DNA of 47,902 nucleotides, taken from an uncultured Acidobacteriota bacterium (lineage in GTDB: Bacteria > Acidobacteriota > Vicinamibacteria > Fen-336). The notes beneath the pieces were generated by a model, which was not told where the DNA came from, did not search any database, and saw only the letters and a program-made list of their open reading frames with translations. The position numbers and the translations under genes were made by a program. Where the stretch lies: assembly GCA_902826455.1 (NCBI GenBank), contig CADEEV010000033.1, forward strand, positions 1 through 47,902. The letters run 5' to 3'. Positions 1 to 47,902 of this stretch are shown here, in pieces; position 1 is the first letter of the stretch; every line of letters starts with the position of its first letter.

Positions 1-155
1 ACCGCGAGGCCGACGGCACGTCGGAGCGCGCCCTCTTCGTGATCGACGGCGACGGCGTGATCCGCTGGTCCTACGTCTCGCCGATCGGCGTGAACCCCGG
101 CGCCGACGGCATCCTGGAAGCCCTCGAGGCCCTCGACGGGAAGAAGGCGCGATGA
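1..155 (+). CDS. Peroxiredoxin-family (AhpC/TSA, redoxin) protein, C-terminal end only
   Basis: Only the last 50 codons are in the window, in the frame that ends with TGA at 153-155. The visible end reads FVIDGDGVIRWSY followed by SPIGVNPGADGIL, which is typical of the last beta strand and helix of AhpC/TSA-type thioredoxin-dependent peroxidases: a strand carrying a reductively buried 'FVID..G.I' segment, then a helix of the 'L.AL..L' type. The catalytic cysteine would lie upstream and is not visible. The stop overlaps the ATG of the DsbA-like gene by four bases, so the two are probably co-translated as a thiol-based peroxide-defence pair. Family assignment is by pattern only and rests on a short stretch. 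Confidence 0.7.
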   Translation, partial: READGTSERALFVIDGDGVIRWSYVSPIGVNPGADGILEALEALDGKKAR

Positions 156-676
156 GCGCCCTGAAGCCGCCCGTGAGCGAGGCCGACGACAGCAGCGGGC
201 CGCTGGACGCTCCCGTCACCCTCCTGGAGTACGGCGACTACGAGTGCCCGCACTGCGGCCGCGCGTTCCCGATCGTCCACGAGGTGCGCAAGCGCCTCGG
301 CGCGCGCCTGCGCTTCGTCTTCCGCAACTTCCCCCTGAAGGAGGCCCACGAGCACGCCGAGCATGCGGCGGAAGCCGCCCAGGCCGCGGGCGCCCAGGGC
401 CGCTTCTGGGAGATGCACGAGGCGATCTTCCGGGACCAGGGCCATCTCGAGGACCGGGACCTCGTGGCCCGCGCCCGGAAGCTGGGGCTGGACGTGACCC
501 GCTTCGAGCAGGAGCTCGAGACGGGGGTCCACGCGAAGAAGGTCCGGGGCGACTTCCGGTCCGGCGTCCGCAGCGGCGTCAACGGCACACCGACGTTCTT
601 CATCAACGGTACGCGCTACGACGGCTCCTGGGAGCTCGAGCCGCTGCTCGAGGCGCTCGAGGCGGCCGCCGAATGA
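152..676 (+). CDS. DsbA-family thioredoxin-fold oxidoreductase
   Basis: A 174-residue thioredoxin-fold protein of the DsbA/Thioredoxin_4 type. The redox motif CPHC lies at residues 32-35 after EYGDYE, and the fold's cis-proline is at residue 147 in NGTPTFF. The helical insertion between them (about residues 62-125) is the usual DsbA-like lid. There is no signal peptide or membrane anchor, so it probably works in the cytoplasm as a thiol-disulfide reductase or isomerase. The start ATG overlaps the stop of the preceding peroxiredoxin, and its own stop overlaps the start of the next gene, both by 4 bases, so it sits inside a tightly coupled operon. A role in reducing the peroxiredoxin is an inference from this context. 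Confidence 0.88.
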   Translation: MSALKPPVSEADDSSGPLDAPVTLLEYGDYECPHCGRAFPIVHEVRKRLGARLRFVFRNFPLKEAHEHAEHAAEAAQAAGAQGRFWEMHEAIFRDQGHLEDRDLVARARKLGLDVTRFEQELETGVHAKKVRGDFRSGVRSGVNGTPTFFINGTRYDGSWELEPLLEALEAAAE

Positions 677-1590
677 AAGGAATCCTCGTGATCTCTCGTC
701 GTCTCGTCGTGGCCGTCCTCGCCTGCGCCGCGCTCCCGGCCGCCGCCGCCGGCCTCCCTCCGGGCTTCTCCGAGAAGACCGCCGACGTCAACGGCACGCA
801 GATCCACTACAGGATCGGCGGCCAGGGCAGCCCGGTCCAGCTGCTCCACGGTTACGCGGAGACCGGCCACATGTGGCTGCCGCTGATTCCCAAGCTCGCG
901 GGCCGCCACACCGTGATCGTGCCCGACCTGCGCGGGGGCGGGCAGTCGTCCCATCCCGAGGGCGGCTACGACAAGAAGAACATGGCCGTGGACGTCCACG
1001 AGCTCGTGAAGAGCCTGGGCTTCGGCGCGGCGAGCGTCGTGGGCCACGACATCGGGCTCATGGTCGCCTACGCGTACGCGGCGCAGTTCCCGAAGGAGAC
1101 CACGAAGCTCGCGCTGATGGACGCGTTCCTGCCGGGCGTCGGGGACTGGAAGAGCGTGTGGCTGATGCGCGACCTCTGGCACTTCCACTTCTACGGCGAG
1201 ACGCCCCTCGCCCTGGTGAAGGGCCGCGAGCGCACCTACTTCGAGCACTTCTGGAACGACTTCGCCGCCGACCGCAGCCACTCGATCCCCGAGGCCGACC
1301 GCCAGTTCTACGCGGCCGAGTACGCCCGCGACGGCGGGATGCGCTCGGGCTTCGAATGGTTCCGCAACTTCGAGCGCGACGCGGCCGACTTCGCGGGCTT
1401 CGCGAAGACGCCGCTCACGATGCCCGTGCTGGTGATCACCGGCGAGAAGGCGTCGGGGGAGGGCCTCATCGTCCAGACGAAGCTCGTCGCCACGAGCGTC
1501 GAGGGCGTCGTCGTGAAGGGCTCGGGCCACTGGCTCATGGAAGAGGCTCCCGAGCCGACGATGAGCGCCCTCGTCCGGTTTCTCGACTAG
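673..1590 (+). CDS. Secreted alpha/beta hydrolase of the epoxide hydrolase / haloalkane dehalogenase type
   Basis: A 305-residue protein. Residues 1-26 form a signal peptide ending in an Ala-rich stretch. The mature protein has the alpha/beta-hydrolase oxyanion motif LLHG (57-60), the PDLRG strand-turn (84-88), and the nucleophile elbow GHDIG with Asp126. The Asp nucleophile points to the epoxide-hydrolase/dehalogenase branch and away from Ser esterases. The catalytic His is in GSGHW near residue 288. The cap region (about 150-230) is rich in aromatic residues. The start ATG overlaps the preceding stop (ATGA). The stop abuts the stop of the convergent protease gene inside a perfect 18-bp palindrome. 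The substrate cannot be told from sequence. Confidence 0.85.
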   Translation: MKGILVISRRLVVAVLACAALPAAAAGLPPGFSEKTADVNGTQIHYRIGGQGSPVQLLHGYAETGHMWLPLIPKLAGRHTVIVPDLRGGGQSSHPEGGYDKKNMAVDVHELVKSLGFGAASVVGHDIGLMVAYAYAAQFPKETTKLALMDAFLPGVGDWKSVWLMRDLWHFHFYGETPLALVKGRERTYFEHFWNDFAADRSHSIPEADRQFYAAEYARDGGMRSGFEWFRNFERDAADFAGFAKTPLTMPVLVITGEKASGEGLIVQTKLVATSVEGVVVKGSGHWLMEEAPEPTMSALVRFLD

Positions 1591-1599
1591 CTAGTCGAG
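1582..1599. repeat. 18-bp perfect palindrome spanning two convergent stop codons
   Basis: CTCGACTAGCTAGTCGAG is its own reverse complement. It is produced because both convergent genes end with Leu-Asp-stop using the codons CTC GAC TAG. There is no T-run, so it is not a classical intrinsic terminator, though it could form a small hairpin in either transcript. Confidence 0.6.
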
Positions 1600-2976
1600 C
1601 TCGGCCGCGAGGTACACGAGGCCGCCGCTGCGCTCGACGAGCAGCACGAGCGGGTCGCCGACCTTGAGGGTCGAGACGAGGGCCCGCAGCTCCTCCACGT
1701 TCGCGATGCTCTCCTTGTTCGCGTAGTAGACGACGTCGCCGGCCTGGGGCGGATCGGCCCAGGCCGGTCCGTCGGGGGTCGCCGCGGCCACCACGACACC
1801 TTCCTTCGCTCGCGTGGCCGGCAGCAGCCGGGCCACGGTGTCGTCGAGGTCGAGGGCGAGCAGGCCGAGGCGCGGGATCAGGTTGCGCTCGGGGCTCACC
1901 AGGCCGCGCAGCCCCTCGGGGTCGCGGGCGCGCTCGGACACGGTCACGAGCGCCTCGCGGCGCTCGCTGCCGCGCAGGACGACGAGGGGCACGGCCGTCC
2001 CGGGCACGCGCCGGTAGACGTTCACCGCGAACTGGCGCGCGTTCTCCATGGGCTTGTCGTCGACGCTCAGGATCACGTCGCCGGGCTGGAGGCCCGCCTG
2101 CGCCGCGCCCGTGCCGGCCGTCACGTCCGAGACGAGCACGCCCTGGCTGCGGCTGATGCCGAGGCCCGCCGCGAGGGTCGGGGTGAGGGTCTGGGTCGCG
2201 ACGCCGATCTCGCCGCGGCGCACGCGGCCCGTGCGCCGGATCTGGTCGAGGACGTTCCTGACGATGTTGCTCGGGGCGGCGAAGCCGATGCCCTCGTTCC
2301 CGCCGCTCTGGGACAGGATCAGGGTGTTGACCCCGATCACGCGCCCGTCGACGTCCACGAGGGGCCCGCCGCTGTTGCCCGGGTTGATGGGCGCGTCGGT
2401 CTGCACGTAGATCATCGGGCTCTCCGGCTCGAGCTGCCGCGCGACCGCGCTCACGACGCCGAGGCTCGCCGAGTTCTCGAGGCCGAGCGGGCTGCCGAAG
2501 GCCATCACGAGCTGGCCCTGGCGCAGCGCCTCGGAGTCGCCGAAGCCGAGAGCGGGGAGGCCGGAGCGCTGGACCTTGAGCACCGCGAGGTCCGTCTCGG
2601 GGTCGATGCCGACGAGGGTGGCTCCCACCGACTCGCTGCGGGGCTTCAGCACCGAGGCTCCCGCGGGCTTCGGCTCGCGCAGCACGACCTGGATGCGACG
2701 GGCGCCCTGGACGACGTGGGCGTTCGTCACGATGTAGCCGTCGGGGTCCACGATGAAGCCCGAGCCCGTGGCGCGCTGCTTCGCGATGAGGCCGATCGAC
2801 GGGGCCGTCGGCGTCGTGAAGGTCGCCGTCTGGATCTGGACCACCGAGGGCGCCACGCGGTCGGAGAGGTCTTCGAGGGCGCGGCTCCACTCGCCCAGCC
2901 CGCCCGGCACGCTGACGGGCTTTGCGGGCGCCGGGCCGGCCAGGAGCGAGGCGCAGACGAGGGCGGGGAGGTGCAT
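1591..2976 (-). CDS. HtrA/Deg-type serine protease with two PDZ domains
   Basis: A 461-residue S1C protease. A short hydrophobic N-terminus (residues 4-18) looks like an export signal, though it has no positive charges. The trypsin-like domain carries the catalytic triad His87 (TNAHVV), Asp129 (ETDLAVL) and Ser202 (GNSGGP). A first PDZ domain follows at about 260-345 and a second, more diverged one at about 365-455. It should act in the periplasm in protein quality control. The start is chosen at 2976 because TATGCT lies 7 bases upstream as a possible -10 box for a leaderless mRNA. The alternative ATG at 2988 adds four residues and has a weak AAGGGA upstream. It is divergent from the efflux operon, whose operator lies just upstream of its promoter region. 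Confidence 0.93.
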   Translation of the reverse strand: MHLPALVCASLLAGPAPAKPVSVPGGLGEWSRALEDLSDRVAPSVVQIQTATFTTPTAPSIGLIAKQRATGSGFIVDPDGYIVTNAHVVQGARRIQVVLREPKPAGASVLKPRSESVGATLVGIDPETDLAVLKVQRSGLPALGFGDSEALRQGQLVMAFGSPLGLENSASLGVVSAVARQLEPESPMIYVQTDAPINPGNSGGPLVDVDGRVIGVNTLILSQSGGNEGIGFAAPSNIVRNVLDQIRRTGRVRRGEIGVATQTLTPTLAAGLGISRSQGVLVSDVTAGTGAAQAGLQPGDVILSVDDKPMENARQFAVNVYRRVPGTAVPLVVLRGSERREALVTVSERARDPEGLRGLVSPERNLIPRLGLLALDLDDTVARLLPATRAKEGVVVAAATPDGPAWADPPQAGDVVYYANKESIANVEELRALVSTLKVGDPLVLLVERSGGLVYLAAELD

Positions 2977-3002
2977 GGCGCCGAGCATATCGTGGCTGTC
3001 CC

Positions 3003-3039
3003 TTGACTCGAACCAAACACATGTTTTATACAGATGTTT
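3003..3039 (+). promoter_or_regulatory. Promoter and TetR-type operator of the efflux operon
   Basis: TTGACT at 3003-3008 and TATACA at 3027-3032 (18-base spacing) make a sigma70-like promoter. Positions 3015-3039 form a 25-bp imperfect palindrome with half-sites AAACA-N2-TGT and ACA-N2-TGTTT, covering the spacer and the -10 box. This is where a TetR-family repressor would be expected to bind, and a TetR gene closes the operon. Transcription would begin only a few bases before the ATG at 3043. The site is markedly AT-rich against its surroundings. The operator also sits beside the divergent protease promoter and may affect it. Confidence 0.7.
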
Positions 3040-3042
3040 CAC

Positions 3043-4089
3043 ATGGACAAGAACAGACGCCTCCTCCTCGTCGCCCTCGTCGCCCTGGCCGTCGTCGGCT
3101 ATCTCGCCCTCGCTCACCTCCGCCCGAAGCACCTCGTGCTCACTGGCATCGTCACCACGAACGACGTGATCGTCAGCCCCCAGGTCGCGGGGCAGCTCGG
3201 CGAGCTGCTGGTCGCGGAAGGCGACGCCGTCAAGAAGGGCCAGCGCCTCGCCGTCATCGTGCCCGACGAGCTGCGGGCCGAGAGCGCCTACTACGCGAGG
3301 AGCGCCGCGGGCGTCACCTCCCAGGTGCGCCAGTCGGAGGCCGAGCTGCGCTACCAGGAGCGCCAGAGCGTCGAGCAGATCCGCGAGGCCGAGTCGGCGC
3401 TGGCGGCGAGCGAGGAGGAGGCGAAGGCCGCCGGGGCCGACCTCGAGCGGGCCCGTCTGACCTGGGAGCGCGACCGCGACCTCGGGAAGCAGGGCGTCGT
3501 CTCGGCCCAGGACCTCGATGCCTCGCGCACCGCGACCGACGCGGCCCGGGCCCGCAAGGCGGCCCTCGACAAGCAGGTCGACGCCCAGCGCGCCTCCCTG
3601 GCCCTGGCCCACGCCACGGCCGAGCAGGTGTCGATGAAGCGCAGCCAGCTCGCCACGAGCCAGGCCGAGCAGGAGGCGGCCCAGGCCCAGGCGACCCGCG
3701 CCGACGTGCGCCTCGCCTACACCGAGCTGCGCGCCCCGATCGACGGTGTCGTGGACGTGCGGGCGGCCCGCGCCGGCGAGTATCTCAACCCGGGCCAGGC
3801 CGTGCTCAGCCTCGTCGACCCCGACGACCTGTGGGTGCGCATCGACGTGGAGGAGAGCTACATCGACCGCGTCCGGGTGGGCGACACGGTCCCCGTGCGG
3901 CTGCCCTCGGGTGACACGCGGGACGGCAAGGTCGTCTACCGCGGCGTCGACGCCGCCTACGCGACCCAGCGCGACGTGAGCCGCACCAAGCGCGACATCC
4001 GCACCTTCGAGGTCCGCCTCAAGCTCGACAACGCCGACCGCCGCCTCGCCCTCGGCATGACCGCGTACGCGCTGCTCACGGTGCGATGA
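3043..4089 (+). CDS. HlyD-family membrane fusion protein of an ABC efflux pump
   Basis: A 348-residue periplasmic adaptor. One N-terminal membrane anchor (about residues 5-22) is followed by a first lipoyl half (VIVSPQVAGQLGELLV), a long alpha-helical hairpin rich in Glu, Ala and Gln (about 85-225), then the second lipoyl half and beta-barrel (LRAPIDGVVDVR onward). Its role is to link the inner-membrane ABC transporter to an outer-membrane channel. An ATG at 3034 would add three residues but lies inside the operator; ATG 3043 is preferred. Gene order (adaptor, ATPase, permease, CecR-like regulator) resembles the E. coli ybhGFSR-cecR system. The stop overlaps the next start by 4 bases. Confidence 0.9.
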   Translation: MDKNRRLLLVALVALAVVGYLALAHLRPKHLVLTGIVTTNDVIVSPQVAGQLGELLVAEGDAVKKGQRLAVIVPDELRAESAYYARSAAGVTSQVRQSEAELRYQERQSVEQIREAESALAASEEEAKAAGADLERARLTWERDRDLGKQGVVSAQDLDASRTATDAARARKAALDKQVDAQRASLALAHATAEQVSMKRSQLATSQAEQEAAQAQATRADVRLAYTELRAPIDGVVDVRAARAGEYLNPGQAVLSLVDPDDLWVRIDVEESYIDRVRVGDTVPVRLPSGDTRDGKVVYRGVDAAYATQRDVSRTKRDIRTFEVRLKLDNADRRLALGMTAYALLTVR

Positions 4090-5075
4090 GCGCCATCGAC
4101 GTCCGGCAGATCGTCAAGAAGTTCGGCGACTTCACCGCCGTTGGCGGCGTCTCGTTCGGCGTCGAGCCCGGCGAGATCTTCGGCCTGCTCGGTCCCAACG
4201 GCGCGGGAAAGTCGACGCTGATCCGCATGCTCACGACACTGCTGGTTCCCACGGCGGGCACGGCCCTCGTCAACGGCTTCGACATCGTTGAACGGCCCGA
4301 CGACGTGCGGCGGGCGATCGGCGTCATCCCCCAGGCGATGACCAGCGACCTCGAGCTGTCCGTGGAGGAGAACCTCTCGATCTTCGGCAAGCTCTACGGC
4401 GTGCCCCGCGCGAAGCGCGAGCGCCTGATCGGCGAGCTCCTCGCGGCGGTCGAGCTCACCCAGTGGCGCGACGCGCCCGTCAAGAACCTGTCGGGCGGCA
4501 TGCGGCGCCGGGTCGAGATCGCGCGGGGCCTCGTCCACGAGCCCCAGATCTTCTTCCTCGACGAGCCCACGACCGGCCTCGATCCCGTCTCGCGGGTGGC
4601 GGTGTGGGGGATGCTGAAGAGGGTGAAGGCCGAGCGCGGCCTCACCGTCCTGCTCACGACCCACTACATGGACGAGGCCGACAAGCTCTGCGACCGCATC
4701 GCGATCGTGGACCACGGCGAGCTCAAGGCCCTCGACACGCCCCACAAGCTGAAGGCGTCGATCCCCGGCAGGAACGTGCTCGAGGCGAGCTTCGCCGACG
4801 CCCCCGCGGGCTGGCGCGAGCGGGTCGCGGGCCTGCCGGAGGTCGAAGAGGTGAGCGGCGAGGGCGAGCTGTACCGGATCGCGACACGGAGCGGTCCCGC
4901 CACGACCCTCGCGCTGATGCAGGCGGCCGCGAGCGCCGGCGTCACGGTGCTGTCCCTCTCGGTGCAGAGCACCACCCTCGACGACGTCTTCGTCCACTAC
5001 GCGGGCCGCAACCTGCGCGACGCGCTCCAGGACGCGAGCCCGCTGGATCGCGGCTTCATGATGCGGAGGGGCTAG
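4086..5075 (+). CDS. ABC transporter ATP-binding protein (ABC-2 drug-efflux type)
   Basis: A 329-residue ATPase with a single nucleotide-binding domain. Walker A is GPNGAGKST (about residues 37-45), the signature is LSGGMRRR, Walker B is IFFLDEPTTGLD, and the H-loop is TTHYMDEAD. The C-terminal 90 residues form the regulatory extension usual in drug/antibiotic ATPases of the YbhF/CcmA type. It powers export through the permease encoded just downstream, probably as a homodimer since only one ATPase and one permease are present. Its ATG overlaps the adaptor stop (ATGA). Confidence 0.93.
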   Translation: MSAIDVRQIVKKFGDFTAVGGVSFGVEPGEIFGLLGPNGAGKSTLIRMLTTLLVPTAGTALVNGFDIVERPDDVRRAIGVIPQAMTSDLELSVEENLSIFGKLYGVPRAKRERLIGELLAAVELTQWRDAPVKNLSGGMRRRVEIARGLVHEPQIFFLDEPTTGLDPVSRVAVWGMLKRVKAERGLTVLLTTHYMDEADKLCDRIAIVDHGELKALDTPHKLKASIPGRNVLEASFADAPAGWRERVAGLPEVEEVSGEGELYRIATRSGPATTLALMQAAASAGVTVLSLSVQSTTLDDVFVHYAGRNLRDALQDASPLDRGFMMRRG

Positions 5076-5077
5076 CC

Positions 5078-6193
5078 ATGCAGCGGATGTGGGCGATCGT
5101 CGAGCGGGAGCTGCGGCGCTTCCGCCGCAGCCCGACCCTGATCGCGATGGCGATGGTCTCGCCGATCCTCCAGCTCATCGTCCTCGGCTACGCCTTCGGC
5201 GGCAACGTGAAGCACCTGCGGGTCGCGATCGTGGACCAGGACCACGGCGTGCCGGCCGTGCGGGTGCGCGAGATGGCCCAGGCCATCGCCTCCGGGGCGA
5301 AGACGATCGACACGATTCCGTACTCCGACGAAGGCCTCGCCTTGCGCGACCTGCGCGACGGCCACGTGAACGGGGTCCTCACCATCCCGCCCGACTTCTC
5401 GCGGCGGGTGCTCGAGGGACGCGCCCCGCGCCTCGCGCTCATCGAGGACAACACGGACAACTTCATCTCGGCGGCGCTGGCTGCGACCATGGGCGGCATG
5501 CTGGGCGTCTACAACCAGAAGCCCGCCACGTCCGCGCGGCTCACGGACCAGGCGAGCCTCGACGTGGTCGAGGTCTACCCCTACGTGCCGTACATCCAGT
5601 ACCTGCTCCCGGGCTCGGTGGTGATGTCGATCTTCATGATGGTGATGATCGGCGGAGGCATCATCTACATCGACGACAAGGCGCGCGGGCTCCACGAGGG
5701 CTACCTCGTGACGCCCATCTCGCGGCTCGAGCTGATCGGGGGCTTCAACCTGTCCGGCACCCTCAAGGCCGTCGTGGCCGGCATGTTCCTGGTCGTCGTG
5801 GGATCGCTGATCGCCGGCATCCCGAATCCCCTCGACCCCCTGCGCCTGGTGCGGCTCTTCGTCGTGGTGCTCGTGACCTCCTTCGCCCTCATCAGCATGA
5901 TGTTCCTGATGATGGTGCGGGTCTCGGACCCGCTCCTGCCGCGTGCGCTCTTCGGAGTGCTGAACACGATGCTCTACTTCCCGAGCGGGGCCGTGTACCC
6001 GCAGCAGGGCTTCCCGGCCTGGATGCAGGTGCTCGCGGCCGTCGATCCCTTCACCTACGCCGTCCACGCCCTGAAGTGCCTGCTGCTCAAGAACACCGGG
6101 TTCGGCGCGATCGCCTTCGACCTGTCCTTCCTCCTCGCGTTCTCGGTCGTGACCATGGGCATCGCGACGCGGCTCTTCCGGAGGACGCTGTGA
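5078..6193 (+). CDS. ABC-2 type transporter permease
   Basis: A 371-residue membrane protein. One transmembrane helix lies near the N-terminus (about 20-42), followed by a large periplasmic domain (about 45-170) and a cluster of five hydrophobic helices in the C-terminal half. This is the ABC2_membrane layout seen in YbhS/YbhR. A cytosolic loop with DDKARGLHEGYLVTP matches the conserved coupling-helix area of the family. A GGAGGGG Shine-Dalgarno precedes the ATG at 5078. With the preceding ATPase and HlyD adaptor it makes a complete efflux pump except for an outer-membrane channel, which might be the TolC-like protein at 12.5 kb or one outside the window. Its stop overlaps the regulator's GTG start. 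Confidence 0.92.
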   Translation: MQRMWAIVERELRRFRRSPTLIAMAMVSPILQLIVLGYAFGGNVKHLRVAIVDQDHGVPAVRVREMAQAIASGAKTIDTIPYSDEGLALRDLRDGHVNGVLTIPPDFSRRVLEGRAPRLALIEDNTDNFISAALAATMGGMLGVYNQKPATSARLTDQASLDVVEVYPYVPYIQYLLPGSVVMSIFMMVMIGGGIIYIDDKARGLHEGYLVTPISRLELIGGFNLSGTLKAVVAGMFLVVVGSLIAGIPNPLDPLRLVRLFVVVLVTSFALISMMFLMMVRVSDPLLPRALFGVLNTMLYFPSGAVYPQQGFPAWMQVLAAVDPFTYAVHALKCLLLKNTGFGAIAFDLSFLLAFSVVTMGIATRLFRRTL

Positions 6194-6837
6194 GGGACGC
6201 CGCCGCCTCGCGCGAGCGCATCCTGGCCGCCGCGGCCCGCCTGTTCTCCGAGCAGGGCCTGAAGCGCGTCACCGTCCGCGATATCTGCCGGGCGGCGAAG
6301 GTGAACGTGGCCGCGATCAACTACCACTTCGGCGACAAGCTGGGTCTCTACCAGGAGGTGCTGCAAGGCGCGATCGACGCGATGCGCGAGACCACCGAGG
6401 CCGCGCGCCGCGCCGGGGCGGGCCTGCCCGCGGAGGAGCAGCTGCGGCGCTACCTGACGCTGTTCGTCGGGCGCCTGCTCGCCGGAGGCCCCCAGATCCA
6501 CAAGCTGATCCACCGCGAGGTCCACGACCCGACCCCGGCCCTCGACCGCCTCGTCGACGAAGGGGTGCGGCCGCGCATCGACTACCTGAGCGGCCTCGTG
6601 GCCGAGATCACGGGCCTGCCGCGCCGCGACGAGCGCGTCCTGCGCAGCGTCTTCAGCATCCAGGCCCAGTCGGTCTCGGTCTTCCCGAACCCCGTGGCCG
6701 CGCGGCTCGGCTTCGTGGCGACGCCGGCCAGCGCCGAGTCCCTGGCCGCCCACATCGCGGACTTCTCCCTCGCGGGCCTGCGCGGCCTCAAGCGCTCGGG
6801 CGCCCGGAAGGGACGCCCCGGAGCCGTCTCCCGCTAG
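6190..6837 (+). CDS. TetR-family transcriptional regulator, CecR/CerR (DUF1956) type
   Basis: A 215-residue regulator. The N-terminal TetR helix-turn-helix occupies residues 8-55 (ILAAAARLFSEQG ... VNVAAINYHFGDK). The C-terminal half contains HKLIHREVHDPTPAL and the layout of the CerR-family ligand domain. The start is GTG at 6190, overlapping the permease stop (GTGA). Being the last gene of the operon and having a 25-bp palindrome over the operon promoter, it most likely represses its own operon until an effluxed compound binds. In E. coli the related CecR controls the ybhG operon; that parallel is established knowledge, and its transfer to this gene is inference. Its TAG shares CTAG with the convergent small gene. 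Confidence 0.9.
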   Translation: MRDAAASRERILAAAARLFSEQGLKRVTVRDICRAAKVNVAAINYHFGDKLGLYQEVLQGAIDAMRETTEAARRAGAGLPAEEQLRRYLTLFVGRLLAGGPQIHKLIHREVHDPTPALDRLVDEGVRPRIDYLSGLVAEITGLPRRDERVLRSVFSIQAQSVSVFPNPVAARLGFVATPASAESLAAHIADFSLAGLRGLKRSGARKGRPGAVSR

Positions 6838-7073
6838 TCCCTCCCCTGCGCCGCGAGCTGCGCCTTCTGCAGGCGCGGGTCGAGGGCGAGGGCGAAGCGG
6901 TGCAACGCCGCGGGATCGAGCGCCTCGAGCGCCAGGCGCTCCACCTGCGACAGCTCGAGCCCGCTCTCGATCAGTTCCGCGAGAGCCTGGCCCGGCGCCT
7001 GCCAGAAGCGCCGCCGCATGCCTTCGTCCGTGGCCAGACGGCCCAGGACCACCTCCACACCTCGATGCGACAT
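6834..7073 (-). CDS. Small NHLP-clan-like protein (Os1348-type), 79 residues
   Basis: An alpha-helical, soluble small protein beginning MSHRGVEVVLGRLATDEG and containing RFWQAPGQALAEL and LSQVERLALEALDPAALHRF. This arrangement (a short N-terminal helix, an 'F..P..AL.E' segment, an 'LS..E...L..LDP' helix) resembles the Os1348 family in the nitrile-hydratase-leader-peptide (NHLP) clan. Some members of that clan serve as leader-like precursors of modified peptides. No maturation enzyme gene is nearby, and the C-terminus lacks Cys or Thr/Ser-rich core residues, so a peptide-precursor role is doubtful. GGAGG lies 7 bases before the ATG. A sigma54-like promoter lies about 25 bases upstream. Function unknown. 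Confidence 0.65.
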   Translation of the reverse strand: MSHRGVEVVLGRLATDEGMRRRFWQAPGQALAELIESGLELSQVERLALEALDPAALHRFALALDPRLQKAQLAAQGRD

Positions 7074-7098
7074 CTCGAGACCTCCGCGTGCTCCACAT

Positions 7099-7114
7099 TC
7101 CACGGCGCGTGCCA
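7099..7114 (-). promoter_or_regulatory. Candidate sigma54 promoter of the NHLP-like gene
   Basis: Read on the minus strand: TGGCACGCGCCGTGGA. The -24 block TGGCACG matches the consensus fully. The -12 block is GTGGA against TTGCA, and the GG to GG spacing is the required 10 bases. The same 19-mer, extending to AATG, occurs upstream of the TolC-like gene at 12481. Confidence 0.5.
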
Positions 7115-7295
7115 GGCGGAGGTTCGGGCCGCCGTGTCGTCCCAGCTCGTTGCCCACGGGAGACTTGCAGGGACGAGGGCCGCAGCGGAGCGAGCCGTGG
7201 CGCCGAGCGCGGTCCTGGCCTGGTGGCTGCACAGCGCCAGTTGTGGCGTCCGAGGCCGCGCGTGGGCATGATCGGCGCGGGGCTCCGAGAGCGCG

Positions 7296-7331
7296 CGATG
7301 CGCCCGCGCCAAATTCCTCGATGCGCCCGCG
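7296..7331. repeat. Pair of 13-bp direct repeats CGATGCGCCCGCG
   Basis: The repeats lie at 7296-7308 and 7319-7331, with a period of 23 bp (about two helical turns). The nearer copy is about 50 bp upstream of the -24 element of the DUF4136 promoter. The two-turn spacing on one DNA face would suit a dimeric enhancer-binding protein. Function inferred only. Confidence 0.5.
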
Positions 7332-7377
7332 TCTCTCGTCACTTGAAGCGCGTCCAAGCGGTGTCGGGAGCGCGCCC

Positions 7378-7393
7378 TGGCACGAACCTTGGA
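7378..7393 (+). promoter_or_regulatory. Candidate sigma54 promoter of the DUF4136 gene
   Basis: TGGCACGAACCTTGGA: perfect -24 block TGGCACG, preceded by C as in the consensus, a correct 10-base GG to GG spacing, and TTGG in place of TTGC at -12. Transcription would start near 7404, leaving a leader of about 43 bases before ATG 7447. Confidence 0.6.
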
Positions 7394-7446
7394 GTCGGGG
7401 CCGGCCGCGACGCTTGGGTCGCGAGAGGAAGGCAGGGAGTTTCGAC

Positions 7447-7977
7447 ATGCGGATGACGGCGATGCTGACGGCGGCGTTCGGTCTCTTCGTGGCGGCGCAG
7501 GCGGGCGCCCAGAGCGTGACGTACGACTTCGACAAGAGCGCTTCGTTCGGGACGTTCAAGAGCTACGCGTGGGCCAGGGGCACGCCCGTGGCCGACACGT
7601 TCAACCACCAGCGCATCGTGAGCGCCCTCGACGCGCAGCTCGCGGCGAAAGGCCTCGTGAAGGCCGCCGAAGGCCAGGCCCCGGACGTTGTAGTCGCCTA
7701 CCACGCGATGTTCGACCAGGACGTCCAGGTGACGGGCTTCGCCTCGGGCTGGGGCGGCTTCGGGTTCGGCGGCACGCGCACGGGCTCCGCCCGCGCCGAG
7801 ACGATCCTGATCGGCACCCTCGTGGTCGACGTCGTGGAGCCGAAGACGAAGTCGATCGTGTGGCGCGGCGTCGCGACCAAGGAGATCGACCCCCGGGCCA
7901 GGCCGGAGAAGCGCGACAAGGAGATCCAGCGCGTCGCGGCGAAGCTCTTCAAGAACTACCCGCCGCAGGCGAAGTAG
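7447..7977 (+). CDS. DUF4136-domain secreted protein
   Basis: A 176-residue protein with a signal peptide (about residues 1-22, cleavage near AQAGAQS). The mature part begins VTYDFDKSASFGTFKSYAW, the hallmark opening of DUF4136, and continues with the conserved DVVVAYHA strand, a Gly-rich turn (GWGGFGFGG) and the WRGVATKEI segment near the C-terminus. Many DUF4136 proteins are lipoproteins, but this one has no lipobox Cys and is probably soluble in the periplasm. AGGGAG lies 8 bases before the ATG. A sigma54-like promoter lies about 60 bp upstream. It is convergent to the sigma54 activator pair. Molecular function is not known for the family. Confidence 0.88.
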   Translation: MRMTAMLTAAFGLFVAAQAGAQSVTYDFDKSASFGTFKSYAWARGTPVADTFNHQRIVSALDAQLAAKGLVKAAEGQAPDVVVAYHAMFDQDVQVTGFASGWGGFGFGGTRTGSARAETILIGTLVVDVVEPKTKSIVWRGVATKEIDPRARPEKRDKEIQRVAAKLFKNYPPQAK

Positions 7978-8004
7978 GAGACGACCCGAGGCGCCCGCCC
8001 CCCT

Positions 8005-12305
<4,301 letters not shown>

Positions 12306-12312
12306 GAGCGGG

Positions 12313-12318
12313 ATTGTA
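12313..12318 (-). promoter_or_regulatory. -10 box TACAAT of the activator pair
   Basis: On the minus strand TACAAT is followed by 7 bases and the GTG start codon at 12305, so transcription would start at or next to the start codon. No convincing -35 hexamer is seen at the usual distance. Confidence 0.45.
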
Positions 12319-12352
12319 GCGCCTGGGCGCGCCCTCGCCAGCGGCCTGAATT

Positions 12353-12368
12353 TCGCCAGGAGTGGCGA
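12353..12368. promoter_or_regulatory. 16-bp inverted repeat, possible regulator site
   Basis: TCGCCA-GGAG-TGGCGA lies between the activator pair and the TolC operon, about 115 bp upstream of the -24 element at 12481. That distance is usual for enhancer-binding protein sites. It could equally be an operator for activator autoregulation. Assignment is speculative. Confidence 0.35.
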
Positions 12369-12480
12369 TCCATAGCCATTTCGAGGGATTCCAGGCGGCC
12401 GCGGATCTGGTAGCTTTGGCTCGCGACAACCCCAATCCCGAGGCGGACTTGGCCCCTGCCCCTTGTCCCTCTGCTGCCGT

Positions 12481-12496
12481 TGGCACGCGCCGTGGA
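12481..12496 (+). promoter_or_regulatory. Candidate sigma54 promoter of the TolC/RND operon
   Basis: TGGCACGCGCCGTGGA, with a perfect -24 TGGCACG, a 10-base spacing and GTGGA at -12. It is identical over 19 bases to the element upstream of the NHLP-like gene. Transcription would start near 12507, leaving about 34 bases to the ATG at 12541. Confidence 0.45.
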
Positions 12497-12540
12497 ATGA
12501 CGGCGCGCGGCGGCACCACGTCGCTGAAAGGAACCCCCGG

Positions 12541-13884
12541 ATGCGAGGCTTGTTGAAGCGGACGGCGTTCATGCTCCTGACCGCGGTCGCGGTCGCGGCC
12601 GGGGGCCAGGAGCCCGCCCAGGACGCGCTCACCCTCGACGACGCCGTGCGCCTCGCCCTCGAGCGCAACCGCGGCCTCGCGGTGGCGGCCCTGGGCGTCG
12701 AGCGGGCCGGGCGCAAGGTGGACGCGGCGCGCACCAAGCGCCTGCCGAGCCTGCAGGTCGAGGGGCTCGCCGGCACGACGCTCAACACGATCGAGGTGTC
12801 GTTCCCGACGGGCGCCTTCGGCGACTATCCCGGCACGGGGCCGATCCCGGCCGAGGACACGATCGTCAAGGCGCCGCGCACGCTGACGGGGACGGTCACG
12901 GCCACCGTCGCGCAGCCGATCAGCCAGCTCCACAAGATCGGCCTCAACACGAAGCTCTCCGAGCTCTCCCGGGACGTGGAGCGGCAGAAGCTGCGCGAGG
13001 AGCGCGCGGCCGTGGCGGCCGACGTGCGGCGCGCGTACTACGCGCTCCTGCAGCTCACGAGCGCGCGCGCGGCGCGCCGCGAGCAGGCGGAGACCTGCCG
13101 CGAGCTCGAGCGCGTGGTGGGCGAGCAGGTGCGCCGCGAGGTGGCCCTCGTCGGCGACGGCCTCGACGTGAAGGCGGAGCTGGCCGAGGCGGAGTACGAG
13201 CTCGCCCGCGTCGAGGGCGACCTCGCGACGGCCCGCGAGCGCCTCAACGAGCTCATGGGTCGCGATCTCGACGCGCCGCTCAGCGTCGTCGGAACCCCGG
13301 GCCCGAGCCTCGAGGAGGTGGATCTCACGGCGGCCCAGCGCTCGGCCGCCGAGCGCCGCCCGGACCTCGCCCAGGCCCGCCTCGGCATCGAGCAGGCCGA
13401 CACCGATCGCCGTCTGAAGAAGGCCGAGTCGATCCCCGACGTGAGCCTCGCGCTCTCGTACTACTCGTTCTTCAACGTGGACCTGCTGCCGCGCACGATC
13501 GCGCAGGCCGGCCTGCAGGTGAAGTGGGAGCCCTTCGACTGGGGCCGCCGCGGCAAGGAGCGCGCGGAGAAGGAGCTGCAGCTGGAGCAGGCGAAGGCCA
13601 CGGAGCGCCGCGCGCGCGACCTGGCCCGGATCGACGTGGGCCAGCGCTTCCGCGACCTCCACGAGGCGCGGCTGCTGGTGAGCGCCGAGGAGCTCTCGCG
13701 CGACGCGGCCCGCGAGAAGCTGCGCGTCGTCCGCGAGCGCCACGAGCGCGAGGCGGCGCTCTTCAAGGACCTGCTGTCGGCCCAGGCCCAGGCGAGCGTC
13801 GCCCAGGCCGAGTACGACCAGGCCCTCATGACGTACTGGACGGCGAAGGCGGACTTCCAGAAAGCCATTGGCGAGGAGCAGTGA
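12541..13884 (+). CDS. TolC-family outer-membrane efflux protein
   Basis: A 447-residue OEP/TolC-family protein. A signal peptide covers about residues 1-22. Two internally similar halves follow, each with long amphipathic helices (about 130-230 and 335-440) and the 'DA..LAL.RN' opening motif ([14 protein letters not shown], residues 30-43) typical of the family. It should form the trimeric outer-membrane channel for the adaptor and RND pump encoded next. AAAGGA precedes the ATG by about 8 bases. The gene is one base away from its downstream neighbour. A sigma54-like promoter lies about 45-60 bp upstream, and sigma54 activators are encoded divergently. Confidence 0.9.
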
Positions 13885-13885
13885 G

Positions 13886-15025
13886 ATGACGACGAAGACG
13901 ACGGCGACGATCCTGGCCCTGGCTGTGGCGGGGGCCGCCTGCGGGCACGGAGCGGCCGAGAAGGCGCCGGCACGGCCTGTGCGCCTCGAGGCCGTCTCGA
14001 ACGAGAGGTCCGCGACGGCGTTGCGCTACTCGGCGACCATCCAGCCCTACGAGCAGGTCGGCCTGGCGTTCAAGGTCGGCGGCTACGTGCGCGAGCTGCG
14101 CCAGGTCGCGACGGGCGACGGCGCCACGCGTCACGTGCAGCAGGGCGACCTGGTCACGAAGGGCATGGTGCTGGCCCGCGTCGATCCTGCCGACTACCAG
14201 GAGAAGGTCAACCAGGCGAAGGCGCAGCTCGCCGAGGCCGACGCGAGCCTCACGAAGGCCAAGGCCGACGCGGCGCGGGCCGAGGCGCTCTACGGCGCGA
14301 AGGCCATGACGCGGCCCGACTACGACTCCGCGGTGGCCAGCCTCGCGGCCTCGCGGGCCCGCTCCGACGCGGCCCACGCGGCCCTCGAGACGGCGTCCCT
14401 GTCGTTGGGCGACGCGTCCCTCGTGGCGCCCCGCGACGGCGTCATCCTGTCGCGCAGCATCGAGCCCGGGCTGCTCGCCGGCGTCGGCACCGTCGCGTTC
14501 ACCCTCGCCGACCTGTCGCGGGTCAAGGCGGTCTTCGGCGTGCCCGACAGCCTCGTGCCCCGCGTGCCGCTCGGCACGAAGCTCGACATCACGAGCGACG
14601 CGTTCGGCGGACGACGCTTCCCGGGCCGCGTCACGGCGGTCTCGCCCTCCGCGGACTCCGAGAGCCGCGTCTTCAACATCGAGGTCACGATCCCGAACGC
14701 CGACCGCGCCCTCAAGGCGGGCATGGTGGCCGGCGTCGAGGTGGGCTCGCCCGAGGCCCAGGAGCTGCCCGAGGGAGCGCCGACCGTGTCGGTCGCCGCG
14801 GTCGTGAAGGGCCGGCAGGCGGGCGGCTTCGCGGTGTTCGTCGCGTCGGGCTCGGGAGACGACGCGACCGTGAAGCTGCGCGACGTCCGGCTGGGCCGCG
14901 TGTCGGGCAACCGCGTCGCGGTCGAGAGCGGCGTCGCGGCCGGCGAGAGGGTGGTCGTGAGCGGCGCGAGCCTGCTGAGGGACGGCGAGGCGGTGCGGGT
15001 GATCCCGGGAAGCGAGGGGAAGTAG
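13886..15025 (+). CDS. RND efflux periplasmic adaptor (membrane fusion) lipoprotein
   Basis: A 379-residue adaptor. The lipobox GAAC puts the lipid-modified cysteine at residue 19, anchoring it in the inner membrane. The lipoyl halves (VGLAFKVGGYVREL and SLVAPRDGVILS) flank a short alpha-helical hairpin (about 110-170), followed by a beta-barrel and the membrane-proximal domain (LRDVRLGRVSGNRVAVESG). It links the RND pump to the TolC-like channel. A GAGGAG Shine-Dalgarno lies 7 bases upstream, and the next gene starts 2 bases after its stop. The substrate is unknown; the broad MdtA/AcrA-like class is all that can be said. Confidence 0.92.
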   Translation: MTTKTTATILALAVAGAACGHGAAEKAPARPVRLEAVSNERSATALRYSATIQPYEQVGLAFKVGGYVRELRQVATGDGATRHVQQGDLVTKGMVLARVDPADYQEKVNQAKAQLAEADASLTKAKADAARAEALYGAKAMTRPDYDSAVASLAASRARSDAAHAALETASLSLGDASLVAPRDGVILSRSIEPGLLAGVGTVAFTLADLSRVKAVFGVPDSLVPRVPLGTKLDITSDAFGGRRFPGRVTAVSPSADSESRVFNIEVTIPNADRALKAGMVAGVEVGSPEAQELPEGAPTVSVAAVVKGRQAGGFAVFVASGSGDDATVKLRDVRLGRVSGNRVAVESGVAAGERVVVSGASLLRDGEAVRVIPGSEGK

Positions 15026-15027
15026 TC

Positions 15028-17253
15028 ATGGCCCACGGCCGCAGCGACGCGGAGATCGTCCGCACCACGCACAACACGGCGCGCTTCTTCACCGAGACCC
15101 GCCACGTCTCCTGGGTGATGCTGGTGTTCACCCTGATCTGGGGCTGCTTCGGCTACTTCTCGATGCCGCAGCGCAAGGACCCGGACATCCCGATCCGCGC
15201 GGCGGCCGCCATGATCTCGTGGCCCGGCACCGGCGCCGAGAAGATCGAGGACCTGCTCACGCGGCGCGTCGAGGAGAAGATCGCCGAGAACTCGAAGATC
15301 GACAAGATCACGTCGAACACCCGCACCGGCAGCTCCTTCGTGATCATCGAGCTCCAGAAGGACATCGACGACCCCGGCAAGCAGTTCGACGACATCAAGC
15401 TGAAGCTCGACAGCCTGAAGGACCTTCCCGAGGGCGCCTCGATCAGCTTCATCAAGGACTTCGGCGACACGGCGACGCTCTTGCTGACGGTCGCGAGCCC
15501 GCGCATCTCGGAGGTGGAGATCGCCCTGCGCGCCCGGGCCGTGCGCGAGGCGATCGACAAGGTCCGGGTCGGCCGCAGCGGCAACCGGGTGTCCCTGGTG
15601 ACCGGCTTCCCCAAGTCGGTGCCGCCCCAGGTGATCCGCCCCGCGTTCCAGATGTTCGAGGCCTACGCCGAGCGCGCCGGCGCCCTAACGGACGTCGGCT
15701 ATGTCGAGGGCCCGGGCTTCGTCGGCCTCGACGCCTCGTCGAGCTGGGACGACGCCCGCCTCGTGGGCCTCGTCCAGACCTTCGTGAGCGAGAGGCTGCG
15801 GGCCTCGGAGATGCATCCCGACCTGTGGCGGCCCTTCACGATCCACGGCACCGGCACGATCGAGGCGCAGCTGGCCGCGGCGGCCGGCGACAAGTACAGC
15901 TACCGGGAGCTCAAGGACCACACGGATCTCATCAAGCGCACCCTGCTCGCCGTGCCCTTCGTCGCGAAGGTGGACGTCTCGGGCGTGCTGCCCGAGCGCG
16001 TCTACCTCGACTACTCCCAGGAGCGCCTCGCGTCCTACGGCGTGCGCACCGCCGGTCTCTCGGACCTGCTCCAGAGCCGCAACATCAACGTGCCCGGCGG
16101 CGTCGTCGAGGTGGGCGACAAGAACATGCGCATCGAGCCCACGGGCGAGTTCCGCAGCGAGAAGGAGATCGGGGACGTGCTGGTGCCGGTGGCGGACGGC
16201 CATGGCGCCCTCTACCTGCGCGACATCGCCGACGTGGTGCGCGCCTACGAGAGCCCGGCCCGCTACCTGAACTTCTTCTCGCGCCGCGGTGAGGACGGGC
16301 ACTGGTCGCGCACCCGCGCCATCACCCTCTCGGTGCAGATGCGGGCGGGCATGCAGATCCACCAGTTCGCGGAAGAGGTCGACACGACCCTGGACGAGCT
16401 CAAGACGCGGCTGCCCGAGGACCTGGTCCTGGCCCGCACCTCGGACCAGCCGCTGCAGGTCGAGGAGAACATCCACCTGTTCATGGCGAGCCTCTACGAG
16501 GCCGTGGGCCTCGTGGTGCTGGTCTCGCTCATCGGCTTCTGGGAGTGGCGCTCGGCGCTGCTCATGGCGCTCTCGATCCCGATCACCCTGGCCATGACGT
16601 TCGGCATGATGTACATGCTCGGCATCGACCTGCAGCAGGTGTCGATCGCCTCGCTCATCATCGCCCTCGGCCTGCTCGTGGACGACCCGGTGGTGGCCGG
16701 AGACGCGATCAAGCGCTCGCTCGCGGATGGCAACCCTCCGATCGTGGCGGCCTGGCTCGGGCCGACCAAGCTCGCGACGGCGATCCTCTACGCGACGATC
16801 ACGAACATCGTGGCGTACCTCCCGTTCCTGCTGCTGACCGGCGATACCGGCCGCTTCATGTACAGCCTGCCCATCGTGATCGGCTGCTCCCTGGTGGCGT
16901 CGCGCCTCGTCTCGATGACGTTCATCCCGCTCCTCGGGTACTACCTGCTCCGGCCCAAGGCCGAGCCGCCCATCGAGGAGCGCCGCAAGAGCGGCTTCGC
17001 CTCGTTCTACTACCGCGTCGGCACCTGGGCGATCGAGCACCGCTGGCGCGTCGCCGCCGGGGCCCTCGTGTTCCTCGCCCTGGGCGGGGTGATCGGCAAG
17101 CAGCTCAAGCAGCAGTTCTTCCCGAAGGACTTCTCGTACCTCTTCTACGTCGACGTGTGGCTGCCCGAGGACGCGTCGCTGCTCGCGACCCAGAAGGCCG
17201 TGGCCGAGACCGAGGCCGTGCTCCACGAGGTGGCGGGGGACAAGCTCCAGTAG
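15028..17253 (+). CDS. RND efflux pump, N-terminal part, ending at an in-frame amber codon
   Basis: These 741 residues are the first two thirds of an RND permease. They include the first transmembrane helix (VMLVFTLIWGCFGYF, about 32-46), the first porter domain, and the helix cluster around residues 485-640. The proton-relay motif GLLLV-type is present as LGLLVDDPVVAGDAI, with two adjacent Asp residues. The protein stops at TAG (17251-17253) within the second periplasmic porter domain, after AGDKLQ. The same frame continues directly at 17254 with VTTFVGGGAPRFW, the normal continuation of RND pumps. A single change (for example TAC to TAG) explains this. AGGGGA precedes the ATG. As it stands the product would lack the second half of the fold and should not work. 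Confidence 0.85.
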   Translation: MAHGRSDAEIVRTTHNTARFFTETRHVSWVMLVFTLIWGCFGYFSMPQRKDPDIPIRAAAAMISWPGTGAEKIEDLLTRRVEEKIAENSKIDKITSNTRTGSSFVIIELQKDIDDPGKQFDDIKLKLDSLKDLPEGASISFIKDFGDTATLLLTVASPRISEVEIALRARAVREAIDKVRVGRSGNRVSLVTGFPKSVPPQVIRPAFQMFEAYAERAGALTDVGYVEGPGFVGLDASSSWDDARLVGLVQTFVSERLRASEMHPDLWRPFTIHGTGTIEAQLAAAAGDKYSYRELKDHTDLIKRTLLAVPFVAKVDVSGVLPERVYLDYSQERLASYGVRTAGLSDLLQSRNINVPGGVVEVGDKNMRIEPTGEFRSEKEIGDVLVPVADGHGALYLRDIADVVRAYESPARYLNFFSRRGEDGHWSRTRAITLSVQMRAGMQIHQFAEEVDTTLDELKTRLPEDLVLARTSDQPLQVEENIHLFMASLYEAVGLVVLVSLIGFWEWRSALLMALSIPITLAMTFGMMYMLGIDLQQVSIASLIIALGLLVDDPVVAGDAIKRSLADGNPPIVAAWLGPTKLATAILYATITNIVAYLPFLLLTGDTGRFMYSLPIVIGCSLVASRLVSMTFIPLLGYYLLRPKAEPPIEERRKSGFASFYYRVGTWAIEHRWRVAAGALVFLALGGVIGKQLKQQFFPKDFSYLFYVDVWLPEDASLLATQKAVAETEAVLHEVAGDKLQ
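17251..17253 (+). other. In-frame amber (TAG) codon interrupting the RND pump
   Basis: Removing or reading through this one codon gives a continuous 1176-residue RND protein from 15028 to 18558. The codon is followed immediately by GTG, which might allow reinitiation. The cause may be a true nonsense mutation, suppression or a sequence error. Confidence 0.85.
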
Positions 17254-18558
17254 GTGACCACGTTCGTCGGCGGCGGCGCGCCGCGCTTCTGGGCCACCGT
17301 GTCGCCCGAGCAGCAGCAGGCGAACTACGCCCAGGTGGTCGTGCAGGTGCGCGACAAGCACGACACGGTGCCGCTGATCGGTCCCCTGCAGAAGGCCCTC
17401 AGCAGCCGGGTGGCCGGCGCCACCATCGACGTGCGCGAGCTCGAGGCCGGCGGCGGCGTCGGCATCCCGATCTCCATCCGCATCTCGGGCGAGGACATGG
17501 CGACGCTACGGCGGCTCTCGGACGGCATGAAGGACATCCTGCGCTCGCACCCGTTGTCGCGCCGCATCCGCGACGACTGGGGCGTCGAGAGCTTCGCCGT
17601 GAAGCTCGAGATCGACTCCGACAAGGCCAACCTGGCGGGCCTCACCAACCTCGACGTGGCCGCGACCTCGCTCACGGCCATGAACGGCTACCGGGTCTCG
17701 ACGCTGCGCGAGGGCGACGAGCAGATCCCCGTGGTGGCGCGCATGAAGATGGAGGAGCGCGCGCAGCTCTCCGACGTCCAGAACCTGTACGTGTTCTCGT
17801 CCCAGAGCTCGCAGAAGGTGCCGCTGCAGGCGGTCTCGACGGTGGACTACGCGCTCTCCACCGAGAAGCTGCAGCGCCGCAACCAGTTCCGCACCATCAC
17901 GGTGTCGGCGTTCCCGGCCGACGGCCATCTCTCCTCGGAGGTGCTGATGCCGCTCATGGAGCGCATCGAGGACTACGGCCGGAGCCTCCCTCCCGGGTAC
18001 GAGCTCGAGGTGGGTGGCGAGTTCGAGAAGCAGGTCGAGGGCTTCGTGGAGCTCGCCCTGGTCATGCTGATCTCGACGCTGATGATCTTCCTGGCCCTGG
18101 TGATGCAGTTCAAGCACGCGGTCAAGCCGATCCTGGTGTTCGCGGCGATCCCGTTCGGCATCGTGGGCGCGCTCTTCGGCCTGTGGGTGATGGGCTCGCC
18201 CTTCGGCTTCACGGGCTTCCTCGGCGTCGCCAGCTTGATCGGCGTCATCGTGAGCCACGTGATCGTGCTGTTCGACTTCATCGAGGAGAAACACGCCGAA
18301 GGCGAGCCGCTGGAGCAGGCGCTCCTCGACGCCGGTATCATGCGGCTGCGGCCCGTGCTGATCACCGTGGGAGCCACGGTCATCGCGCTGTTCCCCCTCG
18401 CCTCACACGGAGGACCGCTGTGGGAGCCACTGTGCTACGCGCAGATCGGCGGCCTGACGGTCGCCACCTTCGTCACGCTGTTGCTGGTGCCGGTGCTGTA
18501 CGCGATCTTCGTCCTGGACCTCAAGTGGGTGGAGTGGAAGCATGTCGGTCGCGATTGA
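17254..18558 (+). CDS. RND efflux pump, C-terminal part after the amber codon
   Basis: These 434 residues are in the same frame as the preceding part and begin at the codon right after the TAG. They carry the end of the second porter domain (QVVVQVRDKHDTVPLIGPL, AGATIDVRELEAG) and the last transmembrane bundle (about residues 265-430: LALVMLISTLMIFLALVMQF, IGVIVSHVIVLFDFIEE, and the final helices before LDLKWVEWK). If translated alone it would need the GTG at 17254, which has no Shine-Dalgarno. Two half-pumps made separately might in theory assemble, but RND proteins are not known to be split at this point, so a broken gene or sequence error is more likely. It overlaps the downstream DoxX gene by 17 bases. 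Confidence 0.8.
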   Translation: MTTFVGGGAPRFWATVSPEQQQANYAQVVVQVRDKHDTVPLIGPLQKALSSRVAGATIDVRELEAGGGVGIPISIRISGEDMATLRRLSDGMKDILRSHPLSRRIRDDWGVESFAVKLEIDSDKANLAGLTNLDVAATSLTAMNGYRVSTLREGDEQIPVVARMKMEERAQLSDVQNLYVFSSQSSQKVPLQAVSTVDYALSTEKLQRRNQFRTITVSAFPADGHLSSEVLMPLMERIEDYGRSLPPGYELEVGGEFEKQVEGFVELALVMLISTLMIFLALVMQFKHAVKPILVFAAIPFGIVGALFGLWVMGSPFGFTGFLGVASLIGVIVSHVIVLFDFIEEKHAEGEPLEQALLDAGIMRLRPVLITVGATVIALFPLASHGGPLWEPLCYAQIGGLTVATFVTLLLVPVLYAIFVLDLKWVEWKHVGRD

Positions 18559-19030
18559 GTGGGTGAGGGGCGCCGACGTGGCGATCACGCGGCGCATGGC
18601 GCGCAGCGGCGTGACGCTCCTGCGGCTCAGCCTCGGCGTGGTGTTCTTCTGGTTCGGCGTGCTCAAGTTCTTCCCGGGCCTGAGCCCGGCCCAGGACCTG
18701 GCCGTGCGCACGATCGACGTGCTCACGTTCGGCCTCGTGCCGGCCTTCGTGGCGCTGCCGGTGCTCGCCGCGTGGGAGTGCCTGATCGGCATCGGGCTGA
18801 TCACCGGCGTGTGGCTGCGCGCGACGCTGTTGCTGCTCTTCGCCCAGATGGCGGGGACCGTGATGCCGCTGTTCTTCTTCCCCCACGAGAGCTTCGTGCA
18901 GGTGCCCTATGCCCCGACCCTCGAAGGCCAGTACATCGTCAAGAACCTCGTGCTGGTCACCGCGGCCATCGTGATCGGGGCGACCGTGCGCGGCGGGGGC
19001 CTCGTGGCGGAGCCGGAGGCCGAGCGATGA
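18542..19030 (+). CDS. DoxX-like four-helix membrane protein
   Basis: A 162-residue membrane protein. After a charged amphipathic start it has about four transmembrane helices (near residues 24-45, 62-88, 90-112 and 130-150). The opening LRLSLGVVFFWFGVLKFFPGLSP is the conserved first helix of the DoxX/DUF417 group, in which a G.LKF motif sits at the membrane edge. It overlaps the end of the RND pump by 17 bases and so is probably translated with the efflux operon. The biochemical role of such proteins is poorly defined; links to quinone or redox stress have been proposed for the family. Confidence 0.82.
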   Translation: MSVAIEWVRGADVAITRRMARSGVTLLRLSLGVVFFWFGVLKFFPGLSPAQDLAVRTIDVLTFGLVPAFVALPVLAAWECLIGIGLITGVWLRATLLLLFAQMAGTVMPLFFFPHESFVQVPYAPTLEGQYIVKNLVLVTAAIVIGATVRGGGLVAEPEAER

Positions 19031-19155
19031 GCGCCGCCGACCGCAACTACCCGGCCCGTTCCTGGCCCTCGACGACGTCCTCGAGGCGCGCGGCGTCCGC
19101 CGCAGCCGAGCCCACGCGCTCGGAGCTCGGCACCGCCGCCTTCGGACCGGCCTAG
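19027..19155 (+). CDS. Possible 42-residue hypothetical protein
   Basis: A short frame starting with an ATGA overlap on the DoxX stop and ending just before the convergent DoxX gene. The product is Ser/Ala/Arg-rich and resembles no family I know. Another frame over the same bases (reading PFLALDDVLEARG) looks at least as protein-like, so this may be a remnant or non-coding. Low certainty. Confidence 0.25.
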   Translation: MSAADRNYPARSWPSTTSSRRAASAAAEPTRSELGTAAFGPA

Positions 19156-19158
19156 AGC

Positions 19159-19572
19159 CTACTTCCGGCGCAGGGCGTCGAGGCTCCACGGGCCGGCGCC
19201 GGCCGAGGAGAAGTACAGCCACACCCAACAGTAGAGTGCCGCCGTCGCGCCGCCGTTCAGCACGGGCCAGAACTGCGTCGGGAAGTGGAACTGGAAGTAC
19301 GCGACGGCCATCTCGCCCGAGAGGATGAACGCGGTCGGCCGCGTGAACAGCCCGAGCAGCAGCAGCACGCCGCCCACCAGCTCGAGCATCCCGCCCACCC
19401 ACACCTGGGTGAAGAGCGGCGCCGTGAGGCCGTCCGGAGGAATGCCCGCGGGGAACGCGAGGATCTTCATCGTGCCGTAGAGCAGGAACATCAGGGCGGC
19501 CGCGATGCGGAGCACGCTCAGCATCTGCGGCGCCCATCCTGCCCAGCGTCCCGCGAGGCCGGTGTCGTTCAT
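19159..19572 (-). CDS. DoxX-family membrane protein
   Basis: A 137-residue protein with four transmembrane segments (about residues 17-37, 55-78, 82-98 and 105-122). The signature LRIAAALMFLLYGTMKIL, then ELVGGVLLLLGLFTRP, matches the canonical DoxX family more closely than the DoxX-like gene at 18.5 kb. It is the last gene of the minus-strand YciI cluster, 9 bases after the stop of a YciI gene. No Shine-Dalgarno is visible. TAAGAT, overlapping the preceding stop codon, lies 6 bases before the ATG and could be an internal -10 box for a leaderless start. Confidence 0.88.
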   Translation of the reverse strand: MNDTGLAGRWAGWAPQMLSVLRIAAALMFLLYGTMKILAFPAGIPPDGLTAPLFTQVWVGGMLELVGGVLLLLGLFTRPTAFILSGEMAVAYFQFHFPTQFWPVLNGGATAALYCWVWLYFSSAGAGPWSLDALRRK

Positions 19573-19581
19573 GCGGCGATC

Positions 19582-20001
19582 TTACTTGTGGCCCGCCTTG
19601 CGCTGCATCTCCTCGAAGCCGGCCATGTCCTTCTGCATCTCCGCGGGGAAGTCGCCCATCTCCTGGACCTGCCGCACCTCGATCGTCTCGTCGTTCGAGG
19701 CGGGGCAGCGCGAGGCCCAGGCGATCGCCTCGTCGCGGGAGCGCACGTCGATCATCCAGTAGCCCCCCAGGACCTCCTTCGCCTCGGCGAAGGGCCCGTC
19801 GCTCACGCTGGGCTTGCCGCCCTTGAAGCGGACGCGAGCGCCCATCGAGGGCGGGTGCAGGCCGTCGAGGGCCAGCAGCACCCCGGCCTGCTGCAGCGAC
19901 TCGTTGTACTTCATCATCGCGGCCACGCGGTCGGCCGGCGGCATCGTGCCCGGAGCCGCGCTCTCGTAGCCGCCGGGGATCATCAGCATCATGAAGCGCA
20001 T
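19582..20001 (-). CDS. YciI-family (YCII/DGPF domain) protein 3
   Basis: A 139-residue dimeric alpha-beta-barrel protein. It opens with MRFMMLMIPGGYES and has the DGPFAEAKEVLGGYWMIDVRS block that defines the DGPF/YCII family, followed by EAIAWASRCPA and a RQVQE strand. It has a C-terminal tail of about 25 residues not found in the other two copies. AAAGGA lies 7 bases upstream. In many bacteria such genes accompany an ECF sigma factor, but none is present here. Three paralogues in one cluster suggest related small-molecule or redox roles, but no reaction can be assigned. Confidence 0.88.
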   Translation of the reverse strand: MRFMMLMIPGGYESAAPGTMPPADRVAAMMKYNESLQQAGVLLALDGLHPPSMGARVRFKGGKPSVSDGPFAEAKEVLGGYWMIDVRSRDEAIAWASRCPASNDETIEVRQVQEMGDFPAEMQKDMAGFEEMQRKAGHK

Positions 20002-20024
20002 GGTTCGTTCCTTTCGAGAGACCG

Positions 20025-20483
20025 TCAGGCGGCCACGGGACGGCTGGAGAAGCCCTTCGTGATCCGCAGCACGAGCGAGGCGACACCCCAGAAGAGCAGC
20101 GTCGGGACGACGATGCCGACCGTGAGGTGCGAGGCGAGATGGAGCCACTGGTTCTGGACGCCGAAGCTGAACTCGGGCGCCGCGAAGACGTTGGGGTAGC
20201 CGGCGATCGAGAGCAGGATGCCCACGACGCAGATCGCCTGCTGCAGGACGATCTGGAAGAAGCCGAGGGGCAGGAGCTGCTTGTAGCCGTAGCCGCGGCC
20301 GTGGGCCGCGACGCCGTAGTAGACGACCGCGAGCCAGCCGATGACGTTCATCGACAGGAAGGCCGCGGTCTTGTCGGACGCGCCCGCCAGGGACACGCCG
20401 AGGCGCAGGACGCCGACGAGCCCCAGCAGGAACAGGACGGGGGCCTGGAAGCGAAGGTACTCGGAAACCGGCTTGCCGAACAT
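20025..20483 (-). CDS. Small four-helix membrane protein of unknown function
   Basis: A 152-residue hydrophobic protein with about four transmembrane helices (near residues 14-33, 45-60, 72-92 and 118-140). A conserved-looking loop GYPNVFAAPEFSFGVQNQW lies before the last helix. I do not recognise a named family with certainty. It lies between two YciI-domain genes and in size and helix number resembles DoxX-type proteins. AGAGGAG precedes the ATG by about 8 bases. Gaps of 23 bases on each side and the same orientation place it in one transcription unit with the YciI genes. Confidence 0.78.
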   Translation of the reverse strand: MFGKPVSEYLRFQAPVLFLLGLVGVLRLGVSLAGASDKTAAFLSMNVIGWLAVVYYGVAAHGRGYGYKQLLPLGFFQIVLQQAICVVGILLSIAGYPNVFAAPEFSFGVQNQWLHLASHLTVGIVVPTLLFWGVASLVLRITKGFSSRPVAA

Positions 20484-20506
20484 GGTCTTGTCTCCTCTGT
20501 CGATGG

Positions 20507-20866
20507 TTAGACGGCCGGCTGCTCGTGGACCTGGCGGATCTCGCTCTCGCCGTCGCCCGCGACCTTCAGGAAGCGCTCGGCGATCGCGATGGCCTCGGCC
20601 TTCGACTTCGTCTCGACGAGCGCGAAGCCGGCGACCAGCTCCTTGGATTCGGCGAACGGCCCGTCCGTCACGGTCACCTTCCCGTTCGCGAGGCGCACAC
20701 GCGCTCCGGACGCCGAGGGCAGGCAGCCCTCGGCCGCCAGCAGCTGCCCGGACTTCACGAACTCCTCCATGAAGGCGCCCATCGCCTCCATCTCGGCCTG
20801 GGTCGGAGGCACGCCCGACTCGGCGGCCTTCACGTCGGCGGGCTTGTACATCATCAGGAAGCGCAT
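20507..20866 (-). CDS. YciI-family (YCII/DGPF domain) protein 2
   Basis: A 119-residue protein with the family pattern: MRFLMMYKPADV at the start, GCLPSASGARVRL, then TDGPFAESKELVAGFALVETKSKAEAI and IRQVHE near the end. It differs from its neighbours in lacking the Cys-Pro motif (RCP) after the EAIAWA-type helix, having ERFLKV instead. AGAGG lies about 7 bases before the ATG. Only 3 bases separate it from the first YciI gene, so the two are probably translated together. Confidence 0.88.
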   Translation of the reverse strand: MRFLMMYKPADVKAAESGVPPTQAEMEAMGAFMEEFVKSGQLLAAEGCLPSASGARVRLANGKVTVTDGPFAESKELVAGFALVETKSKAEAIAIAERFLKVAGDGESEIRQVHEQPAV

Positions 20867-20869
20867 CGG

Positions 20870-21262
20870 TTACCTCTTCGGGCTCGTGTTCTTGGGATGG
20901 ACCGGGTCCTCGGGTCCGAAGATTGGGCGGATCTCGAGGTTCATCTCGTCGTCGAGGTCGTGGCACACGGGGCAGCGCCGGGCCCACGCCACCGCCTCGG
21001 CCAGGGACGGGAGCTCCCAGATCCAGAAGCCGGCCACGAGCTCCTTGGTCTCGGCGAACGGCCCGTCCACAACACTGGTGCCGGACTTCGTGACCCGCAC
21101 CCGCGCGGCCTTCGAGGTCGGCTGCAGGCCGTCGGCCGCCTTCATCACGCCGGCCTTCACCAGCTCCTCGTTGAAGGCTGCCATGCCCTCGAGGTCCTTC
21201 TGGCTCGGCGGGACACCCGCCTCGGTGGCCTCGCAGGCCTTCACCAGGATCAAGAATCGCAT
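20870..21262 (-). CDS. YciI-family (YCII/DGPF domain) protein 1
   Basis: A 130-residue protein, first of the minus-strand cluster. It carries MRFLILVKACEATEAG, LQPTSKAARVRV, and DGPFAETKELVAGFWIWE followed by EAVAWARRCPVCHDL. The last segment has a CPVC pair, giving two cysteines and a histidine not seen in the second copy. The C-terminal PIFGPEDPVHPKN tail is unusual for YciI proteins. GGGAGG precedes the ATG, so this is a Shine-Dalgarno-led transcript. It faces the TPR/CRTAC1 operon across a divergent gap of about 130 bp. Confidence 0.88.
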   Translation of the reverse strand: MRFLILVKACEATEAGVPPSQKDLEGMAAFNEELVKAGVMKAADGLQPTSKAARVRVTKSGTSVVDGPFAETKELVAGFWIWELPSLAEAVAWARRCPVCHDLDDEMNLEIRPIFGPEDPVHPKNTSPKR

Positions 21263-21381
21263 CGCTGTCTCCCTCCCCCTCATCAGCACGACGCTCGAGC
21301 ACGGCCCGGATCGACATGCGGGCGCCGAAAGCCGCAGAAAGTCCCCAAGTCCCTCAGCCCATGATGCTTCATGGCCTGGGC

Positions 21382-21387
21382 TAAGAT
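21382..21387 (+). promoter_or_regulatory. -10 box TAAGAT of the TPR/CRTAC1 operon
   Basis: TAAGAT lies 7 bases upstream of ATG 21395, with no Shine-Dalgarno in between, suggesting a leaderless mRNA. No clear -35 box is seen. Confidence 0.4.
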
Positions 21388-21394
21388 GCAGACG

Positions 21395-22825
21395 ATGCGC
21401 TGCCTCCGCCAGTGCGCCCCGCTGGCGCTGCTGCTGAGCCTGCCCGCCCTGGCCGAGACCGTCCCGGCGCGCGCCCAGTATCAGTCGGGCCTGGCTCGCG
21501 AGCAGGCGAAGGACTGGAACGGCGCCGCGGCCGCCTACGCCGAGGCGCTGCGGCTGTCGCCGGGGATGGCCGAGGCCCACGACCGGCTCGGCTTCGTGCT
21601 CGGGCAGCTCGGCCGGACCGCCGAGGCGCTGGACGAGTTCCGGCGCGCGGCCGAGGCCAACCCCAGGCTGTTCGACGCCCAGTACCACCTCGGCGCGACG
21701 CTGTGGTGGACGAAGCATCCGGCCGGCGCCGCGGTCGCGCTGCGCAAGGCCGTCGCTCTCCAGCCCGCTCACGCCGAGGCCCGCTACTACCTGGGGGCGG
21801 TCCTGCGCCAGACCGGCGACCTCGAGGGCGCCGTCGCGATGCTGCGCGAGGCCGTGCGGCTCAACCCCCGGATCGTGGCGGCCCAGACGACGCTCGGCGT
21901 CGCCCTGCGCGAGATGGGCGATCCCGCCGGCGCCGTGATGGCTTTGCGCAAGGCCGTGGCCATGGCGCCCGCCGACGCCGACGCCGCGAACGGCCTCGGC
22001 CTCGCCCTGATGATGAAGGGCGACGGCGACGAGGCCGTCGCGACGTTCCAGGCCGTGGTCGCGAGCCACCCCGACAACGTCGAGGCCCGTCTCAACCTCG
22101 GCAGCGCGCTGCTCCAGAAGGGCGATCCCGACGGGGCCATCGCCGTGTATCGCGAGCTCGTCGCGCAGCACGCCGACCGTGCCGAGGCGTTCTACAACCT
22201 CGGGCTCGCGCTGAAGCAGAAGGACGACTTCGGTCCGGCCGAGGAAGCGCTGCGGCGCTCGATGGCCCTCGACCGGTCGCTGCCCGATCCGCCGTACACG
22301 CTGGCGGTGATCCTCTGGCAGGCGAACCGCCTCGACGAGGCCGCGGGAGCGCTGCGGGCGGCGCTCGAGACGAACCCCGACTTTCCCGAGGCGCGTTACC
22401 TGCTCGGCACGATCCTCAAGACCCAGGGCGACAGCGCCGGGGCCGCGGCGGAGTTCCGCGCGGCGATCGCGCTGCGGCCGGAGTTTCCCGAGGCGCACCT
22501 GAGCCTCGGCCAGCTCTTGCAGCGCGCGGGCGACCCGGCCGCGGCGGCGGAGCTGGCGGAGGCCGACCGTCTCAGCCGGAAGAAAGTCGATCGGCAGGCT
22601 GCGGCGTTCGCGGTGGACCTGGGCAAGCGCAAGCGGGTGGCCGGCGACGTGGCCGGCGCGATCGCCAGCTTCCGCGAGGCGCTGGGGCTGGCACCCGACC
22701 TGGCCGACGCGCACTACCAGCTGGCCCTGGCCCTGAGCCGCAAGGGCACGACGCCCGAGGCGCGCCGCCACTTCGCCGAGGCGAAGCGTCTCGCGCCGTG
22801 GCTCATGCCTCCCGGGTCCCGATGA
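21395..22825 (+). CDS. Exported TPR-repeat protein (first unit)
   Basis: A 476-residue protein. Residues 1-19 form a signal peptide (ending LPALAETVP). The rest is almost entirely tetratricopeptide repeats, about eleven to twelve in tandem, with the usual W/L-G-Y-A-F-A-P spacing (for example AEAHDRLGFVLGQLGRTAEAL, AEARYYLGAVLRQTGDLEGAV). Upstream in-frame ATGs at 21371 and 21386 exist. 21395 is chosen because it gives the best signal peptide and fits the TAAGAT-7-ATG pattern. Such solenoids act as protein-binding scaffolds. The next gene encodes a CRTAC1 beta-propeller protein and overlaps by 4 bases, so the two products probably work together in the cell envelope. Confidence 0.87.
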   Translation: MRCLRQCAPLALLLSLPALAETVPARAQYQSGLAREQAKDWNGAAAAYAEALRLSPGMAEAHDRLGFVLGQLGRTAEALDEFRRAAEANPRLFDAQYHLGATLWWTKHPAGAAVALRKAVALQPAHAEARYYLGAVLRQTGDLEGAVAMLREAVRLNPRIVAAQTTLGVALREMGDPAGAVMALRKAVAMAPADADAANGLGLALMMKGDGDEAVATFQAVVASHPDNVEARLNLGSALLQKGDPDGAIAVYRELVAQHADRAEAFYNLGLALKQKDDFGPAEEALRRSMALDRSLPDPPYTLAVILWQANRLDEAAGALRAALETNPDFPEARYLLGTILKTQGDSAGAAAEFRAAIALRPEFPEAHLSLGQLLQRAGDPAAAAELAEADRLSRKKVDRQAAAFAVDLGKRKRVAGDVAGAIASFREALGLAPDLADAHYQLALALSRKGTTPEARRHFAEAKRLAPWLMPPGSR

Positions 22826-24474
22826 AGACGCTGCTGCTGGTCGCAGCCCTCGCGTCGGACGCGAGCCTGCCGTACGGCTTCGTGGACGTGGGACGCAAGG
22901 CCGGCCTCGATGCCGTGACCGTGTTCGGCGGGAAGGAGACCAATCGCTACCTGCTCGAGACGACCGGCACGGGCGCCGCGTTCTTCGACGCGGACGGAGA
23001 CGGCTGGCTCGATGCCTTCCTGGTGAACGGCACGACGCTCGCGGGCTTTCCGGCCGGCACGGCGCCGACGAACCACCTGTACCTCAACCGCCACGACGGC
23101 ACGTTCGAGGACGCGACCGCGCGCTCGGGCCTCGCGGCGAGCGGTTGGGGGCAGGGCGTGTGCGCGGGGGACTACGACAACGACGGCCGCGAGGACCTCT
23201 TCGTCACGTACTTCGGCCAGAACCGGCTCTACCACAACGACGGCGGCGCGCGCTTCAGCGACGTCACCGCGAAGGCGGGGCTGAGCGCCGCCCGCACGCG
23301 CTGGGGCGTCGGCTGCGCGTTCCTCGACTACGACCGCGACGGCAAGCTCGACCTGTTCGTGGCCGACTACATCGACCTCGACCTCAAGACCGCGCCGGTG
23401 CCCGACTCGGGCCTGTGCAAGTACAAAGGGATCCCCGTGGCGTGCGGGCCCCCCGGCCTGAAGGGCGGGACGAACGCGCTCTTCCGCAACGCGGGGGCCG
23501 GCCGCTTCGAGGACGTCTCGGCGAAGACCGGCATCACGAAGGCGAAGGGCACGTATGGCCTGGGCGTCAGCACCCTCGACTTCGACGGCGACGGCTGGGT
23601 GGACCTGTACGTCGCCAACGACTCGAGCCCAAGCACGCTCTATCGCAACAACCGCGACGGCACCTTCACGGACATCGCGGTCGGGGCGGGCTGCGCCTTC
23701 AGCATGGACGGCAAGAACCAGGCGGGCATGGGCGTCGCGGTGGGCGACTACGATCGCAACGGCACCATGGACATCTTCAAGACCAACTTCGCGGGGGACA
23801 CCTCGACGCTCTACCGCAACACGGGCGACGGCTACTGCGAGGACCACACGTTCGCCGGCGGCATCGGCACCAACACGCGCTGGCTGGGCTGGGGCGCGGG
23901 CTTCATCGATCTCGCGAACGACGGCTGGCTCGACGTGTTCCTGACGAACGGCCACGTCTATCCCGAGGTGTGGAGGCTGCCGACCGAGGCGGCCTACAAG
24001 CAGCGCAAGGTCGTCTATCGCAACCTGAAGGACGGCCGCTTCGACGACATCAGCGAGGCGCTGGGGGCGCCCGTCACGACGCCGAAGGCGGGACGCGGCA
24101 CGGCCTTCGGCGACTTCGACAACGACGGCACCGTGGACGTGCTGATCAACAACGTCAACGACCGGCCGGACCTGTTCCGCCTGCAGAACAAGACCGCCAA
24201 CCACTGGCTGCTGCTCAAGCTCGTCGGCACCGCGTCGAACCGCAGCGCGATCGGCGCGCGGGTGCAGTCCGTGTCGGCGAACGGGAAGCAGGTCGAGGAG
24301 GTGCGGGGCGGCGGCAGTTATGCCTCCCAGAACGACCTGCGCGTGCACTTCGGCCTGGGCAGCGCCACGACGGCCGATCTCTCCGTGCGCTGGCCGAACG
24401 GCCTCGAGGAGCGCTTCCCGGGCGTCGCGGCCGACCGCATCGTGACGCTGACGGAAGGGACGGGACAGAAATGA
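22822..24474 (+). CDS. CRTAC1-family protein with FG-GAP/VCBS repeats and ASPIC/UnbV domain (first unit)
   Basis: A 550-residue protein beginning with a short signal-like segment (MKTLLLVAALASDA). Seven or so FG-GAP/VCBS repeats follow, each with a calcium-binding loop D-x-D-x-D-G (for example DADGDGWLD, DYDNDGRED, DYDRDGKLD, DFDGDGWVD, DFDNDGTVD), expected to fold as a beta-propeller. The C-terminal 110 residues are the ASPIC/UnbV domain (NHWLLLKLVGTASNRSAIGARV, then LRVHFGLG and VRWPNG). Such proteins are exported and bind calcium; the exact role is unknown. Start ATG overlaps the TPR stop (ATGA). A CKYKG...CGPPGLKGG insertion with two cysteines recurs in the second copy. Confidence 0.92.
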   Translation: MKTLLLVAALASDASLPYGFVDVGRKAGLDAVTVFGGKETNRYLLETTGTGAAFFDADGDGWLDAFLVNGTTLAGFPAGTAPTNHLYLNRHDGTFEDATARSGLAASGWGQGVCAGDYDNDGREDLFVTYFGQNRLYHNDGGARFSDVTAKAGLSAARTRWGVGCAFLDYDRDGKLDLFVADYIDLDLKTAPVPDSGLCKYKGIPVACGPPGLKGGTNALFRNAGAGRFEDVSAKTGITKAKGTYGLGVSTLDFDGDGWVDLYVANDSSPSTLYRNNRDGTFTDIAVGAGCAFSMDGKNQAGMGVAVGDYDRNGTMDIFKTNFAGDTSTLYRNTGDGYCEDHTFAGGIGTNTRWLGWGAGFIDLANDGWLDVFLTNGHVYPEVWRLPTEAAYKQRKVVYRNLKDGRFDDISEALGAPVTTPKAGRGTAFGDFDNDGTVDVLINNVNDRPDLFRLQNKTANHWLLLKLVGTASNRSAIGARVQSVSANGKQVEEVRGGGSYASQNDLRVHFGLGSATTADLSVRWPNGLEERFPGVAADRIVTLTEGTGQK

Positions 24475-25463
24475 AGCGCGCCCTCGTGACCCTGCTTCTC
24501 GCGACGGCGTCGCCGGCGTTCGCCGAGGACGCGACGGCTCCAGCGCTGGCCGAAGCGCGGGAGCTGCTGGCCCGGGACAACCCGCAAGCGGCCCTGGCGC
24601 GCGTCAGGGACCTCGACGCGACCGACCCGCGCGTCCGCCTGGTCGCGGGCGTCGCGCACTACCACGCGGGAGACGCCACGGCCGCGGTCGCGACCCTGAC
24701 CCCGCTCGTGGCGACCCTCGCGAAGGGCACGCCGGAGCGCCGCGAGGCCGTCCAGGTGCTGGGCCTCTCGAACTACCTGGCGGGACACCTGATCGCCGCC
24801 CGCCCGCTCCTCGAGGAGACCCGCGAGTGGGCGAAGGACACCCTGGAGTTCAACCAGATCCTCGGCAACGTCTACATCGAGACCCAGAAGCCTGACGGCG
24901 CCCGCGAGTGCTTCGCGCGCGCCTACGGCGTCGCCGCCGATTCCGCCGCGGCCCACCTGCTCGCGGCCCAGATGATGATCCGCGTCGAGCAGGAGGCGAT
25001 GGCGGAGGCCGAGCTCAAGCAGGCGCTCGCCAAGGACCCGAAGCTGCCGCAGGTCCACCTGCTGCTCGGGCAGCAGGCCCTGTTCCGCGGCCGTCTCGAG
25101 GAGGCGCTCACGCTCACGCGCCAGGAGCTCGACGTGAACCCCGGCAACGCCATGGCGTGGGCGCAGCTCGGCGACGCGTACTCGCGGCAGCAGCGCTGGG
25201 ACGAGGCCACGGCGGCCCTGCAGAAGTCCATCTGGATCAACCCCTACTACAGCGCGCCCTACATCCTGCTGGGACGCGCGTACATGAAGAAGAACCAGCC
25301 CTCGACCGCCGAGGGCATGCTGCGCCGCGCCCTCTCCTACGATCCCAACAACAAGTCGGCCCACTACCTGCTGGGCCAGGTGCTGCAGCGGCTCGGCCGC
25401 GAGGACGAGGCGCGCCGCGAGATGGACACGGCGGCGACGCTGCAGGACCAGGTCGAGCGTTGA
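24471..25463 (+). CDS. Exported TPR-repeat protein (second unit)
   Basis: A 330-residue protein with a signal peptide (residues 1-18, ending SPAFAED) and about eight TPR units. The repeats from residue 165 onward (AAHLLAAQMMIRVEQ, PQVHLLLGQQALFRGRLEEAL, AMAWAQLGDAYSRQQRWDEA, SAPYILLGRAYMKKNQ, SAHYLLGQVLQRLGREDEA) are the clearest. It is shorter than the first TPR protein and not a simple copy of it. The ATG overlaps the first CRTAC1 stop, and its own stop overlaps the TTG start of the second CRTAC1 gene. The alternation suggests paired scaffold and propeller products. Confidence 0.87.
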   Translation: MKRALVTLLLATASPAFAEDATAPALAEARELLARDNPQAALARVRDLDATDPRVRLVAGVAHYHAGDATAAVATLTPLVATLAKGTPERREAVQVLGLSNYLAGHLIAARPLLEETREWAKDTLEFNQILGNVYIETQKPDGARECFARAYGVAADSAAAHLLAAQMMIRVEQEAMAEAELKQALAKDPKLPQVHLLLGQQALFRGRLEEALTLTRQELDVNPGNAMAWAQLGDAYSRQQRWDEATAALQKSIWINPYYSAPYILLGRAYMKKNQPSTAEGMLRRALSYDPNNKSAHYLLGQVLQRLGREDEARREMDTAATLQDQVER

Positions 25464-27160
25464 AGCTCGCCGTCGCCGCCCTCGTCGCCGCACCGTTCCT
25501 GGCCCTGGCCGCCGCCGAGCCGACGGGGGAGTGGGGCGTCTCCTTCGTGGACGTGGCCGCCCGGGCCGGTCTCAGGGGCGTGTCGGTCTACGGCGGCCTC
25601 GAGAAGAAGCGCTTCATCATCGAGACGAACGGCGCCGGCGTCGCCTTCGTGGACTACGACGACGATGGCTGGTCCGATGCCTTCGTGCTCTCGGGCACGC
25701 GCCTCGAGGAGGGCACGCGCAAGGAGAGGACGTGGCCGAAGGGGGCGGCCCCGACCAACCGTCTCTATCGCAACAACCGCGACGGCACGTTCGCCGACGT
25801 CACGGACACGGCGGGGCTGCGGCGCACCGGCTGGGCGTCCTCGGTCTGCGCCGGCGACTACGACAACGACGGCCACACGGACCTGTTCGTCACGTCCTAC
25901 GGCCAGGACGTGCTCTATCGCAACGCCGGCGGCCGCTTCGTCGACGTGACGGCCAAGGCCGGCCTCGCGTCCACGGCCACGCGCTGGGGCTCGGGCTGCA
26001 CGTTCGTCGACTACGATCGCGACGGGAAGCTCGACTTGTTCGTGACGCGCTACCTGAAGCTCGACCTCGCGACCGTGAACGAGCCCGGCCAGGGCCAGAG
26101 CTGCCTGTGGAAGGGCATCCCCGTGAACTGCGGGCCGAAAGGCCTGCCGACCGACGTCAACGCGCTCTTCCACAACGAAGGCGACGGCGTGTTCAGGGAC
26201 GTCTCCGAGGCCTCGGGCGTCGCGAAGGTCACGAACCGCTACGCGATGACGGCACTCGCCGCCGACCTCGACGCCGACGGCTGGACCGACCTGTACGTGG
26301 CCTGCGATTCGACCGCCGCGATCCTGTACCGCAACAACCGCGACGGCACCTTCACCGACGTGGCGCTCGCGAGTGGTGCCGCGCTCTCGGAGTTCGGCAA
26401 CGAGCAGGCGGGCATGGGCCTGGGCGTGGGCGACTACGACAACGACGGCCGCCTCGACATCGTGAAGACGCACTTCGCCGACGACATCCCGGCGCTGTAT
26501 CACGGCCTCGGCCGCGGCCTGTTCGAGGACGTGGCCACGGCGGTGGGCCTGGGCGTGCAGAACCGCTACGTGGAGTGGGGCACGGGAACGCCCGATCTCG
26601 ACAACGACGGCTGGCCCGACCTCTTCTACGTCACGGGCAACGTCTATCCCGAGATCGAGGCCCACCTGCCGCAGTACCCGCACCGCGGGCCGAAGGTGGT
26701 CTTCCGCAACCGCGGCGGCCAGCGCTTCGAGGACGTGAGCGCGCGGAGCGGCCCCGGTGCCACGACGGGACACTCGAGCCGCGGCGCGGCGTTCTCGGAC
26801 TTCGACAACGACGGCGACGTGGACGTCCTGGTGATGAACATGAACGAGCCGCCGTCGCTGCTCCGCAACGACTACGCGGGCAGGAACGGCTGGCTGGAGC
26901 TCGCCCTCGAGGGCACGCGCTCCAATCGCTCGGCGATCGGCGCCTCGGTGGTGGTGACGGCGGGCGGCCGGACCCAGGCGCAGACCGTCACGAGCCAGTC
27001 GAGCTACTACTCCCACGACGACCTGCGCCTGCACTTCGGGCTCGGGAGCGCCACGAAGGCCGACAGCGTCGCCATCCGCTGGCCGAGCGGCACGCTGCAG
27101 ACCTTGCGGGACGTGCCGGCCCGCAAGGCGCTGACGGTGCGCGAAGCCGAGGCGCGCTAG
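25460..27160 (+). CDS. CRTAC1-family protein with FG-GAP/VCBS repeats and ASPIC/UnbV domain (second unit)
   Basis: A 566-residue paralogue of the first CRTAC1 protein. The start is a TTG at 25460 overlapping the preceding stop (TTGA), giving a signal peptide of about 21 residues ending in LALAAAEP. The calcium-loop repeats include DYDDDGWSD, DYDNDGHTD, DYDRDGKLD, DLDADGWTD, DYDNDGRLD, DLDNDGWPD and DFDNDGDVD. The ASPIC/UnbV end is NGWLELALEGTRSNRSAIGASV with LRLHFGLG and IRWPSG. The two-cysteine insertion SCLWKGIPVNCGPKGL matches the first copy. The TAG stop shares CTAG with the convergent glycosidase gene. Confidence 0.92.
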   Translation: MKLAVAALVAAPFLALAAAEPTGEWGVSFVDVAARAGLRGVSVYGGLEKKRFIIETNGAGVAFVDYDDDGWSDAFVLSGTRLEEGTRKERTWPKGAAPTNRLYRNNRDGTFADVTDTAGLRRTGWASSVCAGDYDNDGHTDLFVTSYGQDVLYRNAGGRFVDVTAKAGLASTATRWGSGCTFVDYDRDGKLDLFVTRYLKLDLATVNEPGQGQSCLWKGIPVNCGPKGLPTDVNALFHNEGDGVFRDVSEASGVAKVTNRYAMTALAADLDADGWTDLYVACDSTAAILYRNNRDGTFTDVALASGAALSEFGNEQAGMGLGVGDYDNDGRLDIVKTHFADDIPALYHGLGRGLFEDVATAVGLGVQNRYVEWGTGTPDLDNDGWPDLFYVTGNVYPEIEAHLPQYPHRGPKVVFRNRGGQRFEDVSARSGPGATTGHSSRGAAFSDFDNDGDVDVLVMNMNEPPSLLRNDYAGRNGWLELALEGTRSNRSAIGASVVVTAGGRTQAQTVTSQSSYYSHDDLRLHFGLGSATKADSVAIRWPSGTLQTLRDVPARKALTVREAEAR

Positions 27161-28107
27161 CGGAGGACGGGCGCCGTCGCGACGCCCACGGTCTTGTCGG
27201 CGCCGCCGTAGTAGAACAGCCAGCGCGCGCCGTCGCGCAGCATGCCCTCGACGAACACGACGTTGGGCACCTGCCCGACCTTCTCCCACGCGGTCTCGGG
27301 GACGAACACCGGCTCGTCGGTCCGCGTGAGCACGCGCCGCGGGTCCTTGCGATCGAAGCGCACGAGGCCGGCGCGGTAGACGAGGGCGTCGTCGGCGCCG
27401 TTGTAGACCATGACGATCCCGTCGTCGATCACGAGCGGCGCCGGGCCCGGTTCCACGACGCGCGAGTCGAAGCGGCCGGGGCGCTTCGGCAGCACGGGCG
27501 CGTCGAGCTCGTCGCTCCAGTGGAGCAGGTCCGGTGACGACGCGAGACCCATCTGGTCGGTCTTGTCGGGCGCCGTGCCGAGGTAATACATCCACCACTT
27601 GCCGTTGATCTTCTCAGGCACGATCGCGCCGGCCTTGGTCCAGCCCGCGTTCCAGAGGCCCTTGTACGCCGGCAGGATCACGCCCTTGCGGTCCCAACGC
27701 ACGAGATCCTTGGACGTGGCGAGGCAGAGCTGCGCGTCCTTCTTGTTGTAGCCGGTGTAGGTCAGGTAGAAGGTGTCGGCGATCTTGACGAGGCGCGGGT
27801 CCTCGACGCCGCCATCCTTCTCGTACTCGGCTTCGGGCGACAGCACCGGCTCGGCGCGGCGCGTGAAATGGACGCCGTCCGTGCTCGTCGCGTAGCCGAG
27901 GCGCGACGTGCCGGCCTTGTCCTGGGCCCGGTACAGCATCACGATCTTGCCGTCGTGACGCACCACGGTGGGGTTGAAGACGCCGGCCGATTCCCAGCCG
28001 TCGCCCTGGGGGCCGAGGATGGGCTCCGGCGACACGCGCTGCCAGGCTCCGAAGGGCCAAGTGGAGGCCGCGGCCGCGAGAAACAGGACGGCGAGGATCG
28101 CCTTCAT
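27157..28107 (-). CDS. Exported GH130-like five-bladed propeller glycosidase/phosphorylase
   Basis: A 316-residue protein. Residues 1-15 form a hydrophobic signal segment. The body has the repeat pattern of five-bladed GH43/GH130 propellers: AGVFNPTVVRHDGKIVMLYRAQ, then LGYATSTDGVHF, GGVEDPRLVKIADTFYLTYTGY, WWMYYLGTA and a final FYYGGADKTVGVATA. The G.EDPR motif and the RAQ..G strand fit the GH130 mannoside phosphorylase/hydrolase family best. An export signal favours a hydrolase or binding role over a phosphorylase, which would be cytoplasmic. Its ATG overlaps the stop of the YdeI-like gene. It is convergent to the second CRTAC1 gene. Confidence 0.82.
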   Translation of the reverse strand: MKAILAVLFLAAAASTWPFGAWQRVSPEPILGPQGDGWESAGVFNPTVVRHDGKIVMLYRAQDKAGTSRLGYATSTDGVHFTRRAEPVLSPEAEYEKDGGVEDPRLVKIADTFYLTYTGYNKKDAQLCLATSKDLVRWDRKGVILPAYKGLWNAGWTKAGAIVPEKINGKWWMYYLGTAPDKTDQMGLASSPDLLHWSDELDAPVLPKRPGRFDSRVVEPGPAPLVIDDGIVMVYNGADDALVYRAGLVRFDRKDPRRVLTRTDEPVFVPETAWEKVGQVPNVVFVEGMLRDGARWLFYYGGADKTVGVATAPVLR

Positions 28108-28679
28108 CGTGCCCTCTCGTTGCGGCCTGCGAGCCGCGCAACCTCGGCGATGCGCTTCGCCCGGGTCTCGGGCTTCTTCGCGGTCGCCACCCACTCGAGA
28201 ATCACGCGGCGCGTGAAAGGCGGGAACGCGTCGAAATGCCGGCGCGCCTCCTTGACTCCGGCCAGGGCCTTCTTCAGGTCGGCGGGGACGACCCCCTTCT
28301 CCACGTGGTCGAACGCGGACCAGGAACCGTCCTTCTTCGCCGCCGCGATCTTCGCGAGGCCCGCCGGCGCCATCCGGCCCTCGGCGATCAGGGCCGTGAG
28401 CCGCGTCTTGTTCTTCGCCGACCACGCGGAGCCCACGCGCCGCGGCGCGATCCACAGCATCCCGCGCGTCGCGTCCAGCAGGCGGCCGCCGCCGTCGATC
28501 CAGCCGAAGCACAGCGCCTCGCACACCACGTCCTCGTAGCCGAGCCGCGGCCCGCAGTCCTTCCGGAACGACACGAACCAGACGCCTTCCTCGCGCCGGT
28601 GGTTCTTCGAGAGCCACCGCCGCCACTCCGCGCGGGTCTTCGGTTGGACGGAGTTGGGAGGAGCTGCGGTCTCCTTCAT
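28104..28679 (-). CDS. YdeI/OmpD-associated family protein
   Basis: A 191-residue soluble protein. It shows the family blocks RAEWRRWLSKNHRREEGVW, a middle YEDVVCEALCFGWIDG (the most conserved motif), RRVGSAWSAKNK and a C-terminal helical part FPPFTRRVILEWVATAKKPETRAKRI. The name comes from E. coli YdeI; the biochemical function is not settled. It is coupled by 4-base overlaps to the gene before it and the gene after it, so it is translated as part of a three-gene unit. Confidence 0.88.
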   Translation of the reverse strand: MKETAAPPNSVQPKTRAEWRRWLSKNHRREEGVWFVSFRKDCGPRLGYEDVVCEALCFGWIDGGGRLLDATRGMLWIAPRRVGSAWSAKNKTRLTALIAEGRMAPAGLAKIAAAKKDGSWSAFDHVEKGVVPADLKKALAGVKEARRHFDAFPPFTRRVILEWVATAKKPETRAKRIAEVARLAGRNERAR

Positions 28680-29482
28680 CGCGCCGACTTGTAGAGGCTC
28701 CAGCCCGGGTCGGCCTCGCTCGCCGTGGTGAACGTGCGCGCAGGGAGCTCCGAGTGGATCTGCGTCACGACCGCCTCCGGCCAGCTCGTGTCGTGGGTGT
28801 AGAAGACGAATCGGGCCAGCTTGTCGCCGGTCTGCTTGAGGGCGACGACGGCCGTGCGCCGCGACTGCAGCCGGATGGTGAGCAGATCCTCGATGCGCTG
28901 AAGAGCCATGAGTTCGGTGGTCGCGGGCATCCCGTTCGCGTCGGCGTTGGCGTACGGCACGCTGACGGTGAAGCGCGTGTCGAAGCCCGGTTTCCCGGCG
29001 AGCGCGCCGGCGGACGTGTTGCGCTCGACACCGGGGCTGCCGGCCCACTTGTCGACCCACGGGCTGCCGCGCTCCGCCCCGAGGAACTCGGAGCTGTAGT
29101 CGCCGTGGCCGATGCGGATGAGGAGCATGGCCGCCTTTTCCTGGCCGAGGATGCAGCCGAACATCGTCTGCACCTGGGTGTCGGGCGCGACGGCCGTCGC
29201 CTTGACCCGCTCGAACGCGGCGGGATCGACGAAGTAGAGGCCTGCGAGCCCGTAGAGTCGGCCTGCGGGCGTGCCCTCGGCCGTGACCTTCGCGAACAGC
29301 GCGGCGGCATCCTTGTCGCGTGCCACGACGCGGAAATCGCGCACGCCGTTCGAGAGCCGGCCACCGATGCCGATCGAGGCGCCTTCGAACGCGTGGGCCT
29401 GCAGCAATCCGTCGACGGCGGCCTGTGTCTCGGTGGCGGTGGGAGCTCCAGCGAGCCAGAGGGCTGCGATCAGGGAGAGCAC
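28676..29482 (-). CDS. Exported protein with a C-terminal DUF695-like domain
   Basis: A 268-residue protein starting at GTG 29482 (MLSLIAALWLAGAPTATET), with a short signal-like N-terminus. The first half (about 30-125, containing GRLYGLAGLYFVDPAAF and QTMFGCILG) matches nothing I can name. The second half (about 175-268: ELMALQRIEDLLTIRL, RFVFYTHDTSW, and a closing EADPGWSLYKS) has the pattern of DUF695 domains. The stop overlaps the YdeI ATG. The GTG lies 4 bases after the end of the frameshifted PhyH gene, so it may depend on that upstream gene's transcript. Confidence 0.7.
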   Translation of the reverse strand: MLSLIAALWLAGAPTATETQAAVDGLLQAHAFEGASIGIGGRLSNGVRDFRVVARDKDAAALFAKVTAEGTPAGRLYGLAGLYFVDPAAFERVKATAVAPDTQVQTMFGCILGQEKAAMLLIRIGHGDYSSEFLGAERGSPWVDKWAGSPGVERNTSAGALAGKPGFDTRFTVSVPYANADANGMPATTELMALQRIEDLLTIRLQSRRTAVVALKQTGDKLARFVFYTHDTSWPEAVVTQIHSELPARTFTTASEADPGWSLYKSAR

Positions 29483-29486
29483 GGGC

Positions 29487-30163
29487 TCAGGCTACAGCAA
29501 GTGCAAGGCCGGAACCCAGCACAAACGACGTCGAGTACTCGATGTGCAGCACGCGCCGGCGTGCGTCGCTCGTGGACTTCGAGGACGCGTGCACGAGCAG
29601 CGGCCGCATCACGACCACTCCGCCGGCCGCCACGGTGCACTCGACCGGAGTGATGGATCGGGCCAGCTCCTGGATCCCGGCGTCGGTGAGCACGCCGCGC
29701 GTGTGCGTGCCGGGGAGTGTACGCGCAGCGGCCCGTTGGCATGCGTCGAGTCGTCCAGATGGATGCGCAGGGCCACGACGTTCTCCAGCGCGGGAGCGGG
29801 GGCGTGGGCGTAGAGAACGCCGGCCTTGTTCGACCAAGGTCCCCAGCCAGGTACGTCGGCCCGCGCTTTCAAGGGAAGCGCAGTGTCCTGGTGCCAGGCG
29901 ACGAGCCAGTTGGCGGTCGGCGACTTGTCGAACAGGGTGGCCCGATACGGAACCGCCGTGGGGCCCAGCCATTCTCGAGCGAGCGCCAGCAGGCGCGAGT
30001 TGTGGGCGACGGCTGCCGCTGCGGGGTTGGCCATGAGGTGCCGTGCTCCGGCCCGCGAGCGCCCCGGGTCCGCCAGGGTGTCGCTCGCCAGCGAGGACAC
30101 CTCGAACGGGCTGAGCAGCAGCGGCCTGACGCAGAACCCCAGCTCTCCCGCCAGGTAGGTCAC
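29487..30163 (-). pseudogene. Phytanoyl-CoA dioxygenase (PhyH) family gene with a 2-base frameshift
   Basis: The first part (GTG 30163 to about 29721) encodes a PhyH N-terminal half, with the iron-binding HxD as WHQDTALPL and HLDDSTHANGPLRV. The expected continuation LPGTHTRGVLTDAGI, with the second iron His in RPLLVHASSK and the cosubstrate Arg in RRVLHIEY, is in another frame and ends at 29487. Deleting one AC from the ACAC at 29717-29720 (minus strand) joins the two into one normal protein of about 225 residues. This looks like a dinucleotide-slippage duplication or a sequence error. The GTG start overlaps the antitoxin stop (GTGA). Confidence 0.8.
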
Positions 30164-30411
30164 CGTTTCGGTCGGCGGGCCTTTCGAGCGGCCGTGCGGG
30201 TGCCTGAGCGCCGCTGTACGACCTTCGCGGCGGACCTGAGCTGCTTGTTGACCGCTTCCGAGGTCGGGAACGCCAAGGCCACGTCGGGGTCGAGGACGAC
30301 CACCACGGTACGCCCCTTGAGATGGGCCGCGTACGGATTCGGCTTCGCCTTTGCGTAGTCGAAGTCGTACTCGGGCCTGAGCTCGTCCTCGAGGCGTCTA
30401 TCTTTCTTCAT
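30160..30411 (-). CDS. BrnT-associated antitoxin (RPEYDF/FPTSEAVN type)
   Basis: An 83-residue basic protein with the two motifs typical of antitoxins paired with BrnT toxins: RPEYDF at residues 12-17 and VVVLDPDVALAFPTSEAVNKQLR at about 36-60. The long C-terminal Arg/Lys tail (RRSGTRTAARKARRPKR) is more basic than usual. It overlaps the toxin gene by 14 bases. In BrnTA systems the antitoxin also represses its own operon, and an inverted repeat lies upstream of the toxin gene. Its stop overlaps the start of the PhyH gene, an unusual coupling for a toxin-antitoxin pair. Confidence 0.82.
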   Translation of the reverse strand: MKKDRRLEDELRPEYDFDYAKAKPNPYAAHLKGRTVVVVLDPDVALAFPTSEAVNKQLRSAAKVVQRRSGTRTAARKARRPKR

Positions 30412-30679
30412 AGGCTCGACGTTCGCGCCGGGTCGTCAATCGGGCGCTGATGATTCGGATTGTAACTCCGCGTCTCGTGAAGGCGACCACGAGCAGACGG
30501 CCGCGGATCGAGTGTCCGACGAGAATCTCCCGCTCTTCCTTCTCGGAGTGAACCGGATCGGAGTGAATTTGCGCGAGCCCGTCTCCAAACGCGGAAACGG
30601 CCTCTTCGAACGTCACGCCATGCTTGGTCGAGTTCAAGCGAGCCTTCGCGGGGTACCACTCGAATGTTGGGCCGCCCAT
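30398..30679 (-). CDS. brnT: BrnT-family toxin
   Basis: A 93-residue protein with the standard BrnT signature: FEWYPAKARLNSTKHGVTFEEAV at the N-terminus, the central SEKEEREILVGHSIRGRLLVVAF, and the C-terminal RIISARLTTRRERRAYEE. BrnT toxins are RelE-fold ribonucleases that inhibit translation. Base composition is visibly lower in GC than the flanking genes, which fits recent gain by horizontal transfer. No Shine-Dalgarno is obvious before ATG 30679. Toxin-first gene order is the norm for this family. Confidence 0.9.
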   Translation of the reverse strand: MGGPTFEWYPAKARLNSTKHGVTFEEAVSAFGDGLAQIHSDPVHSEKEEREILVGHSIRGRLLVVAFTRRGVTIRIISARLTTRRERRAYEER

Positions 30680-30688
30680 GGAGCAGGG

Positions 30689-30710
30689 CCAAGGCTAAGC
30701 CTGGCCTTGG
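30689..30710. promoter_or_regulatory. 22-bp inverted repeat upstream of brnT
   Basis: CCAAGGC (30689-30695) and GCCTTGG (30704-30710) are exact inverted repeats separated by 8 bases. Nested within them is a second dyad, AGGCT-A-AGCCT (30692-30702). It lies 10 bases upstream of the toxin ATG and could be the antitoxin operator. Because it also follows the agmatine deiminase stop by about 25 bases, it could instead be a hairpin at that transcript's end, though there is no T-run. Confidence 0.5.
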
Positions 30711-30736
30711 ACAGCGCAGGTCCTCTCGCCTCGCCG

Positions 30737-31777
30737 TCAGTTCCCGGCCGGCTCCTGCTGCGTCGCGCAATGGACGGTGCCGAGGCCCCACACGAAGTCC
30801 ACGGCGTGGAAGCCGACGACCTCGCGATCGGGGAAGCACTCCGCGAGGATTCCGAGGGCGTGGCGGTCCTGCGGGTCGTTGAAGGTCGGCACGATCACGC
30901 TGCCGTTGGTGATCGAGAAATTCGCGTAGCTCGCCGGCACGCGTTGACCCTTGTAGACGACGGGCGAGGGCATGGGCAGCGGAACGACCTCGAGCTTCTC
31001 CGACTTCAGGCGCTCGAGGTTGTCGCGCAGGAGTCCATAGTTCGCGTCGCGCTCGTTCTTCTCCTGGCACAGCAGCACGCGGCCGGGGCCGACGAAGCGC
31101 GCCAGGTCGTCGATGTGGCCGTGGGTGTCGTCGCCGACGATGCCCTTGCCGAGCCAGACGACGCGCTTCCCGCCGAGCCCGTCGCACAGTGCCTTCTCGG
31201 TGCCGGCGCGGCCGAGGCCCGGGTTGCGGGACTGGACGTCGGAGAGCAGGCACTCCTCGGTGACCATGATCAGGCCCGCGCCGTCCACTTCGACGGCGCC
31301 GCCCTCGAGCACGATCTCGCGCGGGCCCGATGTCGCGCGCCAGCGCTCGACGCCGACCGCCTTCGCGATCTTGCCGGCCACCGCATCGTCCTTCTTGTGG
31401 TTCGCGTACTTGGCCCAGCCGTTGAACTTCCAGTCGGTCGCGATCCGGTCGCCCTTGGCGTTCTTCACGAAGATCGCGCCGGAGTCGCGGGTCCACACGC
31501 GATCGGTGGGGATCCGGTAGAAGTCCACCTTCCCGAGGTCGACGCCGAAGCGCTTGAGCATGCCGCGAGCCCGCTTCTCGCGGGCCGGGTCTCCGGCCAG
31601 GATGCGCACGCGCTCGTGATGCGACAGCAGCCGCGCGAGCTCGGCATACGCCCACGGGATCGGCGCGAAGCGCCCCGGCCAGTCCCTGAGCTGGTGCGGC
31701 CACCCGATCCAGGTGGCCACGTGCCGGTCCCACTCGGCCGGCATCGCGTAACCCCGGCGGGCCGGGGCCGTGCTCAC
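30737..31777 (-). CDS. aguA: Agmatine deiminase
   Basis: A 346-residue enzyme of the PAD_porph/AguA family, which converts agmatine to N-carbamoylputrescine and ammonia. Visible motifs: MPAEWDRHVATWIGWP near the start, DRVWTRDSGAIFV, LEGGAVEVDG, WLGKGIVGDDTHGHIDDLARF, and the catalytic cysteine Cys337 in GTVHCATQQEP. The start is GTG 31777, overlapping the stop of the N-carbamoylputrescine amidase (GTGA); ATG 31744 is an alternative that drops 11 residues. Coupling to the amidase gene gives a complete two-step route from agmatine to putrescine. Confidence 0.95.
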   Translation of the reverse strand: MSTAPARRGYAMPAEWDRHVATWIGWPHQLRDWPGRFAPIPWAYAELARLLSHHERVRILAGDPAREKRARGMLKRFGVDLGKVDFYRIPTDRVWTRDSGAIFVKNAKGDRIATDWKFNGWAKYANHKKDDAVAGKIAKAVGVERWRATSGPREIVLEGGAVEVDGAGLIMVTEECLLSDVQSRNPGLGRAGTEKALCDGLGGKRVVWLGKGIVGDDTHGHIDDLARFVGPGRVLLCQEKNERDANYGLLRDNLERLKSEKLEVVPLPMPSPVVYKGQRVPASYANFSITNGSVIVPTFNDPQDRHALGILAECFPDREVVGFHAVDFVWGLGTVHCATQQEPAGN

Positions 31778-32652
31778 GCCTTCTCCAGGTGCCGCTGGGT
31801 GATGCCGCCGTACGCGTCGATGCGGCGGTCGCGCAGGAAGGGCCAGTGCTGCCGCGCGGTTTCGACCACGTTCGAGTCCACCTCGGCCACCAGCACCTCG
31901 GCCTTGTCGCGCGAGGCTTCGACCAGCATGCGCCCGTACGGATCGGCGATGAACGACGAGCCGAAGAACTCGATGCCGGCCTTCTTGTCGCCCTCGTGGC
32001 CCGTGCGGTTCACGGCCACGACGTAGACGCCGTTCGAGATCGCGTGGGCGCGCTGCATCGTCTGCCACGACGACACCTGGGTCTCGCCCCATTCCTTCTT
32101 CTCGCTCGGGTGCCAGCCGATCGCGGTGGGGTAGAAGAGGACGTTGGCTCCCTGGAGCGCGGTGAGACGCGCCGCCTCGGGATACCACTGGTCCCAGCAC
32201 ACGAGGGTGCCGACGCGGCCGTACCGCGTGTCGGTGGCCTTGAAGCCGAGGTCGCCCGGCGTGAAGTAGAACTTCTCGTAGTAGAGCGGGTCGTCGGGAA
32301 TGTGCATCTTGCGGTACACGCCCGCGAGGGATCCGTCGGCGTCCATCACGACCGCGGTGTTGTGGTACAGACCCGCGGCGCGGCGCTCGAAGAGCGAGCC
32401 GATGATCGAGATCTTGAGGGACCTGGCCAGGGCTCCGAGCGCCTTCGTCGACGGCCCCGGGATCGCCTCGGCGCGCTTGAACTGCGCGTGGTCCTCGGTC
32501 TGGCAGAAGTAGTGCCCGAGGTACAGCTCGGGCAGGCACACGATCTTGGCGCCCTTCTTCGCTGCCTCGCGGATCGCCTTCTCCGCCGCCGCCTGGTTCT
32601 TCTTCGGGTCGTCGGTGCAGCGCATCTGCACCAGCCCCACGATGGTCTTCAT
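31774..32652 (-). CDS. aguB: N-carbamoylputrescine amidase
   Basis: A 292-residue carbon-nitrogen hydrolase (nitrilase superfamily), hydrolysing N-carbamoylputrescine to putrescine, CO2 and ammonia. The catalytic triad is Glu42 (LPELYLG), Lys115 (VYRKMHIPD) and Cys152 (LVCWDQWYPEAAR). The length and the YYEKFYFTPGD segment match AguB closely. No Shine-Dalgarno is visible. TATCTT lies 6 bases before the ATG at 32652 as a likely -10 box for a leaderless mRNA. It is the first gene of a two-gene operon with aguA. Confidence 0.95.
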   Translation of the reverse strand: MKTIVGLVQMRCTDDPKKNQAAAEKAIREAAKKGAKIVCLPELYLGHYFCQTEDHAQFKRAEAIPGPSTKALGALARSLKISIIGSLFERRAAGLYHNTAVVMDADGSLAGVYRKMHIPDDPLYYEKFYFTPGDLGFKATDTRYGRVGTLVCWDQWYPEAARLTALQGANVLFYPTAIGWHPSEKKEWGETQVSSWQTMQRAHAISNGVYVVAVNRTGHEGDKKAGIEFFGSSFIADPYGRMLVEASRDKAEVLVAEVDSNVVETARQHWPFLRDRRIDAYGGITQRHLEKA

Positions 32653-32658
32653 GCGAAA

Positions 32659-32664
32659 AAGATA
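32659..32664 (-). promoter_or_regulatory. -10 box TATCTT of the aguB-aguA operon
   Basis: TATCTT on the minus strand is followed by 6 bases (TTTCGC) and then the ATG of aguB, inside a short AT-rich stretch. The layout suggests transcription starting at the start codon. Confidence 0.45.
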
Positions 32665-32701
32665 TCACGCGTCCGGGGCCCGCAACGTCAGCCGGATGCG
32701 C

Positions 32702-33190
32702 TCAGGGCTTGCGGCCCATCTCCCGCTCGATCCGGTACCAGGCGTCCTTCACGGCCGGGCTCGCCTTCGACCAGTCGAGCACGCGGTCGTCCTTGAGGCG
32801 CCACTCCTCTCGCAGCTTCGGCTCCGCCTCGTCCCAGGTGAGGTTCTCGTAGCGCGAGCGCCCCTCCCAGCCGTGGCGATACGCCGGCTGGTAGACCTTG
32901 TAGTGCGCGCCCGTGTCGACGTACGGCTGGGAGACGTAGTGGTCGCGCCAGAAGGCGTCCTCGACGGTGGGGTTCACGCTCTCCGCGATGCCCTTGCCGG
33001 TGAGGCCGCCCACCACGCCGCCGATGGCGGCGCCGACGGCCGTTCCAGCCGGGCCTGCGGTCGAGCCCAGGGCAGCGCCGAGGGCTGCCCCGCCCGCGCT
33101 GCCGAGGCCGACGCCCACGGGAAGGGCCCCCGGAGCGCCCGTGATCGGATCCCGGTTCGCGTCCGCGGCCGCGTCTTCTTCATGGGTCAT
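32702..33190 (-). CDS. Glycine-zipper protein of unknown function
   Basis: A 162-residue protein. After an acidic start, residues 20-70 are a Gly/Ala-rich glycine-zipper stretch (VGVGLGSAGGAALGAALG, GTAVGAAIGGVVGGLTG) able to insert in a membrane or pack helices. The C-terminal half holds the aromatic, charged pattern YQPAYRHGWEGRSRYENLTW and WDEAEPKLREEW, ending AWYRIEREMG. Such two-part proteins recur in stress-related settings, but no function is established. GGAGGG lies 7 bases before the ATG. It stands alone between the agmatine operon and the small membrane-protein genes. Confidence 0.8.
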   Translation of the reverse strand: MTHEEDAAADANRDPITGAPGALPVGVGLGSAGGAALGAALGSTAGPAGTAVGAAIGGVVGGLTGKGIAESVNPTVEDAFWRDHYVSQPYVDTGAHYKVYQPAYRHGWEGRSRYENLTWDEAEPKLREEWRLKDDRVLDWSKASPAVKDAWYRIEREMGRKP

Positions 33191-33332
33191 GGCTTGCCCT
33201 CCATGGCGGATGACAGCAAGGAGCGTGCCCCAGCTCGCGGCCCGGAAGGTGCTGAAAACGCGCGATGAACGGCAGGCGCGACGCGCGTGGAGCAGCGGCG
33301 ATTCTCGAAACGGCCGTGGCGGTTCGGGCCGG

Positions 33333-33599
33333 CTAGCGCGGACGGCGCTGCGTCAGCAGCGCGGCGCCGACCAGCATCCACACGGCGGCGGCGAGGCCCG
33401 CGAGCGCCAGGTTGGCGATGCCGGCGATCGGGTCGCGTCCCGAGAGCGCCCGTTGCGCGGTCACGGTCAAGCCTTCCGTCGCGGCCCCGTAGAGGAGGAC
33501 GAGGCCGTAGGCGGTTCCCCAGAAGACCAGGCACCAGAAGACCAGCAGGAGAGGCCGGCCGACAGCGTAGACGAGGAGATCCCGCGCTCTAGTCTCCAT
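33333..33599 (-). CDS. Small membrane protein, two transmembrane helices
   Basis: An 88-residue protein with two hydrophobic helices (about residues 10-40 and 60-82) joined by a short hydrophilic loop with TVTAQRALSGRDP. It ends in a basic tail (QRRPR). I do not recognise a family. The ATG overlaps the end of the upstream hypothetical gene by 11 bases, and no Shine-Dalgarno is seen, so it is probably translated by coupling. Confidence 0.6.
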   Translation of the reverse strand: METRARDLLVYAVGRPLLLVFWCLVFWGTAYGLVLLYGAATEGLTVTAQRALSGRDPIAGIANLALAGLAAAVWMLVGAALLTQRRPR

Positions 33600-33943
33600 G
33601 GCAGAACAGGAACCAGCCGTGGCGCTCCGCGGTCTGGCAGACGGCGAGAACCCGCTCCAGGTGCGTATAGGCGGCGCTCGACGGTCCGAGCGCCTCGAGC
33701 ACGCAGGTGACTTCGTGACGGAACACGGCGACCTCGCCCGGGTGGATGGTCGCGTTCTGGTAGGGATCGGCCAGGCGGCTCAGCATCGGGAACCGGCCCA
33801 CCGGACCCCCGCGAGGGGACGGCAGGCTGCGGCCGCTGGGATCGCTCCACACGAGGCCGTGGATGGTGTCGGGCACGTAGGCCCCCGGCGGCCGTGGTCC
33901 GAGCCTTCCTTTCGTCCACGGCGGCCATGATCGCATGGGCCAT
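33589..33943 (-). pseudogene. Hypothetical gene with a probable 1-base frameshift
   Basis: The frame from ATG 33943 begins MAHAIMAAVDERKARTTAAG and has G/C at nearly all third codon positions. After the run of five G (minus strand; 33882-33886) the protein-like reading continues in another frame: AYVPDTIHGLVWSDPSG, then NATIHPGEVAVFRHEVTCVLEAL, ending HGWFLFCHGD at 33589. One G fewer would join these into a protein of about 117 residues. Alternatively a frame from GTG 33966 is open to 33589, but its first 30 codons have poor third-position GC. No family is recognised. Confidence 0.45.
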
Positions 33944-33990
33944 CGGTGCGGATCAGGATAGATCACAAAACGTACCTGGGGAAAGGTTCT

Positions 33991-35019
33991 CTAGCGCGCG
34001 GGGGGCGCTGTCGTGCCGCGGGCGACGAGCTCGACCGGAAGCACCTCGCGGACGGGCTCGACCGCGCCACCCACGAGCCGGTCGAGCAGGAGCTGCATGC
34101 CGCGCTGTCCCGAGGCCCCGAGGGGCTGCCGGATGGTGGTGAGGCCGATGAGTTCCGCGATCTCGATGTCGTCGTAGCCGATCACCGACAGGTCCTCCGG
34201 CACGCGGAGGCCGAGCTCCCGGGCCGCCTCGAGCACGCCGATGGCGCGCGTGTCGTTGGCCGCCACGACGGCCGTGGGTCGATCGGGCGTGGACAGGATC
34301 GCGCGGGCCGCGGAGCGCGCCCCCGCCCGTGAGGGCTCGCCTTCGCCGCACAGGCCGCTGTAGGGCGGCAGGCCGGCGGCCTCGAGGGCCTGCCGGTAGC
34401 CGAGCTGGCGGTCCCGGCTCCAGATGAAGTGGAAGGGATTGTCGGTCCGATCGCCGACGAAGCCGATGCGGCGGTGGCCGAGCGTCAGCAGGTACTCGGT
34501 CGCCTTGCGTCCGCCGGCCACGTCGTCCATCACGACGCGCGGCAACGAGGTCACGCTCGGATGGTCGGAGTCGATGAGCACCACGGGAACCGCGGCGCGA
34601 CGCAGCGAGGCGACCTCGTGATCGTCGCGGGGAGACAGCGAGATGATGAGGACGCCGTCGGCCTGACGCCGGTGGGGGATGAGCTGGAAGCACGAGTCGC
34701 GCTGCTCGGGCGTCTGGATGCTGTGGATGATGAGGTCGTAGGGGCTGTTCGCGAGCACGCTGACCGCGCCGTTGAGACGTGCCGACACGGGAGCGCTCGT
34801 GAAGAAGGGCACGATCACCGCGATGCTGAGGTGCTTGCCGGTCGAGAGGCGCTGCGCCGCCAGGTTCGGCGTGTACCGCAACGCCTCGACGGCCTCGAGG
34901 ACGCGGTGACGGGTCGCCTCGTGCACGCCCGGCCGTCCTGCCATGGCCCGGGACACGGTGCCCGCCGACACGCCGGCTCGGCGGGCCACGTCGTGGATCG
35001 TGACGGGCTTGCGAGTCAC
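33991..35019 (-). CDS. LacI-family transcriptional regulator
   Basis: A 342-residue LacI/GalR regulator. The helix-turn-helix and hinge are at residues 6-60 (VTIHDVARRAGVSAGTVSRAM ... YTPNLAAQRL). The periplasmic-binding-like ligand domain follows, with GVLIISLSP, GHRRIGFVGD, AVVAANDTRAIGVLEAA and LSVIGYDDIEIAEL. It starts with GTG 35019, overlapping the stop of the glycosidase gene (GTGA), so it is co-expressed with it. A LacI-type operator lies at 37723-37736 between the glycosidase and the TonB receptor. It probably senses a glucoside, trehalose or a related sugar; the ligand is inferred from neighbours only. Confidence 0.93.
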   Translation of the reverse strand: MTRKPVTIHDVARRAGVSAGTVSRAMAGRPGVHEATRHRVLEAVEALRYTPNLAAQRLSTGKHLSIAVIVPFFTSAPVSARLNGAVSVLANSPYDLIIHSIQTPEQRDSCFQLIPHRRQADGVLIISLSPRDDHEVASLRRAAVPVVLIDSDHPSVTSLPRVVMDDVAGGRKATEYLLTLGHRRIGFVGDRTDNPFHFIWSRDRQLGYRQALEAAGLPPYSGLCGEGEPSRAGARSAARAILSTPDRPTAVVAANDTRAIGVLEAARELGLRVPEDLSVIGYDDIEIAELIGLTTIRQPLGASGQRGMQLLLDRLVGGAVEPVREVLPVELVARGTTAPPAR

Positions 35020-37664
35020 GGCGTGCGCATCGCGAGCGTGAGATCGCGGGCGACGTAGGTCCCGGCGGCGCCCTCGAAGGCGACGCCGATCGTCCAGAAG
35101 CCCGGACCGGCTTCGCTCACGCTCACGCCCGGCTGCGCCTGCGGCGTGCGCGGGGAACGTACCTTCACGCCGTAGCTCCGGCCGGCCAGGCCCTGGAGCG
35201 TGAGCCGCAGGCTGTCGGCGGTGGCTCGGGATCGGAGCACCCGCAGGGCCTCGGAGCGGGCGCCGGACGCCGGAGCCTCCGCAGGGACGAAGGCTTCGGT
35301 GCCTTCGTCGAGCTCGAAGACGGTCGTCAGGCCGTCGCCGTCGCCCTCGACCGAGGTCGTCACCCGTTGCACGTCGCCGACGATAGCCGATTCGAAGCGC
35401 GCCGGGTTGCCGTTATGACTCACTCCGTGCACGCGGGCGTCGAGCGGGAAGGACGGGGCCAGCACCACCCGCGCGCTGCCCTGGCCCGCCGTGCGAGTGA
35501 TCGCGATCGAGAGCCGGCCCGCGCCGCGCGCGAGGACGATGTCGCACAGGGAGCTGCCGACGGCCACGTGGCGCAGCGTCGCGCGGTCCCAGTCCGGAGG
35601 GAGCTGTGGGGCGATCGTCAGGGTGTGGCCGCCCTCCGAGACCTCGACGCCGAACAGGCCGCGGAGCAGCGGCGAGACCACCATGGCCTGGGACCAGATC
35701 TGGTGGTGGGAAGAGCGTCCGAACGCCGTGTTGCGGTCGCCCGAGAGCAGCTCGGTGACGGAGCCGAGGGCGCCCGGAAAGGTCAGCAGCGCGTTCGCCA
35801 TCAGGGCCTGGTAGCCGATCGTGGGGCGACCATAGCGGTAGGCGCCCATCGCGGTCCAACCCGTGAACAACGGCCACACGGAGCCGTAGTGGTAGGACAG
35901 CGGATCGTAGAGCTCGCTGCGGTCGGAGAGCAGCCGCGTGCCCCAGTCGGTGGCGAGCGCCGCGCCGCCGAGATGATCGAGCTCGGACTGCGCCCGGGCG
36001 TCTTCTGCGGTGCGCCACCACAGCGGCACGGCCGGCAGCACGGTGTCTTCGTTCACGAGACCGCCGCCGGCCAGGGCCTCCATGCGCTTCTGGCGCCGCG
36101 CGCGGGCCGGTCCGGGCTCGGCTTCGGGCGGGGTCTTGCGCGCCTTGGCGGTGGCGAAGGCGTAGTGGCCGGGGCCGTCCAGCCAATAGGTCTTCTCCAT
36201 CGCCGCGCGCGTCTTCTCGGCCCAGCTCCGCGCGAGGCTCGCGGTGGCCACGTCGTGCATGGCGTCGGCCATCTCGCCCATGACCCGCGAGGCCTCGATC
36301 CAGAGGCCCTGCATGTAGATCTCCTCGTGGGCGGGATAGAGGGCGCCGCCTTCGACCCAGCCGTGGCCGAACTTCGTGTTCTCGATCAGGCCGTTGCCGT
36401 CGGTGTCGGTCCCGGCCGTGAAGCGGTACGCCTTCAGGATCGCGGCCCAGGATGCCTCGAGGAAGGCGCGGTCTCCGCTCGCGCGATAGAGGTCGCCCTG
36501 GGCGATCACGAACAAGGGCGTCGCGTCGGCGCTGTTCCAGGGGTACTCGTAGCCCTCGAACCAGGGGATGAGCGACGCGCTCTGGGAGATCTCGTGGGGG
36601 ATCTTCCCGTCCTCGCGCTGGTGCACGCGCAGGAAGTCGAGGGCGAGCCGGCTCACGGCCCGGTCGCCGTAGGACGTGGTGGCAAGGATCGTCCACAGGG
36701 CGTCGCGGCCGAACAGCCAGGCGAAGCCGGGGCGCTCGCTGTCGCCCGAGGTCCGGAAGCCCGCGAGCAGGCCGGTCCCGAGGAGGGGATTGGTCACGAG
36801 GCCCCTGTCGATGCCGATCCTGGCCCACGTGAACGCCGCGTCCAGGCGCGGGTCGGGCGTCTCGACCGACAGCGTGTGGTCGAGCAGGTCACGGTAGTAC
36901 GCGGCGTTCGCGGCGAGCAGCTCCGGAGCCCGGGCCAGGAGCCGGTCGTAGGTGGCGCGCGCGGCATCCCGGCCGTCGACGCTGCCGGCCATCACGATCG
37001 GCACCGGCCGTGTGCGCATCGCCTCGAGCGGGACCCGGATGGACATCTTCAACGGGACGTCCTTCGGCTCCTCCTGGTACGGCATCAGCGACAGGTCGAC
37101 GCCGTCGGGCGAGCCCACGATGCCGGCGAAGCGCTTCGACTCCTCGCTCAGCACGTAGACGTGGCCCTTCTCGTTCCACTCCACGTTGGGCGTCATCAGG
37201 CCGGCGGGCCACATCAGCCGCAGCTTCGGCCGGAAGGACGCCGTCACGGTCATGGGCAGCGCGGCGTCGACGTCGAGCAGCATCACGATGCCGGGCTCGT
37301 CGATCGGCGCCAGGAGCGTCTGCCGGACCGTGAACGCCGCGTGGGTGTAGACGAAGGTGGTGGACTCGGGCCGCACGCTCACGGAGGCGAGGGTCTCGGC
37401 GCCGTCGATGTCCAGGGGGTAGCCGTCGAGGCGGAAGGACAACCGGAAGTCGTCGACGAGCTTCAGGGGATAGGCCCAGGCCTCGAGGGCGCGGCCTTCC
37501 GTCCCGAAGACAGCGGCGCGCCGCCCGGCCACGGCGAAGAAACGGCCGGCGCGAGACGGTTGTTCGAGGTGGGGTCCGCTGGAGGTCTCCTGGGCCGAGA
37601 GGCCCCCGCCCAGGAGCGCACACATAAAGATAAAGATCCAGCGACGGCCGCGTGACAGTGTCAA
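35016..37664 (-). CDS. Secreted (alpha/alpha)6-barrel glycosidase related to glycogen debranching enzymes
   Basis: An 882-residue exported protein. The start is TTG 37664, 6 bases after AAGGAAGGA, giving a signal peptide MTLSRGRRWIFIFMCALLGG ending in SAQE. An N-terminal beta-sandwich (about 45-300) is followed by a six-hairpin barrel (about 310-720) with GFAWLFGRDALWTI, QREDGKIPHEISQ, EYPWNSADATPLFV, DTDGNGLIENTKFGHGWVEGG and YHYGSVWPLFTGW. These match the debranching/MGH1-like clan (GH63, GH15 relatives). A C-terminal beta domain (about 740-882) is probably accessory. Acidic residues in the NSAD and HGWVEGG segments are good catalytic candidates. An alpha-glucan or alpha-glucoside substrate is likely but unproven. 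Confidence 0.85.
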   Translation of the reverse strand: MTLSRGRRWIFIFMCALLGGGLSAQETSSGPHLEQPSRAGRFFAVAGRRAAVFGTEGRALEAWAYPLKLVDDFRLSFRLDGYPLDIDGAETLASVSVRPESTTFVYTHAAFTVRQTLLAPIDEPGIVMLLDVDAALPMTVTASFRPKLRLMWPAGLMTPNVEWNEKGHVYVLSEESKRFAGIVGSPDGVDLSLMPYQEEPKDVPLKMSIRVPLEAMRTRPVPIVMAGSVDGRDAARATYDRLLARAPELLAANAAYYRDLLDHTLSVETPDPRLDAAFTWARIGIDRGLVTNPLLGTGLLAGFRTSGDSERPGFAWLFGRDALWTILATTSYGDRAVSRLALDFLRVHQREDGKIPHEISQSASLIPWFEGYEYPWNSADATPLFVIAQGDLYRASGDRAFLEASWAAILKAYRFTAGTDTDGNGLIENTKFGHGWVEGGALYPAHEEIYMQGLWIEASRVMGEMADAMHDVATASLARSWAEKTRAAMEKTYWLDGPGHYAFATAKARKTPPEAEPGPARARRQKRMEALAGGGLVNEDTVLPAVPLWWRTAEDARAQSELDHLGGAALATDWGTRLLSDRSELYDPLSYHYGSVWPLFTGWTAMGAYRYGRPTIGYQALMANALLTFPGALGSVTELLSGDRNTAFGRSSHHQIWSQAMVVSPLLRGLFGVEVSEGGHTLTIAPQLPPDWDRATLRHVAVGSSLCDIVLARGAGRLSIAITRTAGQGSARVVLAPSFPLDARVHGVSHNGNPARFESAIVGDVQRVTTSVEGDGDGLTTVFELDEGTEAFVPAEAPASGARSEALRVLRSRATADSLRLTLQGLAGRSYGVKVRSPRTPQAQPGVSVSEAGPGFWTIGVAFEGAAGTYVARDLTLAMRTP

Positions 37665-37691
37665 GCCGTTCCTTCCTTGGACGTGACCGAC

Positions 37692-37719
37692 ATTATGCCC
37701 ACAAGTAACAGATTCACAA
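37692..37719 (-). promoter_or_regulatory. Promoter of the glycosidase-lacI unit
   Basis: On the minus strand TTGTGA (37714-37719) and CATAAT (37692-37697), separated by 16 bases, form a sigma70-like promoter. The start would be near 37685, leaving a short leader with an AAGGAAGG Shine-Dalgarno before TTG 37664. Confidence 0.5.
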
Positions 37720-37722
37720 GAT

Positions 37723-37736
37723 AGAAACCGGTTGCA
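37723..37736. promoter_or_regulatory. LacI-family operator AGAAACCGGTTGCA
   Basis: The core AACCGGTT is a perfect palindrome with the central CG pair characteristic of LacI/GalR sites; the extended dyad is GMAACCGGTTKC. It lies between two divergent promoters, just upstream of each -35 box, with a lacI-type gene in the locus. It probably controls both the glycosidase and the TonB receptor. Confidence 0.65.
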
Positions 37737-37744
37737 GAAAAAGC

Positions 37745-37786
37745 TTGACGTGGGGGGAGGGAGATGTCGTAAAGTTTCACAACTTT
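37745..37786 (+). promoter_or_regulatory. TonB-receptor promoter region with a 16-bp dyad
   Basis: TTGACG (37745-37750) is a good -35 box. A weak -10 (TAAAGT, 37770-37775) follows at 19 bases. Overlapping it is a perfect inverted repeat, AAAGTT-TCAC-AACTTT (37771-37786), placed where a repressor would block initiation or where a leader hairpin could form. The leader to ATG 37863 would be about 80 bases. Confidence 0.45.
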
Positions 37787-37862
37787 CCAAGTGCCTGGAC
37801 GGGACAGGTCCCGGCACACGTCGTTGCTGCGGGGCTTCGGGTCGTCAGCGCGGAGGTGTTTC

Positions 37863-40800
37863 ATGAAGGTGTCGTTGCAACGGTTTCCACTCGCCGTACT
37901 CGTCGCTCTCGCATTCGGCCTCCTCTCGTCACCGGCCCACGCCCAGGCCGTGTACGGCAGCATCGCCGGCGTCGTCGAAGATACCTCCGGCGCGCCCGTT
38001 CCCGGAGCCTCGGTCACGATCACGAACCTCGAGCGCAAGACCGAGGACACGGTCACGACCAACGAGTCCGGCAACTATGCCAAGGACCGCCTGCTCCCCG
38101 GCGTGTACTCGGTCAAGGCCTCGCTCTCGGGCTTCAAGGCGAAGCTGGTCTCGCGAGTCGTCGTCAACGTCGACACCCAGACCACGGTGCGCTTCGGCCT
38201 CGAGGTCGGCGACCTCGCGGAAGAAGTGACCGTGACCGCGGCCGAAGGTCAGTTGCTAAAGACCGACCGCGCCGACGTGGCGACCACCTTCGAGTCGAAG
38301 CAGCTCACGGAGCTGCCGGTGCTCGACCGCAACTTCACGAAGTTCGTGCTGCTCACGCCGGGCACCCAGAAGCAGGCCTGGCAGCACGCGGCCAGCGAGA
38401 ACCCCCAGGGCTCCACCCAGACCACCGTGAACGGCCAGACCTTCAGCGGCACCGGCTGGCAGCTCGACGGCACCGACAACCGCGACGTCATCCTCGGCAT
38501 CGTGGTCGTGAACCCCACCCTGGAGTCGATCGGCGAGAGCAAGATCACCTCCCAGAACTACGACGCCGAGTTCGGCCAGGCCACGGCGGGCATCGTCTCG
38601 GTGCAGACCAAGTCCGGCACGAACGAGATCCACGGCAGCGCCTTCGGCTTCCGCCAGACCGACGGCCTGCAGGCTCGCAACCCGTTCTCGCAGCCCGACC
38701 GCGAGGATCCCATCACCGGTCGCGTCCTGCCCGAGACCAAGAAGCAGCAGTTCGGCGCTTCGATCGGCGGGCCGATCGTCAAGAACCAGTGGTTCTTCTT
38801 CGGCGACTACCAGGGCACGCGCAACACGGTCGGCGGCTCCAAGCTGCTCACCGTGCCGACGGCCCTCGCGCGCCAGGGCAACTTCAGCGAGTACGGCATC
38901 AGCATCTTCGACCCCGCCACGGGCGATCCCAGCCAGCGCTCCCAGTTCCCGGGCAACATCATCCCGACCGACCGGCTCTCGCCCCAGGCCCTCGCGATCC
39001 TCAACCTGATCCCGCTGCCGAACGCCCCCGGCATCCGCGACAACTACATCGCCCAGGGCTCCGAGAAGTTCAACGGGGAACAGTTCAACACCCGCCTCGA
39101 CGGCCGGCTCACCGAGAACCTGAACCTGTTCGGCCGCTACAGCCTCGCGAAGTACAACCTCGACGGCCCGCAGGCCTTCGGCGCGGGCGGCGGCTCCGAG
39201 CTCGTCTCGCTCGGCGGCAACTCCAAGGTCAAGATGCACAGCGTCGCGACCGGCTTCGACTACACGTTCAACTCCACGACGGTCATGGACCTGCGCTTCG
39301 GGTTCTACCAGTACAAGGTGGACGTGCTGCCGAACGACTTCGGCAGCAACCCCGCGACCGACGCCGGCATTCCCGGCCTCAACATCTCCGGCGATCCGTT
39401 CACGTCGGGCCTGCCGTTCTTCGAGATCAACGGCGGCACGGCCCAGATGCGCTTCGGCTCCGGCCTCGACGCCGGCCGCTGCAACTGCCCGCTCGCCCAG
39501 AACGAGAAACAGTGGCAGGTGGCGAGCAACCTGACCAAGGTCCTCGGCAACCACACCGCGAAGTTCGGCTTCGACATCCGCCGCGCCTACAACCTGCGCG
39601 TGCCGTCCGACGCCCACCGCTCCGGCCAGCTCTACTTCAACGACAACGGCACCCGCGGCGCCAACGGCGGCGGCATCGGCCTCGCGACCTTCATGCTGGG
39701 CAACGTCAACCAGCAGTTCCGGCGCTACGTGAGCTCGAGCACCGACGCCCGCGAGCGTCAGTGGCGGCAGTTCTTCTACGCCCAGGACACCTGGCGCGTG
39801 AACGACAAGCTGACGGTCAATTACGGCCTGCGCGCCGACATCTACCGGCCCCAGACGGTCAACGACGCCGGCAACGGCGGCTGGCTCGACATCAACACCG
39901 GTGAGATCCGCGTCGGCGGCGTCGGCAACGTCGACCTCGCGGGGAACGTCAAGAGCAAGGTCAACTGGGCCCCGCGCCTCGGCGCCGCCTACCAGATCAA
40001 CTCCAAGACCGTGATCCGCGCGGGCTATGGCCGCAGCTACGACACGGGCGTCTTCGGCTCGATCTTCGGTCACGCCGTGACCCAGAACCTCCCGGTCCTG
40101 GCGGTCCAGGAGCTGAACCCGGCCAACAACTTCGACACGATCTTCAACCTGGCCCAGGGTCCCCAGGCGCCGGTCTTCCCGACCCCCGACTCGAACGGCC
40201 GCCTGCCGCTGCCCAACGGCATCTTCGCGCGCCTGCTGCCCGACACGCAGCACGTCCCGCGCGTCGACGCCTGGAACGTCACGCTGCAGCGCGAGCTCAC
40301 CCAGACGCTCTCCGGCGAGCTCGGCTACGTCGGCAACCACGGCGAAGGCTTCTTCGGCGACAACCCGGCGGCGAACTACAACGCCCCGGTCCTCGACGGC
40401 TTCGGCACCCTCAGCACCAACGAGCGCCGGCCGTTCTTCAATTCCTTCGGCTGGACCCAGGGCATCGACTTCTTCTGCAACTGCGCGACCAGCAGCTACA
40501 ACTCGCTGCAGGCGAAGCTCACCAAGCGCTTCTCCGGCGGCTACTCGCTGCTGACCCACTACACCTACCAGAAGGCGAAGAACCACAACGGCGACTACTT
40601 CGTGAACCAGGACATCGCCTACGGTCCCGCGGACTTCAGCCGCACCCACGTCTTCGTGATCGCCGGCATGGCGGAGCTGCCGTTCGCGCGGGACGCCAAG
40701 GGCCTCGCCGGGGCCGTCCTCGGCGGCTGGCAGGTGAACGCGAACGTGGTGGTCCAGAGCGGCATCCCGTTCAACGTCACCTATCGCGGCTCGGGCGCCG

Positions 40801-41204
40801 ACCGCGACACCGGCCCCAACTATCCCGACCTGATCGGCGATGCCGACGGCCCGAAGACCCAGGAGGAGTGGTTCAACGGCACCGCGATCGGCGAGTCGGG
40901 CAGCGCGTTCGGCCGTCCCGCCGCGGGCACCTTCGGCAACCTCGGCCGCAACACCCTCACCGGCCCCGGTTACTGGAACGTGGACGCGTCGCTCTTCAAG
41001 CGCTTCAAGTTCACGGACCGCACGAACCTCGAGTTCCGTATCGAGGTGAACAACCTCTTCAACCACGTCAACCTGGGCCAGCCCGACGGCGAGGTCGGCA
41101 TCCCCGGCAACCCGAACCCGAACGCGGGCCGCATCACCTCCAACGCCTTCAACGGCTCGGATCCGATGCGCAACGTGCAGTTCGGCCTCAGGTTCCAGTT
41201 CTAG
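37863..41204 (+). CDS. TonB-dependent receptor, Oar-like, with N-terminal carboxypeptidase-regulatory domain
   Basis: An 1113-residue outer-membrane receptor. The signal peptide is residues 1-28 (ending PAHAQA). A CarboxypepD_reg domain (about 30-110; YGSIAGVVEDTSGAPVPGASV) precedes the plug (about 120-230; LPVLDRNFTKFVLLTPG ... NPTLESIGESKITSQNYDAEFGQA). The long beta-barrel ends at FGLRFQF with a terminal Phe. Two CNC motifs (DAGRCNCPLAQNE and FFCNCATSS) lie in predicted loops. GGAGG lies 7 bases before the ATG. The LacI-type operator upstream and flanking secreted glycosidases suggest import of an oligosaccharide. This domain architecture is abundant in Acidobacteriota. Confidence 0.94.
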   Translation: MKVSLQRFPLAVLVALAFGLLSSPAHAQAVYGSIAGVVEDTSGAPVPGASVTITNLERKTEDTVTTNESGNYAKDRLLPGVYSVKASLSGFKAKLVSRVVVNVDTQTTVRFGLEVGDLAEEVTVTAAEGQLLKTDRADVATTFESKQLTELPVLDRNFTKFVLLTPGTQKQAWQHAASENPQGSTQTTVNGQTFSGTGWQLDGTDNRDVILGIVVVNPTLESIGESKITSQNYDAEFGQATAGIVSVQTKSGTNEIHGSAFGFRQTDGLQARNPFSQPDREDPITGRVLPETKKQQFGASIGGPIVKNQWFFFGDYQGTRNTVGGSKLLTVPTALARQGNFSEYGISIFDPATGDPSQRSQFPGNIIPTDRLSPQALAILNLIPLPNAPGIRDNYIAQGSEKFNGEQFNTRLDGRLTENLNLFGRYSLAKYNLDGPQAFGAGGGSELVSLGGNSKVKMHSVATGFDYTFNSTTVMDLRFGFYQYKVDVLPNDFGSNPATDAGIPGLNISGDPFTSGLPFFEINGGTAQMRFGSGLDAGRCNCPLAQNEKQWQVASNLTKVLGNHTAKFGFDIRRAYNLRVPSDAHRSGQLYFNDNGTRGANGGGIGLATFMLGNVNQQFRRYVSSSTDARERQWRQFFYAQDTWRVNDKLTVNYGLRADIYRPQTVNDAGNGGWLDINTGEIRVGGVGNVDLAGNVKSKVNWAPRLGAAYQINSKTVIRAGYGRSYDTGVFGSIFGHAVTQNLPVLAVQELNPANNFDTIFNLAQGPQAPVFPTPDSNGRLPLPNGIFARLLPDTQHVPRVDAWNVTLQRELTQTLSGELGYVGNHGEGFFGDNPAANYNAPVLDGFGTLSTNERRPFFNSFGWTQGIDFFCNCATSSYNSLQAKLTKRFSGGYSLLTHYTYQKAKNHNGDYFVNQDIAYGPADFSRTHVFVIAGMAELPFARDAKGLAGAVLGGWQVNANVVVQSGIPFNVTYRGSGADRDTGPNYPDLIGDADGPKTQEEWFNGTAIGESGSAFGRPAAGTFGNLGRNTLTGPGYWNVDASLFKRFKFTDRTNLEFRIEVNNLFNHVNLGQPDGEVGIPGNPNPNAGRITSNAFNGSDPMRNVQFGLRFQF

Positions 41205-41233
41205 CGGCCTGACGCACGCCGCGTCCGTTCCCG

Positions 41234-41268
41234 GGAGGAGGGTCCCGCAAGGGCCCCTCCTCCTTTTT
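41234..41268 (+). terminator. Intrinsic terminator of the TonB receptor gene
   Basis: A 9-bp GC stem (GGAGGAGGG at 41234-41242 with CCCTCCTCC at 41255-41263) encloses a small inner CCC/GGG stem with a GCAA tetraloop, and is followed by TTTTT at 41264-41268. It lies 30 bases after the receptor stop and 15 bases before the end of the convergent trehalase gene. Confidence 0.92.
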
Positions 41269-41282
41269 CGTTGGGGGCGGCG

Positions 41283-42860
41283 CTACTTCGAGTCGGCGGT
41301 CAGCACGAGGATCGAGCCGTTCGTCCAGCCAAAACCGACCTGGTTGGCGCTGTAGCCGAAGCGGATCCCCGAGGCCACGTCGGACTCGCGGCGCTCGACG
41401 TCGTACTTCTCGACGATCGTGCCGTGCTCGGCGAACTCCTTCGCCACGAGCGACACCCACTTGGCGGCGATCCGGTCGGCGTCGGCCGCGTAGCCGTAGC
41501 GGCGCATGCCCAGCACGGGGATCTGCTGCAGGGGCGCCCAGCCGAAGGGCGCGTCCCACTGGCTGCCGGTGACCGTGGTGCTCGTGCGCAGCCCGCCGGG
41601 GGCTTCGAAGAGCGGGAGGTTCTTCAGGACCGCCGCCGCCTGCGGCTTCGACGCGGCGCCCACCCAGAGCGGGTAGAACGTGGTGGCGAAGGGGTAGCGG
41701 CGCCGCTTGCGGGTCTTGAAGCTGTAGTCGAGGTACAGCCCGCTGTCGGCATCCCAGAGGTAGCGGTCGATCGCCGCGCGGCGAGCCTCGGCGCGCTTGT
41801 CCCAGGCGGCCGCGCCCGGCGCGTCGCCGAGGATGCGGGCGAGCTCCGACCCGTCGCGCTCCATCTGGTAGAGCAGGGAATTCAGGCACACCGGCGCGTA
41901 GTGGATGATGTCGATGTTGAAGGGACCGAAGCGGTTCGAGGGGTCGAAGCCCGACTCGCGCATGCTGCGGTCGCCCTTGTAGAAGAGGTCCGTGAGGCGA
42001 TCGGCCTTCTTGTCGTAGTAGAGGGCCACGTCGTAGTCGGCGATCTCGTGGGTCTTGTAGTAGTCGCGCACCCGGTCGTAGTGGGTAAACCCGTGGTCGT
42101 CCTTCTCGTCGCTCAGGACCTCGGGCGCCGGACCGTCGCCGAGGTCGTAGTACCGCGAGAGCCCGAGCTCGGGGATCAGGTGTGGCTCCGTGGTCCAGAA
42201 GCGGTAGTACTTCTCGACCGCGGGCATCGAGGCCTGGAGCCAGGCGCGATCCTTCGTCTTCGCGTAGACGCCCAGCAGCATCTGGGTCAGGAACGGAGGC
42301 TGGGAGCGCGAGAGGTAGTAGGTCCGGTTGGCGTTCAGCAGCGTGCCGTAGTTCTCGATCTGGTAGACGAAGTTGTCCGCCATGTCCTTCGCGCGCTGGG
42401 TCTCTCCGTCCGCGAGGAGCCCCACCTGGATGAAGTAGCTGTCCCAGCCGTACATCTCGTTGAAGCGCCCGCCCGGGACCACGTACGGATGGGGGAGGTA
42501 CAGGAGGCCGTGCCGGGTGATCGAGCGGGCATCGGCCGGCAGCGGCAGCAGCTCGAGGCTCGCCAGCTGCCCGGGCGTCAGGCCCGCCGCGAGCTCGGCC
42601 TGCACCCGCGCGCGATCCTCACGGGCCGGCAGGTAGACGGGCCAGCGCTCGCCCTTGGCGAGATGCAGCTTGGGGTCGGGCGCCGCGGCCGGGAGATCCT
42701 TCACGGAGCGCGTGAGAGTCGTCCAGCTCGTCTTGATGTATTCCCGCAGGCGGGCCATCTCGGCCGGAGCGGGGAGCCCGGCAGCCCACGCCGTCGAAGC
42801 GAGGGCGAGGGCCAGCAGAGCGGCTGAAATGCGAGTCCGGAGCGTCGATCGGTGGGCCAT
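41283..42860 (-). CDS. treA: Trehalase, GH37, exported
   Basis: A 525-residue alpha,alpha-trehalase hydrolysing trehalose to two glucose. Both GH37 signatures are present: PGGRFNEMYGWDSYF (about residues 129-143) and QWDAPFGWAP near residue 430. The catalytic acid candidate is the Asp in RESGFDPSNRF, and the base candidate is a Glu in the EKYDVER segment. A signal peptide (about 1-26, ending AWAAG) places it in the periplasm, as for E. coli TreA. No Shine-Dalgarno is seen. TAGACT lies 6 bases before the ATG. It is convergent with the TonB receptor and probably cooperates with it and with the secreted glycosidase in alpha-glucoside use. Confidence 0.94.
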   Translation of the reverse strand: MAHRSTLRTRISAALLALALASTAWAAGLPAPAEMARLREYIKTSWTTLTRSVKDLPAAAPDPKLHLAKGERWPVYLPAREDRARVQAELAAGLTPGQLASLELLPLPADARSITRHGLLYLPHPYVVPGGRFNEMYGWDSYFIQVGLLADGETQRAKDMADNFVYQIENYGTLLNANRTYYLSRSQPPFLTQMLLGVYAKTKDRAWLQASMPAVEKYYRFWTTEPHLIPELGLSRYYDLGDGPAPEVLSDEKDDHGFTHYDRVRDYYKTHEIADYDVALYYDKKADRLTDLFYKGDRSMRESGFDPSNRFGPFNIDIIHYAPVCLNSLLYQMERDGSELARILGDAPGAAAWDKRAEARRAAIDRYLWDADSGLYLDYSFKTRKRRRYPFATTFYPLWVGAASKPQAAAVLKNLPLFEAPGGLRTSTTVTGSQWDAPFGWAPLQQIPVLGMRRYGYAADADRIAAKWVSLVAKEFAEHGTIVEKYDVERRESDVASGIRFGYSANQVGFGWTNGSILVLTADSK

Positions 42861-42866
42861 GGGGCG

Positions 42867-42872
42867 AGTCTA
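42867..42872 (-). promoter_or_regulatory. -10 box TAGACT of the trehalase gene
   Basis: TAGACT on the minus strand is followed by 6 bases and the trehalase ATG, fitting the TANNNT-N6/7-start pattern seen at several transcription units in this window. Suggests a leaderless mRNA. Confidence 0.4.
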
Positions 42873-42930
42873 GCACCCGCTTCGCCCAACAGGAGTACCA
42901 TTGGTCCACTCTCCCCGGAGGCGTTCGCAA

Positions 42931-45881
<2,951 letters not shown>

Positions 45882-45885
<4 letters not shown>

Positions 45886-47039
45886 GCGCCCCGAAGCTGC
45901 GGGAGCCAGCTTCGGACGCGGCGCCGCAGCTCGCGTAGCCTCGACCGGCGGCGGGCCCGGCGTATCGAGCGCGCAAGGTCGGCTCGGCCGTGCTCCCGGG
46001 CCCAGGCCTCGACCTGCCAGGCGTAGTAGCGATCCGTCCGGTCGTGGAGCGGAAGGCGCTCGACCACGTCTCGCGACAGCGGCCGGCCGCCGAGGCCGGG
46101 GCAACGTTCGATGACCCCGAGCGCGTCGAGAGCGATCGCGGTGCGGAGGCACTTCTCGCAGCGATTGCAATTGGTCTCGTCGCCGGTCCGAAGGCACACG
46201 CGCAGGCAGCCCAGCGCCAGCTCGGAGCGCGCGATCGCGACCACCTTGTCCATGCGCGAGTGAGCGACGCCGTCGCACACGACCGCGGTGCGAGCGGTCG
46301 ACAGCAGCACGTCCGTCATCGGATGGCTGCCCCAGGCCGGGAGCCAGCCCATCCAGAGGCTGGCGGGCATCAGGATGCGGTCGAAGCGCCCTTCGAGGCC
46401 CAACGCGACCGCACCGAGCAGCGAGCCGAGAGAAATGTGAGCCAGGTCGCTCCGCCGGAGGCTCGACTCGACGACGTTGGTGGCGCCCACCAGCAGCGGC
46501 TTGCCCAGACTGTCCGCTGCAGCGGACAGCCGGCGATGCGCCCGTTCGAAGGCGGCGGGCGGCTCGAGCGGCAGGTCGAGGGCTCCGTGAACGAGCAGCA
46601 GGTCGTGGATGGGCGCCGCGCGCGGAACGAGGGCGCTGAACCACGAGTCGACGCCGCCGGAAAAGAAGCTGACGGTACGGCCCGGTCGCTCCGGCGCGGC
46701 AGGTCCGAGGACGTCGGCCTCGATGGGCACGAGCGGTCGCGATCGATCCCACGCGTGCCAGATGGCCAGACGCTCGCGCGCGTTGTCGAGAAGGCGTGCA
46801 TCCACCGGCAGGCGCAACACCAGCGGCTCGCCCAGGCGCAGGGCGCGCGGCAGCAGGCACGCGAGCCAGGGATTGCCGGAGCGCGACACCTCCGGCTCGC
46901 ACGTCCCCGGATATTCGAACCAGAAGCGTTCCTCGAGAGGCTGCGCGCCATGGCCTCGCGCGAAGCGCACGCGGCCCGTGAGACGCACGTTCGAAGCGAC
47001 GCGCGGCGATCGTTCGATCGCGATGTCCAGGAGCTCCAC
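45882..47039 (-). CDS. PP-loop (QueC-like) ATPase of unknown function
   Basis: A 385-residue protein. The N-terminal third (about 1-125) is an unrecognised domain. The middle has the PP-loop pyrophosphatase motif SFFSGGVDSWFSAL, which binds ATP in QueC-like and related adenylating enzymes. Downstream, NCNRCEKCLRT offers a three-cysteine cluster comparable with the zinc site of QueC. An Arg-rich tail closes the protein. The start is taken as GTG 47039 (VELLDIAI), with TACGAT 6 bases upstream; a TTG at 47093 would add 18 residues. QueC-like proteins occur in 7-deazaguanine synthesis and in the Qat anti-phage system, but no partner genes of either are adjacent. Confidence 0.75.
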
Positions 47040-47045
47040 GGAACG

Positions 47046-47051
47046 ATCGTA
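47046..47051 (-). promoter_or_regulatory. -10 box TACGAT of the PP-loop gene
   Basis: TACGAT on the minus strand is followed by 6 bases and GTG 47039. If used, the mRNA would be leaderless and the longer TTG start at 47093 would be excluded. Confidence 0.35.
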
Positions 47052-47109
47052 CGCGGAGCCGTTTGTAGATTCGACACCTCGAAAAGCCTGCAAGTGTTTC
47101 AGATTGTGA

Positions 47110-47125
47110 TGGCACGTTCGTTGCT
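47110..47125 (+). promoter_or_regulatory. Sigma54 promoter of the DUF6600 gene
   Basis: TGGCACGTTCGTTGCT matches the sigma54 consensus TGGCACG-N4-TTGCW at every conserved position, with the exact 10-base spacing between GG (47111-47112) and GC (47123-47124). Transcription would begin near 47137, giving a leader of about 85 bases to ATG 47222. Confidence 0.82.
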
Positions 47126-47221
47126 TTGGTCAACGGTGTCGCTGCACGTGAGAAGCGATCGGGGCTCGGGTCTCGATCGCGATCACCGGCCCGATGAGGG
47201 CTTTGGAAAGAGAGGTCGCAG

Positions 47222-47902
47222 ATGCGCCGGACACTTCAGATCCTGACGCTCGCAGGCGTCGCCGGTTGGTCGCTCCTCGGCGCGCGCGCCGAGGCGCAGT
47301 CCTACCCGCAGTCCCCTTACGACAACCGCTACGACGATCGCTACGACAACCGCTACGACCGTCAGATCGACGAGAGCTTCTTCTACCAGAACCTCTCGCC
47401 GTACGGCGACTGGGTCGAGATGCCGGAGTACGGCTGGGCCTTCGCGCCCCGCGTCGACTACGGCTGGCGTCCCTACACCCGCGGCCAATGGATCAACACC
47501 GACGACGGCTGGTACTGGGACTCGGACGAGCGATTCGGCTGGGCCACGTACCACTACGGCCGCTGGGTGAACGACCGGCGCTACGGCTGGATCTGGGTGC
47601 CGGGCACGGAGTGGGCTCCGGCCTGGGTGTCCTGGCGTCACGGCGACGGCTACACCGGCTGGGCGCCCCTGCCGCCGCGCGCGCAATTCCAGGCGCACAT
47701 CGGCCTGAACATCGGCGGCCTGGACATCGACGCCTACATCGGGCGCGACGACTATTCCTTCGTGCCCGATCGCTACCTGGTCGAACGCGGCGTCTACCAG
47801 CGCGTCGTGCCGCCGACCCAGAACGTCACGATCATCAACAACACGACCAACATCACGAACTACACCGTAGTGAACCAGCGCGTCGTCAATCGGGGCATCG
47901 AC
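47222..47902 (+). CDS. Exported Trp/Tyr-rich DUF6600-type protein, 3' end cut by the window
   Basis: 227 codons are visible and the frame runs off the window. A signal peptide covers about residues 1-26 (ending ARAEAQS). A short repeat RYDDRYDNRYDR follows, then the tryptophan-rich module SPYGDWVEMPEYGWAF, YGWRPYTRGQWINT, DGWYWDSDERFGWATYHYGRW, YGWIWVPGTEWAPAWVSWR and GWAPLPP, which is the DUF6600 pattern of exported proteins. The visible end is Asn/Thr/Val-rich (NNTTNITNYTVVNQRV). AGAGAGG lies about 7 bases upstream. A sigma54 promoter lies about 100 bp upstream. The role is unknown; a cell-surface or envelope location is likely. Confidence 0.85.
   Translation, partial: MRRTLQILTLAGVAGWSLLGARAEAQSYPQSPYDNRYDDRYDNRYDRQIDESFFYQNLSPYGDWVEMPEYGWAFAPRVDYGWRPYTRGQWINTDDGWYWDSDERFGWATYHYGRWVNDRRYGWIWVPGTEWAPAWVSWRHGDGYTGWAPLPPRAQFQAHIGLNIGGLDIDAYIGRDDYSFVPDRYLVERGVYQRVVPPTQNVTIINNTTNITNYTVVNQRVVNRGID

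Follow-up and report, generated by a model that had tools for sequence, protein, structure and literature searches.

A gapped dyad, rather than a 13-bp direct repeat, as candidate activator site between divergent sigma54-like promoters in an Acidobacteriota genome

What might control the two genes that face away from each other across positions 7074-7446 of this contig, and is the pair of 13-bp repeats lying between them the responsible element? The window, by which we mean the whole 47,902-nt stretch of DNA that was analysed, belongs to the genome of an uncultured Acidobacteriota bacterium (5.26 Mb in 108 contigs), and its intergenic stretch 7074-7446 divides an Os1348-family NHLP-clan gene on the minus strand from a DUF4136 gene on the plus strand. 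The original prediction held that the repeats are the paired binding sites of a sigma54 activator and that they could serve both divergent promoters. The two genes are the following.

6834-7073, minus strand: Os1348-family NHLP-clan peptide gene, 79 aa (NF038399, 51.2 bits, cut-off 40)
7447-7977, plus strand: DUF4136 protein gene, 176 aa (PF13590, E 2e-32)

The Pfam relative PF14407 scores 24.4 on the NHLP-clan gene, below its cut-off of 48. Further along the window, tolC (OEP family, ATG at 12541) is divergent from the second of two activator genes, and HlyD-type and RND-type genes lie behind it in the same orientation. The genome has one PF00309 match, RpoN (E 4.3e-16). At 3034-6837 lies a row of HlyD-like, ABC ATPase-like, ABC permease-like and CecR-like TetR genes, which we take to resemble E. 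coli ybhGFSR-cecR; the TetR gene, the sole gene of the row tested, has a CecR_C/TetR_N match.

Both promoters on which the prediction was built can be found in the sequence: the sigma54-like site at 7378, and a divergent one for the NHLP-clan gene at 7114-7099 on the opposite strand. Two sites of the same kind lie before tolC and on contig C6.

7378-7393, plus strand: sigma54-like promoter TGGCACGAACCTTGGA before the DUF4136 gene, with TGGA, not TGCW, at -12
7097-7114 (16-mer 7114-7099), minus strand: sigma54-like promoter TGGCACGCGCCGTGGAAT before the NHLP-clan gene
12481-12498, plus strand: sigma54-like promoter TGGCACGCGCCGTGGAAT before tolC
contig C6, 38352-38369: sigma54-like promoter TGGCACGCGCCGTGGAAT before a TerB-like gene

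All four carry TGGCACG at -24 and, at the correct spacing, TGGA at -12, where the sigma54 consensus has TGC according to excerpts of PMC4641369 and PMC12316311; because TGGA stands in place of TGC(W), sigma54 membership is incomplete and we call these promoters sigma54-like. Three of the four (NHLP, tolC and C6) are identical over 18 bases, and a genome search with TGGCACGCGCCGTGGAAT allowing up to 3 mismatches returned these 3 exact copies, no sites with 1-2 mismatches and 12 sites with 3; the control likewise totalled 12. The DUF4136 site retains TGGCACG and TGGA and differs from TGGCACGCGCCGTGGAAT outside them. Since the general pattern TGGCACGN5TGSW occurs at 23 sites in the genome versus 34 for the reversed control, most of the 23 need not be promoters. 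The four 16-mers end 25, 42, 44 and 53 bp before start codons. The gene downstream of the shared promoter on C6 (7377-8405 of locus L089, with the promoter and a dyad upstream) has a weak TerB match, E 3e-4, below the family cut-off.

Might the 18-bp TGGCACGCGCCGTGGAAT instead be the operator of another regulator, with the dyad described below unrelated to it or a second operator? The uniform TGGA at -12, the three exact copies without any near copies, and the lack of genome-wide enrichment of TGGCACGN5TGSW would all fit such a reading. Against it, the site at 7378 shares TGGCACG and TGGA at sigma54 spacing yet diverges elsewhere, the 16-mers end at the short distances from start codons given above, a consensus scan picked up no sigma70-type promoter in either window region, two sigma54 activators adjoin, and the three TGGCACGCGCCGTGGAAT copies have, by eye, no downstream box in common. 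We consider an operator unlikely. The same missing downstream box (by eye) led us to reject an ECF-type reading of the 18-bp element, with TGGAAT as its -35.

Which proteins would act at such promoters? Two sigma54 activators had been placed next door, and the sequence bears this out.

8005-10137, minus strand: sigma54 activator 1 (GAF, Sigma54_activat, Fis-type HTH), ATG inferred at 10137
10137-12305, minus strand: sigma54 activator 2 (GAF, Sigma54_activat, Fis-type HTH), GTG inferred at 12305

The inferred ATG of activator 1 overlaps the stop codon of activator 2 (ATGA), and the open frame of activator 2 continues upstream to 12788. Both proteins have PF00158 and PF02954 matches, and GAFTGA can be read in their translations, the features by which enhancer-binding proteins are recognised. 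Compared in 100-bp steps, 8105-8904 of activator 1 and 10240-11039 of activator 2, the AAA+/HTH half, are 98-100% identical in DNA; outside this tract identity falls to 89% in the step from 8005 and to at most 78% from 8905 on, and the GAF halves are 55% identical in protein. Across 50 residues the two HTH segments share 96% identity; the closest other one in this genome reaches 50%, and only the two window activators carry this HTH. Near-identical 3' halves joined to diverged GAF sensors suggest gene conversion over the ATPase/DNA-binding half, and a single DNA-binding specificity with two sensors would be the simplest reading; with two GAF sensors and a shared DNA-binding half, two sensors would thus feed one target set. 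Activator 2 has a TACAAT 7 nt ahead of its inferred GTG (12303-12318, minus strand; by eye); this element, which the consensus scan did not pick up, suggests a leaderless transcript.

Is the 13-bp repeat the site at which these activators bind? Its existence and place are as predicted.

7296-7308, plus strand: 13-bp direct repeat copy 1, CGATGCGCCCGCG, centre at about -102 from the inferred start site of the DUF4136 promoter
7319-7331, plus strand: 13-bp direct repeat copy 2, CGATGCGCCCGCG, centre at about -79 from the same inferred start site

Both copies are exact, they begin 23 bp apart, and they lie 46-82 bp before 7378-7393, upstream of TGGCACGAACCTTGGA as had been described. The claim that they sit two turns apart on one face of the helix holds only approximately, 23 bp being about 2.2 turns at 10.5 bp per turn and two turns being 21 bp. 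A tandem duplication of a 23-bp unit was rejected, as by eye the remaining 10 bp of both units differ. When the 332-bp stretch 7115-7446 was dinucleotide-shuffled 5000 times, 7 of the shuffles contained an exact 13-bp direct repeat within 60 bp; for the entire window it was 15 of 60. The latter is the fairer figure, because the whole window had been scanned when the repeat was noticed. With up to 2 mismatches, CGATGCGCCCGCG has 17 matches in the window against a shuffle mean of 18.3, and so no excess. Genome-wide there are 8 exact copies, two of them the pair at 7296 and 7319, versus 5 for the reversed control.

The check that had been put forward for an activator site was whether the repeat comes back near other sigma54 promoters, and here the outcome was negative. 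The 6 other genomic copies of CGATGCGCCCGCG sit inside long ORFs (ORFs taken by length, without a check of coding signal), and none of the 6 loci around them (2.5-3 kb) has a sigma54-like site by the pattern used. Conversely, none of seven 6-8-bp cores of the repeat is found in the DNA preceding the tolC and C6 promoters (265-266 bp). That the repeats are activator binding sites is very doubtful in our judgement: they are real, exact and intergenic, at positions near -79 and -102 and rare in local shuffles, but they are absent at the tolC and C6 promoters and near other sigma54-like sites, their period is not two full turns, such a repeat is common in whole-window shuffles, and they have no dyad symmetry, which dimeric Fis-type HTHs normally need. 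Most likely the 13-bp repeat is a product of chance or at most an accessory element, and not the activator site. The accompanying idea that one element serves both divergent promoters fared differently: the sequence offers support for it, with an element other than the 13-bp repeat.

That element looks like a gapped dyad, GCCAG-N2-GTGGC, a better candidate for the activator site than the repeat.

7236-7247: candidate UAS dyad GCCAG-TT-GTGGC, midway between the divergent NHLP and DUF4136 promoters
12355-12366: candidate UAS dyad GCCAG-GA-GTGGC, between activator 2 (inferred start) and tolC

The first dyad, in its 14-bp form CGCCAGTTGTGGCG at 7235-7248, is separated from the DUF4136 promoter TGG by 130 bp and from the NHLP promoter TGG by 121 bp, its centre lying about 162 bp upstream of the inferred DUF4136 start and about 154 bp upstream of the inferred NHLP start. 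The second (14-bp form CGCCAGGAGTGGCG at 12354-12367) lies 114 bp ahead of the tolC promoter TGG, at about -147. On C6 the 12-bp core GCCAGGAGTGGC is present with the outer bases missing, 90 bp before the promoter TGG and at about -122; this copy overlaps a hairpin directly after a MerR-like gene (both by eye), which counts against an enhancer reading there. Upstream activating sequences are placed at least 100 bp upstream in an excerpt of PMC4641369. The dyad was first noticed by eye in printed upstream sequences, as the 14-bp form CGCCA-N4-TGGCG, and was cut to the 12-bp core after C6, a contig picked for its promoter alone, had been viewed; because the core was shortened after this inspection, C6 lends support and is no clean prediction.

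How far does the dyad stand out from chance? An exact GCCAN4TGGC occurs within 400 bp upstream of 4 of the 23 TGGCACGN5TGSW sites, at 90, 114, 121 and 130 bp from the TGG, and all four are of the TGGA type, to which 7 of the 23 belong (hypergeometric 0.004). The window and 22 further loci of this genome together contain 57 distinct TGGCAC sites, and only these four are preceded by the dyad at a distance of 60-150 bp. Genome-wide, dyad-N105..135-TGGCAC has 4 matches, three in the window and the fourth on contig C80, versus 4 for the reversed control, the C80 match not being among the 23 sites; dyad-N74..104-TGGCAC has 1 match, the C6 promoter, versus 4 for the control. A stricter dyad-promoter pattern gives 3 matches in this genome and none in the control, and in the other 192 genomes of the class 8 have 1 match each while 26 have reversed-control matches (manual count); it is thus in this genome, not across the class, that the combination is conspicuous.

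The dyad by itself is not enriched across the genome, GCCAGNNGTGGC occurring at 35 sites versus 77 for the reversed control and the 14-bp form at 20 places versus 31. In the window, the 14-bp form with up to 1 mismatch is likewise not enriched (5 versus a shuffle mean of 6.5), and exact GCCAN4TGGC is found 4 times against a shuffle mean of 1, the cores at 866 and 45398 having no such promoter there. Loci were available for 30 of the 35 GCCAGNNGTGGC sites: 26 are in coding-like ORFs, one of them with a weak sigma54-like match downstream, and 4 are noncoding, three facing the promoters named above and one, on contig C7, facing none. The script had called 27 of the 30 coding-like; the tolC site was recounted as intergenic, since it precedes the inferred activator 2 start.

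The three regions share a single 5+5 word (gap 0-6), GCCAG-N2-GTGGC; after shuffling, some 5+5 gapped word is shared by all three in 82 of 2000 cases and a dyad-like one (gap 0-12) in 48 of 4000. In sets of 2000 shuffles, all three regions have a 4-bp-arm dyad in common 293 times, both window regions have a 5-bp-arm dyad in common 90 times, and the 12-bp core falls in the C6 region by chance 16 times. These unprejudiced tests are weaker, and what speaks for the dyad as a putative activator site is promoter, spacing and dyad taken together.

Where does this leave the repeat? It could have an accessory role at the DUF4136 promoter alone, such as binding a repressor or an anti-activator within an enhancer-promoter loop. 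Its position between the dyad and the DUF4136 promoter would suit such a role, as would its absence from the tolC and C6 promoters. No regulator has been linked with the repeat, and we hold the role to be quite improbable. It would be compatible with the dyad as enhancer, the explanation that we prefer.

The intergenic stretch 7074-7446 could then be viewed as a divergent, enhancer-dependent control region with one dyad between two promoters. The activators would bind the dyads and then drive sigma54-RNA polymerase through DNA looping, the 7236-7247 dyad serving the divergent NHLP/DUF4136 pair and the 12355-12366 dyad serving tolC, with possible control of activator 2 as well. The targets of the two sensors would be the NHLP peptide, the DUF4136 protein, TolC/HlyD/RND efflux and the TerB-like gene. 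We think it somewhat more probable than its opposite that the activators bind dyads centred about 122-162 bp before the inferred start sites and contact sigma54-polymerase through a DNA loop. What can be read directly in the DNA is the elements and how they are spaced; binding, looping, the use of sigma54 and the signals we infer. We read the locus as what may be a small enhancer-dependent regulon around an efflux-pump cluster, unusual for the TGGA at -12. A bolder extension, to which we give a minor chance, is that gene conversion has kept the ATPase/DNA-binding halves of the activators identical as the sensors diverged, making a single private enhancer the meeting point of two signals, with the TGGA -12 setting the regulon apart from the cell's other sigma54 promoters. 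A non-recurring repeat is in this way replaced by a testable enhancer motif, with a small regulon and two likely activators named, and the TGGA -12, if real, would be a natural test of regulon separation through sigma54 promoter recognition.

This arrangement is reminiscent of known sigma54/RpoN systems with enhancer-binding proteins and upstream activating sequences in its -24 TGGCACG, its spacing, the nearby activators with Sigma54_activat and Fis-type HTH domains, and a dyad about 90-130 bp before the promoter. Unlike in those systems, the -12 element is TGGA in all four sites and not TTGCW, and the locus is known from sequence alone. An excerpt of PMC3162934 describes sigma54 targets as of the envelope or exterior kind, and the targets here are alike. 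As with mphR and mphKLMNOP (PMC3063778), an activator is divergent from its putative targets, here activator 2 and tolC with the dyad between them; the genes there are for phenol and here for efflux, and here there are two activators with one DNA-binding half and a second divergent target pair sharing one dyad. The FlrA-type site GTCA-N6-TGGC, as given in an excerpt of PMC4641369, is likewise a short gapped dyad upstream of sigma54 promoters, although its half-site and spacer differ from those of the dyad here.

Does the region have counterparts elsewhere? The searches of other genomes given below found no orthologous region, and a plasmid search found no relatives. DUF4136 relatives, 25-48% identical, occur in 12 of 59 other genomes; the survey comprised 26 loci, including the window itself, a second gene of this genome and one locus without upstream DNA, and in two locus pairs both entries are the same gene. 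Upstream of these relatives, no TGGCAC-type site was found outside the window, and there was one loose match, CGGAGTGTCCTCTGGT. Scans of named genomes with the DUF4136 protein and the GAF half of activator 2 returned no relative. In six stretches from genomes of the family with related HTHs (48-59% identical), no sigma54-like site is accompanied by an exact dyad. Other genomes of the class, chiefly those of one other family, encode double-GAF activators with about 43-50% identity; ten such loci, two of them cut by contig ends, likewise lack an exact dyad at any sigma54-like site and contain no match to the window's NHLP, DUF4136, TolC, HlyD, RND or TetR proteins. A literature search found no paper combining any two of Os1348, NHLP and sigma-54, and a search with four written forms of the dyad found no bacterial paper, only an unrelated one about human retroviral repeats.

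Other sites of the sigma54 kind were seen in passing. Two sigma54-like sites on contig C3 (C3:63318 and C3:82125, or 5319 of locus L090 and 6125 of locus L091) stand 12-13 bp before the start codons of HlyD-like and ABC ATPase-like genes, which FtsX-like permease genes follow (names by eye), and the dyad is absent; FtsX-like permeases are linked with sigma54 in an excerpt of PMC12316311. In the window itself, a full-consensus sigma54 site, TGGCACGTTCGTTGCT, lies at 47110-47125 before an open frame with DNRYD-type repeats (47318-47360).

Follow-up and report, generated by a model that had tools for sequence, protein, structure and literature searches.

The gene at the 3' end of the analysed window, a stretch of 47,902 nt, encodes a DUF6600 protein and lies directly behind a conserved -24/-12 element of the sigma54 type. 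The best explanation as a whole, which we hold with considerable confidence, is that this element is a genuine RpoN promoter, served by a palindrome-bound activator within a stress/envelope regulon, with an NtrC-type response regulator encoded on contig C1 as the likeliest activator. The site, its non-random placement and its conservation, as well as rpoN and the activator genes, were read directly from the sequence. To our knowledge, sigma54 regulons have hardly been described in Acidobacteriota. Our analysis predicts a large one of envelope and stress genes in this phylum, together with a candidate activator and a candidate binding site, and places DUF6600 under sigma54 in two phyla, each with a palindrome of its own, which provides the family with a regulatory context and a route to its function.

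Table 1 Features of the window relevant to the sigma54-type element and its downstream gene.
Feature	Position	Strand	Basis or remark
Third sigma54-like site TGGCACGAACCTTGGA, 1 mismatch	7378..7393	+	69 bp before DUF4136 gene
DUF4136 (PF13590) exported protein	7447..7977	+	
GAF-type sigma54 activator, bystander on present evidence	8005..10137	-	GAF, AAA+, Fis-type HTH, GAFTGA
Second GAF-type sigma54 activator, bystander on present evidence	10137..12305	-	GAF, AAA+, Fis-type HTH, GAFTGA
Glycine-zipper protein (PF13488), relative of C1 genes having sigma54 sites	32702..33190	-	
Second sigma54 site GGGCACGCTCCTTGCT, 1 mismatch	33215..33230	-	40 bp before glycine-zipper gene
Palindrome GATTCTCGAAAC, 2 mismatches	33300..33311	.	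upstream of sigma54 site before glycine-zipper gene
Putative enhancer GTTTGTAGATTC (GTTTSTASAAAC, 2 mismatches)	47061..47072	.	49 bp upstream of -24 element
sigma54 -24/-12 promoter element TGGCACGTTCGTTGCT	47110..47125	+	motif match, genome-wide placement, orthologue conservation
Inferred transcription start	47135..47137	+	usual 12-nt distance to GC of -12 element
DUF6600 (PF20245) Trp-rich protein, very likely exported, truncated by contig end	47222..47902	+	Pfam match; AlphaFold2 model

The element TGGCACGTTCGTTGCT agrees with TGGCACG-N4-TTGCW, the invariant GG and GC included, at the right spacing (0 mismatches), and its TGGCACG-N4-TTGCT lies 112 bp 5' of the ATG at 47222. An earlier note on this DNA had reported a near-perfect match here, and both its sequence and its coordinates were correct as given. 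Judged from the -12 element at 47121-47125, transcription would be expected to start at around 47136, in agreement with the 47137 proposed earlier. The leader from this predicted start to the ATG would span about 86 nt, and its length is similar in the two closest orthologues. Neither a sigma70-type promoter nor a terminator-like site was found in 46950-47300. The genome also encodes a complete RpoN, an ORF of 476 aa with an ARRTVAKYRE box (contig C4:122182).

Across the 5.26-Mb genome, 59 sites with the true spacing occur at ≤1 mismatch. Six of these are exact, the window site among them, while the control with a spacer of five (one base longer) yielded no exact match and 20 at ≤1 mismatch. 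All six exact sites are intergenic and correctly oriented, with a start codon 29-126 bp downstream, and 42 of the 59 lie within 150 bp of a correctly oriented start codon, as defined by the simple home-made codon-usage caller with which the genes around every site were called. Background rates were taken from sampled stretches of the genome. Because 55 of the 59 sites are intergenic (6/6 exact and 49/53 with one mismatch) compared to 2/20 of the spacer-5 controls, the sites with true spacing are, by their placement, overwhelmingly promoters as a class. The window itself holds three sites at ≤1 mismatch against 0.21 expected, a number reached in 0/100 shuffles. The two additional sites, at 7378 (+) and 33230 (-), directly precede genes; both had been overlooked by the earlier note, as had the membership of the window promoter in a regulon of several dozen sites with an enhancer motif of its own.

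The genes behind these sites include stress and envelope types, i.e. Fe/Mn-SOD, a long catalase, BON, CsbD, DUF5670 and glycine-zipper proteins, but also an AI-2E transporter, DoxX, KaiC, a lipid kinase and a lytic transglycosylase. Further members are a Ser/Thr kinase, a pilin-type protein, DUF4136 and the second DUF6600 gene of the genome, a FecR + DUF6600 fusion in which CGGCACGGGCCTTGCT is 40 bp upstream of the ATG. Because the SOD, catalase, BON, CsbD, DUF5670 and glycine-zipper genes all stand behind such sites, we assign DUF6600 to an envelope/stress-type sigma54 regulon. Several of the genes are clustered on C1, C62 and C69. In these clusters (C1:475000-494999, C69 and C62), the sigma54 sites, some of them back to back, precede catalase, SOD, BON, DUF5670, glycine-zipper and PPOX-like genes, and the whole may be read as a stress-type island under sigma54. 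Separately, a type IV pilin-like gene (N_methyl; C26:57062) has a site 62 bp upstream and a sigma54 activator next to it, an arrangement as in PilR-controlled pilA.

Conservation of the element was assessed in the closest orthologues, from G006 (JAMPXO010000037, a Vicinamibacteria MAG) and G001 (PMCG01000312, an Acidobacteria MAG), at 70% and 75% identity. The earlier note had named the orthologous upstream regions as the place where its proposal might fail; there, G006 retains TGGCTCGCGGCTTGCA at -111 and G001 retains TGGCTCGCCTCTTGCA at -120. Both sites read TGGCTCG-N4-TTGCA and differ in spacer and flanks. The search for the motif before DUF6600 genes of relatives, likewise suggested earlier, recovered it both before the family's FecR-DUF6600 paralogues and in a second phylum. 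In a class-level sample of 90 DUF6600 genes with upstream sequence, 15/18 from the family of the window have a site at ≤2 mismatches within 130 bp, compared to 1.1% in shuffles, 1.9% for other ORFs in the same loci, 0/18 in antisense and 0-1/18 with shifted spacers. One of the three siteless genes (G006:C177:18103) is the second gene after a site-bearing DUF5670-like gene. Three further families of Vicinamibacteria show recognisable sites, and the remainder of the class is near background.

Named genomes searched with short DUF6600 proteins extended the comparison to Ignavibacteria/Bacteroidota, Verrucomicrobia and alphaproteobacteria. In Ignavibacteria/Bacteroidota, 20 of the 21 short DUF6600 genes carry TGGCAY-N5-TTG within 150 bp, counts that are not all independent because the records are partly close kin (e.g. 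L299/L300, L323/L324). The distance from motif to ATG is almost always 43-62 bp, and the genomes range from 27 to 59% G+C. The motif was found at 0/162 other ORFs in the same loci; altered spacers gave at most one. No sigma54 site was present before the DUF6600 genes of Verrucomicrobia and alphaproteobacteria. In 13 of these 21 partly related Ignavibacteria/Bacteroidota genes, a TGT-N12-ACA palindrome is located ~67 bp above the site (0.8 expected). It reads TGTYCA-N6-TGRACA in loci L299-L326, where 65-70 bp separate it from the -24 element downstream, and is probably the enhancer of another activator.

Upstream of the sigma54 sites of our genome, 11/60 regions contain TCTACAAA-like words (0.03 expected), which make up the palindrome GTTTSTASAAAC. 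This palindrome was discovered in the same upstream regions in which it was counted, although neither the two-fold symmetry nor the genome-wide counts had been built in. Genome-wide, 14 copies occur at ≤1 mismatch and 2 of the reversed control pattern. A sigma54 site lies no more than 200 bp from 11 of the 14 copies, compared to a baseline of 1.25%. Only two palindromes of this type are found in the window at ≤2 mismatches (0.48 expected), both listed in Table 1. The 12-mer GTTTGTAGATTC recurs identically before a BON-domain gene (C1:494293), 69 bp upstream of its perfect promoter. The divergent neighbour on the minus strand (45882-47093) has no Pfam match; inspection by eye suggests a motif of the PP-loop type (SGGVDS). 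Its start is uncertain, with 47039, 47077 and 47093 as candidates, and the palindrome at 47061 could therefore fall inside its first codons.

As a family-wide mark, GTTTSTASAAAC was rejected, since among the relatives examined only G006 matches our genome in having exact palindromes frequently. Strong at the level of the regulon, the palindrome is nevertheless absent upstream of DUF6600 in both the G006 and the G001 orthologue. A single enhancer common to both kinds of DUF6600 gene was also discarded. The FecR-DUF6600 genes show no GTTTSTASAAAC palindrome upstream and have GRGGAC repeats instead, which argues for more than one activator at work. These GRGGAC(A/G) direct repeats lie 30-90 bp above the sigma54 site (e.g. 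L103, L098, L100, L055), with CGTCCTC in 8/14 FecR-DUF6600 upstream regions (0.74 expected), and could constitute a third kind of enhancer.

Which activator might operate at the DUF6600 promoter? The earlier note had pointed to two sigma54 activators encoded in the same window. Both genes indeed carry GAF, AAA+ and Fis-type HTH domains with GAFTGA. The proposed sigma54 promoter before DUF6600, with its conserved motif, is supported; the role hinted for these activators is not. They lie 35-39 kb away, the genome has 19 strong Sigma54_activat matches in a profile search, and a better candidate is found on C1. No sigma54 site or palindrome that would suggest self-linkage was found beside them. 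As the genome has many activators and nothing ties these two to the promoter, we rejected them as evidence for it.

The C1 candidate (C1:478444-479775) is an NtrC-type response regulator with Response_reg, Sigma54_activat and HTH_8 domains and a GSFTGA loop. Together with a histidine kinase, it is encoded inside the C1 sigma54 cluster (C1:478444-481565). The palindrome GTTTCTAGAATC lies between this operon and a sigma54-driven DUF5670 gene (C1:481616), and the same arrangement recurs in G002 with a similar site. Orthologues of the response regulator (65-75%) are present in 8 relatives and stand well apart from the next-best regulators, which reach ≤62% in the relative with the 75% copy and ≤48% otherwise. 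In G001, the orthologue and DUF6600 share one 6.5-kb contig, and in other relatives its neighbours are BON or glycine-zipper genes that have sigma54 sites. The kinase was dropped as a marker of the regulon because, of the relatives searched, G002 alone yielded a full-length orthologue of it, and the response regulator was used instead. We name this response regulator as the likeliest candidate for the activator of the DUF6600 promoter, an assignment made tentatively, with belief falling a little behind doubt.

Equal weight goes to a reading in which the sigma54 promoter is real, the activator is another enhancer-binding protein, possibly one of the GAF-type proteins of the window, and a different factor binds the palindrome. 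The abundance of strong AAA+ activators, including the two window proteins with their intact GAFTGA, and the orthologous DUF6600 promoters devoid of the palindrome speak for it, as does the imperfect tracking of response regulator and palindrome across relatives, the former occurring in more of them than frequent palindromes do. It is weakened by the distance of the window activators and the lack of a site or palindrome beside them, and by the response regulator being linked to DUF6600 in G001 and lying inside a sigma54 cluster here.

In the mechanism we prefer, built around the C1 response regulator, sigma54 RNA polymerase would wait at 47110-47125 as a closed complex, which an enhancer-binding activator on the palindrome around 47061-47072 would open by ATP hydrolysis, so that transcription would begin near 47136. 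The DUF6600 gene would belong to a regulon in which several dozen sigma54 promoters drive envelope and stress-type genes, and the NtrC-type response regulator with its histidine kinase would be the activator most likely acting here. We infer in this scheme the use of the promoter, the activator that binds, the signal that is answered and the role of the DUF6600 protein.

The long leader, similar in G006 and G001, could indicate that the promoter serves a small RNA or leader instead of DUF6600. We consider this very improbable: no terminator-like site was found in 46950-47300, and a long leader is not a constant feature, because the site is only 40-65 bp from the ATG in FecR-DUF6600 genes and Ignavibacteria. 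Equally improbable is a chance match of the 16-mer with DUF6600 transcribed from a different promoter, for although a single 16-mer cannot prove use and GC-rich genomes yield many weak matches (e.g. the 20 spacer-5 matches), the placement, the spacing control, the conservation in orthologues, the recurrence in a second phylum and the lack of a sigma70-like alternative nearby all oppose it.

The promoter itself is an ordinary sigma54 promoter of known type. With general sigma54/NtrC-type systems it shares TGGCACG-N4-TTGCW, a complete RpoN, AAA+ activators with GAFTGA/GSFTGA and putative palindromic activator sites upstream; it differs in that no entry was found for a DUF6600 target family or a GTTTSTASAAAC site. 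The general stress regulons that sigmaS, sigmaB or EcfG control have a similar gene content (CsbD, BON, catalase, SOD). In this genome such genes have sigma54 sites, and the likeness is one of gene content. A more speculative and rather unlikely extension would have a sigma54/NtrC-type regulator module acting via GTTTSTASAAAC take the role in Vicinamibacteria that sigmaS, sigmaB or EcfG have in other bacteria. It would govern general stress and envelope remodelling, with DUF6600 proteins as core envelope components and the DUF6600-sigma54 link shared with Ignavibacteria/Bacteroidota.

The survey by Francke et al. (2011, PMC3162934) casts sigma54 as controller of the bacterial exterior, in line with the targets found here, most of which are exported, membrane or surface proteins; oxidative-stress enzymes among our targets mark a difference. 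The text of that survey makes no mention of Acidobacteria, Solibacter or Koribacter. In the sigma54 regulome of Desulfovibrio vulgaris (PMC4641369), many activators are response regulators, some annotated as envelope/general stress (DVU1419, DVU3305), and one class of activator sites consists of TGT/ACA half sites separated by 9, 11 or 12 bp, which resemble the TGT-N12-ACA sites of Ignavibacteria. That regulome belongs to another phylum and comprises another gene set, and the palindrome in our genome is GTTTSTASAAAC. The literature search returned no paper naming DUF6600 or PF20245 and nothing relevant on sigma54 in Vicinamibacter or Ignavibacterium. As far as the literature was searched, the link of DUF6600 to sigma54 across phyla and the stress/envelope regulon are unreported.

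The downstream product had been described as a tryptophan-rich exported DUF6600 protein, which is borne out by a Pfam match to PF20245 (E 1.4e-35; 121.9 bits against a curated cut-off of 27), by 15 Trp among the 227 residues present and by a hydrophobic, signal-like N-terminus. As the window is the entire contig C33, the gene is truncated by the contig end. Export of the protein is very likely. A confident AlphaFold2 model of the DUF6600 domain (pLDDT 84; about 95 over residues 50-150) features Trp-rich beta hairpins in succession. Searches of the PDB gave no meaningful structural match to this model (Foldseek reached E 1.2 and VIA-align Z 2.0 at best) and no sequence relatives, which does not demonstrate a new fold. 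Elsewhere in the window, at 22822-27160, two genes alike in size and sequence style alternate with TPR-like genes.
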